From Desulfarculus sp. (lineage in GTDB: Bacteria; Desulfobacterota; Desulfarculia; Desulfarculales; Desulfarculaceae): 55,119 nucleotides of DNA. Both the position numbers and the translations under genes were made by a program. Shown here piece after piece: positions 1-55,119 of this stretch (positions within the stretch are counted from its first letter, which is position 1; each line of letters starts with the position of its first letter). The stretch is from assembly GCA_016218705.1 (NCBI GenBank), contig JACRDC010000055.1, forward strand, positions 1 to 55,119. The letters are read 5' to 3'. The notes beneath the pieces are model-generated. The model saw only the letters and a list, made by a program, of their open reading frames with translations, made no database searches and had not been told where the DNA came from.

Positions 1-83
1 CGAAGCTCACTTACCGTGCGTGCGGTGGTCAATGCCTTCTTAGCCCTCTCCAAAACCTCCCTGCCTCTGGCCCTTCTACCCAT
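1..83 (-). CDS. Partial N-terminus of a probable IS630-type transposase or helix-turn-helix protein
   Basis: An ATG at 81-83 read leftward is preceded by a good ribosome binding site (GGGAGG, 8 bases upstream) and stays open to the window edge. It encodes 27 residues beginning MGRRARGREVLERAKKAL and ending TVSELR. The basic start and the 'T-A-R-T-V-S-E-L-R' helix resemble the DNA-binding N-terminus of IS630-family transposases. Only 83 bases are visible, so the family call is tentative. The dispersed repeat at 142-432 lies immediately upstream of it. Confidence 0.4.
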   Translation of the reverse strand, partial: MGRRARGREVLERAKKALTTARTVSEL

Positions 84-141
84 TTGCCCACCTCCCTTGA
101 GATGAGCTTATTATTACATATTTGAATTAGAAATGGAATTA

Positions 142-432
142 TACTGTTTCAACAACCATCATATAGGATTAGGTTGTTGGTTCTTGATCCGGGCATCCTC
201 TGGCCGGCGGGTTTTGATTTTTGGCCGCCCAAGCCCCGTGTCCCGCTCTTAGCCCGGCCATTCTTAGGGCACCGGCAGGGGGCTGCTATGATCCACCCGG
301 GAAGGGATACGGGGTCCCCGCGGCCCCTGCCCACGCCAAGGCGGAGAGTCCACCCCGCGCCGGCACCCGCATCGGCAAAGCCAGTATGGCCGGGCGGCTG
401 AGCGGGACACAAAAAGAAACCGCTTGGTTTTT
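142..432. repeat. Long dispersed repeat, copy 1 (about 290 bp)
   Basis: Nearly the same sequence occurs at 46120-46412, with about a dozen substitutions and no large gaps. The left end carries an inverted repeat, CAACAACC and GGTTGTTG with about 14 bases between. The right end reads about CACAAAAAGAAACCGCTT. A plus-strand reading frame is open in both copies, but the differences are mostly nonsynonymous, which argues against a protein. It could be a MITE-like element, an IS fragment or a structured RNA. The copy ends in unrelated DNA on both sides. Confidence 0.85.
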
Positions 433-502
433 CCTGGTTAGCCCAGCGCACCGGCGGTGGCCCCGGTTTGGGCTGGCGAGGACTCCCCGGCCTTCCCGCG
501 CC

Positions 503-538
503 TAAATAAAACGGGCGCCCCCATATGGGAGCGCCCGT
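503..538 (-). terminator. Rho-independent terminator of the atp operon
   Basis: On the minus strand, 27 bases after the atpC stop, there is a perfect stem (ACGGGCGC with GCGCCCGT) around an inner CCCATATGGG-like palindrome, followed by TTTTATTTA. This is a textbook intrinsic terminator closing the atp operon. Confidence 0.85.
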
Positions 539-564
539 ATCGCTTCTTGGTCTGGTCGCGGCGG

Positions 565-981
565 CTAGGCGGCCCTGGTTCTCTCGGCCACCTTCATGCG
601 CAGCATGGCGCGCTTGAGCGCGGCCTCGGCGCGGGCGTAGTTGATCTGCTCGGAGGCGCTCTTGGCCAGGCGCTGCTCGGCGCGCTCGCGGGCCTTGCGG
701 GCGCGGTCCACGTCTATCTCGCGGGCCAGCTCGGCCGACTCGGCCAGCACGGTGAACTTCTGGCCGGTGATTTCGGCGAAACCCCCGTTGATCGCGGCAT
801 AGTCGGTGGCGTTGCCGTCCTTGAGCTTCAGCTCGCCGACGGCCAGGGAGGTCAGGAAGGGCACGTGGCCCGCCAGGACGGCGAATTCGCCCTCCACGCT
901 GGTGGCCACCACCACGTCAACCTCCTTGCTCAAGAGCAGCTTGTCCGGGGTGACGACTTCCAACAGGATTTTATTGGCCAT
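565..981 (-). CDS. atpC: F1Fo ATP synthase epsilon subunit
   Basis: This 138-residue protein is the epsilon subunit of the F1 central stalk, which couples rotation to catalysis and inhibits ATP hydrolysis. It starts MANKILLEVVTPDKLLLSKEV, the usual N-terminal beta-sandwich opening. The motif GGFAEITGQKFTVLAESAE lies at about residues 66-84 and is followed by a C-terminal helical hairpin rich in Ala, Glu and Arg. Length is normal for the family. It is the last gene of the minus-strand atp operon, 98 bases after atpD, with a strong terminator just downstream. Confidence 0.97.
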   Translation of the reverse strand: MANKILLEVVTPDKLLLSKEVDVVVATSVEGEFAVLAGHVPFLTSLAVGELKLKDGNATDYAAINGGFAEITGQKFTVLAESAELAREIDVDRARKARERAEQRLAKSASEQINYARAEAALKRAMLRMKVAERTRAA

Positions 982-1079
982 GGGCTATGAACCCCCTAGG
1001 GTTGCTCCGCCTATATCGGCGGCGGTCGGCCTTTGAAGGCTGGGGGGGCCGGGACACCGGCCCCCCCAGGTTGCGCTCG

Positions 1080-2528
<1,449 letters not shown>

Positions 2529-3410
2529 CTAACCCTTGAGGGCCTCGGCGCCGCCGACGATATCCATCAGCTCGGTGGTGATGGCGGCCTGGCGAGCCTT
2601 GTTGTAGAGCAGGGTCAGGTTCTCGATCATGTCCTTGCAGTTGCGGGTGGCGTTGTCCATGGCCGACATGCGCGCCGCCTGCTCGCTGGTGGCGGTCTCC
2701 AAAAGCCCGGAGTAGATTCGCACGTTGACGTAGCGGGGCAGCAGGTCCACCAGGATCTGCTCCGCCGAGGGCTCGGTCATGTACTCCTGCCCGCCGGTCT
2801 TGGCCGCCTCGCCGGCCACCGCCTCGGGGGCGATGGGCAGCAGCTTGGCCACCGTGGGTATCAGGCGCGCCATGGAGCGGAAGTTGGAGTACAGGTAGTA
2901 GACCTCCTGCACCTCGCCGGACAGGAAGGCGTTCAGGCCCATGCGGGCCACCTGCACGGCCAGGTCAAAGTCCACCACGTTCATGACGCCGGTGAGCGCT
3001 TCCTTGACATCCACCTCGGGGCGGCGCTTGAAGAAATCGCGCCCCTTGCGTCCCACGATGTAGAGCTGCACCTGCTTGCCGGCGCCCTGCTGCTCCTTGA
3101 TGAAGCGCAGGCCGGCGTTGATCAGGTTCATGTTGAAGGAACCGCAGAGCCCGCGGTCGGCGGTGAAGAGGATGAGCGCCACCTTCTCCACCTTGTCGGG
3201 CTGGGCCAACAGGGGGTGGATGCCGGGGTCCACGCCCTGGCTGAGGGAGCCCAGGACCTCGGCGAACTTGGCGGCGTAGGGCCGGAAGCGTTCGGTCTTT
3301 TCCTGCACCCCGCGCAGCTTGGCCGCCGAGACCATGTTCATGGCCCGGGTGATCTGCCGGGTCTTTTTTACGCCGGCGATCTTGGTCTGGATATCGCGCA
3401 GTGAAGCCAT
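2529..3410 (-). CDS. atpG: F1Fo ATP synthase gamma subunit
   Basis: This 293-residue protein is the rotating shaft of F1. The N-terminal coiled-coil helix (MASLRDIQTKIAGVKKTRQITRAMNMV) and the C-terminal helix (MSAMDNATRNCKDMIENLTLLYNKARQAAITTELMDIVGGAEAL) are both conserved, with a Rossmann-like middle containing TADRGLCGSFN. Its start (AAGG site) lies 17 bases after atpA, and atpD follows after 39 bases. Length is usual for the family. Confidence 0.98.
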   Translation of the reverse strand: MASLRDIQTKIAGVKKTRQITRAMNMVSAAKLRGVQEKTERFRPYAAKFAEVLGSLSQGVDPGIHPLLAQPDKVEKVALILFTADRGLCGSFNMNLINAGLRFIKEQQGAGKQVQLYIVGRKGRDFFKRRPEVDVKEALTGVMNVVDFDLAVQVARMGLNAFLSGEVQEVYYLYSNFRSMARLIPTVAKLLPIAPEAVAGEAAKTGGQEYMTEPSAEQILVDLLPRYVNVRIYSGLLETATSEQAARMSAMDNATRNCKDMIENLTLLYNKARQAAITTELMDIVGGAEALKG

Positions 3411-3427
3411 GGCAACCTTCTCTCAGG

Positions 3428-4935
<1,508 letters not shown>

Positions 4936-4936
<1 letters not shown>

Positions 4937-5487
4937 TAGGCGTATTCACCCCTTCTTAAAGAATTCTTTAAGTTAGCCAGCTGAGTCTTGACGCTGCCGT
5001 CCAGCACCAGATCGCCGATCCGGGCAACGACGCCGCCTATCAGGCTGGAGTCCTCTTTCACCTCTAGCTTGACCTCGCGCCCGGCCACCTGCTTGAGGGT
5101 GGCGGCCAACTGCGCGATCTGGGCCTGGTCCAGGGCACTGGCCGAGGAGACCTCGGCGCGGGTGATGCCCTTGACCTCGTCCAGGAGCCGCTGATACACC
5201 GCGTGGATGCCGGCCACCTCGCCGATGCGCCCGCGGTCCATCAACAGCCGGAAGAAGTTGGAGACTATGGGGCTCAAGGCCGCCTTTTGCAGCACGGCCA
5301 CCAACAGGCTCCGGCGCCCATCAAAGGGGAACCCGGGGTTGGCCAGGGCGGTGGGCAGGTCCGGGGCCTCTTGGAACAAGGAGGCCATCTCGGCCAGCTC
5401 ACGGCCATACTGCTCGTAATTGCCGTCCTCCCTGCCGATCTCCAGCAGGGCCTTGGCGTAGCGTTTGGCGACTACCAGGCTGGTCAC
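4936..5487 (-). CDS. atpH: F1Fo ATP synthase delta subunit
   Basis: This 183-residue protein is the peripheral-stalk subunit that links F1 alpha to the b subunits. It shows the family pattern: an N-terminal helical bundle beginning '[13 protein letters not shown]' and a C-terminal '[29 protein letters not shown]' signature. It starts with GTG behind a good GGAGGT site, and that GTG overlaps the atpF stop by four bases (GTGA). Both junctions indicate a single translationally coupled operon. Confidence 0.97.
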
Positions 5488-6077
5488 TGTACCTCCCGTT
5501 GCACTTTGGCCAGGTATTCTTCCACCAGGCGGGTCTGGTCATCGGCCGTGATCTTCTGCTTGAGCAGGTCCTCGGCCAGGGCCGCCGACAGCTCGGCCAC
5601 CTCGCGCCTGAGATCGGCCTTGGCCATGGCCGTTTCCTGCTCAATGGTGAACTGGGCCTGGGCCTTGATGCGCGCGGCCAGGGCCTGGGCCGACTCCACT
5701 ATCTTGGCCGCCTCGAACTCGCCCTGGGCCTTGAACTCGGCCACGATGGCCTCGCGCTCGCCCTGGGCGTCCTTGAGGCGCTTCTCCACCTCGTTAAGCT
5801 CGGCCTGGGCGGCGGCCTTCTTGGCCTCCAGCTCGGCCAGTTCGCTCTTGATCTGCTCGATGCGCCCACCCAAGGCCGACTTAAGCGGCTTGCGCAGCAA
5901 GATGACCAGGACCACGGCCATCACGCCGAAGTTCATCAGGCGGTAGACCAGGTCCATGTTGGGCGGCGTGACGTGGTGCCCGCCGTCGCCGGCGGCGAAA
6001 GCCAGCCCCGCGCCCATGATGCCCAGGGCCGAGGCCGCCGCCACCGCCAGAATCCGCTTTTTGTCGCCAGCACGCAT
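5484..6077 (-). CDS. atpF: F1Fo ATP synthase b subunit
   Basis: This 197-residue protein is the b subunit of the peripheral stalk. An N-terminal hydrophobic stretch (about residues 9-29, AVAAASALGIMGAGLAFAAG) looks like a cleavable signal peptide. The true membrane helix follows (about 44-62, LMNFGVMAVVLVILLRKPL), then a long charged coiled coil. An extra signal-like leader is common in b subunits of deltaproteobacteria. Its ATG overlaps the atpF' stop by one base. Confidence 0.93.
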   Translation of the reverse strand: MRAGDKKRILAVAAASALGIMGAGLAFAAGDGGHHVTPPNMDLVYRLMNFGVMAVVLVILLRKPLKSALGGRIEQIKSELAELEAKKAAAQAELNEVEKRLKDAQGEREAIVAEFKAQGEFEAAKIVESAQALAARIKAQAQFTIEQETAMAKADLRREVAELSAALAEDLLKQKITADDQTRLVEEYLAKVQREVQ

Positions 6078-6511
6078 TACTGGATGCTCCTTCCCAGGAT
6101 CTTAGAAGCCAGCTCCACGCCGAAGGTCTGCACCTGGCCCTTCAACTGAGCGCGGGCCTGGCCGATCTCCTCGGCGATCTGGGCCCGCAGCTTGCTCACG
6201 GTCTGCTCCATCTCGGCGGTGGCCGCGTTGATGATCTCGCGCTCCTTGCCCCGGGCCTGGGTCTTGATTTCCTCGCGGGCGCTGGCCCCGGCCTTGCGGC
6301 CCTCGGCGCGGTCGGCCTCCAGTTGCTGGGCCTTGGCGGCGGCGCCCTCGGTGCTGGCGGTAATCTCGCTGTTCATCTGGGCGATCTTGGCCTTGCGCTC
6401 AGCCAGGATGCCCCGTATGGGCTTGTAAAGCACCACGTTGAGCAGGAAGATAAGCACCACGAAGTTGATGATCTGAAAGATCAGGGACGAAGTGATGTCA
6501 ATACTGACCAT
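6077..6511 (-). CDS. atpF': F1Fo ATP synthase b' subunit
   Basis: This 144-residue protein has one N-terminal membrane helix (about residues 8-27, LIFQIINFVVLIFLLNVVLY) followed by KPIRGILAERKAKI and a long charged coiled coil, the hallmarks of b/b' stalk subunits. It is shorter than the following atpF and pairs with it as the second stalk helix. A longer reading frame begins at 6607, but I chose the ATG at 6509-6511 because it matches the family start, MVSIDITSSLIFQ. It is the first gene of the operon, and atpB (a) and atpE (c) are not present upstream. Confidence 0.9.
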   Translation of the reverse strand: MVSIDITSSLIFQIINFVVLIFLLNVVLYKPIRGILAERKAKIAQMNSEITASTEGAAAKAQQLEADRAEGRKAGASAREEIKTQARGKEREIINAATAEMEQTVSKLRAQIAEEIGQARAQLKGQVQTFGVELASKILGRSIQ

Positions 6512-6652
6512 GTGACCTTGCACTCCATCGCAAGCGCGGCACGCTCGCCAGTTTGTAACGCCCTGCTTTTGTTCTCGTTCTAAGGTATGTTGCTTGCCTG
6601 GGGACAATCGGCGCGCACAATCCCACTTGTGACGCCACAGACAAGCTGCGCA

Positions 6653-6681
6653 CTTCTACAATATTTCAAAACCGGTGTCAA
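6653..6681 (-). promoter_or_regulatory. Putative promoter of the atp operon
   Basis: On the minus strand there is a perfect -35 box TTGACA (6676-6681), 17 bases, and TAGAAG as -10 (4 of 6 matches). It lies about 140 bases upstream of the atpF' start, with no gene between. Inferred from consensus only. Confidence 0.5.
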
Positions 6682-6827
6682 AACTTTTTTTCCCCCCAGG
6701 GAAGGGAATTGCCCGCCAGGACACCCCAAATTGGCAACGCCCGCGGCCCCGCCGGCCGCCTGGTCATTCACAGGGGGCCGGGGAGCCTGGCCCGGTGGCC
6801 CCGGAAACGGCCCCTCTGCCTTTCGAT

Positions 6828-7019
6828 CCATGCGGGCCATGGATCCACCCCAAAAAAGCTGCGCTTTTTTGGGGACCCCGGGCGCTGGCCCGCCGGGCGC
6901 GCCAGCGCCTGGGAGGCCGGGCAAGCCGGGGTCCCCGCAAAGCGTCAGCTTTGCGGGGTGGAGTCACGCTTTTGCCCGGCCGATAGGCAAGCAAAGCCAT
7001 GGACGGCTTTGCTTGCCCT
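6828..7019. repeat. Mosaic of nested palindromes (hairpin array, copy A)
   Basis: The stretch between the atp promoter and the bactofilin stop is a chain of inverted repeats. They include CCCCAAAAAAG with CTTTTTTGGGG, CCCCGCAAAGC with GCTTTGCGGGG, and GGCAAGCAAAGCCAT with ATGG-type return arms ending at 7019. Blocks such as GCGGGCCATGGAT, GCCGGGCAA, TTTTGCCCGGCCGAT and CAAAGCCATGGA recur in the array at 41926-42088. The order suggests the same modules with extra hairpins inserted. Confidence 0.75.
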
Positions 7020-7409
7020 CTAACCTTTGGCCGCCAGCAGGGTGATCTTGTTGCCCGTGGAGGCCGGGCCGGCCTCGCCGGTCATGGAGCAGTGCCCCTC
7101 GAAGAGCACGCCCTCGTCCATGACCACCAGGGGCGAACTGATGTTGCCCTTGAGCTTGCCCGGGGCCTTGAGCTCGATGCGCTCGCTGGCCTGCACGTTG
7201 CCCACCAGATTGCCGCTGATGACCACCCGGGTGGAGTTGACCTCGGCCTCCACCTGGGCCTGGGGACCGATGAACAGGGTGCCCTGGCCCTCGATGCGCC
7301 CTGTGAAGCGGCCGTCCAGGCGGGCCTGGCCCTTGAAGTTCAACAGGCCCTCCAGGGCGCTGTCAGCCCCCAGGAAAACGGTAACCTCGCCCTCGCGGTG
7401 CTTAGCCAC
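7020..7409 (-). CDS. Bactofilin (polymer-forming cytoskeletal protein)
   Basis: This 129-residue protein has the bactofilin beta-helix: repeating short strands with glycines and small hydrophobics (GLLNFKGQARLDGRFTGRIEG, then VISGNLVGNVQASERIELKAPGKLKGNI). Short basic tails flank the core. Bactofilins assemble nucleotide-free filaments at the membrane and affect cell shape, envelope growth or stalk formation. It starts with GTG behind a strong GGGAGG site. It lies downstream of mreBCD-mrdA-rodA, which fits a shape-related role. Its likely partners cannot be read from the sequence. Confidence 0.88.
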   Translation of the reverse strand: MAKHREGEVTVFLGADSALEGLLNFKGQARLDGRFTGRIEGQGTLFIGPQAQVEAEVNSTRVVISGNLVGNVQASERIELKAPGKLKGNISSPLVVMDEGVLFEGHCSMTGEAGPASTGNKITLLAAKG

Positions 7410-7688
7410 GTGGCCTCCCTTGTGGTGTGGGCAGAGACAACCCCGCCGGCCCGGGCCACCATGGCCCCGGCCTGCCCTCCCGATGAGCTCTGCCCCAGGT
7501 TTTTTCGCTTTCGCCGCCCGAGCTGGCGGCCTAGATCACCTTTTCACTAGCACGGACGCCGGCTCCTGGCAATGGAAAAGGAGGCCCGCCGGGGCCAGAC
7601 ATGCCGGGTTGGTTCCCAAGGTCTTGTTTAATCTGGAGGGCCCCGGGCGGAGATAAACCCCGCCCTGGCGTTTTTTTGGTAGCCTCCC
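7410..7688. other. Intergenic stretch without a recognised gene
   Basis: Between the bactofilin start and the 75-bp repeat. It contains a half copy of the CGGAGATAAACCCCGCCC motif near 7650, related to the inverted-repeat elements at 14284, 19679 and 25321. I see no convincing coding sequence or tRNA here. Confidence 0.5.
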
Positions 7689-7764
7689 GGCGGGAGCCGG
7701 CGGCGCCGGCCGCTACCGCGAGCGCGGCCGACCCGTTTATGCCCAGCCGGGGGCACCCGGCCCG
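7689..7764 (-). repeat. 75-bp dispersed repeat, copy 1 (after rodA)
   Basis: On the minus strand, directly after the rodA stop, it reads GGGTGCCCCCGGCTGGGCAT, AAACGGGTCGG, a variable middle, then GGCGCCGCCGGCTCCCGCC. The same arrangement occurs after khpB (19579), gyrB (40761), rimO (34075) and dnaN (48062). It begins within 3 bases of the rodA stop codon. Confidence 0.85.
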
Positions 7765-7766
7765 GC

Positions 7767-8873
7767 CTATTGCCGGTGGAAGATGAAGCGGCGCATGGAG
7801 ACCCCCTGGATCAGGCCCAGGGCGGCCATGGTGCTGACCAGCGAGGAGCCGCCGTAGCTGATGAAGGGCAGGGGTATGCCCACCACCGGGAAGACGCCGG
7901 CCACCATGCCCGCGTTGATGAAGGTGGGCCAGAAGATGCTGGCCGTGGCCCCCACCACGATGAGCATGCCCATGCGGTCCTTGGCGCGTAGGGCGTGCAT
8001 CAGCCCCCGGTAGACCACGGCGGCCAAGAGCGACAGCACCACCACCGCCCCGATGAAGCCCCACTCCTCGGCCAGCACCGAGAAGGCGAAGTCGGTGTGC
8101 TGCTCGGGCAGAAAGTGCAGTTGGCTCTGGGTGCCGGCCATCCAGCCCTTGCCCCAGAACTGGCCCGAGCCCACGGCGATCTTGGATTGGATGAGGTGGT
8201 AGGCCGCGCCCAGGGGGTCGGACTCGGGGTCCAGGAAGCTGAAGATGCGCCGCTTCTGATAGTCCTTCATGAAGCGCCACAACACCGGCAGCACCCCGAT
8301 CAGGCCCACGCTGGCGATGACCAGGGAGGTCCAGCGCACGCCGTTGACCAGGATGACGGATGCCCCCACTATCAGCACCATCACTGCGGTGCCCAGGTCG
8401 GGCTGCTTGAGGATCAAGAGGGCCGGCAGGGCCACCAGGGCCACCGGCGCCAGCAGTTGGCGCAGCTTGTAGGGCTCGTTCTGGTCCCGGCGGTGGAAGT
8501 AATGGGCCAGCACCAGGATCACCGCCAGGCGGGCCAGCTCCGAGGGCTGCACCACGATGGGTCCCAGGGCCAGCCAGCGCTGGGCCCCGGCCACCACCCG
8601 GCCGAACAGATGCACCGCCAACAGCGAGGCCACCACGGCCAGGTAAAAGGGATAGGCCAGGGTGGCCAGCCGCTGGTAGCCCACGGTGGCCGTGGCCACC
8701 ATGGCCAGGAGCCCCAGGCCGAACCAGTAGATCTGCTTGAGGTAGATGGGGGTGCCCACGTCCTCCATGCTGGAGGCGGCGCTGTAGAGGTTGACCGCCC
8801 CGCAGCAGGCCAGGGCCACCAGCAGGGCCACCAACAGCCAATCGAAGTTGGTCACCAGGCGGCGGTCTATCAT
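7767..8873 (-). CDS. rodA: RodA, SEDS peptidoglycan polymerase
   Basis: This 368-residue polytopic membrane protein of the SEDS family polymerises glycan strands of the lateral wall together with PBP2. About ten membrane helices are visible. Conserved segments include RWLALGPIVVQPSELARLAVILVLA, the ILKQPDLGTAVMVL motif, and the C-terminal 'GIPLPFISYGGSSLVSTMAALGLIQGV'. The reading frame extends upstream to 9251, but that part is an arginine/proline-rich shadow of mrdA. The ATG at 8871-8873, 13 bases after the mrdA stop, matches the family start. The gene ends at the 75-bp repeat. Confidence 0.96.
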   Translation of the reverse strand: MIDRRLVTNFDWLLVALLVALACCGAVNLYSAASSMEDVGTPIYLKQIYWFGLGLLAMVATATVGYQRLATLAYPFYLAVVASLLAVHLFGRVVAGAQRWLALGPIVVQPSELARLAVILVLAHYFHRRDQNEPYKLRQLLAPVALVALPALLILKQPDLGTAVMVLIVGASVILVNGVRWTSLVIASVGLIGVLPVLWRFMKDYQKRRIFSFLDPESDPLGAAYHLIQSKIAVGSGQFWGKGWMAGTQSQLHFLPEQHTDFAFSVLAEEWGFIGAVVVLSLLAAVVYRGLMHALRAKDRMGMLIVVGATASIFWPTFINAGMVAGVFPVVGIPLPFISYGGSSLVSTMAALGLIQGVSMRRFIFHRQ

Positions 8874-8886
8874 GGCCTTCCTCCGC

Positions 8887-11124
8887 TCACCGGCCCCGCC
8901 CCCGGTAGGTGGTGGGGTTGGTGGCCGGGTCGCTGGAGTCGGGCACAAAGGGCTTGGGCGCGAAACGCCCGTTGGCCTCGGGGGCGGGCTTCTTGGGCTC
9001 GGCCTTCTTCTGCTCCGGCTTCTTGGCTTCCGGCTTTTTGGGCTCGGGTTTCTTCGGTTCGGGCTTCTTCTGCTCCGCCTTCCTGGGCTCCGGCTTTTTG
9101 GCCTCCGGCTTGGTTGCCGCCTGCTCGGCGGCCGGGGCGGCCTTTTTCTGGGCCGCGGCCAGGGCGGCGGCGGCCACCGCCTCCACGGGGTCCAGGTGGC
9201 TGGCCAGGGGGCCGGGGCGGGTCTTGTGCCGCTCCTTGACCGGCAGATCAAAGAAGGCCTCCAGCACCCGGCGGGCCACCGGCGCCGCGTCGGAGCCGCC
9301 GTGGCCGCCGTGCTCCACCACCACGGCCAAGGCGATGGTGGGGTCCTCGGCCGGGGCGTAGGCCACGAACAAGGCGTGGTTGCGGTACTTCCAGGGCAGG
9401 TTGTCCTCGTGGCCGTAGAGCTTCTCGTGCTTGAGCGCCACCACCTGGGCGGTGCCGGTCTTGCCGGCCACGGAGATGTTCGGCAGGCGGGTGGCCGATG
9501 CCGTGCCGCCGGGCTCCATGACCACGGCCACCAGGCCCTGGTGCACCAGCTCCAGGTCCTTGGGGTTCACCGGCACCCGGGTGCTCACCGGGGGGGGCTC
9601 GGGCACCGGGTCGGAGCCGTCGGCCGGACTGACGGCCTTGACCAGGGTGGGGGTGACCAGGCGGCCCTTGTTGGCCACCACGGCGGTCATGCGGGCCAAC
9701 TGGATGGGCGTGGTCAGGTTGAAGCCCTGGCCGATGGCCAGGGAGAGCGTCTCGCCGTCCTGCCAGGGCTCGCCGAAGCGCTTCTTCTTCCACTCCGAGT
9801 CGGGCACCAGCCCGGCCGACTCGCTGGGCAGGGGCACCCCGGTGAGCGAGCCCAGGCCAAAGGCCCGGGCGTACTTGGCCAGGCGGTCCACTCCCAGGCG
9901 CAGGCCCACGCGGTAGAAATACACGTCGCAGGACTCGCGGATGGCCCGGTGCAGGGCCACGTTGCCGTGCCCGCCCTTCTTCAGCGCCCAGCACTTGTAG
10001 GTGCGCCGGCCAAAGGGTATCTCGCCGGGGCAGAGGATGCTGGTCTGGGGGTTGACCACCCCCTCGGCCAGGGCGGCGGAGGCGGTGATGATCTTGTAGG
10101 TGGAGCCAGGCGGGTACAGGCCGCTGATGGCCCGGTTCTTGAGCGGGTGGTAGGGGTCGCCCGCCAGGGCCTCCCACAGGCGGGCGCTCATGCCGGTGAT
10201 GAAGTTGTTCTGATCGAAGCTGGGCGAGGAGTACATGCAGTAGACCTGGCCGCTCTTGGGATCCAGGGCCACCACCGCCCCCACCTCGTCGCCCAGGCCC
10301 GCCGCCGCGGCCCGTTGCAGCTTCAGGTCCAGGGTCAGGGTGAGGTTGTGGCCGGGCACCGGGTCCACCTCGCTCAGGAGCTTCAGCTCCCGGCCCATGG
10401 CGTCCACCTCTACCTGGCGGGCGCCCCGGCGGCCGTGCAGCACCCGCTCGCGGCTCTTTTCCAGGCCGTAGCGCCCCACGTAGTCGCCGATGCGGTACAG
10501 GGCCTTGGGCGCCTCGGCCAACTCCTGCTGGTTTATCTCGCCCAGGTAGCCGATGACGTGGGAGGTCTCCTTGGCGTTAAGGTAGGCCCGCCGGTACTCC
10601 ACCATCACCCTGATGCCCGGCAGCTCGTAGCGGAAGGTCTCCAACACCGCCAGTTGCTCGCGGTCCAGGTGGGAGCGCAGGCGCACCGGCTTGAAGGGCG
10701 GCTGCTGGGAGCCCACCTCGCGGGCCTTCTTCAGCTCCTCGGGGGTGATGCCCACCAGCTTGTTCAGCCGCGTGCCCAGCTCCTCCCAATCGTTGACATC
10801 CTCGGGCACCACCGCCAGGGCGAAGGCCGGGCGGTTCTCGGCCAACAGCCGGCCCTTGGCGTCGAAGATCAGGCCCCGGCTGGGGGGCACGTCCACCAGG
10901 CGGATGCGGTTGTTCTCGCTCAAGGAGCGGAAGTGGTCGCCCTGCAGCAGTTGCAGATACCACAGGCGGCTGAGCAGGATGGCAAAGGCCACCGCCACCA
11001 CGATGGATGAGATGAAGATGGTGCGCCGGGCCTCGGGGGCCTCGGCGGGGTCGAAGACCCGCGAGCGGGCCAGGGGGCGGGAGGGGTCCTTCTTCTTGGC
11101 TCGCTTGGCCAGCTTGGCGAACAT
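8887..11124 (-). CDS. mrdA: Penicillin-binding protein 2 with a Lys/Pro/Glu-rich tail
   Basis: This 745-residue class B transpeptidase of the elongasome cross-links lateral wall peptidoglycan with RodA. It has a cytoplasmic basic N-terminus, a membrane helix at about residues 35-55, and a pedestal domain. The transpeptidase motifs are S341-T-Y-K, S398-C-D (the SxD form usual for PBP2) and K555-T-G. From about residue 645 the protein carries an unusual 100-residue periplasmic tail built of KKPEPKKPEPKKPEAKK-type repeats, ending TYRGRGR. The ATG at 11124 follows the mreD stop closely. A GTG at 11160 is an alternative start. Confidence 0.95.
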   Translation of the reverse strand: MFAKLAKRAKKKDPSRPLARSRVFDPAEAPEARRTIFISSIVVAVAFAILLSRLWYLQLLQGDHFRSLSENNRIRLVDVPPSRGLIFDAKGRLLAENRPAFALAVVPEDVNDWEELGTRLNKLVGITPEELKKAREVGSQQPPFKPVRLRSHLDREQLAVLETFRYELPGIRVMVEYRRAYLNAKETSHVIGYLGEINQQELAEAPKALYRIGDYVGRYGLEKSRERVLHGRRGARQVEVDAMGRELKLLSEVDPVPGHNLTLTLDLKLQRAAAAGLGDEVGAVVALDPKSGQVYCMYSSPSFDQNNFITGMSARLWEALAGDPYHPLKNRAISGLYPPGSTYKIITASAALAEGVVNPQTSILCPGEIPFGRRTYKCWALKKGGHGNVALHRAIRESCDVYFYRVGLRLGVDRLAKYARAFGLGSLTGVPLPSESAGLVPDSEWKKKRFGEPWQDGETLSLAIGQGFNLTTPIQLARMTAVVANKGRLVTPTLVKAVSPADGSDPVPEPPPVSTRVPVNPKDLELVHQGLVAVVMEPGGTASATRLPNISVAGKTGTAQVVALKHEKLYGHEDNLPWKYRNHALFVAYAPAEDPTIALAVVVEHGGHGGSDAAPVARRVLEAFFDLPVKERHKTRPGPLASHLDPVEAVAAAALAAAQKKAAPAAEQAATKPEAKKPEPRKAEQKKPEPKKPEPKKPEAKKPEQKKAEPKKPAPEANGRFAPKPFVPDSSDPATNPTTYRGRGR

Positions 11125-11129
11125 GGCCC

Positions 11130-11672
11130 CTAGCCCCCCGCCTGGCCGCGGCTGGGCCACAGACGGCTAAAAAGCCCCACCAGGGCCTCCAGCAGGCCGA
11201 AGAAGACCGGCGCGGTCAGGGCCGACAGAAAGGCCTGGGAGGCCAGCACCAGGGGCAGGCTCAGCGGCACCACCTGGCCGCGGTTGACCAGCATGACCCC
11301 GCCGATCATGGCCAACTGGGCCACCAGGGTCATGACCCCCACCAGCATCATCTGGAAGGGCCAGGAGTTGATCTCCAGCTTGCGCTGGGCCACGGCGCAG
11401 CCGATGGCCACCATCAGATAGGCCAGCACCTGCAAACCCAGCACGCCCCCGCCCACCAGGTCGTTCATGTAGCCCAGGAGCACGGCCACCGCGCAGGCCC
11501 CCACCAGGGGCAGGCGAAAGCCCGCCGAGACCACCAACACCACCACCGGTTGCAGCTTAAGCGCCCCCATTGACCACCAGGCGAACAGGGTGGTGGAGAA
11601 GACCGTGAGCACGAACCCCAAGAGGCTGGTGGCCAGCAGGCGGGGCCAGGGGGTGTCTTCGCGCTTGCTCAC
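11130..11672 (-). CDS. mreD: Rod shape-determining protein MreD
   Basis: This 180-residue integral membrane protein has five to six hydrophobic helices and almost no soluble part, the size and profile of MreD, a membrane component of the elongasome. Its position directly upstream of mrdA and rodA, in the same direction, supports the name more than the poorly conserved sequence does. Its stop is 5 bases from the mrdA ATG. It is separated from mreC by the diguanylate cyclase gene. Confidence 0.88.
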   Translation of the reverse strand: MSKREDTPWPRLLATSLLGFVLTVFSTTLFAWWSMGALKLQPVVVLVVSAGFRLPLVGACAVAVLLGYMNDLVGGGVLGLQVLAYLMVAIGCAVAQRKLEINSWPFQMMLVGVMTLVAQLAMIGGVMLVNRGQVVPLSLPLVLASQAFLSALTAPVFFGLLEALVGLFSRLWPSRGQAGG

Positions 11673-11739
11673 TGGGGTCCTCTCCGTGGGCCAGGGACAG
11701 GGGACGGCCTCCCCATTATACCCGGCCAGCCGGGCGCGG

Positions 11740-13002
11740 TCAGGCCCCGGGGGCTAGAGGCCGGGCTGGGCCGCCCAGGTCCAGGGTGTGGCCCACTACC
11801 TGGTTGCGCCCGCCGGCCTTGGCCTGGTACAGGGCCTGGTCGGCGGCCCGCAATAGTTCGGCGGGCCGGCTGCCTGGCCGGGGTCTGGCCGCCGCCACCC
11901 CCAGGCTCACGGTCACCACCGGGGCCACCGGCGAGGCCCCGTGGGCCAGGCCTAGGCCCTCCACCCGCTGGCGCAACTCCTGGGCCACGGCCATGGCCCC
12001 CTCCAGGTCGGCCCCCACCAACAGGGCCACCATCTCCTCGCCGCCGTAGCGGGCGGCCAAGTCGCCGGGGCGGCGCACCGCCGCCTTGAGCACGTTGGCC
12101 ACGGCCCCCAGCACCCGGTCGCCCTCCTGGTGGCCATGGCTGTCGTTATAGGCCTTGAAGTGGTCCAGGTCCAGCATCAGCAGGGCCAGGGCATGCCCCT
12201 CCCGCCAGGCCCGGCGCCACTCCTCGCTTAAACGCCGGTCCAGGGCGCGGCGGTTGGCCAGGCCGGTGAGCCCGTCGGTGAGCGAGAGTTGCTCGAAGGA
12301 GCGGGCCGCCGCCGAAAGCTCCTCCATGTCCTGGGTCAGGCGCCGGGCCATGGGCCTGAAGATGAAAAGCCCCACCAGCGCCAGGCCCAGGAGCAGCGCG
12401 CCGGTCAGCAGCCACTCCTTGAGCAGGTGGTCCCGCACCCGCTGGGTGGCCTCCTGGTCGTAGAGCAGCACCAACTGGTCCATCAGCAGCAGGTACTCGT
12501 CCCCCCGCGCCTGGATGGCCGCCGCCAGGCGGGACAATTCCGGGCCGGCCCCTCCGCCGGCCCGCGCCTGGGCCAGCACCTCCCGGGCCGCCGCCAGCAC
12601 CGCCCGCCGGGCCGGCTCCATGCTCTCCAGCAGCTCCAAGGCCCGGGGGCTGTTGCCCCTCTCCAGCCCCAACTGGCCGTCGCCCTCCAGCAGGCCCTGG
12701 TGCACCCTTTCCCACTGCTCCAGGGCCTGGCCCAACTGCTGGCCGACCGCCGCCCGCGCCTGCGCCTCCGGCACGTGGCCCAGTACCAGGGCCGCGCGGC
12801 CCAGGGTCAGGTATAGCATGCGCTGGCGGCCGGCCAGGTTGATGGCCCGCCCGTCCTGCTCCAGGTCGCTCAAGGAGCGGCTGGCCAGCATCTGCCCGGC
12901 CAGCACCAGCAGGGCCAATAGGCCCAGGGCCAGCAGATAGGCCGTGCGCAAGGCCCGGGGGTTGGGGCGAAAAGGGGGCGAGGCCAGCATCCTGACGGGC
13001 AC
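11740..13002 (-). CDS. Membrane diguanylate cyclase (PilJ/NarX-like sensor plus GGDEF)
   Basis: This protein of about 420 residues is predicted to make cyclic di-GMP. A membrane helix (about 18-40) precedes a periplasmic four-helix region with the 'INLAGRQRMLYLTLGRAAL' signature of type IV pili MCP/NarX-type sensor domains. A second helix (about 222-242) leads to the GGDEF domain. The active-site loop is GGEEM, and an RxxD product-inhibition site (RPGD) sits exactly five residues before it, so the enzyme looks active and feedback controlled. The GTG at 13002 has an AGGA site, while ATG 12990 and TTG 13080 are alternatives. It interrupts mreC and mreD. Confidence 0.92.
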   Translation of the reverse strand: MPVRMLASPPFRPNPRALRTAYLLALGLLALLVLAGQMLASRSLSDLEQDGRAINLAGRQRMLYLTLGRAALVLGHVPEAQARAAVGQQLGQALEQWERVHQGLLEGDGQLGLERGNSPRALELLESMEPARRAVLAAAREVLAQARAGGGAGPELSRLAAAIQARGDEYLLLMDQLVLLYDQEATQRVRDHLLKEWLLTGALLLGLALVGLFIFRPMARRLTQDMEELSAAARSFEQLSLTDGLTGLANRRALDRRLSEEWRRAWREGHALALLMLDLDHFKAYNDSHGHQEGDRVLGAVANVLKAAVRRPGDLAARYGGEEMVALLVGADLEGAMAVAQELRQRVEGLGLAHGASPVAPVVTVSLGVAAARPRPGSRPAELLRAADQALYQAKAGGRNQVVGHTLDLGGPARPLAPGA

Positions 13003-13098
13003 GGACGGTCCTGGGTGGGGCTGGTTGCCGCCCCGCGCGGGGCCGTCCGGCTGGCTGGGAGGGGTAGGGACCAAAGGCAAACTCTTTTGGTTGGGGGG

Positions 13099-13929
13099 CT
13101 ATTCGTCCAGTTCGCGGCGCTGGAGGATCACCAGCACCTCCTCCAGGCGGTCGAAATCCACCGCCGGCTCCACCTCGATGTGCTGAAACACCCCCTTGCC
13201 CTCCTGCTTGATGGCCCGCACGAAGCCCACCAGCACCCCCTTGGGGAAGACGCCGTCGGCGCCGGTGGCCACCAGGCGGTCGCCGGCGGCCACGTCGTCG
13301 TTGTGCAGCACGTACTTCAGACGCAGGGAGTCGGCGCCCGCCCCCTCCACCACGCCCCGGGCCCGGCTGCGCTGCACCAGCACGTCCATGGCCGCGTTGG
13401 GGTCCACCAACAGTAGCACCTTGGCGTAGTTGCGGCTGGCCCAGATAACCCGCCCCACCACGCCCTGGGAATTAATGACGGGCATCTGCGAGCGCACCCC
13501 CTCGCTCTGGCCCTTGTCAATTATCACCGTGCGGAACTGCTTGGTGGGGTCGGTGCCCACCACCTGGGCCGCCACCTGGGGCAGGCTGCTGGTATCCTTG
13601 AGGGCCAACAGCTTCTTCAGCCGCAGGTTGGAGAGCTTGAGCTCCTCCACGTCGGTCTGCTGTTGGCGGTAGAAGGCCACCTGGCGCTTGAGCTCCTCGT
13701 TCTGACGGGCGGCGTGCACCAGGGCGAAGTAGCGGTCCCAGACATCGCCAATGCTGTCGCCCACCACGGTCACCGCCCGCTGGGCCGGCCCGATCACCTC
13801 CAGGATCAGACGCCCCAGCCAGGAGGACTCCAGGTCGCGCCCCGCGTTGACCGAAAAGAGGGTCAACCCGCCCAGCAGAAAGGCGGCGGTGATGATGGCG
13901 AAGCGGTAGCGGCGCACAAGGCCCAGCAA
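13099..13929 (-). CDS. mreC: Rod shape-determining protein MreC
   Basis: This 276-residue protein has one N-terminal membrane helix (about residues 9-25), a coiled coil (about 65-110: AARQNEELKRQVAFYRQQ and following), and the two beta domains typical of MreC with 'VINSQGVVGRVIWASRNYAKVLLLVDPN' and 'GDRLVATGADGVFPKGVLVGFV'. MreC is a periplasmic scaffold that links MreB and MreD to PBP2/RodA. It starts with TTG at 13929, and GTG at 13917 is possible. The reading is intact. Confidence 0.95.
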   Translation of the reverse strand: MLGLVRRYRFAIITAAFLLGGLTLFSVNAGRDLESSWLGRLILEVIGPAQRAVTVVGDSIGDVWDRYFALVHAARQNEELKRQVAFYRQQQTDVEELKLSNLRLKKLLALKDTSSLPQVAAQVVGTDPTKQFRTVIIDKGQSEGVRSQMPVINSQGVVGRVIWASRNYAKVLLLVDPNAAMDVLVQRSRARGVVEGAGADSLRLKYVLHNDDVAAGDRLVATGADGVFPKGVLVGFVRAIKQEGKGVFQHIEVEPAVDFDRLEEVLVILQRRELDE

Positions 13930-14173
13930 CGGTCAAACCCCCAGGACAGAGAGCTTGTCTGGCAACTATGGTGAGGGTAAAGGCCGGCCCCCGCCGGGGC
14001 CACGGCGGGCGCCAGGCCCAACCGAGAGTGACTATCCCCACGCCGGCATTATAGGCCGCCCGGGCGGCCTTGTCGAACCCGGCGCGGGCCGGGGCCGATA
14101 GGGGGGCATTTTGGGCAGCTTGGCGGCAACCAACGCGCATCCGGCCCTAGGCGGGATGTTCATCTCTAGTGTT
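13930..14173. other. Intergenic stretch upstream of mreC without a gene
   Basis: GC-rich DNA with no convincing open frame or RNA. It leads into the back-to-back inverted repeats at 14174-14367. The mreC-mreB gap (about 690 bp in total) is unusually long for this operon. Confidence 0.5.
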
Positions 14174-14270
14174 GTAGGTGGGGTAGGGCGAAGCGAAACC
14201 CAACATCTTCATTCCCCGCCAGGGTTGAATTGAAGATGTTGGGTTACGGGGCAAACGCCCCAACCCTACG
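14174..14270. repeat. Inverted-repeat element (CCCAAC/GTTGGG type)
   Basis: The left arm GTAGGTGGGGTAGGGCG plus AACCCAACATCTTCA pairs with the right arm TGAAGATGTTGGGTT plus CGCCCCAACCCTACG, so the whole 97-bp element can fold into one hairpin. A partial relative occurs at 19822-19877. It looks like a small MITE/REP-type element. Confidence 0.75.
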
Positions 14271-14283
14271 CTTCTGACAAACG

Positions 14284-14367
14284 CGGGCGGGGATAAACCC
14301 CGCCCCTACGAAGAAACTAGCGGTTTTTGCTTTGGATTTCGTAGGGGCGGGGTTTATCCTCGCCCGG
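14284..14367. repeat. Inverted-repeat element (GGGCGGGG type), copy 1
   Basis: The arms GGGCGGGGATAAACCCCGCC and GGCGGGGTTTATCCTCGCCC enclose a short AT-richer loop (about 84 bp in total). Each arm also contains its own small palindrome. Copies occur at 19679-19763 and 25321-25405, all between genes. Confidence 0.8.
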
Positions 14368-14420
14368 GTATTTTTACGGCAATTCAACAAAGCCCCCACG
14401 GGAGCCCGCCGCGGCTCGCG

Positions 14421-14475
14421 GCTACTTGATCATGACCTCGCGCAGCAGGTCCAGGTTGTCCAGGCACTTGCCGGA
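14421..14475 (-). repeat. Exact 55-bp copy of the mreB 3' end (downstream copy)
   Basis: These 55 bases are identical to 14617-14671, which hold the last 17 codons and stop of mreB. The copy is in direct orientation, 196 bp further downstream on the minus strand, and has no attached gene body. The 141 bp between the copies is GC-rich and noncoding. Confidence 0.95.
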
Positions 14476-14616
14476 GCCCAGTGGCGTTTCTCCGCCGCCT
14501 CGGCCTCCTGCCTCGGCGGCCCATCGCCGGCCGGCAGCAAGTCCCGGCCGGCTCCCCGGCCGCTGGCGCGGCCGGCCGGGCCGTCCTGGCCCGGGTGGCG
14601 CTGGGCTGGCCTGGCC

Positions 14617-15911
<1,295 letters not shown>

Positions 15912-15940
15912 TTGACAGAATCTGGCCCCTGTGGTTAAAT
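15912..15940 (+). promoter_or_regulatory. Strong putative promoter of the rpmH operon
   Basis: TTGACA (15912-15917), exactly 17 bases, TTAAAT (15935-15940, 4 of 6 matches), pointing at rpmH 168 bases downstream. TGTGGTTAA, one mismatch from a DnaA box, overlaps it at 15930-15938. Consensus-based inference. Confidence 0.6.
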
Positions 15941-16107
15941 TCCATCCTTACCGAAGCCACCCGCTGCTGGCGTAGAGGCTGTAAACGCCGACACCAGGGT
16001 GTGCGTCAAGGGGCGCCCCGGGGCCGATTATTGGTTAACCGGCCGGTGTTACTTGCTGATTGGCACGCGCCCCCTTAAGGCCTTTTTTTGCGCTCAGAGG
16101 TGAACCG

Positions 16108-16245
16108 ATGTCCAAGCGTACCTTCCAGCCCAGTCTGACCAAGCGCTTTCGCACCCATGGCTTCCTGGTGCGCAGCCGCAGTGCCGGCGGCCGCGCCGTG
16201 CTGGCCCGCCGCCGGGCCCGGGGACGCAAGCGGCTGGCCGTGTGA
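16108..16245 (+). CDS. rpmH: 50S ribosomal protein L34
   Basis: This 45-residue basic protein, [20 protein letters not shown] and onward, is a clear L34 of the large ribosomal subunit. It contains the conserved '[29 protein letters not shown]' region. The ATG at 16108 has an AGAGGTG site. Its stop (TGA at 16243) is followed after 15 bases by rnpA, the classic rpmH-rnpA arrangement near the origin. Confidence 0.98.
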
Positions 16246-16260
16246 CCGCCAGCGCCGGGG

Positions 16261-16632
16261 ATGCCAGCGGGGGACCAGCGCTTCGAAAAACGGATGCGGC
16301 TACGCAAGCGGCCGCAGTTTCTGAGCCTGAGCCGGGCGCCACGCCTACGCACCCAGCACTTCCTGTTTCTGTGGCAGCCCAACGGGCTAACCGTTTCGCG
16401 TCTGGGCATCACCGTCACCCGCAAGATCGCCCCGGCCGTGGGGCGCAACCGGATCAAGCGCCTTCTGCGGGAGGCCTTCCGCCGGGCGGGAGAGGCCTTG
16501 CCCAAGGGCCTGGACCTGGTGGCCGTGGCCCAGCGGGGCTCGCCGCTCTTGAGCCAGGCCCAGGTGGAGGCCGAGTTCAGGCAGGCCCTACAGCGGCTGC
16601 CAGCGGCGGCGCGCAACCCGGCCCAGGCCTGA
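16261..16632 (+). CDS. rnpA: Ribonuclease P protein component
   Basis: This 123-residue basic protein binds the RNase P RNA and helps remove tRNA 5' leaders. The family signature 'VGRNRIKRLLREAFRR' is at about residues 59-74, preceded by 'RLGITVTRKIAPA'. The first ATG at 16261 is used here, and ATG at 16294 (MRLRKRPQF) is a plausible shorter start. yidD follows immediately in another frame. Confidence 0.96.
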   Translation: MPAGDQRFEKRMRLRKRPQFLSLSRAPRLRTQHFLFLWQPNGLTVSRLGITVTRKIAPAVGRNRIKRLLREAFRRAGEALPKGLDLVAVAQRGSPLLSQAQVEAEFRQALQRLPAAARNPAQA

Positions 16633-16658
16633 GCCTGCCGGTCAGGGCCGCCCGCCTG

Positions 16659-16844
16659 TTGGTGCGCCTGTACCAGCTCACCCTGGCCCCCTACCTGGGC
16701 GGCCAGTGCCGCTTTTATCCCACATGCTCCCAGTACGCCCTGGACGCCCTGGCCATCCACGGGTTTTGGCGAGGCCTGGGCAAGTCCCTGGGCCGAGTGG
16801 CCAGGTGCCATCCCTGGCACCCGGGGGGTTACGATCCGGCCTGA
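16659..16844 (+). CDS. yidD: YidD membrane protein insertion efficiency factor
   Basis: This small amphipathic protein of about 61 residues helps YidC-dependent membrane insertion. The signature LYQLTLAPYLGGQCRFYPTCSQYALDAL and the end 'CHPWHPGGYDP' are unmistakable. The frame has no ATG, so the start is uncertain: TTG at 16659 or GTG at 16662. The homologous N-terminus would begin nearer 16635 (CTG), directly after the rnpA stop. It sits between rnpA and yidC as usual. Confidence 0.88.
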   Translation: MVRLYQLTLAPYLGGQCRFYPTCSQYALDALAIHGFWRGLGKSLGRVARCHPWHPGGYDPA

Positions 16845-16883
16845 AGCTTTTGGGCCACTTAAGCGCGCGAGGAAGATTGAACC

Positions 16884-18548
16884 ATGGATAACAAGAACAT
16901 GATGCTGGCCGTGGTGCTCTCCATGGTCATCCTGTTGGCCTACACCACCTTCATCGCCCCGCCGCCCGAGAAGTCGCCCGCCCAGGTGGCCTCCCAGAAG
17001 CAGGCCCAGAGCGCAGCCCAGCCGGCAACGCCAGCGGCCAGCCCCGCCGCCCCCTCGGCCACGGCCCAGACCGCCGGCCCGGCCCCCGCCGCCCCGGTGG
17101 TGGGCCAGGCCCCCGACGTGGTGGTCAACACCCCCCTGTACCGGGCCGTGTTCAGCCAGAAGGGCGGCTCCCTGCGCCGGGTGATCCTCAAGAAGTTCAC
17201 TCAGCAGCCCAAGGGCCAGGGCGGCGAGTATGTGCTCCTGGACTTGACTGGCAACGACCCCTACTCCCTTTCCTTGGGCCTGCCCGGCGTGGACCCGGCC
17301 CTGGACAAACGCTTCTACGAGTCCAACCTCAAGGAATTGAGCCTGGCCCCGGGCAACGCCCCCCAGTCCCTGGTCTTCAAGACCCAGAGCGCTGGGGTGA
17401 CCGTGGTCAAGACCTACACTTTCAAGCCCGACACCTACGCCTTTGAGCTCAAGGTCAGCCTGACCAACCAGAGCGGCCAGAACCTGGAGCTGACGCCGGA
17501 ACTGTCGCTGAGCGAGCACTCGGAAAAGTATAAGATCAACGACTACGCCTTCACCGGCATGTTGGCCTGGCGCGACCGCCGCCTGGTGGAGGAGAGCTAC
17601 AGCGACCTGGAAAAGAAGCCCGTGGCCAGCGGCCAGATACAGTGGATGGCCATGAGCATCCCCTACTTCATGGGCGCGGTGGCCCCCTTGGGCAACGAGG
17701 GCCAGCCCCTCAAGCGCTCGGTGCGTGGCCAGACCGACAAGTCGGTCATGACCGCCACCCTGGTGGAGCCAGCCAGCAGCCTGGCCCCCGGCCAGGAGGT
17801 GAGCCAGGCCTACCTGGTCTACTACGGCCCCCGCGACCTGGAACTGCTGGAGCCCCTGGGCCACGACTTGGACCGCGCCGTTGATTTCGGCTATTTGGAC
17901 ATCATGGCCAAGCCCATGCTGGCGGCCATGAACTTCTTCGAGCGCCACCTGGGCAACTACGGCATCGCCATCATAATCATCACCATTCTCATCAAGATAC
18001 TCTTCTGGCCCCTGTCGCAGAAGAGCTACAAGTCCATGAAGAAGATGCAGGAACTTCAGCCCATGATGGCCAAGCTGCGCGAGCGCTACAAGGACGACAA
18101 GGCCAAGCAGCAGCAGGAGTTGATGCAGCTCTACAAGACCTACAAGGTAAACCCCATGGGCGGCTGTCTGCCCATGGTCTTGCAGATTCCCGTGTTCATA
18201 GCCTTCTACAAGGTGCTGGGCGCTTGCATCGAACTGCGGCACGCGCCTTTCTTCCTGTGGATGAACGACCTCTCCGCCCCGGACCGCTTGCCCATCGGCT
18301 TCGACATTCCCTACGTGGGCAACGGCATACCGGTGCTGACCCTGCTCATGGGCGCCAGCATGTTCATCCAGCAGAAGATGACCCCCTCCACCGGCGACCC
18401 CACCCAGGCCAAGATGATGCTCTTTTTGCCGGTGGTCTTCACCTTCATGTTCATCAACTTCCCCTCGGGCCTGGTGCTGTACTGGTTCATAAACAACATT
18501 CTGAGCATCGGTCAGCAGTACTGGACCAACCAGCAGCGGGCCAAGTAG
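16884..18548 (+). CDS. yidC: Membrane protein insertase YidC
   Basis: This 554-residue inner membrane insertase (YidC/Oxa1/Alb3) has an N-terminal anchor (about residues 6-23), an Ala/Pro linker, the large periplasmic P1 domain (about 75-330) and then the conserved catalytic core. The core includes 'YKSMKKMQELQPMMAKLRE', the 'YKVNPMGGCLPMVLQIPVFIAFYKVL' segment, and the last helices ending 'GLVLYWFINNILSIGQQYWTNQQ'. Full length for Gram-negative bacteria. khpB begins 6 bases later. Confidence 0.98.
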   Translation: MDNKNMMLAVVLSMVILLAYTTFIAPPPEKSPAQVASQKQAQSAAQPATPAASPAAPSATAQTAGPAPAAPVVGQAPDVVVNTPLYRAVFSQKGGSLRRVILKKFTQQPKGQGGEYVLLDLTGNDPYSLSLGLPGVDPALDKRFYESNLKELSLAPGNAPQSLVFKTQSAGVTVVKTYTFKPDTYAFELKVSLTNQSGQNLELTPELSLSEHSEKYKINDYAFTGMLAWRDRRLVEESYSDLEKKPVASGQIQWMAMSIPYFMGAVAPLGNEGQPLKRSVRGQTDKSVMTATLVEPASSLAPGQEVSQAYLVYYGPRDLELLEPLGHDLDRAVDFGYLDIMAKPMLAAMNFFERHLGNYGIAIIIITILIKILFWPLSQKSYKSMKKMQELQPMMAKLRERYKDDKAKQQQELMQLYKTYKVNPMGGCLPMVLQIPVFIAFYKVLGACIELRHAPFFLWMNDLSAPDRLPIGFDIPYVGNGIPVLTLLMGASMFIQQKMTPSTGDPTQAKMMLFLPVVFTFMFINFPSGLVLYWFINNILSIGQQYWTNQQRAK

Positions 18549-18554
18549 GACCCC

Positions 18555-19604
18555 ATGAGCGACTTCAGAGAATTCGTGGGCAAGACCACCGAGGAGGCCC
18601 TGCAGAAGGCCACGGCCCACTTCGATCTGCCGCTCAACCGCTTGGAGGTAGAGGTGGTCAGCGCCGGCTCCTCGGGGCTGTTCGGCTTCCTGGGGGCCAA
18701 GAAGGCCAAGGTGCTGGTGCGCCCCCTGGCCGGCTCGGGCCTGGAGGCCGAGATGGCCGAGCTGGCGGCGGTGGTCAGCGAGAACCACCGCCCCCGCGCC
18801 CCCCGGCCGGCCCCGGCCAGCCAAGGCCAGGGCCAGCCCCAGGCTGCCCCGGCCGACAACGGCGGGCAGCCGGACCTGGCCGAGGTTCGCCAGGTGCGCC
18901 CCGCCCCCGAGGCCTCGGTGGCCACCGCGCCGCCGCCCGCCAGCCCGGCCCCCCAGGAGAGCCCAGCGCCCGCGCCGGCCCAGGCGCCCAGCCCGGAGAG
19001 CCCAGCGCTTCCCCGGGACCTGGCCCCGGCCGAACCAGAGGAGCCCGCGGAGGCCGAGGAGCCCGAGGACCAGGACGGCCCCGGCGTTGAGGACGAGGCC
19101 GAGGTCCCGCCCGACCAGCGCCTGGAGCAGGACCCCCTGGTTATCGCCCACGCCCGCGAGGTGCTGGAACGCCTGGTGGCCCCCCTGGACGACTCGGCCC
19201 AGGTGACGGCGGTCAGCGGCGCCCAGGGCATCGAACTGGCGGTGCAGGGCCAGGACGCGGGCGTGCTCATCGGCCGGCGGGGCCAGAACCTGGAGGCCCT
19301 ACAATATATCGTCACGCGTATAGTTAGCCACCGCTGTGGCCGCCCGGTGCGCATCGTGGTGGATGCCGGCGAGTACCGCCGCCGCCGCCGCGAGTCCCTG
19401 GAGGACCTGGCCCAGCGCATGGCCCACAAGGCCCGCCAGACCGGCAAGCCGGTGGCCGTGGGGCCGCTGTCGGCCCAGGAGCGGCGGGTGGTGCACCTGA
19501 CCCTCAAGGGCGAGGCCGGCCTCAGCACCAGCAGCCGGGGCCGTGGCGAACTCAAGAAGGTGGTCATCACCCCCAGCCGGCCGGGTGCCCCCGGCGGGGC
19601 ATAA
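18555..19604 (+). CDS. khpB: RNA-binding protein KhpB/Jag (Jag-N, KH, R3H)
   Basis: This 349-residue protein has a Jag N-terminal domain (about residues 1-55: 'EFVGKTTEEALQKATAHFDLP' and 'SSGLFGFLGAKKAKVLV'), then a long Ala/Pro/Glu-rich linker (about 75-190). A KH domain with the G-R-R-G loop ('GVLIGRRGQNLEALQYIV') and an R3H domain ('RRRRRESLEDLAQRMAHKA', then 'RRVVH') follow. It binds RNA and is usually encoded next to yidC. The last residues, RPGAPGGA, and the TAA stop are supplied by a copy of the 75-bp repeat. Confidence 0.94.
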   Translation: MSDFREFVGKTTEEALQKATAHFDLPLNRLEVEVVSAGSSGLFGFLGAKKAKVLVRPLAGSGLEAEMAELAAVVSENHRPRAPRPAPASQGQGQPQAAPADNGGQPDLAEVRQVRPAPEASVATAPPPASPAPQESPAPAPAQAPSPESPALPRDLAPAEPEEPAEAEEPEDQDGPGVEDEAEVPPDQRLEQDPLVIAHAREVLERLVAPLDDSAQVTAVSGAQGIELAVQGQDAGVLIGRRGQNLEALQYIVTRIVSHRCGRPVRIVVDAGEYRRRRRESLEDLAQRMAHKARQTGKPVAVGPLSAQERRVVHLTLKGEAGLSTSSRGRGELKKVVITPSRPGAPGGA

Positions 19605-19653
19605 ACGGGTCGGTTGCGCTCGCGGTAATGGCAGGCGCCGCCGGCTCCCGCCG
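19579..19653 (+). repeat. 75-bp dispersed repeat, copy 2 (overlapping the khpB stop)
   Basis: It reads GGGTGCCCCCGGCGGGGCAT, AAACGGGTCGG, then GCGCTCGCGGTA and GGCGCCGCCGGCTCCCGCC, the closest match to copy 1 after rodA. The khpB stop codon TAA lies inside it (GCATAAACG), so the repeat forms the end of the gene. Confidence 0.9.
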
Positions 19654-19678
19654 AGGTGTTGTAGAAATTTGCAGAAGC

Positions 19679-19763
19679 GGGCGGGGGTAACCCCCGCCCC
19701 TACATTAAGATGGCGTTATCGTTGGTTTATTCTTGGTGTAGGGGCGGGGCTTACCCCCGCCCG
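19679..19763. repeat. Inverted-repeat element (GGGCGGGG type), copy 2
   Basis: The arms GGGCGGGGGTAACCCCCGCC (left) and GGCGGGGCTTACCCCCGCCC (right) have CTACA/TGTAG next to the loop. The same design occurs at 14284 and 25321. Confidence 0.8.
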
Positions 19764-19821
19764 TCTTTGTTCCCTCCCCCGGGCCGTTGAACCATGGCTC
19801 GCCGTGGTATTATCAATTGCG

Positions 19822-19877
19822 TAGGTTGGGTTAGGGGCGCCAGCCCCGTAACCCAACGTCTTCATTCTGCTGGATTA
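19822..19877. repeat. Partial CCCAAC/GTTGGG element
   Basis: GTAGGTTGGGTTAGGGGCG, a short spacer, then CCCCGTAACCCAACGTCTTC form a hairpin related to the element at 14174-14270, followed by GATTACGTAG. It lies directly upstream of the repeat that holds the mnmE start. Confidence 0.6.
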
Positions 19878-19894
19878 CGTAGCCGGCGCTAGCT

Positions 19895-19970
19895 GCAACG
19901 GGAGCCGAGGAGGTCTGCCAGCATGACAACCGGCTCGACCCGTATATGCCCAGCGGCGGGCACGCCGCCC
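19895..19970 (-). repeat. 75-bp dispersed repeat, copy 3 (spanning the mnmE start)
   Basis: On the minus strand it reads GGCGTGCCCGCCGCTGGGCA, TATACGGGTCG, a variable middle, then GGCTCCCGTTGC. It lies opposite to mnmE and includes its ribosome binding site (GAGGAGG), the ATG at 19923 and the first roughly 16 codons. Confidence 0.75.
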
Positions 19971-21362
19971 GACACCATCACCGCCGTCTCCACCCCCGGG
20001 GGCCAAGGCGGCATTGGCATCGTGCGCATCTCGGGGCCGCTGGCTTGGGCGGTGGGCCTGGCCCTGTTTCGGCCCTCGCGCCCCTGGCCAGAGCCTGGCC
20101 GCCCTCCCCTGCGCCGCCTGCTCCATGGCCATGTGATTGACCCCTCAGTCGGCGAGCCCGTGGACGAAGTGCTCTGCGCCTTCTTCCAGGCCCCCCACAG
20201 CTACACCACCCAGGACAGCGTGGAACTGCAAGGCCACGGCGGCCCGGCGGCCCTCATGCGGGTGCTGGAGCTGGCCCTGGGCCAGGGCTGCCGCCTGGCC
20301 CGGCCGGGCGAGTTCACCCTGCGGGCCTATGTGGGCGGTCGCCTGGCCCTGGACCAGGCCGAGGCCGTGGCCGGGCTCATCGCCGCCCAGGGGGAGATGG
20401 AGGCCCGCCTGGCCCTGGCCGGCCTGGCAGGTGGGCTGGGCCGGCGGCTGGCCCCGGTGCGCCAGGGCCTCTTGGCCGTGGCCGCCGCCGTGGAAGCGGC
20501 CATAGACTTCCCCGAGGACCTGGCCGAACTGGACGGCCCCGGCCTGGCGCGCACCCTGGAGGAGCAGGCCCTGGCCCCCCTGGCTACGGTGCTGGAGGAG
20601 AGGGCGCGGCGGCGGGTCTTTGCCGAGGGCGCGTGCGTGGTGCTGGCTGGCCGGCCCAACGCGGGCAAGTCCAGCCTGTTCAACGCCCTGCTGGGGCGGG
20701 AGCGGGCCATTGTCCACCACCTGGCCGGCACCACCCGCGACGCCCTGGAGGAGCCCCTCTTGCTGGAGGGCCTGGCCTGCCGGCTGGTGGACACGGCGGG
20801 CCTGGGTGTGGGGGCCGCCCAGGGCGCGTGCGCCGGCCTGGACGAGCTGGGGCGCCAGGCCGCCCGCCAGCGCCTTAGCCAGGCTGATCTCTCCCTGGTG
20901 GTGCTGGACGGCGCGGAGCCCTTGACAGCCGAGGACCGCGAGGTGCTGGCCCAGGCCGCTGGCCGGCCCCGGCTGCTGGCGGTGAACAAGTCCGACTTGG
21001 CCCCGGCCTGGGGCCTGGAAGAGGCGGGTCTTCCCGCTGGCGCGCCGGCCCTGCGGGTCAGCGCCCACACGGGCGCCGGCCTGGGAGAACTGGTGGCCGC
21101 CCTCAAGACGGCGCTGACCGGCGGCCAGCCCGAGCCCCCGCCGGGTGAGGCCTTGGCCAACCAGCGCCAGGCCCTGGCCCTGGAGCGCGCCCTGGCCGCT
21201 GGCCAGGAGGCCGCGCGCCTGCTGGCGCGGAGCGATCAGCCGGTGGAGTTGGTATCCCTGGAATTGGAGGAGGCGCTCCTGGCCCTGGGCGAGGTGGACG
21301 GCCAGGGCGCGCCAGATGAGGTGATCGAGGAGATATTCAGCAAGTTCTGTGTGGGAAAGTAG
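19923..21362 (+). CDS. mnmE: tRNA uridine modification GTPase MnmE
   Basis: This 479-residue protein works with MnmG to add aminomethyl or carboxymethylaminomethyl groups at U34 of tRNAs. It has an N-terminal folate-binding domain (from 'DTITAVSTPGGQGGIGIVRISG', about residue 17), a helical domain, a G domain with 'GRPNAGKS' (about 243-250), 'GTTRD', 'DTAG' and 'NKSD', and the C-terminal 'FCVGK' with the conserved cysteine. About 15 extra residues (MTTGSTRICPAAGTPP) precede the usual start and are encoded by the 75-bp repeat. Confidence 0.97.
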   Translation: MTTGSTRICPAAGTPPDTITAVSTPGGQGGIGIVRISGPLAWAVGLALFRPSRPWPEPGRPPLRRLLHGHVIDPSVGEPVDEVLCAFFQAPHSYTTQDSVELQGHGGPAALMRVLELALGQGCRLARPGEFTLRAYVGGRLALDQAEAVAGLIAAQGEMEARLALAGLAGGLGRRLAPVRQGLLAVAAAVEAAIDFPEDLAELDGPGLARTLEEQALAPLATVLEERARRRVFAEGACVVLAGRPNAGKSSLFNALLGRERAIVHHLAGTTRDALEEPLLLEGLACRLVDTAGLGVGAAQGACAGLDELGRQAARQRLSQADLSLVVLDGAEPLTAEDREVLAQAAGRPRLLAVNKSDLAPAWGLEEAGLPAGAPALRVSAHTGAGLGELVAALKTALTGGQPEPPPGEALANQRQALALERALAAGQEAARLLARSDQPVELVSLELEEALLALGEVDGQGAPDEVIEEIFSKFCVGK

Positions 21363-21434
21363 CAATCCCCCCGCTGCTTGCGCTATCATCATGGCAAACG
21401 TGCCCATGACCCCGGCTGTCAGGGAGGAAGCAAG

Positions 21435-21896
21435 GTGAAGCCCGAGGACTACGGCGACAACTACAAGGCCCATCTGCTGGAGCAGTACAAGCTTTTCGTG
21501 GAAATGGCCGACCGGGTCAGCGCCCGCCGCGCCCAGGCCAACCGCTACTATATCGCTCTGACCTCGGCCCTGCTGGCCTTCATGGCCTTGGTGGGCTCGG
21601 GCAAGCTGCCTGAATTGCATTCGCCATGGATATACCGCCTGGTGGCGCTGGTGGGTATGCTGCTCAATGCCGTATGGCTCTTGAACATCGAGTCCTTCCG
21701 CCAACTCAACTCCGGCAAGTTCAAGGTCATCCACAAACTGGAGCAACAGCTCCCCTTTGCCTGCTACGACGAGGAATGGACCGAGTTGGGCCGGGGCGAC
21801 GACACCAAGCGCTACCGGCAACTTACCCGCGTTGAGAAATTCGTGCCGGTGCTCTTCACCGTGCCCTATCTCCTTCTGCTATTCTTCTGGCGCTGA
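21435..21896 (+). CDS. Small polytopic membrane protein, RipA-like/SLATT-like
   Basis: This 153-residue protein has hydrophobic helices at about residues 35-52 (YIALTSALLAFMALVGSG), 60-80 and 132-149. A soluble stretch 'SFRQLNSGKFKVIHKLEQQLPFACYDEEWTELG' sits between the last two. The helix 'YKLFVEMADRVSARRAQANRYY' leads into the membrane. This resembles small octameric RipA-type membrane proteins and, more distantly, 2TM SLATT effectors linked to nucleotide signalling. I recognise the pattern, not a proven function. The GTG at 21435 has a strong GGAGG site; the frame opens at 21378. It is wedged between mnmE and rsmG. Confidence 0.72.
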   Translation: MKPEDYGDNYKAHLLEQYKLFVEMADRVSARRAQANRYYIALTSALLAFMALVGSGKLPELHSPWIYRLVALVGMLLNAVWLLNIESFRQLNSGKFKVIHKLEQQLPFACYDEEWTELGRGDDTKRYRQLTRVEKFVPVLFTVPYLLLLFFWR

Positions 21897-21917
21897 GCGG
21901 CCAGGCTCGGCCACCCC

Positions 21918-22526
21918 TTGACCTCCTTGCCTCCTGACATCGCCAATGCCTTGGAGGCTTATGCCCCTGGCCAGGCGGACGCGCTGGCCGCGCCCCTGTC
22001 GCGGCTGGCGGAGGAGTTGTTGCGCTGGAACGCGCGCATCAACCTCACCGGCTACGGCGACCAGCGCGGCGTCTGGGTGGGGCTCTTCCTGGACTCCCTG
22101 GCGCTCTTGCCCCATCTGCGGGGGCAAAGCCTGCTGGACATCGGCTCCGGGGCCGGCTTCCCGGGGCTGGTCATCGCCCTGGCCCGGCCCGGCCTGGCCG
22201 TGACCCTGCTGGATGGCCGCGCCAAGCGGGTCAGCTTCCAGAAGCAGGCGGCGCGGGTCTTGGGCCTGGCCAATGTGCGCTGCGTGCAGGGCCGGGCCGG
22301 CGAGGGGGCCTTGCCCGGTGAGGCCTTCAACACCGTGACCGTCAAGGCCGTGGGCTCTCTCGGCGACTCCCTGGCCCTGGCCCGGCCCTACCTGGCCCCC
22401 GGCGGGCGGGTGCTCTTGCCCCGGGGCTGGGCCGCCCGCGAGGAGGCCTTGGCCCTGGGGCTCATTGCCCTGCCCTACCAACTGCCGCCCCCCGGCGGGC
22501 GGCGGGTGGTGGCGCTGGCCGGGTGA
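21918..22526 (+). CDS. rsmG: 16S rRNA (guanine-527-N7)-methyltransferase RsmG
   Basis: This 202-residue SAM-dependent methyltransferase (GidB) modifies G527 of 16S rRNA. It shows 'LLRWNARINLTGY' (about residues 34-46), 'FLDSLALLP', the SAM loop 'LLDIGSGAGFPGLVIA' and 'LLDGRAKRVSFQKQ'. It begins with TTG at 21918, 22 bases after the previous gene, and other TTG codons nearby are possible starts. Two parS sites follow, yet the parA-parB genes that usually come next are absent. Confidence 0.95.
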   Translation: MTSLPPDIANALEAYAPGQADALAAPLSRLAEELLRWNARINLTGYGDQRGVWVGLFLDSLALLPHLRGQSLLDIGSGAGFPGLVIALARPGLAVTLLDGRAKRVSFQKQAARVLGLANVRCVQGRAGEGALPGEAFNTVTVKAVGSLGDSLALARPYLAPGGRVLLPRGWAAREEALALGLIALPYQLPPPGGRRVVALAG

Positions 22527-22571
22527 ACCACGCTGCGGCTTAACCGCTTGCCCCGCCCGCGCAACCCGCCC

Positions 22572-22587
22572 AGTTTCACGTGAAACA
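22572..22587. promoter_or_regulatory. parS centromere-like site 1
   Basis: AGTTTCACGTGAAACA contains the full 14-bp palindromic core GTTTCACGTGAAAC and matches the bacterial parS consensus at 15 of 16 positions. It is the ParB-binding site for chromosome segregation. It lies 46 bases after rsmG. Confidence 0.93.
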
Positions 22588-22719
22588 GCCGCCCGCGCAC
22601 CCCTCCCCGCCAGGGCTGGCGTCCCCTACCCCGCAAAGCTAAAGCAAACGCGGCCCTCCGGTCCGGCCCCGCCTCGGAGGCGCCCGCTACCGGCCCGCGA
22701 GCACCCCCTCCCAGGTCGA

Positions 22720-22735
22720 AGTTTCACGTGAAACA
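22720..22735. promoter_or_regulatory. parS centromere-like site 2
   Basis: A second AGTTTCACGTGAAACA, identical to the first 16-bp site and 148 bp away. Two perfect copies in one gap make chance very unlikely. Both lie between the convergent rsmG and histidine kinase genes. Confidence 0.93.
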
Positions 22736-22798
22736 ATAGCCCTGCGCACCCCCCTCGGAGGCCGGTCCTTTGCCTGGGAGTAGTTGTTTGGGGGCCGT

Positions 22799-25261
22799 TC
22801 AGACCTGGTGGTTGGCGTTGCCCCGGTTGCGCGCCGAGGGTGCCAGGGGCTTCTCCCCCAGCATGGCCCCGCCCACCGGCAGCTTGACCGTGAAGCAGGA
22901 GCCCTGGCCCAGGGCCGTGCCCACCTCGATGTCGCCGTCGTGCTGCTTGACGATGCCGAAGCTGATGGCTAGGCCCAGGCCGGTGCCCCGGCCCTGGGCC
23001 TTGGTGGTGAAGAAGGGATCGAAAATGCGCCGGGCCACGTCCTCGGCCATGCCCGGGCCGTTGTCCTGGAAGCTGACCCTGATATGCCCGGCGGGGCGGT
23101 CCAGGCGGGTGGTCAGGGTGAGCACGCCCTGGCCCTCCATGGCCTCGGCGGCGTTGATGAGCAGGTTGAGAAAAACCTGCTCCAGCTTGGCCCGCTGGCC
23201 GTAGAAATAGGGCAGCCCCGGCTCCAGGTCCTGGACCACCCGCACGCCATGCATGATGACGTGCCCCTCCATGAGGCTAAGCATCTCGCGCAACACCTGG
23301 TTCAGGTCCATGGCCTGGCGCTCGGGGGTGTCCTGGCGGGCGAAGTCCAAGAGCCCGCGCACGATGACCTTGCAGCGGTCGGTGAGCGCGATGATCTTCT
23401 GGGCCGTGGCCTGCAAGGGGCTTTCCCTTCCCAGGTCCTCGGCCAGCAGGTGGGCGTAGGTAAGTATGCCGCCCAGGGGGTTGTTGACCTCGTGGGCGAT
23501 GTCAAAGGCCAGCTTGCCGGTGGCGGCCAGGCGCTCGGAGCGAATGAGCTGCTCCTCCATCTGCTTGCGGTAGGTGACGTCGCGCACGGTAAACAGCATG
23601 GCCCGCCGGCCCTGGTAGTGGGCCGGGGCGGTGTTCATCTCCAGGTCAAAGGCCGTCTCGCCCCGTGTGCCCTGGCCCTCGAACAGGGGCGAGACGCCTT
23701 GGCCCGCCAGGTCGCGGCTCCATTGCAGGTAGTCCCGCCGGCTGGCCGGGGCCATCAGCTCCAACAGGTCGCCAGGGGCCTCTTGCAGGCTGGCCAGGCC
23801 GAACATCTCCAGGAAGGGCCGGTTGGCGAAGACGAAGCGCCGGCCATCATGCAGGGCTATGCCCTCGCGGTAGGCCTCCACCAGGCTGCGGTACAGGGAT
23901 TCGCTCTCGGCCAACTGGCTCTCCAGGGCCTTGAGGTTGGTCATGTCCAGGATGGCCTCCACGGCGCCCACCATCTGCCCCTGGGGTTCGCGCAGGGCCC
24001 CGGCCATGATGAACAGGTCGCGCATGCGGCCTCCCACCTCCAGGCGGGCCTGGGCCTCCCAGGCGTCGGCGGAGAGGGTGGAGCGCCGGAGCCGCTCCTG
24101 GCTGTAGTGGCGCAGCAGTTGCTGCCAGTCGTCCTCCACCACCAGGTCTGCCAGGGAGATGCCAGGAGGCCGGTTGAAGACCTTCCAGGTGTTGCTGGTG
24201 CCCAGGATTTGTGACTTGGGCACCCCGGTCAGCTCGGTGCAGGCCCGGTTCCAGTGCAGCACCCGGTGGTCCTGGTCCACCACGAATACGGCCACGGGCA
24301 TGGCCTCCAGGATGGCCTCCACCAGCCAGCGCTGGCGGGCGGCCTGGGCCTCCCCCCACTTGCGGTGGGTGATGTCCTTGATGATGCCCTCGTAACCCAC
24401 TACCTCGCCATTCTGCCCCCGCCGCACCTGACTGGTGATGCTCACCTCCATGGGGGTGCCGTCGCGGTGCTTGAAGGTGACCTCGTAGTCTTTGACAAAG
24501 CCGTCCTTCTCGATGGCCGTGGTGAAGGCCTGGCGATCCTCGGGGTTGATGTAGGCCGCCCGCGCCGAGTCAGGCACGGCCAAAAGCTGGGCCTCGCTGT
24601 CGTAGCCCAGCATGCGCACCCCCGCCGGGTTGACCCGCTCCCAGCGGCCATCCCGGGTGGATAGATAGATCATGTCCTGGGAATTAATGAAGATTCTCTC
24701 GTAGTCCACCGAGCGGCTGGCGGCCTGGCGCTGCAGGAGGATGTTGTCCAGGGCCAGGGAGAGGCAGCCGGCCAGGGCGTTGGTCAGGCCGGCGGACCAG
24801 CCCGGTCCCTGCCCCAGCACCCACAGCACCAGGCCATGGCCCTCCTCCCAGGACAGTGGCCACAAGGCCCGCCAGTTCTGTGTCCCCGCCAGGTCCAGCA
24901 GGCGTTTGAGTTCCGGCCAGGGAGAGTCCAGGGCCTGGCCTGGCCTGAGCATATGATAACCTAGGCGGGTCAGCCAGGGCTCCAGGTGGGGCGGCGCCGA
25001 CTGGGCCAGGCGGCGCAGGTGGCTGCCGGCCTCGTGGCTCAGCCCCCGGCTGGGGCTGGCGATGAGCCGGCCATCGCCCTCCCACAGGCACAGCCCCCCT
25101 CCCCTGGCCGCCAGGGCGGGCAGGGCCTTGGCCAGCAGGTTGCGCAGTTGCTTGGTGTGGGGGCCTCCCCGGCGGGCCAGCACCGGCGCCAAAGCCGCCA
25201 GCAGGCCGCCCACCAGGGCCACTCCGTGGTTATTATGTTGTTTTTGTTGTCTTTCTGGCAT
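22799..25261 (-). CDS. Soluble multi-PAS sensor histidine kinase
   Basis: This 820-residue protein has no clear membrane helix. A GAF-like N-terminal region (about residues 20-175) is followed by three PAS domains (about 185-310, 320-440 and 450-570, with 'GYEGIIKDITHRK' and 'MLFTVRDVTYRKQ' linkers). A HisKA domain follows with the phospho-accepting His in 'FDIAHEVNNPLGGILTYAHLL', then a HATPase domain with 'LLINAAEAM', 'DNGPGM' and 'GTGLGLAIS'. It is therefore predicted to autophosphorylate in the cytoplasm. No response regulator is adjacent. The ATG at 25261 is preferred over the frame's opening at 25309. Confidence 0.93.
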   Translation of the reverse strand: MPERQQKQHNNHGVALVGGLLAALAPVLARRGGPHTKQLRNLLAKALPALAARGGGLCLWEGDGRLIASPSRGLSHEAGSHLRRLAQSAPPHLEPWLTRLGYHMLRPGQALDSPWPELKRLLDLAGTQNWRALWPLSWEEGHGLVLWVLGQGPGWSAGLTNALAGCLSLALDNILLQRQAASRSVDYERIFINSQDMIYLSTRDGRWERVNPAGVRMLGYDSEAQLLAVPDSARAAYINPEDRQAFTTAIEKDGFVKDYEVTFKHRDGTPMEVSITSQVRRGQNGEVVGYEGIIKDITHRKWGEAQAARQRWLVEAILEAMPVAVFVVDQDHRVLHWNRACTELTGVPKSQILGTSNTWKVFNRPPGISLADLVVEDDWQQLLRHYSQERLRRSTLSADAWEAQARLEVGGRMRDLFIMAGALREPQGQMVGAVEAILDMTNLKALESQLAESESLYRSLVEAYREGIALHDGRRFVFANRPFLEMFGLASLQEAPGDLLELMAPASRRDYLQWSRDLAGQGVSPLFEGQGTRGETAFDLEMNTAPAHYQGRRAMLFTVRDVTYRKQMEEQLIRSERLAATGKLAFDIAHEVNNPLGGILTYAHLLAEDLGRESPLQATAQKIIALTDRCKVIVRGLLDFARQDTPERQAMDLNQVLREMLSLMEGHVIMHGVRVVQDLEPGLPYFYGQRAKLEQVFLNLLINAAEAMEGQGVLTLTTRLDRPAGHIRVSFQDNGPGMAEDVARRIFDPFFTTKAQGRGTGLGLAISFGIVKQHDGDIEVGTALGQGSCFTVKLPVGGAMLGEKPLAPSARNRGNANHQV

Positions 25262-25320
25262 TGTTACCCGCCCCATCCAGCCCCATGTTACAACGCCGCG
25301 AATTGGCAATCAAGCCAAGA

Positions 25321-25405
25321 CGGGCGGGGATAAACCCCGCCCCTACATTAAGATCGCGTTTTTTCGAGGTCTTTTTGAAGTATGGGCTGGTTTTATCCCC
25401 GCCCG
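25321..25405. repeat. Inverted-repeat element (GGGCGGGG type), copy 3
   Basis: The left arm CGGGCGGGGATAAACCCCGC is well kept, while the right arm GGTTTTATCCCCGCCCG is partly decayed. CTACATTAAGAT next to the left arm is shared with the copy at 19679. It lies between the nikO stop and the kinase start. Confidence 0.7.
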
Positions 25406-25455
25406 TGTATTGTCCCACAAGGCCAGGGATAATTATGTGGTCAGTGCGCCCCTGC

Positions 25456-26109
25456 TCATTCCACCGGTTGCAATAGGCCCCCATGCAGACGGTAGAGCTC
25501 CTGGCAGTTTCGGCGCAGGAAGGCGTGGTCGTGGGAGATGATGGCCCAGGTCTGGGCGGTTTTCTGCAAGATGCCCTCCAGGCGAGCCTCGGTCTCGGGG
25601 TCCAGGCCGTTGGTGGGCTCGTCCAGCAAGAGCAGCTCCGGCTGCATGGCCAGCACCGTGGCCAGGGAGACCAGCCGCTTCTCGCCGCCACTGAGGTGGT
25701 AGGTGACGCGCTCCTCGAAGCCCCGCAGGCTCAGCATCTCCAGGGTGTCGGCCACCAGGTGGCGCACCTGGTGCTTGTCCCGCCCCTGGTTCAGGGGACC
25801 AAAGGCCACGTCCTCCAACACCGTGGGCGAAAATAGCTGGTCATCGGGGTCCTGGAAGCAGAAGCCCAGGCGGGTGCGCACCTGGCGGAAGTCCTTCTCG
25901 CTCTGGCGGGGGGCGCCCAAGGCCCAGACCTGCCCGGCCTGGGGTGTCAACAGCCCCATGGCCAGGAGGAACAGGGTGGACTTGCCGGCGCCGTTGGGAC
26001 CCAGGATGCCCACCCGCTGGCCCTGGGATAGGGTGAAGTCCAGACCCTGGAAGATGGGCGGCCGCCCGTGGTAGCCGTAGTGTATGTCGGTGAGCCGCAG
26101 CAGGTCCAT
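25456..26109 (-). CDS. nikO: ECF transporter ATP-binding subunit (nickel/cobalt)
   Basis: This 217-residue ABC ATPase powers metal uptake. It shows Walker A 'GILGPNGAGKSTLF' (about residues 33-46), a Q-loop 'FCFQDPDDQLFS', the signature 'HLSGGEKRLVSLA', Walker B 'ELLLLDEPTNGLD' and the H-loop 'IISHDHAF'. It is short: the C-terminal extension of many CbiO proteins is missing. I chose ATG 26109, which overlaps the nikQ stop (ATGA), over the frame's opening at 26160. Last gene of the operon. Confidence 0.92.
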   Translation of the reverse strand: MDLLRLTDIHYGYHGRPPIFQGLDFTLSQGQRVGILGPNGAGKSTLFLLAMGLLTPQAGQVWALGAPRQSEKDFRQVRTRLGFCFQDPDDQLFSPTVLEDVAFGPLNQGRDKHQVRHLVADTLEMLSLRGFEERVTYHLSGGEKRLVSLATVLAMQPELLLLDEPTNGLDPETEARLEGILQKTAQTWAIISHDHAFLRRNCQELYRLHGGLLQPVE

Positions 26110-26864
26110 CAGAGTCCGGCCCTTCCCAGCAGCAGAAGCAGCAGAAGCACCCCCGCCCACAGGCCGCAGAAGATGCCGTCTCGCCGTTGCCAGGCGAAGT
26201 GGTCCAGCACCCAGTAGGTGCCGTGGAAGCCCCGGCAGAGCATGGCCTGGTAGACCCGCTCGGCCCGGTCGTAGGAGCGCACCAGGAGCATGCCCAACAG
26301 GTGGGCGTAGGTGCGGTAGGTGTGCCAGTTGCTCCCGGGCACAAAGCCGCGCACCCGCATGCCCCAGTCCAGGCGGTGATACTCCCGGTGCAACACGTGC
26401 AGATATCTATAGAAAAAAAAGAAGATTTGCAAGAGTTTCTGGGGGGTGCGCCAGTGGGCCAGGGCGTGGAACACCTGGTTTATGGGGCTGGTGGCCACCA
26501 GGGCCATGAGGGCCAGGGCCAGGGCGTTGCCCTTGAGGGTTATGACCAGGGCCAGTTCCACCCCATGGGTATTGAGCGCCAGGCCCAGGCCTGGCCAAGC
26601 CGGTGCCTCCACCACCTGCCAGGGCAGCAGCACCCAGAGCATGGCCATGAAGGTGTTGACCGCCAGCAGACGCTTGAGCACCTCCCAGGGGCGCAGCCGG
26701 GCCGTCAGCACCGCCGCCAGTGACACCCCCAAGGCCGCCCAGAGCATCGCCCAGTCATGCCCCAGGGCCACCAGCAGGCTGTAACCTATGGCGGCGGCCA
26801 GCTTGGCCCGGGGGTCCAGCCGGTGCAGGGGGGAATGGCCGTGGGCGAAGGTTTCTAGATGCAC
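26109..26864 (-). CDS. nikQ: ECF transporter T component (nickel/cobalt)
   Basis: This 251-residue membrane protein begins 'HLETFAHGHSPLHRLDPRAKL', the CbiQ/NikQ start. It contains coupling-helix sequences ('FYRYLHVLHREYHRLDWGMRVRGF' and 'SYDRAERVYQAMLCRGFHGTY') with the A-R-G/C-R-G-type motifs that touch the ATPase. About six membrane helices. It starts with GTG at 26864 and is translationally coupled to nikO. Nickel versus cobalt cannot be decided from this subunit. Confidence 0.92.
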   Translation of the reverse strand: MHLETFAHGHSPLHRLDPRAKLAAAIGYSLLVALGHDWAMLWAALGVSLAAVLTARLRPWEVLKRLLAVNTFMAMLWVLLPWQVVEAPAWPGLGLALNTHGVELALVITLKGNALALALMALVATSPINQVFHALAHWRTPQKLLQIFFFFYRYLHVLHREYHRLDWGMRVRGFVPGSNWHTYRTYAHLLGMLLVRSYDRAERVYQAMLCRGFHGTYWVLDHFAWQRRDGIFCGLWAGVLLLLLLLGRAGL

Positions 26865-26936
26865 CAGGACACCATGGGAAGGGCTACTAATCTAATCATT
26901 GCCCACGCCGATCCTTTCCGCCGTGTACCATGGGTG

Positions 26937-27557
26937 TCACCTGCGTTCACGGGATTTGAGGTAGGCGGCCAGGCCCATCAGGCCCAGTATGTACCCCAGG
27001 CCGCCCACCACGTCGGGCAGCCCCACGCCCCGCTCCCCCGCCAGCTTGGCCACCTGGGCGGTGAGGGGTTGCAGACGCTGGTCCAGCAGGCGTCCCAGGC
27101 GCTCCTCCAGTTCCGCCGGCAACGGTGCGGCTCCGCTGGCCGCCGTTTGAACCGGTGTACCAGGAGTCTGGGCGGTTGGCGCCGGTGCCGCGGCCCCACC
27201 CAGTTCCGCCGCTCCCAGGGTGTACTCCCCCTGATGACCCTGCCCGGCCTTTAGCACCACCCGTAGAGGACCGGTGGCATCGGCCGGTCTTTCCAGGCTG
27301 AAGAGTCCCTGGCCGTTGGTCTGGGCGGAACCCAGTATACGGCCCTGGCTGTCCACGATCTCCACCAGCGCCGACTGGGCCTTGTCCCCCCCCGCGAAGT
27401 AGCCCTCACCCTTGATGCTCCCCTCCTCCACATAGGCGAAGACGTTTACCTTGTGGGCCTTGGCCAGTCCTGGTGCCAGGGCCAGAATGACCAGGGCCAG
27501 CAGTGCCACCAGGTAGCGCCCCTGGGCCCAGGATGTTTTTTTCTGTGATTCAGGCAT
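26937..27557 (-). CDS. nikL: Nickel ECF transporter accessory protein (NikL-like)
   Basis: This 206-residue protein has a signal peptide (about residues 13-34, ending GLAKA), then HKVNVFAYVEEGSIKGEGYF and a carboxypeptidase-regulatory-like beta domain ('VEIVDSQGRILGSAQTNGQGLFSLERP'). An Ala/Pro linker and one C-terminal membrane helix ('VVGGLGYILGLMGLAAYLKSRERR') complete it. This layout matches NikL, the extra component found in NikKMLQO nickel systems. The frame extends upstream to 28271 only as a shadow of nikM. The ATG at 27557 gives the proper signal peptide. Confidence 0.82.
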   Translation of the reverse strand: MPESQKKTSWAQGRYLVALLALVILALAPGLAKAHKVNVFAYVEEGSIKGEGYFAGGDKAQSALVEIVDSQGRILGSAQTNGQGLFSLERPADATGPLRVVLKAGQGHQGEYTLGAAELGGAAAPAPTAQTPGTPVQTAASGAAPLPAELEERLGRLLDQRLQPLTAQVAKLAGERGVGLPDVVGGLGYILGLMGLAAYLKSRERR

Positions 27558-27616
27558 GTTGTTCCCCTGCTCTACCGGTGCCGCTCCGTTGCGGGTACCG
27601 GGCGCGCACCTCTGCC

Positions 27617-28219
27617 CTAGGCCATGCCCAGCATGGCCGGCCGCACCCGCCGCAGGAAACCCACCGTGGCGGCGGTGATGACCCCCTCCAGCACCATCAC
27701 CGGCAGATGGGCCACCACCACCAGGTGGGCCATGGTCAGGAACTCTTGCCCTGCGGTATACAGCGTGGCGGCCACCAGCAGGGCGGAACCCCCCACCGAC
27801 AGCGACCCGGCCAGGAACCCAGCCAGCAGGGGCATGCGCTGTCCGCCATTGCGGGTCAGGCCGCCCAGCACCAGGTAGCAGAGCACGGCAGGCAGGGCCA
27901 TGTTGAAGGTGTTCACCCCCAGGGTGGTGAGACCCCCGAACTGGAAGAGCACCGCTTGCAGCGCCAGGGCCACCAACAGGGCCGGGAACGCCCCCCAGCC
28001 CAGGAGCAGCCCCAAGAGCCCGTTTAGCACCAGGTGGGCCTTGGCCGGGCCGATGGGCACGCTCACCAGCGAGGCCACGAAAAAGGCCGCCGCCAGGATG
28101 GCCACCTTGGGCATTTGGCCGTAGTCCAGCTTCTTGAGCCCCACGGCCACCCCGGCCAGGCTCAAGCCCGCGCCAGCCGCCAGCACCACGCCACCCAATA
28201 CGCCCTCGGAGATGTGCAT
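27617..28219 (-). CDS. nikM: ECF transporter substrate-binding membrane component (NikM/CbiM)
   Basis: This 200-residue membrane protein begins MHISEGVL. In this family the N-terminal Met1-His2 pair helps to coordinate Ni(II) or Co(II) directly. Six hydrophobic helices follow, with the conserved 'VPIGPAKAHLVLNGLLGLLLGWGAFPALLVAL' (about residues 54-85) and 'TTLGVNTFNMALPA'. It binds the metal and associates with NikQ and NikO. It sits between nikK and nikL. Confidence 0.94.
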   Translation of the reverse strand: MHISEGVLGGVVLAAGAGLSLAGVAVGLKKLDYGQMPKVAILAAAFFVASLVSVPIGPAKAHLVLNGLLGLLLGWGAFPALLVALALQAVLFQFGGLTTLGVNTFNMALPAVLCYLVLGGLTRNGGQRMPLLAGFLAGSLSVGGSALLVAATLYTAGQEFLTMAHLVVVAHLPVMVLEGVITAATVGFLRRVRPAMLGMA

Positions 28220-28281
28220 GTCTATTCTTCTCTCCGGCGAGGGCCATGGGCGCCCCCGCCGCGGTGGTCATTAAGTGGCCA

Positions 28282-29049
28282 TCACTTGACGGGGTGGGCG
28301 TAGAGCCACAGCACCCCGCCCAGTTCCACCTTCTTGTCCTGGCCGTCCTTCTTGATCTTCTTGTCGCTTTCGCTCAGGGCCGCGAAACCCCACCAGCCCG
28401 GCCAAGGCAGGGTCCAGGTGAAGAGTCCCTGCTTGTCGGTCTTGACCACCTGGGCAACGTAGGCGTCGCCCGGGGCCTGGCGCTGGCCGCCGTGGTTGAA
28501 GAACTCCACCTCCACCTCGGCCTCGGCCAGGGGCTTGCCCTTCTTGAGCACCTGGCCGGTGAAACTGTTGCCGGCGTAGAGCCCGTAGGGCCGGGTCAGG
28601 GGCAATATCTCCATGGGCTGACCCACGGGCTTGTCCCAGCCCTCCTGGCGGTTGAGCACCCCCACCACGGTCTTGGTGTAGTGGATGATGAACTTGTCCT
28701 CCGCCGGCTCGAAGTAGGGCGGCGGCGTTAGGTAAAAGAGATAATCACCAGGCTTCTTTATGTCCAGGCTGGCGGCCCAGGTGGTTTTCTCCTGCTCCTT
28801 CTGTTCCTTCAAGGCCGGCAGCAGGTCGTGTTTCTTGCCGTCCAGCACATAGCCGGCCTCCTGGGGCCGTCCCAGCTCCAGGCCCTGGTTCTCCATGGGG
28901 TGCCAGAAGCGATATTGCATCGCCAGGGTCTTGGGGTCGTCTTTTTCCACCACGCTACGTTGCGGGATTATCATGCCGAAGTGGGCATGGGCCGGGCCGG
29001 CGGCCAGCAGGCCGCTGACGATGAGCAGGGTCAATACCAAACTTTTCAT
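28282..29049 (-). CDS. nikK: Periplasmic DUF4198 protein (NikK-like)
   Basis: This 255-residue protein has a signal peptide (MKSLVLTLLIVSGLLAAGPAHA) and a mature N-terminus HFGMIIPQRSVV with a histidine well placed for metal binding. Two beta domains follow (DUF4198), with 'RPYGLYAGNSFTGQVLKKGKPLAEAEVEVEFFN' and 'TDKQGLFTWTLPWPGWWGFAAL'. NikK proteins accompany NikMLQO in predicted nickel uptake systems. The ATG at 29049 has a perfect AGGAGGAG site. First gene of the operon. Confidence 0.85.
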   Translation of the reverse strand: MKSLVLTLLIVSGLLAAGPAHAHFGMIIPQRSVVEKDDPKTLAMQYRFWHPMENQGLELGRPQEAGYVLDGKKHDLLPALKEQKEQEKTTWAASLDIKKPGDYLFYLTPPPYFEPAEDKFIIHYTKTVVGVLNRQEGWDKPVGQPMEILPLTRPYGLYAGNSFTGQVLKKGKPLAEAEVEVEFFNHGGQRQAPGDAYVAQVVKTDKQGLFTWTLPWPGWWGFAALSESDKKIKKDGQDKKVELGGVLWLYAHPVK

Positions 29050-29242
29050 GTTCTCCTCCTGGCGGTGCATTTGAACGGTCCAAGGCCGTGGCCCGTAAAA
29101 AAGCCACGACCGCCGGACGCCTGTTTTAGGGGCGCCTGAGCGGTCTTCCTGACCGTCCTTCAGTTATGCATGGCTTCGCTGGCGGCTAGGGGCCGCCTGG
29201 CCTCGCGGCCGGGGAGGATCTTCTTGACCCTTGGTGTCTTTC

Positions 29243-29271
29243 AATATCCGCCAGGGGGCAGGCCCTGTCAA
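29243..29271 (-). promoter_or_regulatory. Putative promoter of the nikKMLQO operon
   Basis: On the minus strand, TTGACA (29266-29271), 17 bases, GATATT (4 of 6). It would give a leader of about 185 bases before nikK. That leader contains hairpins (GGTC/GACC around 29140-29155 and CGTGGC/GCCACG around 29083-29106), so RNA-level regulation is possible. I could not match it to a known riboswitch. Confidence 0.4.
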
Positions 29272-29284
29272 GGGAATTGGACCC

Positions 29285-30148
29285 CTACCCCTCCACCAGG
29301 CTGAAGAGGGGCTCGGCCTTGGTCAAAATCTTCTGGGCCTCCTCCAAAAGCTGGTCCATCTTGGCCGGGGTTATGGCCAGGTCAAAGAGTACCGTGGTGG
29401 GCAACTGGGCCTTGCGCTCGTCAAAGCCGCAGCCCATGCCGCAACGGATGATCAGGTGGTTGGCCAGGGAGATGAGGTTGGCGTAGAGGCGGTTGGGGCT
29501 GGCCTTCTGGGGCTCGTGATGGAAGAAGATGCCGCCCTGGATGGTCTCGCTCAGGTGCCATTTGCGGGCGGCCAGGCCGCCCATGATGGCGTGATCCACG
29601 CCCAGCACCTCGCGCTCGGCTTCGGCCGGCGGCCAATTGTTGTTGACTATCAAATTGCCTATGGCCACCAGCTCCTGGGCCAGGAAGGTACTCAGGATCA
29701 GCTTGCCCACGTCGTGCAACAGTGCCGCTGTGTAGACCTCGGCCGGGGCGGGCACGGCCTTGAGCTGGGCCAGGCGCCGGGCCACCAGGGCCGTGGCCAG
29801 GCTGTGCCGCCAAAGTTGACTGGGCTCGGCGTTGTAGCCGGCCAGGTAGGAGTTGAACATGGGCACCACCCCCGAGTTCAGGGTGATGTCTATGAGGTTC
29901 TGCACGCCGATGCGCGTCAGGGCCTGGTCCAGGGTGGAGATCTTGCGCCCCAGACCGAAGTAGGCCGAGTTGGCCCGGCGAAGCACGTTGGCCGTCACGC
30001 CGGGGTCCAGGCTCACCACGGCCACCAGATCATTGGTGGCGAAATCGGGGTTGGCCGTGATCTCCAGCACCTGGTTGACCACCCCTGGCAGGGCCGGCAG
30101 GCGGTCCAGGTCCTGCACGATTCTCTTGACGCGGCTGGTCTTGTCCAT
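29285..30148 (-). CDS. HDOD domain protein
   Basis: This 287-residue protein is an HDOD domain from about residue 10 to 215: 'RLPALPGVVNQVLEITANPDFATNDLVAVVSLDPGVTANVLRRANSAYFG' and 'IGVQNLIDITLNSGVVPMF', then 'AALLHDVGKLIL'. HDOD proteins are catalytically degenerate HD relatives with signalling roles, although the HD pair of HDVGK is kept here. No second output domain is visible. I chose ATG 30148 with a GGGG site; the frame opens at 30214. Confidence 0.9.
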   Translation of the reverse strand: MDKTSRVKRIVQDLDRLPALPGVVNQVLEITANPDFATNDLVAVVSLDPGVTANVLRRANSAYFGLGRKISTLDQALTRIGVQNLIDITLNSGVVPMFNSYLAGYNAEPSQLWRHSLATALVARRLAQLKAVPAPAEVYTAALLHDVGKLILSTFLAQELVAIGNLIVNNNWPPAEAEREVLGVDHAIMGGLAARKWHLSETIQGGIFFHHEPQKASPNRLYANLISLANHLIIRCGMGCGFDERKAQLPTTVLFDLAITPAKMDQLLEEAQKILTKAEPLFSLVEG

Positions 30149-30251
30149 GTCCCCTGAACCCTCGCGGCCGTCATGCTGTATGCCAATGGCTGTCCTACTG
30201 GGCCATGATATCACAGATTTTGGCCGCCTCCCCTGTCAATCCCGCCGGCTG

Positions 30252-30632
30252 CTAGGCAGGCCCTGGCCGCCGCGCCTTTCGGCGGCGCCATAACCAGGCG
30301 TAGCCCAGCAGGTTCAGGGCGGCCCAGGCCCCGCCGGCCAGGCGCAGCCAACTCTCGGGCAGGCGAAGGTAGACCAGGCGGTCCACATATACAAAGAGGA
30401 AGGACCCCGGATAGGCCGGTGCCGCCGGGTCCTGGCAGCGCAGCCAGTACTCCAGCAGGGTGAGCGGGCAGTACCAGCCCCCCAGGTTGAGCGCCAGCAC
30501 CACCAGCAGCGATACCAGGTGGGGCCAGGCCAGCCAGGGCCGGCGCCGGGCCAACAGCAGTCCCGCCAGGATGAAGATTATCCAGGCGAAGTGGACCAGC
30601 ATCACCAGATCGGCCAAAAGGCGGTGGCTCAT
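30252..30632 (-). CDS. DUF2784 membrane protein
   Basis: This 126-residue protein has three to four membrane helices and the DUF2784 pattern: 'LLADLVMLVHFAWIIFILAGLLLARRRPWLAWPHL', 'NLGGWYCPLTLLEYWLR' and 'GSFLFVYVDRLVYLRLPESWL'. The function of this family is unknown. It stands alone, with the AT-rich cyclase gene upstream and the HDOD gene downstream on the same strand. Confidence 0.88.
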   Translation of the reverse strand: MSHRLLADLVMLVHFAWIIFILAGLLLARRRPWLAWPHLVSLLVVLALNLGGWYCPLTLLEYWLRCQDPAAPAYPGSFLFVYVDRLVYLRLPESWLRLAGGAWAALNLLGYAWLWRRRKARRPGPA

Positions 30633-30669
30633 GGCTGGCCTAATGTGTGATATTCTTTACAACTATTAT

Positions 30670-32031
30670 CTATAACAACTCTTTGTCTGGTGTAACTTCA
30701 CCTAGCAGTGCAGCAAAATATCCAATCTCTTCTCTTACTTTTTTATGTAATAGCTTCCACTTCCTTTCATTGAGCGGCAAAGGGTCAGAAAAATCGCAAG
30801 AAAGAATACCACATTTATATATCTCACCATAACTGCCCGTACTTGCCAGCAAGGGAAAACTTACGAAGCAACGAGGAAGGTGATTATTATACTTAAACGC
30901 AAAGCGTTTTACTTCATCAAGAGTCAAGTCCATTTTTTCATATAGCTTCTCACAATAAGACACAAAATTGTCGCCATGCTTATCATCAACAAATGGCAAA
31001 TCGTTAATGTACTGCATTTCCCCCAATTCCCAAGCCTTGCCAGGGCATCCTATGCCTGATGGGTATGACATCAACGATTTTATTTTTTTAATTTTTCCAT
31101 CTTGATCTAACCTGTTAGCCCAGGGAAATGTAATATCATTACCCTCTAAATCTTTTTCTCTAGTAAGAAGTGTCACTGTATATTGAATGCCTTCTATGTC
31201 GATATTCCTTTCTGTGGCATTTAATATGTACTTTAACTTAACACTAAATATTTTTAGCAGGCTAAGCAGAGAATTGCTTATTATGGTTGGCATATACGTT
31301 GGATTATAAGGAGAGAAAAAGTTGCCCATAGATGCAGAAAAAATATTATGAACAATAACCTCCTTGCTTTTTACCGTTGCGCTAAACTTCCTAGTTCCAT
31401 AGTTTTTCTTATTTTTATAAGATACATACCACAACTTAAAAAAGGAATCGGTTACAATTAGATGATCCCTTCTTGCTAATACTAATGCTCTTGCGCAAGT
31501 GTTTAGCCCTTCACCCTGAACAATAAGTCGACCATTTACCCTACTATGTGACCATTTAGTTGGCCCATAATGTATAGCTGCTCTAATTTTAGGGTCCTTT
31601 GGCCATCCATTTATATCATGCCTTGCCATTCGCTCTCCAAATCCCCTCTCCAAGGCCATGCCATTCACTGATTCTTCTATGGATACCTGCTTCCATGAAA
31701 GGTTATTTTTATCAATAAAGTCTTTAAATTCTGACTCAAACAACTCATATATTTTAACCACGCAATCAAACACATCTGTAGCCATTTTATCATAAGAGTC
31801 TGCTATAACAAAGACGATTCCATCTCCAGTAGTATTTGAATAAAAATCTGCTTGAATATCGTTCTCTTTATGGAAATGCGGAATTTGCCTTTCCCGAAGC
31901 GTTCGAATTACTAATCGATATAGGTGTTCCATCATGTTAACTTGTATTTCATCGCTTTGCCGAGTCGAATCCACAATATCCATATAGATTACAAACGACT
32001 TGATTAATGCTGGCAGCGTGCTACCCTTCAT
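30670..32031 (-). CDS. AT-rich class III nucleotide cyclase with GAF-like C-terminus
   Basis: This 453-residue protein is encoded in DNA far more AT-rich than its surroundings, so probably acquired. The N-terminal half is a class III cyclase: 'YMDIVDSTR' carries metal-binding Asp18, 'TTGDGIVFV' the second Asp (70), 'RAAIHYGP' the core strand, and 'GEGLNTCARAL' the transition-state pair Asn177 and Arg181. The enzyme therefore looks active. The product (cAMP, cGMP, cCMP or cUMP) cannot be told. Residues about 285-440 look like a GAF-type sensor ('SGIGCPGKAWELGE'). No membrane helix or adjacent effector is evident. Start: ATG with a GGGAG site. Confidence 0.8.
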   Translation of the reverse strand: MKGSTLPALIKSFVIYMDIVDSTRQSDEIQVNMMEHLYRLVIRTLRERQIPHFHKENDIQADFYSNTTGDGIVFVIADSYDKMATDVFDCVVKIYELFESEFKDFIDKNNLSWKQVSIEESVNGMALERGFGERMARHDINGWPKDPKIRAAIHYGPTKWSHSRVNGRLIVQGEGLNTCARALVLARRDHLIVTDSFFKLWYVSYKNKKNYGTRKFSATVKSKEVIVHNIFSASMGNFFSPYNPTYMPTIISNSLLSLLKIFSVKLKYILNATERNIDIEGIQYTVTLLTREKDLEGNDITFPWANRLDQDGKIKKIKSLMSYPSGIGCPGKAWELGEMQYINDLPFVDDKHGDNFVSYCEKLYEKMDLTLDEVKRFAFKYNNHLPRCFVSFPLLASTGSYGEIYKCGILSCDFSDPLPLNERKWKLLHKKVREEIGYFAALLGEVTPDKELL

Positions 32032-32092
32032 TCGAAACTCCCTTCAAGCGTATTTTGCTGTTTTTATTGCACTTATTTTAATCGCACAATAT

Positions 32093-32120
32093 TCTATAAA
32101 AATATTATTTATTGCGTCAA
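32093..32120 (-). promoter_or_regulatory. Putative promoter of the AT-rich cyclase gene
   Basis: On the minus strand, TTGACG (32115-32120), 16 bases, TATAGA (32093-32098), about 62 bases before the start codon. It sits in a very AT-rich stretch (32040-32165) that otherwise lacks a gene. AT-rich DNA gives many chance matches. Confidence 0.4.
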
Positions 32121-32193
32121 CCAATTATTATTTAATTCCCATTTATTATTATCATATATTGCAGCGCCCACCGCGCTTTGGTAGCATGCCGCC

Positions 32194-33552
32194 ATGTCCT
32201 ACCACCTACTGGTAATAGGCGCCGGCCTGGCCGGCTGCGAGGCGGCCCTGGCCGCCGCCGCCCAGGGCGTGCCGGTTTTGGTCAGGGAGATGAAGCCCCT
32301 GGCCTACACCCCCGCCCACCACTCGCCCTTGATGGGCGAGCTGGTCTGCTCCAACTCCCTGCGCTCCGACGACCCCACCAGCGCCGTGGGGCTATTGAAG
32401 CTGGAGATGAGCCTCCTGGGCTCGGCGGTGATGGCCGCCGCCCGGGCCACGGCGGTGGCCGCCGGCAAGGCCCTGGCCGTGGACCGCCAGGCCTTCGCGG
32501 CGCTGCTGGACCAGGCCCTGCGCGGCCACCCGCTCATCACCCTAGAGAGCGTGGCCGTCACGGAGGTGCCCCGCGCTGGCCTGTGCGTGCTGGCCAGCGG
32601 CCCGCTGACCACCCCCGAGCTGGCCGCCGACCTGGCCCGCCTCACCGGCCAGGCGGGCCTGCACTTCTACGACACCATCGCCCCCATCGTCACCTCCGAG
32701 TCGGTGGACATGGCGCACGCTTTCTGGGCCGACCGCTACGGCGATGGCGAGGGCGACTACCTCAACTGCCCCCTGAGCAAGGAAGAGTGGCAGGCCTTTT
32801 ACCAGGCCCTGACCACCGCCGAGCAGGTGCCGCTCAAGGACTTCGAGAACCCCCGCTTCTTCGAGGGCTGCCTGCCCATCGAGGTGATGGCCGCCCGGGG
32901 CGAGAAGACCCTGCTCTTCGGACCCATGAAGCCAGTGGGCCTCAGCGACCCGGCCACGGGCCGCTGGCCCCACGCCGTGGTGCAACTGCGCAAGGAGGAC
33001 CACGAGGGTAGGCTGCTCAACCTGGTCGGCTTTCAGACCAAGCTGACCCACCCCGCCCAGGAGCGGGTCTTCCGCCTGATTCCAGCCCTGGCCCGGGCCG
33101 AGTTCGCCCGCCTGGGCTCCATTCATCGCAACACCTTCGTTGACGCCCCCCGGGCGCTCACCCCGGACCAGCGCCTGTGTTCCGCTCCCCATGTCTATGT
33201 GGCCGGCCAGCTCTCGGGGGTGGAAGGCTACGTGGAAAGCGCGGCCAGCGGGCTGCTCTGCGGCATCAACGCCGGACGCCGCGCCCTGGGACAAGGACCC
33301 CTCCTGCCCCCGCCCACCACCGCCCTGGGCGGCCTGCTGAGTCACCTGGGGAACACGGCCACCAAGGACTTCCAGCCCAGCAACGTCAATTTCGGGCTGC
33401 TGCCCCCCCTGCCCCCCCAGCCCAGACGCCTGCCCAAGAAGCAGCGGGGCCTGGAATTGGCCCGCCGCGCCCTGGCGGACCTCCTGGCCTGGATGGAGGC
33501 CTCCGGCCTGACACCGGCCATGGTGCCCCCCAGCCTCCAGGACCTCTCCTAG
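32194..33552 (+). CDS. trmFO: tRNA m5U54 methyltransferase TrmFO (folate/FAD dependent)
   Basis: This 452-residue flavoprotein uses methylene-tetrahydrofolate to make 5-methyluridine at position 54 of tRNAs. The FAD-binding start 'LLVIGAGLAGCEAALAAAAQG' is followed by the family hallmarks 'REMKPLAYTPAHHSPLMGELVCSNSLRSDD' (about residues 31-60) and 'YLNCPLSKEEWQAFY', and 'AGQLSGVEGYVESAASGLLCGINA' near residue 333. Full length. Codon use returns to the GC-rich host type right after the AT-rich island. Confidence 0.97.
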   Translation: MSYHLLVIGAGLAGCEAALAAAAQGVPVLVREMKPLAYTPAHHSPLMGELVCSNSLRSDDPTSAVGLLKLEMSLLGSAVMAAARATAVAAGKALAVDRQAFAALLDQALRGHPLITLESVAVTEVPRAGLCVLASGPLTTPELAADLARLTGQAGLHFYDTIAPIVTSESVDMAHAFWADRYGDGEGDYLNCPLSKEEWQAFYQALTTAEQVPLKDFENPRFFEGCLPIEVMAARGEKTLLFGPMKPVGLSDPATGRWPHAVVQLRKEDHEGRLLNLVGFQTKLTHPAQERVFRLIPALARAEFARLGSIHRNTFVDAPRALTPDQRLCSAPHVYVAGQLSGVEGYVESAASGLLCGINAGRRALGQGPLLPPPTTALGGLLSHLGNTATKDFQPSNVNFGLLPPLPPQPRRLPKKQRGLELARRALADLLAWMEASGLTPAMVPPSLQDLS

Positions 33553-34074
33553 GCCCGCCCCTAGCCGCGCCCAAGGCTAGCCCACGCCCCCCAGGTGTAC
33601 GCGGCCCACCCAGCCAACGCCCACTTTGCGGCCCCCAAAACCGCTAGGTGTAGCCGGTCTTTCTTGGCGCACTAATAACCGTTGTTGGTAAGCCTTTGGG
33701 CTTTTGGTCATATTAAAAGGCAGTTAGCAGGCAGGGGCGTTTTTAATAGACCTGCGAATTTCCCCGCTGGGTACCCGGGGGGCGCTTGGTGCCCCCAAGG
33801 CCCGGTGCCAGGGCCGGTGAAGCGGGCCGGGCGGGACCGCCAGCAAGGCTGCGCTTACAGGCTCCCTGCGGAGCCAACCGGGAACGGCGGGTTACGCTTG
33901 GCTAACCCGCCCTAGGTTTTCGGTATTGAGCGGCCTGCCGGCGGGAGCCGCCGGCCTGGGACTGTAGTGGCACCCGGCCACCCCCTCGCCCTACCCTCTC
34001 CCCCAGTGGGGACGAGTGGGCAAGAGGGTCATCCCTAAAGTAAAGGACGCGGTGGATAGTCACCCCGCGAGCCC
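33553..34074. other. Intergenic stretch with hairpins, no gene seen
   Basis: Contains a hairpin GGCGGGTTACGC with GGCTAACCCGCC (about 33886-33911) and a partial copy of the GGGAGCCGCCGGCC end of the 75-bp repeat near 33950. I see no convincing coding frame or tRNA. It separates the convergent trmFO and rimO genes. Confidence 0.5.
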
Positions 34075-34147
34075 CCAGCGGGAGCCGCCAGCCCGGGCCA
34101 AGGCGGCGGCCACGCCCGACCCGTATATGCCCCGTGGGGGGCACCCC
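34075..34147 (-). repeat. 75-bp dispersed repeat, copy 4 (after rimO)
   Basis: On the minus strand, one base after the rimO stop, it reads GGGGTGCCCCCCACGGGGCA, TATACGGGTCGGG, a variable middle, then GGCGGCTCCCGCTGGG. It has the same orientation relative to its gene as the copies after rodA and dnaN. Confidence 0.85.
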
Positions 34148-34148
34148 A

Positions 34149-35459
34149 TTAGAGAAGCACCGCCTCCAGGTCGTAGGCGTGGGCCTTGGTTATGCGGCAG
34201 CGGGCCAGGCTCCCGGGCTCCGCCTGGCCGTCGGTGATGATGACCTCGCCGTCCACCTCTGGGGCCTGGCGGGCCAGGCGGCCCAGGCCCAGCAGATCGC
34301 TCTCCGGGTGAGGCCCCAGCACCAGGATTTCAAGCTCCTGGCCCTTGAGTGCCTTTTGCTTGGCGCGGCTGACGGCCTTCTGGGTGGCCATGATCTGGCG
34401 CCGGCGGGCGGCCCCCAGCTTGGCCGGCGGGGCCGGTAGCCGCGCGCTGCGGGTGCCGGCCTCGGGCTGATAGGCAAAGCAGCCCAAATGGTCGAAGCCG
34501 GCCCCTTGCACGAACTCTCTTAGCTCTGTGAACTCGGCTTCACCCTCACCCGGGTGCCCCACCAACAGCGTGGTACGCAGAACCGCGTTGGGCACGGCCT
34601 GCCGTATTTCGGACAGCAGCGCCCGCAACTCGGCGCCCGAGCGCTTTCGCCCCATGGCCTGTAGCACCGGGCCGGAGATATGCTGCAAGGGCAAATCAAA
34701 ATACGGGAGCACCTTGGGGGTGCGGGCCATGGTCTGGATGAGCGGTTTTTCCAGACTATCCGGACTGAGATAGAGTAATCTTATCCACGAGAGTGCACCT
34801 ATGCTGGCCATCTCCGGCAGCAGGGCCTCCAGGCTGGAGCCGTCCTTCAGGTCGCGGCCATAGGAGCAGAGGTCCTGGGCCACCAGGTTGAGTTCGCGCG
34901 CGCCAGCCTCGGCCAAGCGCTGGGCCTCGGCCAGGACGTCATGCATGGGCCGCGAGCGGAAGCGTCCCCGGATGCGCGGGATGGTGCAGAATGCGCAATC
35001 GTGTTCACAGCCATCGCCCAAGCGCAGGTAGGCCCAGCCTGGCCCGGTGGACAAGGCGCGGGGGTGCTCGAAGCCAAAGACCTCCCGGGGCTGGGAGATG
35101 GCCAGCCGCCCCGGCGGCGCCGCTTGCAGGTGCTCCAGCAGGCGCGCGGCCTCGCCCGGCCCCACCAGCAGGTCCACCTCGGGCAGGCTGGCGGCCAGCT
35201 TCTTGCCGTAGCGCCCCACCAGGCAGCCCACCACGGCCAGGCGTTGGCCCGGGCGCTTGGCCGCCGCCAGGTCCAGGATGGCCGCGATGTTCTCCTGCAC
35301 CGCCGGCTTGATGAAGCCGCAGGTGTTGACCAGCAATAGCTCCGCCTGGCCGGGGTCGGCCACGCCTTGCCAGCCGGCGGCCAAGAGCATGCCGGCCAGG
35401 TGCTCGCCCTCAACCTGGTTCTTGGCGCAGCCCAGGTTGAGGAGGTAATAGGTAGACAT
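34149..35459 (-). CDS. rimO: Ribosomal protein S12 methylthiotransferase RimO
   Basis: This 436-residue radical SAM enzyme adds a methylthio group to an aspartate of ribosomal protein S12. The N-terminal UPF0004 domain has three cysteines (about 11, 47 and 79: 'NLGCAKNQVE', 'NTCGFI', 'VGCL'). The radical SAM cluster motif is C151-x3-C155-x2-C158 in 'GCEHDCAFCTIPRIRG'. A C-terminal TRAM domain follows. I chose ATG 35459 with a GGTGA site over GTG 35468. Typical length. Confidence 0.96.
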   Translation of the reverse strand: MSTYYLLNLGCAKNQVEGEHLAGMLLAAGWQGVADPGQAELLLVNTCGFIKPAVQENIAAILDLAAAKRPGQRLAVVGCLVGRYGKKLAASLPEVDLLVGPGEAARLLEHLQAAPPGRLAISQPREVFGFEHPRALSTGPGWAYLRLGDGCEHDCAFCTIPRIRGRFRSRPMHDVLAEAQRLAEAGARELNLVAQDLCSYGRDLKDGSSLEALLPEMASIGALSWIRLLYLSPDSLEKPLIQTMARTPKVLPYFDLPLQHISGPVLQAMGRKRSGAELRALLSEIRQAVPNAVLRTTLLVGHPGEGEAEFTELREFVQGAGFDHLGCFAYQPEAGTRSARLPAPPAKLGAARRRQIMATQKAVSRAKQKALKGQELEILVLGPHPESDLLGLGRLARQAPEVDGEVIITDGQAEPGSLARCRITKAHAYDLEAVLL

Positions 35460-35480
35460 GTCGTTCACCGTGTCCAGTTT

Positions 35481-35569
35481 GTCATTGCGAGGAGCGCAAG
35501 CTACGAAGCAATCTCTGGGATTTTGGGAAAGAGATTGCTTCGTCGCCCCAAGGGGCTCCTCGCAATGAC
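35481..35569. repeat. Inverted-repeat element of the ATTGCGAGGAGC type
   Basis: GTCATTGCGAGGAGCGCAAG plus ACGAAGCAATCTC pair with GAGATTGCTTCGTCGCCCC and GGCTCCTCGCAATGAC, forming one long hairpin of 89 bp. Elements with these arms are widespread in intergenic DNA of many bacteria. Only one copy is in this window. Confidence 0.85.
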
Positions 35570-35609
35570 TCCTAAACCGAATTTATGGGGGCACCTGTCC
35601 AGCTCGCCA

Positions 35610-36674
35610 TCAATCCCCGAAGCTCATCACCACCCGCTGGTCCATAAGGTACAGCACCGCCAGATTGAAGGCCAGGGCCGCGCCGGCCAGGAGCGCCAGG
35701 GACCAGGCCGGCCATCCGGGCCGGGTGGCCCGGCGGTGGTCATCGGCCCGCCAGCCGCGCCCCCCACGCAGCAGGCTTAGGGAGGACATGGCCACGTAGC
35801 ACTCCACGGCAAAGGCGGGAAAGCCCAAATAGCCAGCCAGGGGCATGGCGAAGAGCTTGGGCTCATTCAGCCAAGGGAGGGTGTACACCCAGCGGGCGCT
35901 GGAGAGAAAGTTCTGCGACTCCCACAACAGCCCGCAGATCAGGCCGGCCAATAGCAGGCGGCAGAAGACCGAGAGGTCGCCGGCCTGCCAGTCACGCATA
36001 AGGCTGGGCGCGCCATAGCGGTGGTTGAGGGGCTCCAGCAGAAAGACCAGCGCGCCCCACACCAGGGGGAAAAACAGCCCCGGCCAGAGCAAGGGCAGCA
36101 GCAACATTAGCCCACCAATGGCCAAAAAACCTGGGTACCATGGCGGCGTGCCTGCCACTGGGCGTAGACGGGCCGGTTGGGGTTGTGGCCTTAACAAGCC
36201 TTGCTGGCTCCCGTGGCAAGGCCGTTGGCCAGGGCCGTCCGTTCCCAGGGGCCGCACCCTCACCTGCCCCAGCACCCCCCAGGCGGTGAGCAATTCGTAG
36301 GTCACCAGCACCCCGGGCAGCACCGTGGCAAAGGCGACGTGCGCCCCCAGCCAGCGCAGCCAGGTTATGCGCGCCACGCCCTCGTAGTGCCAGTTGTTTA
36401 GCGCCGCCAGGTTGATTAGCTCGAAGAAGAACCAGAAGGTGGTGGAGGCCAGCGCCATGAAGGCGAAGGCCCCCTGCCGGTCCCAGAGCAGGGAGTTGCC
36501 GGTGCGCTGTTTGACCAGGCCGTCGGCGAAAATGATGTAGCCCCACCAGGCCAGGTGGTAGTACCACAGCCTGGCCCAGGGCACGTCATACCAGGCATGC
36601 CCGGCCGCCACCCCCCACAGCACCAGCCCCAGCAGGGCGTGGGAGCGCGGCGGCTTGGGCCTGGGGATGGCCAT
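35610..36674 (-). CDS. Unknown polytopic membrane protein with an in-frame repeat insertion
   Basis: I do not recognise this 354-residue protein. It has eight to nine hydrophobic segments, for example 'HALLGLVLWGVAAGHAWYDVPWARLWYYH', 'FMALASTTFWFFFELINLAAL', 'FLAIGGLMLLLPLLWPGLFFPLVWGALVFLLEPLN' and 'WSLALLAGAALAFNLAVLYLM'. Trp and Tyr are frequent at helix ends. Between helices, about 40 residues (PLGTDGPGQRPCHGSQQGLL and onward) are encoded by a copy of the 75-bp repeat and its flank, without breaking the frame. Start: ATG 36674 with AGGAGG, 7 bases after the TPR gene. Confidence 0.75.
   Translation of the reverse strand: MAIPRPKPPRSHALLGLVLWGVAAGHAWYDVPWARLWYYHLAWWGYIIFADGLVKQRTGNSLLWDRQGAFAFMALASTTFWFFFELINLAALNNWHYEGVARITWLRWLGAHVAFATVLPGVLVTYELLTAWGVLGQVRVRPLGTDGPGQRPCHGSQQGLLRPQPQPARLRPVAGTPPWYPGFLAIGGLMLLLPLLWPGLFFPLVWGALVFLLEPLNHRYGAPSLMRDWQAGDLSVFCRLLLAGLICGLLWESQNFLSSARWVYTLPWLNEPKLFAMPLAGYLGFPAFAVECYVAMSSLSLLRGGRGWRADDHRRATRPGWPAWSLALLAGAALAFNLAVLYLMDQRVVMSFGD
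36142..36217 (+). repeat. 75-bp dispersed repeat, copy 5 (inside a gene)
   Basis: It reads GGCGGCGTGCCTGCCACTGG, GCGTAGACGGGCCGG, a variable middle, then GCTGGCTCCCGTGGC. It matches the repeat consensus at both ends and lies inside the unknown membrane protein gene, in the opposite direction and in frame. Confidence 0.75.
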
Positions 36675-36681
36675 GCCCCTC

Positions 36682-38214
36682 CTAGCGACCCCGCCCGGCG
36701 GCGGCCTGCTCGGTCTCAATGTCAGCTATGTTTTTGCGCGCCAGTTGGATCGTTGGGTGGTCGGCGGGCAGCTTCTTTTCCCAGATGGCCAGAGCCTTGC
36801 GCTCATAATCCAGGGCCTTGGGGTAATCGCCCTTGGCCGCCCTGGCCAAGCCCAGGTTGTTGTAGCTGGTGGCAGTGTCGGGGTGTTCAAGGCCCAGAAC
36901 CTTTTCCCATATCTTCAGCGCCTTCTCATGCCAGGCGATGGCCTGGTCAAAATCGCCCTTGGCCCACCAGGCCTCGCCCAAGTTGTTGTAGCTGCTGGCG
37001 GTTTCGGGGTGCTCCAAGCCCAGGACCTTTTCCCTGATCTTCAGCGCCTTCTCATGCCAGGCGATCGCCTGGTCAAAATCGCCCTTGGCCCGCCAGGCCG
37101 AGCCCAGGTTGTTGTAGGTGGTGGCAGTGGAGGAGTGGTCCAGGCCCAGCACCTTTTCCTTGATCTTCAGCGCCTTCTCAAACCAGGCGATAGCCTTGTC
37201 AAAATCTCCCTTGGCCCGCCAGGCCGAGCCCAGGTTGTTGTAGGTGGTGGCGGTGGCGGGGTGTTCAAGGCCCAGAACCTTTTCCCATATCTTCAGCGCC
37301 TTCTCGTACCAGGCGATGGCCTTGTCGTAATCACCCTTGGCCCGCCAGGCCGCACCCAGGTTGTTGTAGCCCAGGGCGGTGTCAGGGTGGTCCAGGCCCA
37401 TAGCCTTTTCATTTATCTTCAACGCCTTCTCAAACCAAGCGATAGCCTGCCCGTATTCGCCCTTGGCCTTCCAGGCCGCGCCTAGGTTGTTGTAGGTGGT
37501 GGCGGTGTTAGGGTGCTCACGACCTAGAGCCTTTTCCTGTACCTGCCGTGCTTTCTCATACCAGGCGATGGCCTGATTAAAATCGCCCTTGGAATCCCAG
37601 GCTGCGCCCAGGTTGTTGTAGCTGGTGGCGGAATCCGGGTGGTCCAGGCCCAGCACCTTTTCCTTGATCTTCAGCGCCTTCTCAAACCAGGCGATGGCCT
37701 GGTCGAAATCGTTCTTGGCCTCCCAAGCCACACCCAGGTTGTTGTAGCTGGTAGCGGTGTAGGGGTGATCCTTTCCCAGTTCCAATTCAAATATCACCCG
37801 CGCCTTCTCAAACCAGGCGATGGCCTGGTCATAATCGCCCTTGGCCCGCCAGGCCGTGCCCAGGTTGTTGTAGCTATCCGCCGTCTCGGGGTGCTCCAGG
37901 CCCAGCACCTGTTCCCTGATCTTCAGCGCCTTCTCATACCAGGCGATGGCTTGGTCGTAGTCGCCCTTGGCGCGGAACGAATCACCACGGATGATTAAAT
38001 CGTTAGCCGTTGCCTCGACAGAATTGGCATTACCACTGGTTGATATTGCCCCTGGTGTTGAATTCTTCCCTGTTGTTGCCGGGACAGGTTTGTCCGCGGC
38101 GGTCAGCCAGCCGGCCTGTAACGCCAGCACGCCTGCGCCGCCTAGCAGAACCGCCAATACCTTCCATATGTTCTTTCTGGCTTTGCTTATAATATTTCCC
38201 AGCCACTCCGCCAT
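36682..38214 (-). CDS. Kinesin light chain-like TPR protein with ten 42-residue repeats
   Basis: This 510-residue protein has one N-terminal membrane helix or signal anchor (about residues 17-38, IWKVLAVLLGGAGVLALQAG) and a Thr/Ser/Asn linker. Ten nearly identical TPR units of exactly 42 residues follow, of the form 'YNNLGAAWRAKGDYDQAIAW', 'EKALKIWEKVLGLEHPDTA'. Such arrays are protein-binding scaffolds, here probably periplasmic. The repeats are also alike in DNA (126-bp period), so unit number may change by recombination. ATG 38214 has a GGGGAGG site. Confidence 0.9.
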   Translation of the reverse strand: MAEWLGNIISKARKNIWKVLAVLLGGAGVLALQAGWLTAADKPVPATTGKNSTPGAISTSGNANSVEATANDLIIRGDSFRAKGDYDQAIAWYEKALKIREQVLGLEHPETADSYNNLGTAWRAKGDYDQAIAWFEKARVIFELELGKDHPYTATSYNNLGVAWEAKNDFDQAIAWFEKALKIKEKVLGLDHPDSATSYNNLGAAWDSKGDFNQAIAWYEKARQVQEKALGREHPNTATTYNNLGAAWKAKGEYGQAIAWFEKALKINEKAMGLDHPDTALGYNNLGAAWRAKGDYDKAIAWYEKALKIWEKVLGLEHPATATTYNNLGSAWRAKGDFDKAIAWFEKALKIKEKVLGLDHSSTATTYNNLGSAWRAKGDFDQAIAWHEKALKIREKVLGLEHPETASSYNNLGEAWWAKGDFDQAIAWHEKALKIWEKVLGLEHPDTATSYNNLGLARAAKGDYPKALDYERKALAIWEKKLPADHPTIQLARKNIADIETEQAAAGRGR

Positions 38215-38265
38215 GATGCCCCCTCCCCCTGAGTTACCTTCCGCCACAGGTCGCCGTTTCGCCTA

Positions 38266-38295
38266 ACTATAATACACTCCTTGCAAAAATAGCAA
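38266..38295 (-). promoter_or_regulatory. Putative promoter of the TPR gene
   Basis: On the minus strand, TTGCTA (38290-38295), 18 bases, TATAGT (38266-38271, 5 of 6), about 55 bases before the start codon. It overlaps the divergent gyrB promoter, so the two genes may compete for polymerase. Confidence 0.4.
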
Positions 38296-38308
38296 GTTCT
38301 GGCATAAT
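38281..38308 (+). promoter_or_regulatory. Putative promoter of gyrB
   Basis: TTGCAA (38281-38286), 16 bases, CATAAT (38303-38308, 5 of 6), about 40 bases before the gyrB start. The -35 region carries CTTGC and GCAAG in inverted orientation. Confidence 0.5.
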
Positions 38309-38319
38309 TTGAGGGTTGA

Positions 38320-40734
<2,415 letters not shown>

Positions 40735-40760
40735 CCGCTAGCCGCGGCGGGGGTATACGG

Positions 40761-40838
40761 GGCGGGCCGGGTGCCCCCGGCCGGGCATTGCGGGTCGGGT
40801 GGCGTTGTGGCCTGGGCCAAGGCAGCCGGCTCCCGTAG
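40761..40838 (+). repeat. 75-bp dispersed repeat, copy 6 (after gyrB)
   Basis: It begins 27 bases after the gyrB stop: GCCGGGTGCCCCCGGCCGGG, CATTGCGGGTCGGG, a variable middle, then GCAGCCGGCTCCCGTAG. It has the same orientation relative to the gene as copies 1, 2, 4 and 7. Confidence 0.8.
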
Positions 40839-41025
40839 TAGGGCTCAACAGATAATACTGTTGCCACGACCAAGCGTAGGGCTGGTTAGCGAAGCGTAAC
40901 CCGCCATCCTCTTGATACGCCGTAGCTTGCTGCGGGGTGGTTCATTTTCCCCAGCAATCCCTTCCCTTGCGCCGGGTTTTGTGGTTTAATTGATTTATAG
41001 GCCAACACGACCCACGGGGCGCGCC

Positions 41026-41307
41026 ATGCCGACGGTCATAGACTCCATAACCGGCACCTCCTTCTACCAGCCCGAGTATCCGGGGCTGACCTACGCCGTG
41101 CCCCCTGCGCGGCCGCCCCAGTTGCTGCCCATGGTTGACCGCGCCCAGGACATGGCGCTCATGGCCGCCGACCACCCTTCCTGGATAGACCGCGCCAAGG
41201 ACCCCGCCCTCATGGCCGCCGATCATCCCACCTGGAAGGACCGGGGCCGCGACCCGGCCCTCTTGGCCGCCGACCACCGGGGCCTGGTGGTAAGCTCCCG
41301 GGTCTGA
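41026..41307 (+). CDS. Small protein with three tandem 16-residue repeats
   Basis: This 93-residue protein is not recognised. After 'MPTVIDSITGTSFYQPEYPG' and a proline-rich stretch it contains three copies of a 16-residue unit: DRAQDMALMAADHPSW, DRAKDPALMAADHPTW and DRGRDPALLAADHRGL (preceded by 'LLPMV', 'I' and 'K' respectively). There is no signal peptide or membrane helix. The regular D-R/D-x-A-L-x-A-A-D-H spacing suggests a bound metal or a structural repeat, but that is a guess. A GGGG site precedes the ATG. It stands alone between gyrB and the DUF305 gene. Confidence 0.6.
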   Translation: MPTVIDSITGTSFYQPEYPGLTYAVPPARPPQLLPMVDRAQDMALMAADHPSWIDRAKDPALMAADHPTWKDRGRDPALLAADHRGLVVSSRV

Positions 41308-41408
41308 GGCCAACCGTTTTCCCGCGCCCTCCCCGGCTCTCCTATTTTTCTGATAGACTAACAAGCAACCCAACCTCAAATCCAAAAATCCATCCCGGAG
41401 GGATACCC

Positions 41409-41801
41409 ATGTCCCAGCCACGCCCCTGCCTATTTCTGCCGGGCCTGCTCCTCCTGACCCTGCTCATGGCTGGGCAGGCCCTGGCCCAGGGCGATGACCC
41501 TGCCTCCAAGGGCTATGCCCAGGCCATGCAGCGCATGCACCAGGACATGTCCCTGGCCCCCAGCGGCGACGCGGACCAGGATTTCCTTCGCGGCATGATC
41601 CCCCACCACCAGGGGGCCATTGACATGGCCAAGGTGGTGCTGGAGCATGGCAAGGACCCCAAGGTCAAGAAGCTGGCCAGGCAGATCATCAAGGCCCAGG
41701 AAAAGGAGATCGCCCTGATGAAGGCCTGGCTGGCCAAGAAGCCGGCCGCCAAGCCCCAGGGACAGACCACCCCGTCCGCCGGACATGGCGTTCAGCACTA
41801 G
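41409..41801 (+). CDS. Secreted DUF305 protein (CopM-like)
   Basis: This 130-residue protein has a signal peptide (about residues 1-26, ending GQALA) and a four-helix ferritin-like DUF305 core. The signature is 'DADQDFLRGMIPHHQGAIDMAKVVLEHGKDPKVKKLARQIIKAQEKEIALMKAWL'. The Met/His residues (M-IPHHQGAIDM) resemble periplasmic copper-binding members such as CopM. A His/Lys/Pro tail ends GHGVQH. The start has a GGAG site ('CCCGGAGGGATACCC'). A metal-handling role is inferred from the family only. Confidence 0.9.
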   Translation: MSQPRPCLFLPGLLLLTLLMAGQALAQGDDPASKGYAQAMQRMHQDMSLAPSGDADQDFLRGMIPHHQGAIDMAKVVLEHGKDPKVKKLARQIIKAQEKEIALMKAWLAKKPAAKPQGQTTPSAGHGVQH

Positions 41802-41806
41802 GTGAA

Positions 41807-41821
41807 TTACAATATTGTAAC
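41807..41821. repeat. Small AT palindrome after the DUF305 gene
   Basis: TTACAATATTGTAA is a perfect palindrome just after the DUF305 stop. It opens the palindrome-rich 41802-42587 region and could be an operator or a decayed hairpin module. Confidence 0.5.
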
Positions 41822-41852
41822 TAAATTACGAACTGGTAAGGTGGCACCCTCA

Positions 41853-41909
41853 GGCTGGCCGGCCCTTCGGCCGCCAGGGCAGGCGTTCCGGCCGAAGGGC
41901 CGGCCAGCC
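41853..41909. repeat. Perfect 20-bp inverted repeat hairpin
   Basis: GGCTGGCCGGCCCTTCGGCC at 41853-41872 is exactly complementary to 41890-41909, with a 17-base loop. No T-tract follows, so it is not a standard terminator. It is the first strong member of the palindrome field downstream of DUF305 and metY. Confidence 0.85.
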
Positions 41910-41925
41910 AGGAGTCGCGCCTTTA

Positions 41926-42088
41926 ATACCAAGTTGCGATCAAACGAGTAGTTTGATCGAAACTTGGTATGCGGGCCATGGATGGCCCGCCGGGCGCGAA
42001 AGCGCCCGGGAGGCCGGGCAAAACCACGTTTTTGCCCGGCCGATCAGCAATCAAAGCCATGGATGGCTTTGATTGCATATTGGTATAA
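41926..42088. repeat. Five consecutive palindromes (hairpin array, copy B)
   Basis: In order: ATACCAAGTTGCGATCAAAC with its near-exact return arm (41926-41970); GCGGGCCATGGATGGCCCGC (41971-41990); CGGGCGC/GCGCCCG (41991-42010); GCCGGGCAAAA with TTTTGCCCGGC (42013-42040); GCAATCAAAGCCAT with ATGGCTTTGATTGC (42047-42076); then TTGGTAT. The modules also occur at 6828-7019 and, in reverse order, at 42408-42566. Confidence 0.88.
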
Positions 42089-42118
42089 GCTGGTCCGGCC
42101 CCACAGGGTTGGCGCCAA

Positions 42119-42187
42119 GGTCCGCATGGGAGCCGCATTGGCCGGCCGCAGTCCCTCCAGACCGAACTTTGCGGTCCCATGCGGACC
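42119..42187. repeat. 13-bp perfect inverted repeat with 43-base loop
   Basis: GGTCCGCATGGGA (42119-42131) returns as TCCCATGCGGACC (42175-42187). It sits among the hairpin arrays and has no partner elsewhere in the window that I could find. Confidence 0.75.
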
Positions 42188-42407
42188 CGGCACCTTGCCT
42201 GCCAGGCCGGGGGGCGGCACGCCTTCTTGGGTTGCCCGGCGGGCGTGACCGCTCGTCCCTGGAATATTGCCAATAGCGTGCCACTGCCTATCCGCAAGGG
42301 GCACGCCAGGCGATCCACCCTAATTTTGACTGCTATTTTAGTATCTTGACCAATAGACCCGCTGGCTGGCCCAGTCTGGGGCCGGTTGCCCCGGTCTGGG
42401 AACGGGC

Positions 42408-42566
42408 TCGTGAATTACAAATGCGTAATTCACGAGCCCGTCTTATACCGATCAGCAATCAAAGCCATCCATGGCTTTGATTGCTGACCGGCCGGGCAAA
42501 AGCGTGATTTTGCCCGGCCCGCATACCAAGTTGCGATCAAACTATTCACTTGATCGCAACTTTGGT
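42408..42566. repeat. Hairpin array, copy C (modules in reverse order)
   Basis: CGTGAATTAC with GTAATTCACG (42408-42433); GCAATCAAAGCCAT and its return arm ATGGCTTTGATTGC; GGCCGGGCAAAA with TTTTGCCCGGCC; then ATACCAAGTTGCGATCAAAC with a slightly altered return arm ending TTTGGTAT at about 42568. It carries the same modules as 41926-42088 but in the opposite order. It ends about 20 bases from the metY stop. Confidence 0.85.
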
Positions 42567-42587
42567 ATTAAACAAAGCGGCCCGGCC

Positions 42588-43919
42588 CTAACCCTGGCTG
42601 GCGGAGAGCGCCTCCTCCAGATCGGCGATTATGTCGGCCACGTCCTCGATACCCACTGAGATGCGCACCAGGTCCTGGCTGACCCCGGCGGCGGCCAGCT
42701 CCTCGGGGCCGAGCTGGCTATGGGTGGTGCTGGCCGGGTGGATCACCAGGGTCTTGGCGTCCAGGATGTTGGCCAGGTGGGAGCAGAGCCGCGCCGACTC
42801 GATGAAGCGCCGGCCCGCCTCCAGGCCGCCTTTCACACCAAAGCCGAAGACCGCGCTGGGGCCGCCGGGGAAATATCTCTTGGCCCGGGCATAGTCATGG
42901 TGGCTGGGCAGGCCGGCGTAGTTGACCCAGGCCACGGCCGGATGCCCCTCCAGGTACTCGGCCACCCGCTGGGCGTTGACGCAGTGGGCGCGGGCGCGCA
43001 GGGGCAGGGTCTCCAGGCCCTGCAGGATCAAAAAGCTGTTGAAGGGTGAGAGCGCCGCGCCGATGTCGCGCAACAAGCTGGTGCGCAGCTTGAGGATGTA
43101 CACCGGGCAGGCGGCCCCGGCCTGGGACGGATCGAAGCGGCAGAAGGCCTCCTGAAAATTGAGCCCGTGGTAGGAGGGGTCGGGCTGGGTCAGCTCGGGA
43201 TAGCGGTTTGCCCTGGTCCAATCGAAGCGCCCAGAATCCACCACCGCCCCGCCGATGCAGGTTCCGTGGCCGCCGATGATCTTGGTCAGCGAGTAGACCA
43301 CGATGTCGGCGCCGTAGTCCAGGGGGTTGCTCATGGGCGGCGGCGATACGGTGTTGTCCATCACCAGGGGCACGCCCTGTTCATGGGCCGCCGCCGCGAT
43401 GCCCGCCAGGTCGTCCACGTTGCAGCGGGGGTTGCCGATGGACTCGGTGAAGAACAGGCGCGTGTTCTGGTCCGCCGCCCGGCTGAAGTTGGCCGGGTCG
43501 CGGGAGTCCACGAAGCGCACCTCAATGCCCAGGCGGGCCAGGGTGTGGCTGAACAGGGTGCGCGTGCCGCCGTAGAGGTTGGCCCCGCTGACGATGTTCT
43601 GGCCAGCCTGGGTGATGCCCAGCACCGCGAAGAAGATGGCCGCCATGCCCGAGGAGGTGGCCAGGGCCCCGGCGGCCCCGTGCAGGGCGGCCAGGCGGTC
43701 CTCCAGCACCTGGGTGGTGGGGTTCATGATGCGGGTGTAGATGAACCCCGGCTGGCGCAGGGCAAACAGATCGGCGGCGTGGGCGGTGTCCTGAAATACA
43801 AAGCTGGTGGTCTGGTAGATGGGCACGGCCCGCGCCCCGGTCTGACGGTCGGGCTCCTGGCCGGCGTGCAGGGCCAGGGTCTGGGGTCCGGGCCGGTGGG
43901 GCGGATGGCTATTGCTCAT
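42588..43919 (-). CDS. metY: O-acetylhomoserine sulfhydrylase (MetY/Cys-Met family)
   Basis: This 443-residue PLP enzyme is predicted to make homocysteine (or methionine, with methanethiol) from O-acetylhomoserine and sulfide. It shows 'YTRIMNPTTQVLEDRLAALHGAAGALATSSGMAAI', 'LYGGTRTLFSHTL', 'ESIGNP', 'VMDNTVSPP' and the PLP lysine K213 in 'VYSLTKIIGGHGTCIGG'. Length (about 430-445) fits MetY better than the shorter MetB/MetC. The start has a GAGGAG site. It ends in the palindrome field. The substrate is inferred from family length and motifs. Confidence 0.9.
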   Translation of the reverse strand: MSNSHPPHRPGPQTLALHAGQEPDRQTGARAVPIYQTTSFVFQDTAHAADLFALRQPGFIYTRIMNPTTQVLEDRLAALHGAAGALATSSGMAAIFFAVLGITQAGQNIVSGANLYGGTRTLFSHTLARLGIEVRFVDSRDPANFSRAADQNTRLFFTESIGNPRCNVDDLAGIAAAAHEQGVPLVMDNTVSPPPMSNPLDYGADIVVYSLTKIIGGHGTCIGGAVVDSGRFDWTRANRYPELTQPDPSYHGLNFQEAFCRFDPSQAGAACPVYILKLRTSLLRDIGAALSPFNSFLILQGLETLPLRARAHCVNAQRVAEYLEGHPAVAWVNYAGLPSHHDYARAKRYFPGGPSAVFGFGVKGGLEAGRRFIESARLCSHLANILDAKTLVIHPASTTHSQLGPEELAAAGVSQDLVRISVGIEDVADIIADLEEALSASQG

Positions 43920-44125
43920 GGCGGCTCCTCATGGCGCGGGGTGGGTGTTTCCTATCAGCATAGCAGGCCCCGCCCGGCCATGGTCAAGGCCCGGCGCGCG
44001 GCCACGCGGGCCTTGCATCGGCCGGCCCACTGGTTTCTAATATTAACCATGGGCCACCTGTAATGATTGGACCCCCACCCACCAACGGCTGGCCGGCGCT
44101 TTGCCGGCCCGGCAAGGAGAGGACC

Positions 44126-44698
44126 ATGAGCGTTGAGATAGCCTGGCTAGAGGACTGGCAACAGGCCCTGGAGCGGGCCCAGGCCCAGGACAAGGCCATC
44201 TTCCTGGACTTCTTTTTGCCCACCTGAATCGGCTGCCAGCAGATGGGTGCGGTCACGTACCCCACGCACGCGGTGGCCGATTTTCTGAACAGCGAGATGG
44301 TGCCCCTCAAGCTGACACCCAATAGCGAGCCCCAGGCATCCACCTTCTGGGTGCGCTGGACCCCGGCCCTGTTCATCCTGGACCCCCAGGGCAACCACCA
44401 CCACGGCATGATCGGCTTCGTGCCACCGGCGGAGTTGGTGCCCCACCTGCTCCTGGGCCAGGCCCTGGCCCGTTTCGCCCACCACCGTTTCGACGACGCC
44501 CTGGCCAGCCTGGAGCGCCTGCTGGCGGGCCACGCCCAGAGCTACGCCGCGCCCCAGGCGGTGTATTACCGGGCCATCTGCCGCTACCGCGCCAGCAAGG
44601 ACCCCTCCCACCTCAAGGTGGGCCACCAGATACTGGCCGAGCAGTACCCAGCCAGCGAGTGGGTGGGGCGCACCCAGCCCTACACGCTGTTGCCCTAG
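44126..44698 (+). CDS. Predicted selenoprotein: thioredoxin-like with UxxC active site
   Basis: Reading from the ATG at 44126 (strong AAGGAG site), the frame meets TGA at 44225-44227 and continues open to TAG at 44698. It gives 190 residues if UGA is selenocysteine (residue 34). The peptide 'IFLDFFLPT-U-IGCQQMGAVTYP' is a thioredoxin-fold active site, and UGA replaces exactly the first Cys of CxxC (U34-I-G-C37). Downstream are 'RWTPALFILDPQG' with the cis-Pro loop and a helical C-terminus like related CxxC proteins. A SECIS-like hairpin follows the UGA. Conventional gene calling would report only 44243-44698. Confidence 0.85.
44225..44262 (+). promoter_or_regulatory. UGA plus SECIS-like hairpin
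   Basis: The UGA (44225-44227) is followed by a stem GGGTGC (44245-44250) and GTACCC (44257-44262) with the six-base loop GGTCAC. Bacterial SECIS elements place a hairpin with G-G-U in the apical loop some 16-37 bases after the UGA to bind SelB. Here the GG is about 24 bases away. Confidence 0.65.
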
Positions 44699-44732
44699 CC
44701 GCGCCCCGGCCCGAGCCGCCCAAAGACCAAGG

Positions 44733-44767
44733 CCCCCGCCGGCAGAACAGCGGCGGGGGTTGTTTTA
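44733..44767 (+). terminator. Rho-independent terminator after the selenoprotein gene
   Basis: CCCCCGCCG and CGGCGGGGG form a perfect nine-pair stem with a nine-base loop, followed by TTGTTTTA. It separates the thioredoxin-like gene from the Fic gene. Confidence 0.85.
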
Positions 44768-44887
44768 TGTAAGCAAATTTTAATATGGGCGGCACCAGGC
44801 AATCTTATTGAACGAAAACGGCCTTTGAGTTAAATAAGGGTAGCGTCAAGGCTCAGACCGTCAAACCATTGGCAGGAGCTGCCGAAC

Positions 44888-46021
44888 ATGACCCAGGCTG
44901 GCAGGGCCGGAACCTACATCCAGCAATCCGGCAACTACCGGGCCTTCATACCCAGGCCCCTACCTCCCGCTCCGCCCCTGGTGTACGACGACGAACTCCT
45001 GGGCCTGCTCTCCCTGGCCGATCAGGCCGTGGGGCGCCTGGACGCCGCCTCGGAACTGCTGCCCAACCCCGACTTGTTCGTGGCCATGTACGTCAACAAG
45101 GAAGCCGTGCTCTCCTCCCAGATCGAGGGCACCCAGGCCTCGCTCAATGATGTGCTGGAGGTTCAGGCCGGCGTGGTGCGCAAGGAGCGGGCCGGGGACG
45201 TGGGGGAGGTGGTCAACTACGTCAAGGCCATGAACCATGGCCTAGCACGCCTGGACTCCCTGCCTCTTTCCTTGCGCCTGATTCGGGAGATTCACGCCGA
45301 TCTTCTAAAGAACGTGCGCGGCTCGCGGCGGGACCCCGGGGAATTCCGGCGCACCAAAAATTGGATAGGCCCCAGCGGCACCAGCCTGAGTCAGGCCCTT
45401 TTCGTGCCCCCGCCCCAGCACGAGGTTCCCAAGGCCATGGGTGACCTGGAGAACTACCTCCACCTTCCAGCCCCGCCGCCCCCTCTGCTGGTCAAGGCCG
45501 GCCTGGCCCACGCCCAGTTCGAGACCATCCACCCCTTTTTGGACGGCAACGGACGCTTGGGGCGCCTGCTCATCACCTTCCTGCTCTGCCAGTGGGGCCT
45601 GCTCAAGAAGCCGTTGCTCTATCTGTCTCTTTATCTGAAAAAACACCGCCAGGAATACTACGAGCGCCTGCAGTCCGTGCGTGACTTGGGAGACTGGGAG
45701 GGGTGGCTGAAGTTCTTTTTGCGGGGCGTGGCCGAGGTGGCTGGCCAGGCCTCGGCCACGGCCTCGGCCATTCAAAGGCTGCGCAACGAGCACCTAAAAC
45801 TGATGGACGCCATACCCCAGGGAATGCGCCTATTGGAGTTGATGTTCAAAATGACCTTCATAACCGTCACCCTGGCCGGCAATTCCCTGGGTGTCTCCTA
45901 CCCCACCGCCCGCAAGGTCATCCAAAAATTCGTGGCCCTGGGACTGCTGCAAGAAATCACCAGCGGCCAGCGAAACCGGGTCTACAGCTACGCCTCCTAC
46001 CTGGCGCTGTTCCAGGATTGA
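44888..46021 (+). CDS. Fic family AMP transferase-like protein with inhibitory helix
   Basis: This 377-residue protein is a Fic protein. The catalytic motif 'HPFLDGNGRLGR' begins at His215 and is complete, so it should transfer AMP (or another nucleotide part) onto a target hydroxyl. An N-terminal inhibitory motif 'SSQIEG' (S76 to E80-G81) fits the class II (S/T)xxxE(G/N) rule, so activity is self-restrained. The C-terminal third is a winged helix ('SLGVSYPTARKVIQKFVALGLLQEITSGQRNRVYSY'). No antitoxin gene is adjacent, consistent with built-in inhibition. The start has a GGAG site. Confidence 0.94.
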   Translation: MTQAGRAGTYIQQSGNYRAFIPRPLPPAPPLVYDDELLGLLSLADQAVGRLDAASELLPNPDLFVAMYVNKEAVLSSQIEGTQASLNDVLEVQAGVVRKERAGDVGEVVNYVKAMNHGLARLDSLPLSLRLIREIHADLLKNVRGSRRDPGEFRRTKNWIGPSGTSLSQALFVPPPQHEVPKAMGDLENYLHLPAPPPPLLVKAGLAHAQFETIHPFLDGNGRLGRLLITFLLCQWGLLKKPLLYLSLYLKKHRQEYYERLQSVRDLGDWEGWLKFFLRGVAEVAGQASATASAIQRLRNEHLKLMDAIPQGMRLLELMFKMTFITVTLAGNSLGVSYPTARKVIQKFVALGLLQEITSGQRNRVYSYASYLALFQD

Positions 46022-46119
46022 CCGCCACCCCCACCGGCTGGCCTGGGCCATATTTAACATTTCTTTAATTGCAGACCCTCCAGGCGCGGCTTATTAAACT
46101 TTTTGGCCAAATTGTTTAA

Positions 46120-46412
46120 TACTATTTCAACAACCATCGTATGGTATTAGGTTGTTGGCTATTGATCCGGGCATCCTCTGGCCGGCGGGTTTTGATTTTT
46201 GGCCGCCCAAGCCCCGTGTCCCGCTCTTAGCCCGGCCATTCTTAGGGCACCGGCAGGGGGCTGCCATGATCCACCCGGGAAGGGATACGGGATCCCTGCG
46301 GCCCCTGCCCGCGCCAAGGCGGAGAGTCCACCCCGCGCCGGCAGCCGCATTAGCAAAGCCAGCATGGCCGGGCGGCTCTAGCGGGACACAAAAAGAAACC
46401 GCTTAGGTTTTC
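46120..46412. repeat. Long dispersed repeat, copy 2 (about 290 bp)
   Basis: Matches 142-432 over its whole length with about a dozen substitutions, including the CAACAACC and GGTTGTTG inverted repeat at the left end. No transposase fragment lies beside this copy. It is preceded by an AT-rich stretch (46045-46120), as copy 1 is. Confidence 0.85.
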
Positions 46413-46506
46413 TTGGGCCGCTGAAACGGTAAGGGTTGAACCCAGAGGAAATATGCCGAAAAACTATGCGTCTGATCTGAAATGCGTATAACAAGGACCC
46501 CTCTCC

Positions 46507-46896
46507 TTGCCAGATGCTCACCATCCCCTTTTCCAACGGCTAAAGACCTGGGCGCGCGGGCTGGCGCGAGAGGTGGCCGTTCTGGTCCTGGCCATGAAGC
46601 ACCCAGGCACGCCCTGGCCGGCCAAGGTGGTGGCGGCCTTGGTGGTGGCCTATGCCTTGAGCCCCATAGACCTGATACCGGATTTCGTGCCCGTGCTGGG
46701 CTACCTGGACGACCTGATCCTGCTGCCCCTGGGCATTGCCCTGGCCATCAGGCTGATTCCCCCCACGGTACTTGAGGACTGCCGCCGGCAGGCCAGGGAG
46801 AACCCGCCCCGCCTGGGTCTTGGTTTGGCGGGCGCGGTGGCTATAGTGGCCCTCTGGCTGTGGGCCCTCTACGCCCTTTACCGCTGCCTGGCATGA
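46507..46896 (+). CDS. DUF1232 (YkvA-like) membrane protein
   Basis: This 129-residue protein contains the DUF1232 core 'TPWPAKVVAALVVAYALSPIDLIPDFVPVLGYLDDLILLPLGIALAIRLIPP' (about residues 35-86) with the hallmark 'SPIDLIPDFIP' motif. A C-terminal membrane helix 'GAVAIVALWLWALYALYRCL' follows. The function of the family is unknown. It starts with TTG at 46507 behind a weak site, and the N-terminal 10-15 residues are uncertain. Confidence 0.87.
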   Translation: MPDAHHPLFQRLKTWARGLAREVAVLVLAMKHPGTPWPAKVVAALVVAYALSPIDLIPDFVPVLGYLDDLILLPLGIALAIRLIPPTVLEDCRRQARENPPRLGLGLAGAVAIVALWLWALYALYRCLA

Positions 46897-47019
46897 AGTG
46901 AGCTAGGGGCCTATGCTCACCGCTTCCGGTTACGCGCCGGCTTGACGCCCCCTGGGTCATGAATTAGCATGGGGTAAGCGTTGACCCCACCGCCTCCGCC
47001 TGCCTGCAAGGGAGATGAC

Positions 47020-47343
47020 ATGGCGCTTAGACTCCTGGCGTGGACCTGGCTGGCGGGCCTGGCCTGGCTGGCCGCTGGCTGCGCCACCTGGCACAACCCG
47101 TCCACCGGCGAGACCCGCGACTCACCGCCCAGCTATCCCCAATGCCAAAGGCCGGAGGTGGTGCGCGGGCTGGACCAGGAGTGCTGGCGGGCCTGCATGG
47201 ACCGCTGGTACCGCCTGCGCGGGCTCAGGAACTCCGGTGACTGCGACATGGAGTGCGCCAGGAGCGAGGGGCGCACGGTGATGGTGGACGACGAGGCCTG
47301 CAACGCCGAGAAGGCCCGTCAGGATGGCTGGATCAGCAAGTAG
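47020..47343 (+). CDS. Small cysteine-rich lipoprotein
   Basis: This 107-residue protein has a lipoprotein signal peptide: 'ALRLLAWTWLAGLAWLAAGC', with the lipobox L-A-A-G-C at about residues 17-21. The mature part has six further cysteines ('YPQCQRPE', 'QECWRACMDRWY', 'SGDCDMECARSEG' and 'DEACNAE'), which suggests disulfides in the periplasm. No known family is recognised. The start at 47020 has an AGGGAG site. Another lipoprotein gene follows 48 bases later. Confidence 0.75.
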   Translation: MALRLLAWTWLAGLAWLAAGCATWHNPSTGETRDSPPSYPQCQRPEVVRGLDQECWRACMDRWYRLRGLRNSGDCDMECARSEGRTVMVDDEACNAEKARQDGWISK

Positions 47344-47390
47344 CGGCCCCTCCCCTTTCTAACAACCCCCACCCGCGATGGCGAGGCGCC

Positions 47391-47852
47391 ATGAACAAGC
47401 CAACCTTTTTTTCGGGGTCCGCCCGCGTCTCCTTGCTGGCGCTGCTTCTGCTGGCCAGCCTGGCCCTGTCCTCTTGCATGCGCTCGGCGCCGGAGCCGCC
47501 GCCGGCCACCACCCGCGAGGTATTGGTGGTGCAGCGCCTGTCCTATGACGACGTCTGGCTGGCCGCCGTGCGCTCCATGACCAAGAACCTCAACGTCAAG
47601 CACCTGGACCAGAAGGAGGGGGTCATCAAGGGCCGCCTGACCGAGTGGGGCTTCACCGAGTACGTGCAGGTGAGCATCAAACCGCCCCAGTCCGGGGCCA
47701 TGAGCTACCGCGTGGAGGTGCTTAGCACCCGTCACCGCTCGGTGGTGATGCGCGACTGGTCCGCCTTCATCCTGGAGGACCTGCGCAAGACCATGGAGAG
47801 GATACCCGGCCACAAGACCGGCGACGTGACGGTGGTAAGCGAGCCCCTGTAG
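47391..47852 (+). CDS. Lipoprotein of unknown function
   Basis: This 153-residue protein starts at ATG 47391 and has a signal peptide with lipobox L-S-S-C ('LLALLLLASLALSSCMRS'). The mature domain, 'YDDVWLAAVRSMTKNLNVKHLDQKEGVIKGRLTEWGFTEYVQVSIKPP', resembles small BamC/NlpB-type alpha/beta repeats seen in outer membrane lipoproteins, but I cannot assign a family. It probably forms an operon with the upstream lipoprotein. The frame's upstream extension to 47253 is a shadow of that gene. Confidence 0.78.
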   Translation: MNKPTFFSGSARVSLLALLLLASLALSSCMRSAPEPPPATTREVLVVQRLSYDDVWLAAVRSMTKNLNVKHLDQKEGVIKGRLTEWGFTEYVQVSIKPPQSGAMSYRVEVLSTRHRSVVMRDWSAFILEDLRKTMERIPGHKTGDVTVVSEPL

Positions 47853-48061
47853 ACTCAAGGCCCGTTACCCCCAAAAGCGGCGAGGCCCCCCAGGGGCCCC
47901 GCCTACCAGCCTCTCGCAACCCGGGGTCAGGGGGGCTGGCGCCCCGGTGACCCCGAACCTTGTATCTCGCCGTGGTACTCGCCGGGTTAGGCCCTCGTTA
48001 ACCCGCCCTACGTTGGCCCTGTGGATATGCGGCCCCTGGTATTTGTTCTTCCGCAGTCTCG

Positions 48062-48134
48062 CGGCGGGAGCCGATGGCCCACGCCTTCTCCTCCATCACC
48101 ACCGGCCCGCATACGCCCCGTGGCGGGCACGCCA
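48062..48134 (-). repeat. 75-bp dispersed repeat, copy 7 (after dnaN)
   Basis: On the minus strand, directly after the dnaN stop, it reads TGGCGTGCCCGCCACGGGGC, GTATGCGGGCCGG, a variable middle, then CATCGGCTCCCGCCGC. Nearby, GGGTTAGGCCCTCGTTAACCC (47979-47999) is another small hairpin. Confidence 0.8.
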
Positions 48135-49250
48135 CTAGAGGCGCATGGGCATTATGACGCTGAGGAAGCCGGCGTCGCCCTCGCCCTTGATGACGCAGGG
48201 GTTCTGCTCGTCCACGAAGCTCAGGCTGATCTGCTCCGAGCGCATGGCCGCGCACAGGTCCAGGAAGTAGCGGGCGTTGAAGCCCACGCCGAAGGACTCG
48301 CCCTCGTAGTCCACCTCCAGGGCCTCGCGGGCCTCGCCCAGGTCGGGGTTGTTGCTGACCACTTCCAGGAGGCCGTCCTTGAAGTCCAGGCGCACGCCCT
48401 GGAAGCGGTCGGTGGCGATCAGCGAGACGCGCCTTAGCACGCCCTCGAAGGCCTGGCGGCCCAGCAGGGCCTTGCGCTTGGTGTTCTTGGGGATGACCAC
48501 CTCGTAGTCGGGGAAGGAGCCCTCCTGCATGCGCAGGATCAGCTTGACCTCGTCCTTATTGACCACGGCGTAGCGCTGGCTCAGGCCCAGCACCAGCTCG
48601 CCGCCCTCCTCGGCCAGCTTGCGCATCTCCGACACGCCCTTGCGGGGGATGATGACCCCGGCCTCAAGGGCGAACTCGCCCAGGCCTGGTATCTCCTTGT
48701 CAATGAGGGACAGGCGGTGGCCGTCGGTGGAGACGAAGCGCAGGCGGTGGGAATCGTCTTTTTTACGCTTCTGCACGTAGAGGCCGGCCAGGTTGAACCG
48801 GGTGTCCTCCTGGGAGATGGAGAAGATGGTCTTCTCGATCATCTCGCTCAAGACCTCGCCGGCGATGGTCAGTTGGGGGATGCCGTCCACCTGGGGCAGC
48901 TCGGGGTAGTCGCCAGCGGCCAGGCCCACCAGGTCATAGGTGGCCCGCCCGCTGGTGATGTGCAGGTAGTTGTTTTCCTTTTCCTTGAGATACACATCCT
49001 CGGCCGGCAGTTCCTTGGCGATCTCGTAGAGCTTGCGCGCCGGCACGGTGACCCTGCCGGGCTGGCTCACCCGGGCGGGGTACACGCCGATAAAGCTGGT
49101 TTCCAGGTCGGTGCCGGTGATGGTGAGCTGCTCGCCCTGGGCGTCCAGGAGCACGTTGCTTAAGATGGGCATGGAGGTGCGGCGCTCCACCACCGACTGG
49201 GACTTGGCCAGGCCCTTGGCCAGGTCTTCCTTGCGCACGGTCAGTTCCAT
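48135..49250 (-). CDS. dnaN: DNA polymerase III beta sliding clamp
   Basis: This 371-residue protein is the replication clamp. It begins 'MELTVRKEDLAKGLAKSQSVVERRTSMPILSNVLLDA', has the three clamp domains, and ends with the usual 'FLSVIMPMRL'. The start has a GGGAG site. It lies on the same strand as dnaA but is separated from it by mscL and a lysozyme-like gene (about 1.8 kb) rather than following it directly. The usual next gene, recF, is missing, and the dnaN stop is followed by repeat DNA. Confidence 0.98.
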   Translation of the reverse strand: MELTVRKEDLAKGLAKSQSVVERRTSMPILSNVLLDAQGEQLTITGTDLETSFIGVYPARVSQPGRVTVPARKLYEIAKELPAEDVYLKEKENNYLHITSGRATYDLVGLAAGDYPELPQVDGIPQLTIAGEVLSEMIEKTIFSISQEDTRFNLAGLYVQKRKKDDSHRLRFVSTDGHRLSLIDKEIPGLGEFALEAGVIIPRKGVSEMRKLAEEGGELVLGLSQRYAVVNKDEVKLILRMQEGSFPDYEVVIPKNTKRKALLGRQAFEGVLRRVSLIATDRFQGVRLDFKDGLLEVVSNNPDLGEAREALEVDYEGESFGVGFNARYFLDLCAAMRSEQISLSFVDEQNPCVIKGEGDAGFLSVIMPMRL

Positions 49251-49440
49251 AGAGACTCCCTCGAGGGATGGGTTGGCGTTTGGGCCTTACCATACCCCAG
49301 GTCTAGGGCGCCTGGCAAGGGCTGGATTCCCAATTTGAGGCCTTATCAACAACCGCTAGTGTAGAAGCCTTTGATGGCACACTACTGGTAGGCATATTAT
49401 TCTGGGCTGGCCGGGTAGCCGAATGGTGCCGGCCAGGCTA

Positions 49441-49881
49441 TCAGCCCTCCTTGATCTCCGCCGTGCAGTGGCCGCAGCGAATCGCCTTGACCGGCACGGC
49501 CATCAGGCAATAGGGGCAGTCCCTGGTCTTGGCCTCCTTGGGCTTTTGCAGCCTGTTGACCCCGCGCACCAGGAGGAAGACTGCGAAGGCCACGATGAAG
49601 AAGTTGATCAACACGTTGAGGAACAGGCCCAGGTTGAGGGTCACGGCCCCGGCCTTGGCCGCCGCGGCCACCGTGGGGTAGGGTCCGGCCTCGGCGCCCT
49701 GCTTGAGCACCAGGAAGAAGTCGGAAAAGTCGGCGTTGCTCAAGAGCAGCCCCAGGGGCGGCATGAGGATGTCGCTGACCAGGGATTTGACGATGCCCCC
49801 GAAGGCCGCGCCGATGATGATGCCCACGGCCATGTCCACCACGTTGCCCCGCATGGCGAACTCTTTGAATTCCTTCCACAT
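49441..49881 (-). CDS. mscL: Large-conductance mechanosensitive channel MscL
   Basis: This 146-residue channel opens under membrane tension to release solutes. The N-terminal amphipathic helix and TM1 are 'WKEFKEFAMRGNVVDMAVGIIIGAAFGGIVKSLVSDILMPPLG', and TM2 is 'VLINFFIVAFAVFLLVRGVNRL'. The C-terminal tail has two Cys pairs (CPYC and CGHC), a zinc-ribbon-like addition seen in some MscL proteins. AAGGAGATAGGCC precedes the ATG. It lies between dnaN and the lysozyme-like gene. Confidence 0.96.
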   Translation of the reverse strand: MWKEFKEFAMRGNVVDMAVGIIIGAAFGGIVKSLVSDILMPPLGLLLSNADFSDFFLVLKQGAEAGPYPTVAAAAKAGAVTLNLGLFLNVLINFFIVAFAVFLLVRGVNRLQKPKEAKTRDCPYCLMAVPVKAIRCGHCTAEIKEG

Positions 49882-49978
49882 GGCCTATCTCCTTTTCGGT
49901 TATCAGCCGTTTGGCGTATCTCGGGCCAGACGAGCCTGGCCACCGCCCTGGCCTTATTCCCGGCCGCGGGCCGTGAGC

Positions 49979-50470
49979 CTATAGCACCTCCGGTCCCTCG
50001 GCAACCAGGGACTGGTAGGCATCCTCCACCTTGCGGATGTAGTCCTGGGGCACGATCTGGTCCTTGAAGCCGCCGCTGTTGTAGGCGTCGGCGATCTGCT
50101 CCAGGGTGGTGGCCCCGCGCCCCACGATGCGCTGGTTGATAAGCTTGACGGCCATCCTGACGCACTCGGATGGCTGGCCCAGCTCGGGCGGCGATCCTTC
50201 ATAGCCCAGCTCGTGGGCGGTGACGTACATGATCTGCAACGGCCCCCAACTGGCGGCGGCATCGTCTCCGTACCGGTCATACAGCGCTTGGTCGCAATAT
50301 CGGCCCCCCGGGCGATAGGCCGGCTCCACCCTGCATTGGTTGTTGAAGCCGCCGCTGGACTCCACCACGCTCAGGGCCATGAGCAACAGGGCCGGGTCCA
50401 GGCCGGCGGGAGCGTTCAGGGAACCAGCGTGTTTTTGGATGACCTGGTGGGTCTCTTTTTCGATGCGCAT
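49979..50470 (-). CDS. Lysozyme-like/soluble lytic transglycosylase domain protein
   Basis: This 163-residue protein matches the lysozyme fold: 'LLMALSVVESSGGFNNQCRVEPAY' provides the likely catalytic Glu (about residue 37), then 'SWGPLQIMYVTAHELGY' and 'IADAYNSGGFKD'. There is no signal peptide, so if it reaches the wall it must be exported another way; phage-type enzymes behave so. Start with a GAGG site. Its prophage or housekeeping origin is unclear. Confidence 0.75.
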   Translation of the reverse strand: MRIEKETHQVIQKHAGSLNAPAGLDPALLLMALSVVESSGGFNNQCRVEPAYRPGGRYCDQALYDRYGDDAAASWGPLQIMYVTAHELGYEGSPPELGQPSECVRMAVKLINQRIVGRGATTLEQIADAYNSGGFKDQIVPQDYIRKVEDAYQSLVAEGPEVL

Positions 50471-51099
50471 GACTTGCCTCTATATCTTCCGGGGAGACAA
50501 GATGACGATGATCTCCCCGCGCCAGGAGCGTCTCCTCCACGGATCGAGGGGACTGGTCCGGTCTGGGACTGATATCAGGGTAAACCCCGCAACGGGAAAC
50601 CGGCAACGGCTCTCTGGATCGGGGGCCAAGAAGTGAGGTTGTTCCGGGTGGGCGCGGATCATCCCAGGGACGAAGGTGGCTGGCGAGAATCCGGGTGGAG
50701 TGAAAATCCCTCTGGGGCGCGTGCTGCCCACCAGGCCTTTCGTCTCGCTCGCGCTAGGGATTTGGCCGGACGCCGCCGGGAAGGGCGCTCTCCCAGTTCG
50801 CCAGGCCCCGGCCTTAACCCTTTCCCTGATGATTTCATGGCCCGCCAGACTGGCCAGCCGTGGCTGGAGATTGCTCCTCGCTGGCCAGTCTGGCGTACTT
50901 CGGCTGGGGCCGGCTGGTTTCAGCCCCCGCTGTATGAAGGAAGGATATGAGTTAATACTCTTAAGTCATAAGAATAATGTTGGCGGTGAAAATGGTGGAT
51001 TAGTGGAGAAGTGGCCCAACCAGGCGACATGCTTGCTGGCGCCCGGCCGGACCTTTCCACCGCCTGTGTACGGCCTCCACCGCCCCGGGCGGTTGGGGC
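50471..51099. other. Intergenic stretch downstream of dnaA, no gene seen
   Basis: About 630 bases. Several short frames exist but none has a plausible site and composition. It contains the hairpin at 50843-50895 and a small AT-rich patch (about 50940-50975). I found no cluster of DnaA boxes. Confidence 0.5.
50843..50895. repeat. Perfect 16-bp inverted repeat downstream of dnaA
   Basis: CGCCAGACTGGCCAGC (50843-50858) and GCTGGCCAGTCTGGCG (50880-50895) are exactly complementary, with a 21-base loop. No T-tract is present. The GGCC-AG arms recall the hairpin at 41853. Confidence 0.8.
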
Positions 51100-52479
51100 C
51101 TATACTCCACCATCCTTCAACCTGGACGCACCGCTGACCCCACCCTCGGTCAGCAGGCGCTCGGTGGAGCGCACCAGCTCGGCCAGGTCCGGGTTGTCGC
51201 GGAGCATCTCCTCGATCTTCTTGACGCCCTTTACCACGGTGGAGTGGTCCTTGCCGCCAAAGGCGCGGCCGATCTCGGGGAAGGAGGCGCGGGTCAGCCG
51301 GCGGGCCAGGTACATGGCCACCTGGCGGGGCTGGCTCACCTCACGGGTCTTGCGCGAGCCCTTGAGGTCCGAGACCTTGAGTCCGAACTGGCCGGCCACC
51401 GTGGAGAGCACCTCCTCGATGCTCACCTGGCGCTCGCTGACCAGGGGACCCACCACCCGGCGCACCAGGTCCAGGGTGATCTCCACCCCCTGGAAGGAGC
51501 TGATGGCCACGATGCGCGTCAGGTAGCCCTCCAGCACCCTTATGTTGCCCTCGGGCTGCTTGGCCAAGAAGGTGGCCACCTTGCGCGAAAGATCCAGTCC
51601 GCGCTCGGCGGCCTTCTTCTGCAGGATGGCGATCTTGGTCTCCTCGTCGGGGGGCTGCAGGTCCACCATCAGGCCCCACTCGAAGCGGGTGCGCAGGCGC
51701 TTCTCCAGGCCGGGGATGTCCTTGGGCATCTTGTCGCTGGTGACCACGATCTGCTTGCCCGCCTGGTACAGGGTGTTGAAGGTGTGGAAAAACTCCTCCT
51801 GGGTGCGCTCGCGGCCGGCCAGGAACTGGATGTCGTCCAGGAGCAGGCAGTCCACCTGGCGGTACTTTTCCTGGAAGCGGGCGATGCCGTCGAAGCGCAT
51901 GGCCTGGATCAGCTCGTTGGTGAAGCCCTCGGCCGAGCCGTAGTGCACCAGGCCGCCGGGGTGGTGCAGCAGGAAGTGGTTGCCCACGGCGGTGATGAGG
52001 TGGGTCTTGCCCAGGCCGGCCCCCCCGAAGATGAACAGGGGGTTGTACTGGCGCCCCGGTTGGTCGGCCACGGCCAGGCAGGCCGCCCGGGCCAGCTCGT
52101 TGCAGTTGCCCACCACGAAGGTGTCAAAGGTGTAGCGCGGGTTGAGAGAGGCCGGGGCCAGGGGCCGCGCCGCCGGGGGCGTGGCCACCGGCCGGGCCAA
52201 CTGGGCCGGGGCCAACTCCGTGGACACCGTTACCTCGAATACCTCGAAGTCCACGGCCAGGGCATGGCCGGCGGCCTGGCTCAGGGCATGGTCCAGGATG
52301 GCGCCGTAGCGCTCGCGTATCCAATCGGCGTAAAAGCGGTTGGGCACCAGGACCACCGCCCGGTCCTCGTCTTCCTCCAAGCGCAGGCTCAGGGGAGTAA
52401 ACCAAGTTTCGTATTCCTGGGGGCTGACCAGGGACCGCAACTGCTGACTGGCGCCAAGCCATATATCCGGTGTGGACAA
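51100..52479 (-). CDS. dnaA: Chromosomal replication initiator protein DnaA
   Basis: This 459-residue AAA+ initiator has domain I ('SQQLRSLVSPQEYETWFTPLSLRL', about residues 12-35) and an Ala/Pro linker (about 90-112). Domain III has Walker A 'GGAGLGKT' (153-160) and Walker B 'LLLDDIQFL'. Domain IV has the DNA-binding signature 'QVAMYLARRLTRASFPEIGRAFGGKDHSTVVKGVKKI'. The frame is open upstream to 52749, but that extension is not DnaA-like. I chose TTG 52479, with GAGGTG 5 bases upstream; GTG 52491 is possible. TTG-TCC-ACA, the first three codons, form a DnaA-box-like 9-mer. Confidence 0.97.
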   Translation of the reverse strand: MSTPDIWLGASQQLRSLVSPQEYETWFTPLSLRLEEDEDRAVVLVPNRFYADWIRERYGAILDHALSQAAGHALAVDFEVFEVTVSTELAPAQLARPVATPPAARPLAPASLNPRYTFDTFVVGNCNELARAACLAVADQPGRQYNPLFIFGGAGLGKTHLITAVGNHFLLHHPGGLVHYGSAEGFTNELIQAMRFDGIARFQEKYRQVDCLLLDDIQFLAGRERTQEEFFHTFNTLYQAGKQIVVTSDKMPKDIPGLEKRLRTRFEWGLMVDLQPPDEETKIAILQKKAAERGLDLSRKVATFLAKQPEGNIRVLEGYLTRIVAISSFQGVEITLDLVRRVVGPLVSERQVSIEEVLSTVAGQFGLKVSDLKGSRKTREVSQPRQVAMYLARRLTRASFPEIGRAFGGKDHSTVVKGVKKIEEMLRDNPDLAELVRSTERLLTEGGVSGASRLKDGGV

Positions 52480-52894
52480 AGTACACCTCACCCGTGATTT
52501 GCTGTTGTTTAATTTGGCAATAGGCTGGCGTCGCAGTCCGGTTGGCGCCTCCCACGGGGGGAGCTCTGGGCAGAGTACCGAGCCGGCTACGGGTTGTTTT
52601 GATTTTAATACCAACTGTTCGTAATATGCAAGCCCAATGTGGTCACTTGTGCAAAGCCGGGGTTTGTCTGGGCGTGTCCGGCCGGCCTGGGGCTGGTGCT
52701 CAAGGCGGCCCAGGGCCAGACCGGGGAAGGGCGCCCTGCCCCTGGCCATTTGCCGCTTGACAGGCCGGCGGCCTTAAAATAACTTTGACAAGAGCTATTA
52801 CCAACTAAAAAGCTCTGAAAATTAACGCCTTGGCCCCGGGGGCCGCCGGGCGCCACCCGGGGCCGGCCCACGCTGGGGCCAGGGCCAGCCAACC
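52480..52894. other. Divergent dnaA-cooC intergenic region
   Basis: The 415-base gap holds the promoters of both genes. On the dnaA side there is an AT-richer block with TATTAAAA-type sequence (about 52600-52625, including ATACCAA as in the hairpin modules). On the cooC side is the TTGACA-containing stretch at 52757-52785. One TTGTGCAA lies at about 52645. A replication origin here is possible but unproven. Confidence 0.5.
52757..52785 (+). promoter_or_regulatory. Putative promoter of cooC
   Basis: TTGACA (52757-52762), 17 bases, TAACTT (3 of 6). A second TTGACA follows at about 52784. It lies 110 bases before the cooC start in an otherwise GC-rich gap. Weak -10, so tentative. Confidence 0.35.
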
Positions 52895-53659
52895 ATGGAG
52901 AGAACCTTGGCTTTTACCATTGCGGTCGCGGGCAAGGGGGGGGTGGGCAAGACCACCCTGGCCGGTCTGTTGGTGCGCTATCTGGTGGAGAAGGGCCAGA
53001 CCCCGGTCCTGGCGGTGGACGCCGACTCCAACAGCAATCTCAACGAGGTGCTGGGGCTGCCCCTGGAGGGCACCCTGGGCCAGGCCCGCGAGGACATGAA
53101 GAAGGGCCAGAGCCAGGGCATGACCAAGAACATCTTCATCGAGACCCAGGTCAACCGTTGCCTGATGGAGAGCACCGGCTTTGATCTCATCGCCATGGGC
53201 CGGCCCGAGGGCGCGGGCTGCTACTGCGCCGCCAACCACCTGCTCACCGAGTGCATGGACAAGCTGGCCAGCAATTACAAGTACTTGGTGGTGGACAACG
53301 AGGCGGGCATGGAGCACATCAGCCGGGTGACCACCCAGCAGGTGGACCTGCTCTTGGTGGTCAGCGACCCCAGCCGCCGCAGCCTCACCGCCGCCGGCCG
53401 GGTGCAGGAGCTGGCCCGCCAGATGGGGGTGCTCAAGGGCGACAGCTACCTGGTGCTCTCCATGGTGCGCGGCCAGCCGGCGCCCGAGCTGTTGGCCGCC
53501 GCCGCCGAGATGGACCTGACCGTGGCCGGCTCCATACCCGACGACGAGATGCTGGCCACCTACGACGCCGCCGGCAAGCCCACCAGCACCCTGCCGGCCG
53601 GCAGCGCCGCCCGCCAGGCGGCCTTCGCGGTCTTTGACCGGGTATTGGGCATTTCCTAG
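52895..53659 (+). CDS. cooC: CO dehydrogenase nickel-insertion ATPase CooC
   Basis: This 254-residue MinD/NifH-type ATPase has P-loop 'GKGGVGKTT' (about residues 13-21), 'LAVDADSNSNLNEVLG', and the metal-binding C109-Y-C111 in 'PEGAGCYCAANHLL'. CooC dimers bind Ni or Zn through this Cys-x-Cys and mature the nickel-containing C-cluster of CO dehydrogenase. The next gene is a subunit of the CO dehydrogenase/acetyl-CoA synthase complex, which supports the assignment. The ECF metal transporter elsewhere in the window would supply nickel. Confidence 0.95.
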   Translation: MERTLAFTIAVAGKGGVGKTTLAGLLVRYLVEKGQTPVLAVDADSNSNLNEVLGLPLEGTLGQAREDMKKGQSQGMTKNIFIETQVNRCLMESTGFDLIAMGRPEGAGCYCAANHLLTECMDKLASNYKYLVVDNEAGMEHISRVTTQQVDLLLVVSDPSRRSLTAAGRVQELARQMGVLKGDSYLVLSMVRGQPAPELLAAAAEMDLTVAGSIPDDEMLATYDAAGKPTSTLPAGSAARQAAFAVFDRVLGIS

Positions 53660-53697
53660 GTTTGCGCGGCTCCTTTTAGCTCTCGATTGCACAAACT

Positions 53698-53740
53698 CGG
53701 CCTTTCCCGGGCGGCCAGGCGGGCCTTCCGGGGAAGGCCG
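53698..53740 (+). terminator. Strong hairpin after cooC
   Basis: CGGCCTTTCCC pairs with GGGGAAGGCCG, with one offset, around a GC-rich loop. The sequence after it is A-rich rather than T-rich, so it may be a folded RNA or a weak terminator. It lies inside the TTGCACAA ... TTGTGCAA inverted repeat (about 53686 and 53779). Confidence 0.45.
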
Positions 53741-53798
53741 TGGCCGAAAAGCCAGTAAAAGCATAGAGAAACCTAATTTGTGCAACCATCCTTTTTTC

Positions 53799-53827
53799 TT
53801 GACAGTGCCTTGCGAACGTAATAACGT
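53799..53827 (+). promoter_or_regulatory. Putative promoter and structured leader of acsD
   Basis: TTGACA (53799-53804), 17 bases, TAACGT. The leader downstream (about 200 bases) contains AGCGAG/CTCGCT and CCCGCCGC/GCGGCGGG hairpins (about 53859-53911) before the start at 54032. I could not match it to a known riboswitch. Confidence 0.4.
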
Positions 53828-54031
53828 GATCGCGCCTTTTCCAGATTATCTAGTAGAGAAAGCGAGGGGTTCTCGCTCCAGCCAGACCCGCCGCGCAATT
53901 GTGCGGCGGGCGACCCGCGCTAGGGCACGCGCCCGCCGGGGCGCCCGGGCGAAACCCCTTGAGACGAGTAAACTTTTAAGACGGGAAACCTTTTAATTAG
54001 AGGACGAACCTCGTAGCGGGAGGGAGTTGCT

Positions 54032-55119
54032 GTGGCCTTTGCAATGACGAAAGTCTCCTACTCCGGCAAAATCATGGAAGTCACCCTGGGGCAGGGTGAC
54101 AAGGCCCTTAAGGTGGGAGGCGAGAACGCCTACCCCTTCCACAATTTCGAAGGCAGCATGCCCAACAAGCCGGTGCTGGCCATGGAAGTGTGGGACATGA
54201 CCCCCGACGACTGGCCCGCCGCCTGCAGCGAGCCCTTCGCCGACGTGATGGGCGACCCTGGCGCCTGGGCCAAGAAGTGCGTGGAGCAGTACGGCGCCGA
54301 GGCCATCGTGCTCCAGCTCAAGTCCACCGACCCCAACGGCCTGGACGCCCCGCCCGAGAAGGCATCCGAGGCCGTGGGCAAGGTCCTGGCCGCGGTGAGC
54401 GTGCCGGTGGTCGTGTGGGGCTCGGCCAACCCGGCCAAGGACGCCGAGACGCTCAAGAAGATCGCCGAGGACTACCAGGGCAAGAACCTCCTGCTGGGTC
54501 CGGTGGCCGAGGACAACCACAAGGCCGTGGGCGCCGCCGCCCTGGCCTACAAGCACTCGGTCATCGCCTCCTCGCCCATTGACGTCAACCTGGCCAAGCA
54601 GCTCAACATCCTCCTGGGCAACCTGGGCGTGCCCATGGACAAGATCGTAATTGACCCCACCACCGGCGGCCTGGGCTACGGCATGGAGTATTCCTACTCC
54701 GTGATGGAGCGCATCCGCATGGCGGCCCTGGTGCAGGACGACGACAAGCTGGTGCTGCCGCTCATCAACAACGTGGGCAACGAGGTGTGGAAGTCCAAGG
54801 AGGCCAAGCTCAGCAACGAAGACGCCCCCGAGCTGGGCGACGCGGCCATGCGCGGCGTGCTCATGGAGACCACCGCGGCGGTCAGCTTCCTCTTGGCCGG
54901 CTCGAGCATCCTCATCCTGCGCCATCCCAAGACCCTGGCCCTGGTCAAGAACCTCATGGCCAAGCTGATGGCCCCCCGGGCCGCCGCCGCCGCCAAGGTG
55001 AAGGTTGACCGGCCCAAGGCCGCCCAGTTGGCCGTGGCCGCCGCGCCCAAGCCCGCCGCCGCCAAGCCGGCCGCGGCCGCCGCGCCCAAGCCCGCCGCCG
55101 CTCCGGCCGCCCCGGCCGC
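54032..55119 (+). CDS. acsD: CO dehydrogenase/acetyl-CoA synthase subunit delta (CFeSP small subunit), partial
   Basis: The protein is open to the window end (at least 362 residues). It is the small corrinoid iron-sulfur protein subunit that helps carry the methyl group in the Wood-Ljungdahl pathway. Recognisable are 'GGENAYPFHNFEGSMPNKPVLAMEVWDM', 'YGAEAIVLQLKSTDPNG', 'LLLGPVAEDNHKAVGAAALAY', 'NILLGNLGVPMDKIVIDPTTGGLGYG' and 'EYSYSVMERIRMAAL'. After about residue 312 comes an Ala/Pro/Lys-rich tail that continues past the edge. GTG 54032 has a GGGAGGGAG site, and ATG 54044 is an alternative. Confidence 0.93.
   Translation, partial: MAFAMTKVSYSGKIMEVTLGQGDKALKVGGENAYPFHNFEGSMPNKPVLAMEVWDMTPDDWPAACSEPFADVMGDPGAWAKKCVEQYGAEAIVLQLKSTDPNGLDAPPEKASEAVGKVLAAVSVPVVVWGSANPAKDAETLKKIAEDYQGKNLLLGPVAEDNHKAVGAAALAYKHSVIASSPIDVNLAKQLNILLGNLGVPMDKIVIDPTTGGLGYGMEYSYSVMERIRMAALVQDDDKLVLPLINNVGNEVWKSKEAKLSNEDAPELGDAAMRGVLMETTAAVSFLLAGSSILILRHPKTLALVKNLMAKLMAPRAAAAAKVKVDRPKAAQLAVAAAPKPAAAKPAAAAAPKPAAAPAAPA

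Follow-up and report, generated by a model that had tools for sequence, protein, structure and literature searches.

A probable thioredoxin-fold selenoprotein encoded across an in-frame UGA in Desulfarculus, and its homologues in the Desulfobacterota

Does a TGA codon at the active site of a thioredoxin-like gene interrupt that gene, or does it encode selenocysteine (Sec)? The question is raised by a locus in a 55,119-nucleotide stretch of Desulfarculus sp. DNA (contig JACRDC010000055.1; hereafter the window), where the original prediction, made from the sequence alone, had read a hidden selenoprotein. We examined the reading frame, the RNA downstream of the TGA, homologues across the phylum, the Sec machinery of the genomes that carry them and the predicted structure of the product.

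The gene and its reading frame

The frame proves to be open on both sides of a single TGA, as had been predicted: positions 44126–44698 form one 190-residue gene whose sole interruption lies at codon 34. A ribosome site had also been proposed upstream, and AAGGAG is found there. Translation with table 11 yields only an ORF that begins at Met40 and lacks the active site, which is the truncation that had been foreseen. The features of the locus are as follows.

44126..44698, + strand: predicted selenoprotein CDS, 190 aa, Sec34; thioredoxin (Trx) domain at residues ~1–108, TPR-like helices at ~109–190
44225..44227, + strand: UGA codon of residue 34, putatively decoded as selenocysteine; TGA at that column in 65/65 aligned Sec members
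44234..44236, + strand: TGC, Cys37, the resolving Cys of UxxC; kept in 65/65 Sec members
44114..44119, + strand: Shine-Dalgarno-like AAGGAG in the sequence, 6 nt 5' of the ATG
44357..44365, + strand: W78-T79-P80, thioredoxin cis-Pro loop; W in 63/65, T in 65/65 and P in 65/65
44243..44698, + strand: truncated ORF from table 11; start Met40 within the active-site helix, without an upstream ribosome site

The active-site motif of the product (MSVEIAW...DFFLPTUIGCQQMGAVTYP...WTP...) is UIGC, in which Sec34 would replace the first Cys of the thioredoxin site. Pfam models Thioredoxin_7, DsbH and Thioredoxin_2 match the 190-aa product above their cut-offs, the C-terminus is TPR-like and the sequence shows no sign of a signal peptide.

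Substitutions relative to a Desulfarculus MAG, 90% identical in protein (its gene is identical to the G054 copy and was therefore counted once), provide a measure of coding in the part that standard annotation discards. The 33 codons 5' of the TGA contain 8 synonymous and 4 non-synonymous changes, as against 5 synonymous and 37 non-synonymous changes in that frame upstream of the ATG, where indels may inflate the latter number. This indicates that the part upstream of the TGA is coding. Sequence comparison confirms 44126–44698 as one continuous gene with an in-frame UGA.

The gene sits in a gyrB-dnaN-dnaA region (38347–52773 of the window). Among the homologues, proximity to dnaN (~3–4 kb) is confined to relatives of the same family, G042 with its Cys form among them; no neighbour gene is conserved within 1.5–2 kb, and none points to a pathway.

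Homologues across the phylum

Homologues, 90 copies in all, occur in 83/395 genomes surveyed from the phylum, including 6 of the 63 genomes of the class. The frame is interrupted by a single TGA, and by no further stop, in 79/90 copies; the other 11/90 have no TGA. In all 65 distinct Sec-type copies that were aligned, the TGA shares one column and the resolving Cys follows as the third residue after it. Outside the Sec type, that column holds Cys in seven distinct sequences, and one sequence has neither Sec nor Cys. The alignment with Cys homologues thus places the TGA at the first Cys of CxxC, as had been claimed, and its recurrence in independent genomes shows that it is not a sequencing error. 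Positions W7, F29, U/C34, T79, P80, G97 and L163 are invariant in the family alignment. Four genomes (G362, G046, G432 and G291) contain two or three selenoprotein copies each, some of the matches being shorter. Plasmid records yielded one distant Trx only and no closer match.

The hairpin downstream of the UGA

A hairpin with a GGU loop had been predicted about 24 bases beyond the TGA. It is found there and is conserved in the 65 aligned homologues:

44245..44262, + strand: SECIS hairpin GGGUGC-GGUCAC-GUACCC; stem 44245–44250/44257–44262, loop GGUCAC 44251–44256

The loop starts 23 nt past the UGA and the 18-mer has a minimum free energy (MFE) of -11.6 kcal/mol; alternatively, 7 bp enclose a 4-nt GUCA loop, and the spacing is 23–24 nt across the two pairings. 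The window hairpin falls within the published limits for a bacterial SECIS (bSECIS), namely a loop of 3–9 nt with G within its first two positions, a stem of 4–16 bp, a spacing of 16–37 nt and MFE <= -7.5. The single-sequence fold of 51 nt is unremarkable (z -0.97), so that the evidence for the hairpin is comparative and comes from the 65 aligned homologues. An Rfam search of the window gave no match, although such a search is uninformative for this hairpin.

Counted from the TGA, the first 60 nt of all 65 Sec members give a gap-free alignment, in which columns 21–26 pair with columns 33–38 as a six-pair helix (93.6% of cells paired), with compensatory double changes in four of the six pairs (A-U to G-C 13 times and U-A to A-U four times). 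None of 500 shuffles matched the pairing percentage or the covariation score, pairing falls to 21–66% when the partner is shifted by 1–3 columns, and the second loop base, G28, is invariant. Codon choice points the same way: the Thr codon of the 3' arm is ACG in 49/51 members, compared with 20% across the rest of those genes (p ~1e-31, uncorrected for kinship), and GTT, GCG and GAT are likewise enriched, so that selection acts on these bases over and above the encoded protein. The published bSECIS model fits 47 of 65 Sec members (45 at the same position), none of seven Cys members and 70 of 260 (27%) control stretches. In a subgroup, Ala (GCG) in place of Thr breaks one pair; by inspection, re-pairing around a GGUC loop is possible. 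Judged from the alignment, the hairpin is a bacterial SECIS under selection.

Sec machinery and decoding of the UGA

The host genome (4.2 Mb, 99% complete) contains all four genes on which the original prediction depended: selA, selB and selD, each above cut-off, and selC, the tRNA-Sec with anticodon TCA (found by ARAGORN). Its SelD gene (L022, G000:C43:50566-51486) has an in-frame TGA and is probably a selenoprotein gene as well. The further argument from a Wood-Ljungdahl lifestyle stands in so far as a gene for CdhD (acetyl-CoA synthase delta) lies within the window; it is circumstantial only and says nothing about the selenoprotein gene itself. In two MAGs of one genus, a second selB adjoins a second tRNA-Sec (G067:C163:452-2487 and G138:C258:587-1651); G067 contains a pair of each, both of its selB being full-length, and either two Sec systems or contamination could account for this.

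The family tree requires three or more exchanges of Sec and Cys. The Cys-form genome G339 and the Sec-form genome G410 are congeners and sisters with moderate support (98/42); G410 has selA, a full-length selB and tRNA-Sec, whereas G339 lacks all three. The Cys-form genomes G252, G334 and G424 also lack selA, an above-cut-off selB and tRNA-Sec, and the Cys-form genome G042 retains the Sec machinery. Overall, selA was called in 70/74 Sec-form as against 5/9 Cys-form genomes (Fisher p 0.004, uncorrected for kinship), an association that is weak alone because 355/395 genomes have selA. Of the four Sec-form genomes in which selA was not called, every one carries tRNA-Sec and three carry selB as well.

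Two readings without selenium have to be weighed against these data. In one, an ordinary Cys thioredoxin-like gene has acquired a nonsense mutation or a sequencing error and is a pseudogene, which would agree with only a fragment being visible to standard gene calling. We give this almost no credence, because dozens of families, in independent genomes, have the same TGA, the sequence on both sides of it is under purifying selection and the SECIS is conserved. In the other, the UGA acts as a regulated stop or is decoded as another amino acid (Cys, Trp or Gly), and the Cys found as the replacement in relatives would agree with this. That reading is also very improbable: the hairpin fits a SelB-type bSECIS and is absent from the Cys forms, selA, selB and tRNA-Sec are all absent in four of the nine Cys-form genomes, and TGA serves as the stop codon of other genes in the window. 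Taken together, the sequence evidence supports reading codon 34 as selenocysteine.

Fold and proposed function

AlphaFold with the family alignment gave a model with pLDDT 97 and pTM 0.92, comprising helix 11–21, strand 25–29, helix 35–44, strands 59–63, 81–85 and 91–96, and helices from 101 to 188. Sec34 directly precedes helix 35–44, a thioredoxin-like placement. Model and alignment together show a Trx fold, an active site at the N-terminus of a long helix and Pro80 in the predicted cis-Pro loop. VIA aligns residues ~1–120 to Thioredoxin_7, DsbH and DsbD-gamma structures (Z 13–15.6, rmsd 2.0–3.4 Å). The best Foldseek matches by E-value are YbbN/CnoX (3qdn and 3qou) over the whole length (E 2e-8, TM 0.44/0.30, rmsd 10.8 Å). 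Neither the VIA nor the Foldseek list names a full-length match with the same domain packing.

The product of 44126–44698 is very probably a cytosolic Trx-fold selenoprotein with the redox role proposed here, and the model suggests that it is most likely a Sec-dependent thiol:disulfide oxidoreductase. In such an enzyme, (i) Sec34 would be the attacking selenolate and Cys37 the resolving thiol; (ii) the pair would exchange, most likely reduce, disulfides of client proteins; (iii) the TPR-like C-terminal helices could hold clients or partners; and (iv) the selenenyl-sulfide might be reset by thioredoxin reductase or thioredoxin.

A narrower form of this explanation would make the protein a Sec chaperedoxin, i.e. 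a CnoX/YbbN-like holdase in which the Trx domain reduces clients, the TPR part binds them and GroEL perhaps receives them. The whole-length rank of YbbN/CnoX among the PDB matches and the generic TPR models that match the C-terminus in many members speak for it; the TM scores and an rmsd above 10 Å indicate that the two domains pack differently, and the Trx domain alone is closer to the DsbD-gamma/DsbH/Thioredoxin_7 proteins, so that we consider this form unlikely. Slightly less likely still is that, in place of a general disulfide oxidoreductase, the gene encodes a peroxidase that depends on Sec or a protein that donates electrons specifically to a peroxiredoxin (Prx), Msr or a sulphur-metabolism enzyme. 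Selenocysteine favours peroxide chemistry and the host phylum is rich in selenoproteins, but UxxC with a cis-Pro loop is the arrangement of thioredoxins and not of Prx, and the homologue neighbourhoods showed neither a Prx nor an Msr gene linked to the family. A general oxidoreductase role remains the preferred reading.

Relation to known families

The closest catalogued candidate is the 'thiol:disulfide interchange protein' selenoprotein family (PF13098, UxxC, WP_011366075.1) of Geobacter metallireducens, G. uraniireducens and Syntrophus aciditrophicus (PMC1794560, PMC13188914). Both families have a Trx-like fold and UxxC, and PF13098 matches 65/65 aligned members of the family studied here. 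The latter has no signal peptide and has a TPR-like C-terminus, but the two families may be one and the same. One genome, G141, also encodes a second Trx-like selenoprotein candidate (L099:60-520, G141:C2; PF13098, signal peptide, ~150 aa, WUTFC), which shares 28% identity over the Trx part with that genome's own member of the studied family and may belong to the known family. The existence of this separate PF13098 protein makes it likelier, though unproven, that the two families are distinct.

Other known systems share single features. In both sequence and fold, the Trx domain comes closest to DsbD gamma, DsbH and Thioredoxin_7 proteins (2fwe, 2ju5 and 2kuc), but these have Cys in place of Sec and no TPR part, and DsbD is a membrane protein. 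CnoX/YbbN chaperedoxins are nearest in architecture (Trx + TPR), but differ in domain packing, give no sequence-family match and lack Sec. TsoB (NF045694), VPGUxxT (NF041383) and Trx7/PDZ (NF041199) also contain Sec in Trx-like domains and match weakly; their motifs and architectures differ and the scores are far under the curated cut-offs (e.g. 27.9 vs 805 bits). No NCBIfam 20.0 model exceeds its curated cut-off for any scanned member, and the 2026 catalogue of 119 prokaryotic selenoprotein families has no clear entry, the sole possible overlap being the 'thiol:disulfide interchange protein'. On balance, we lean towards an uncatalogued selenoprotein family, mostly with Sec and rarely with Cys, of cytosolic Trx-TPR proteins with UIGC...AVTYP in about one-fifth of the genomes of the phylum, possibly a Sec-based chaperedoxin.

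Implications

The family is a probable new entry in the list of Sec proteins. With Sec outnumbering Cys by ~7:1 (Sec in 79/90 copies), its active site is missed by standard gene calling in most genomes. Furthermore, the congeners G410 and G339 differ by a natural Sec/Cys swap that extends to the SECIS and the Sec machinery, and this pair would allow the benefit of Sec to be tested directly.
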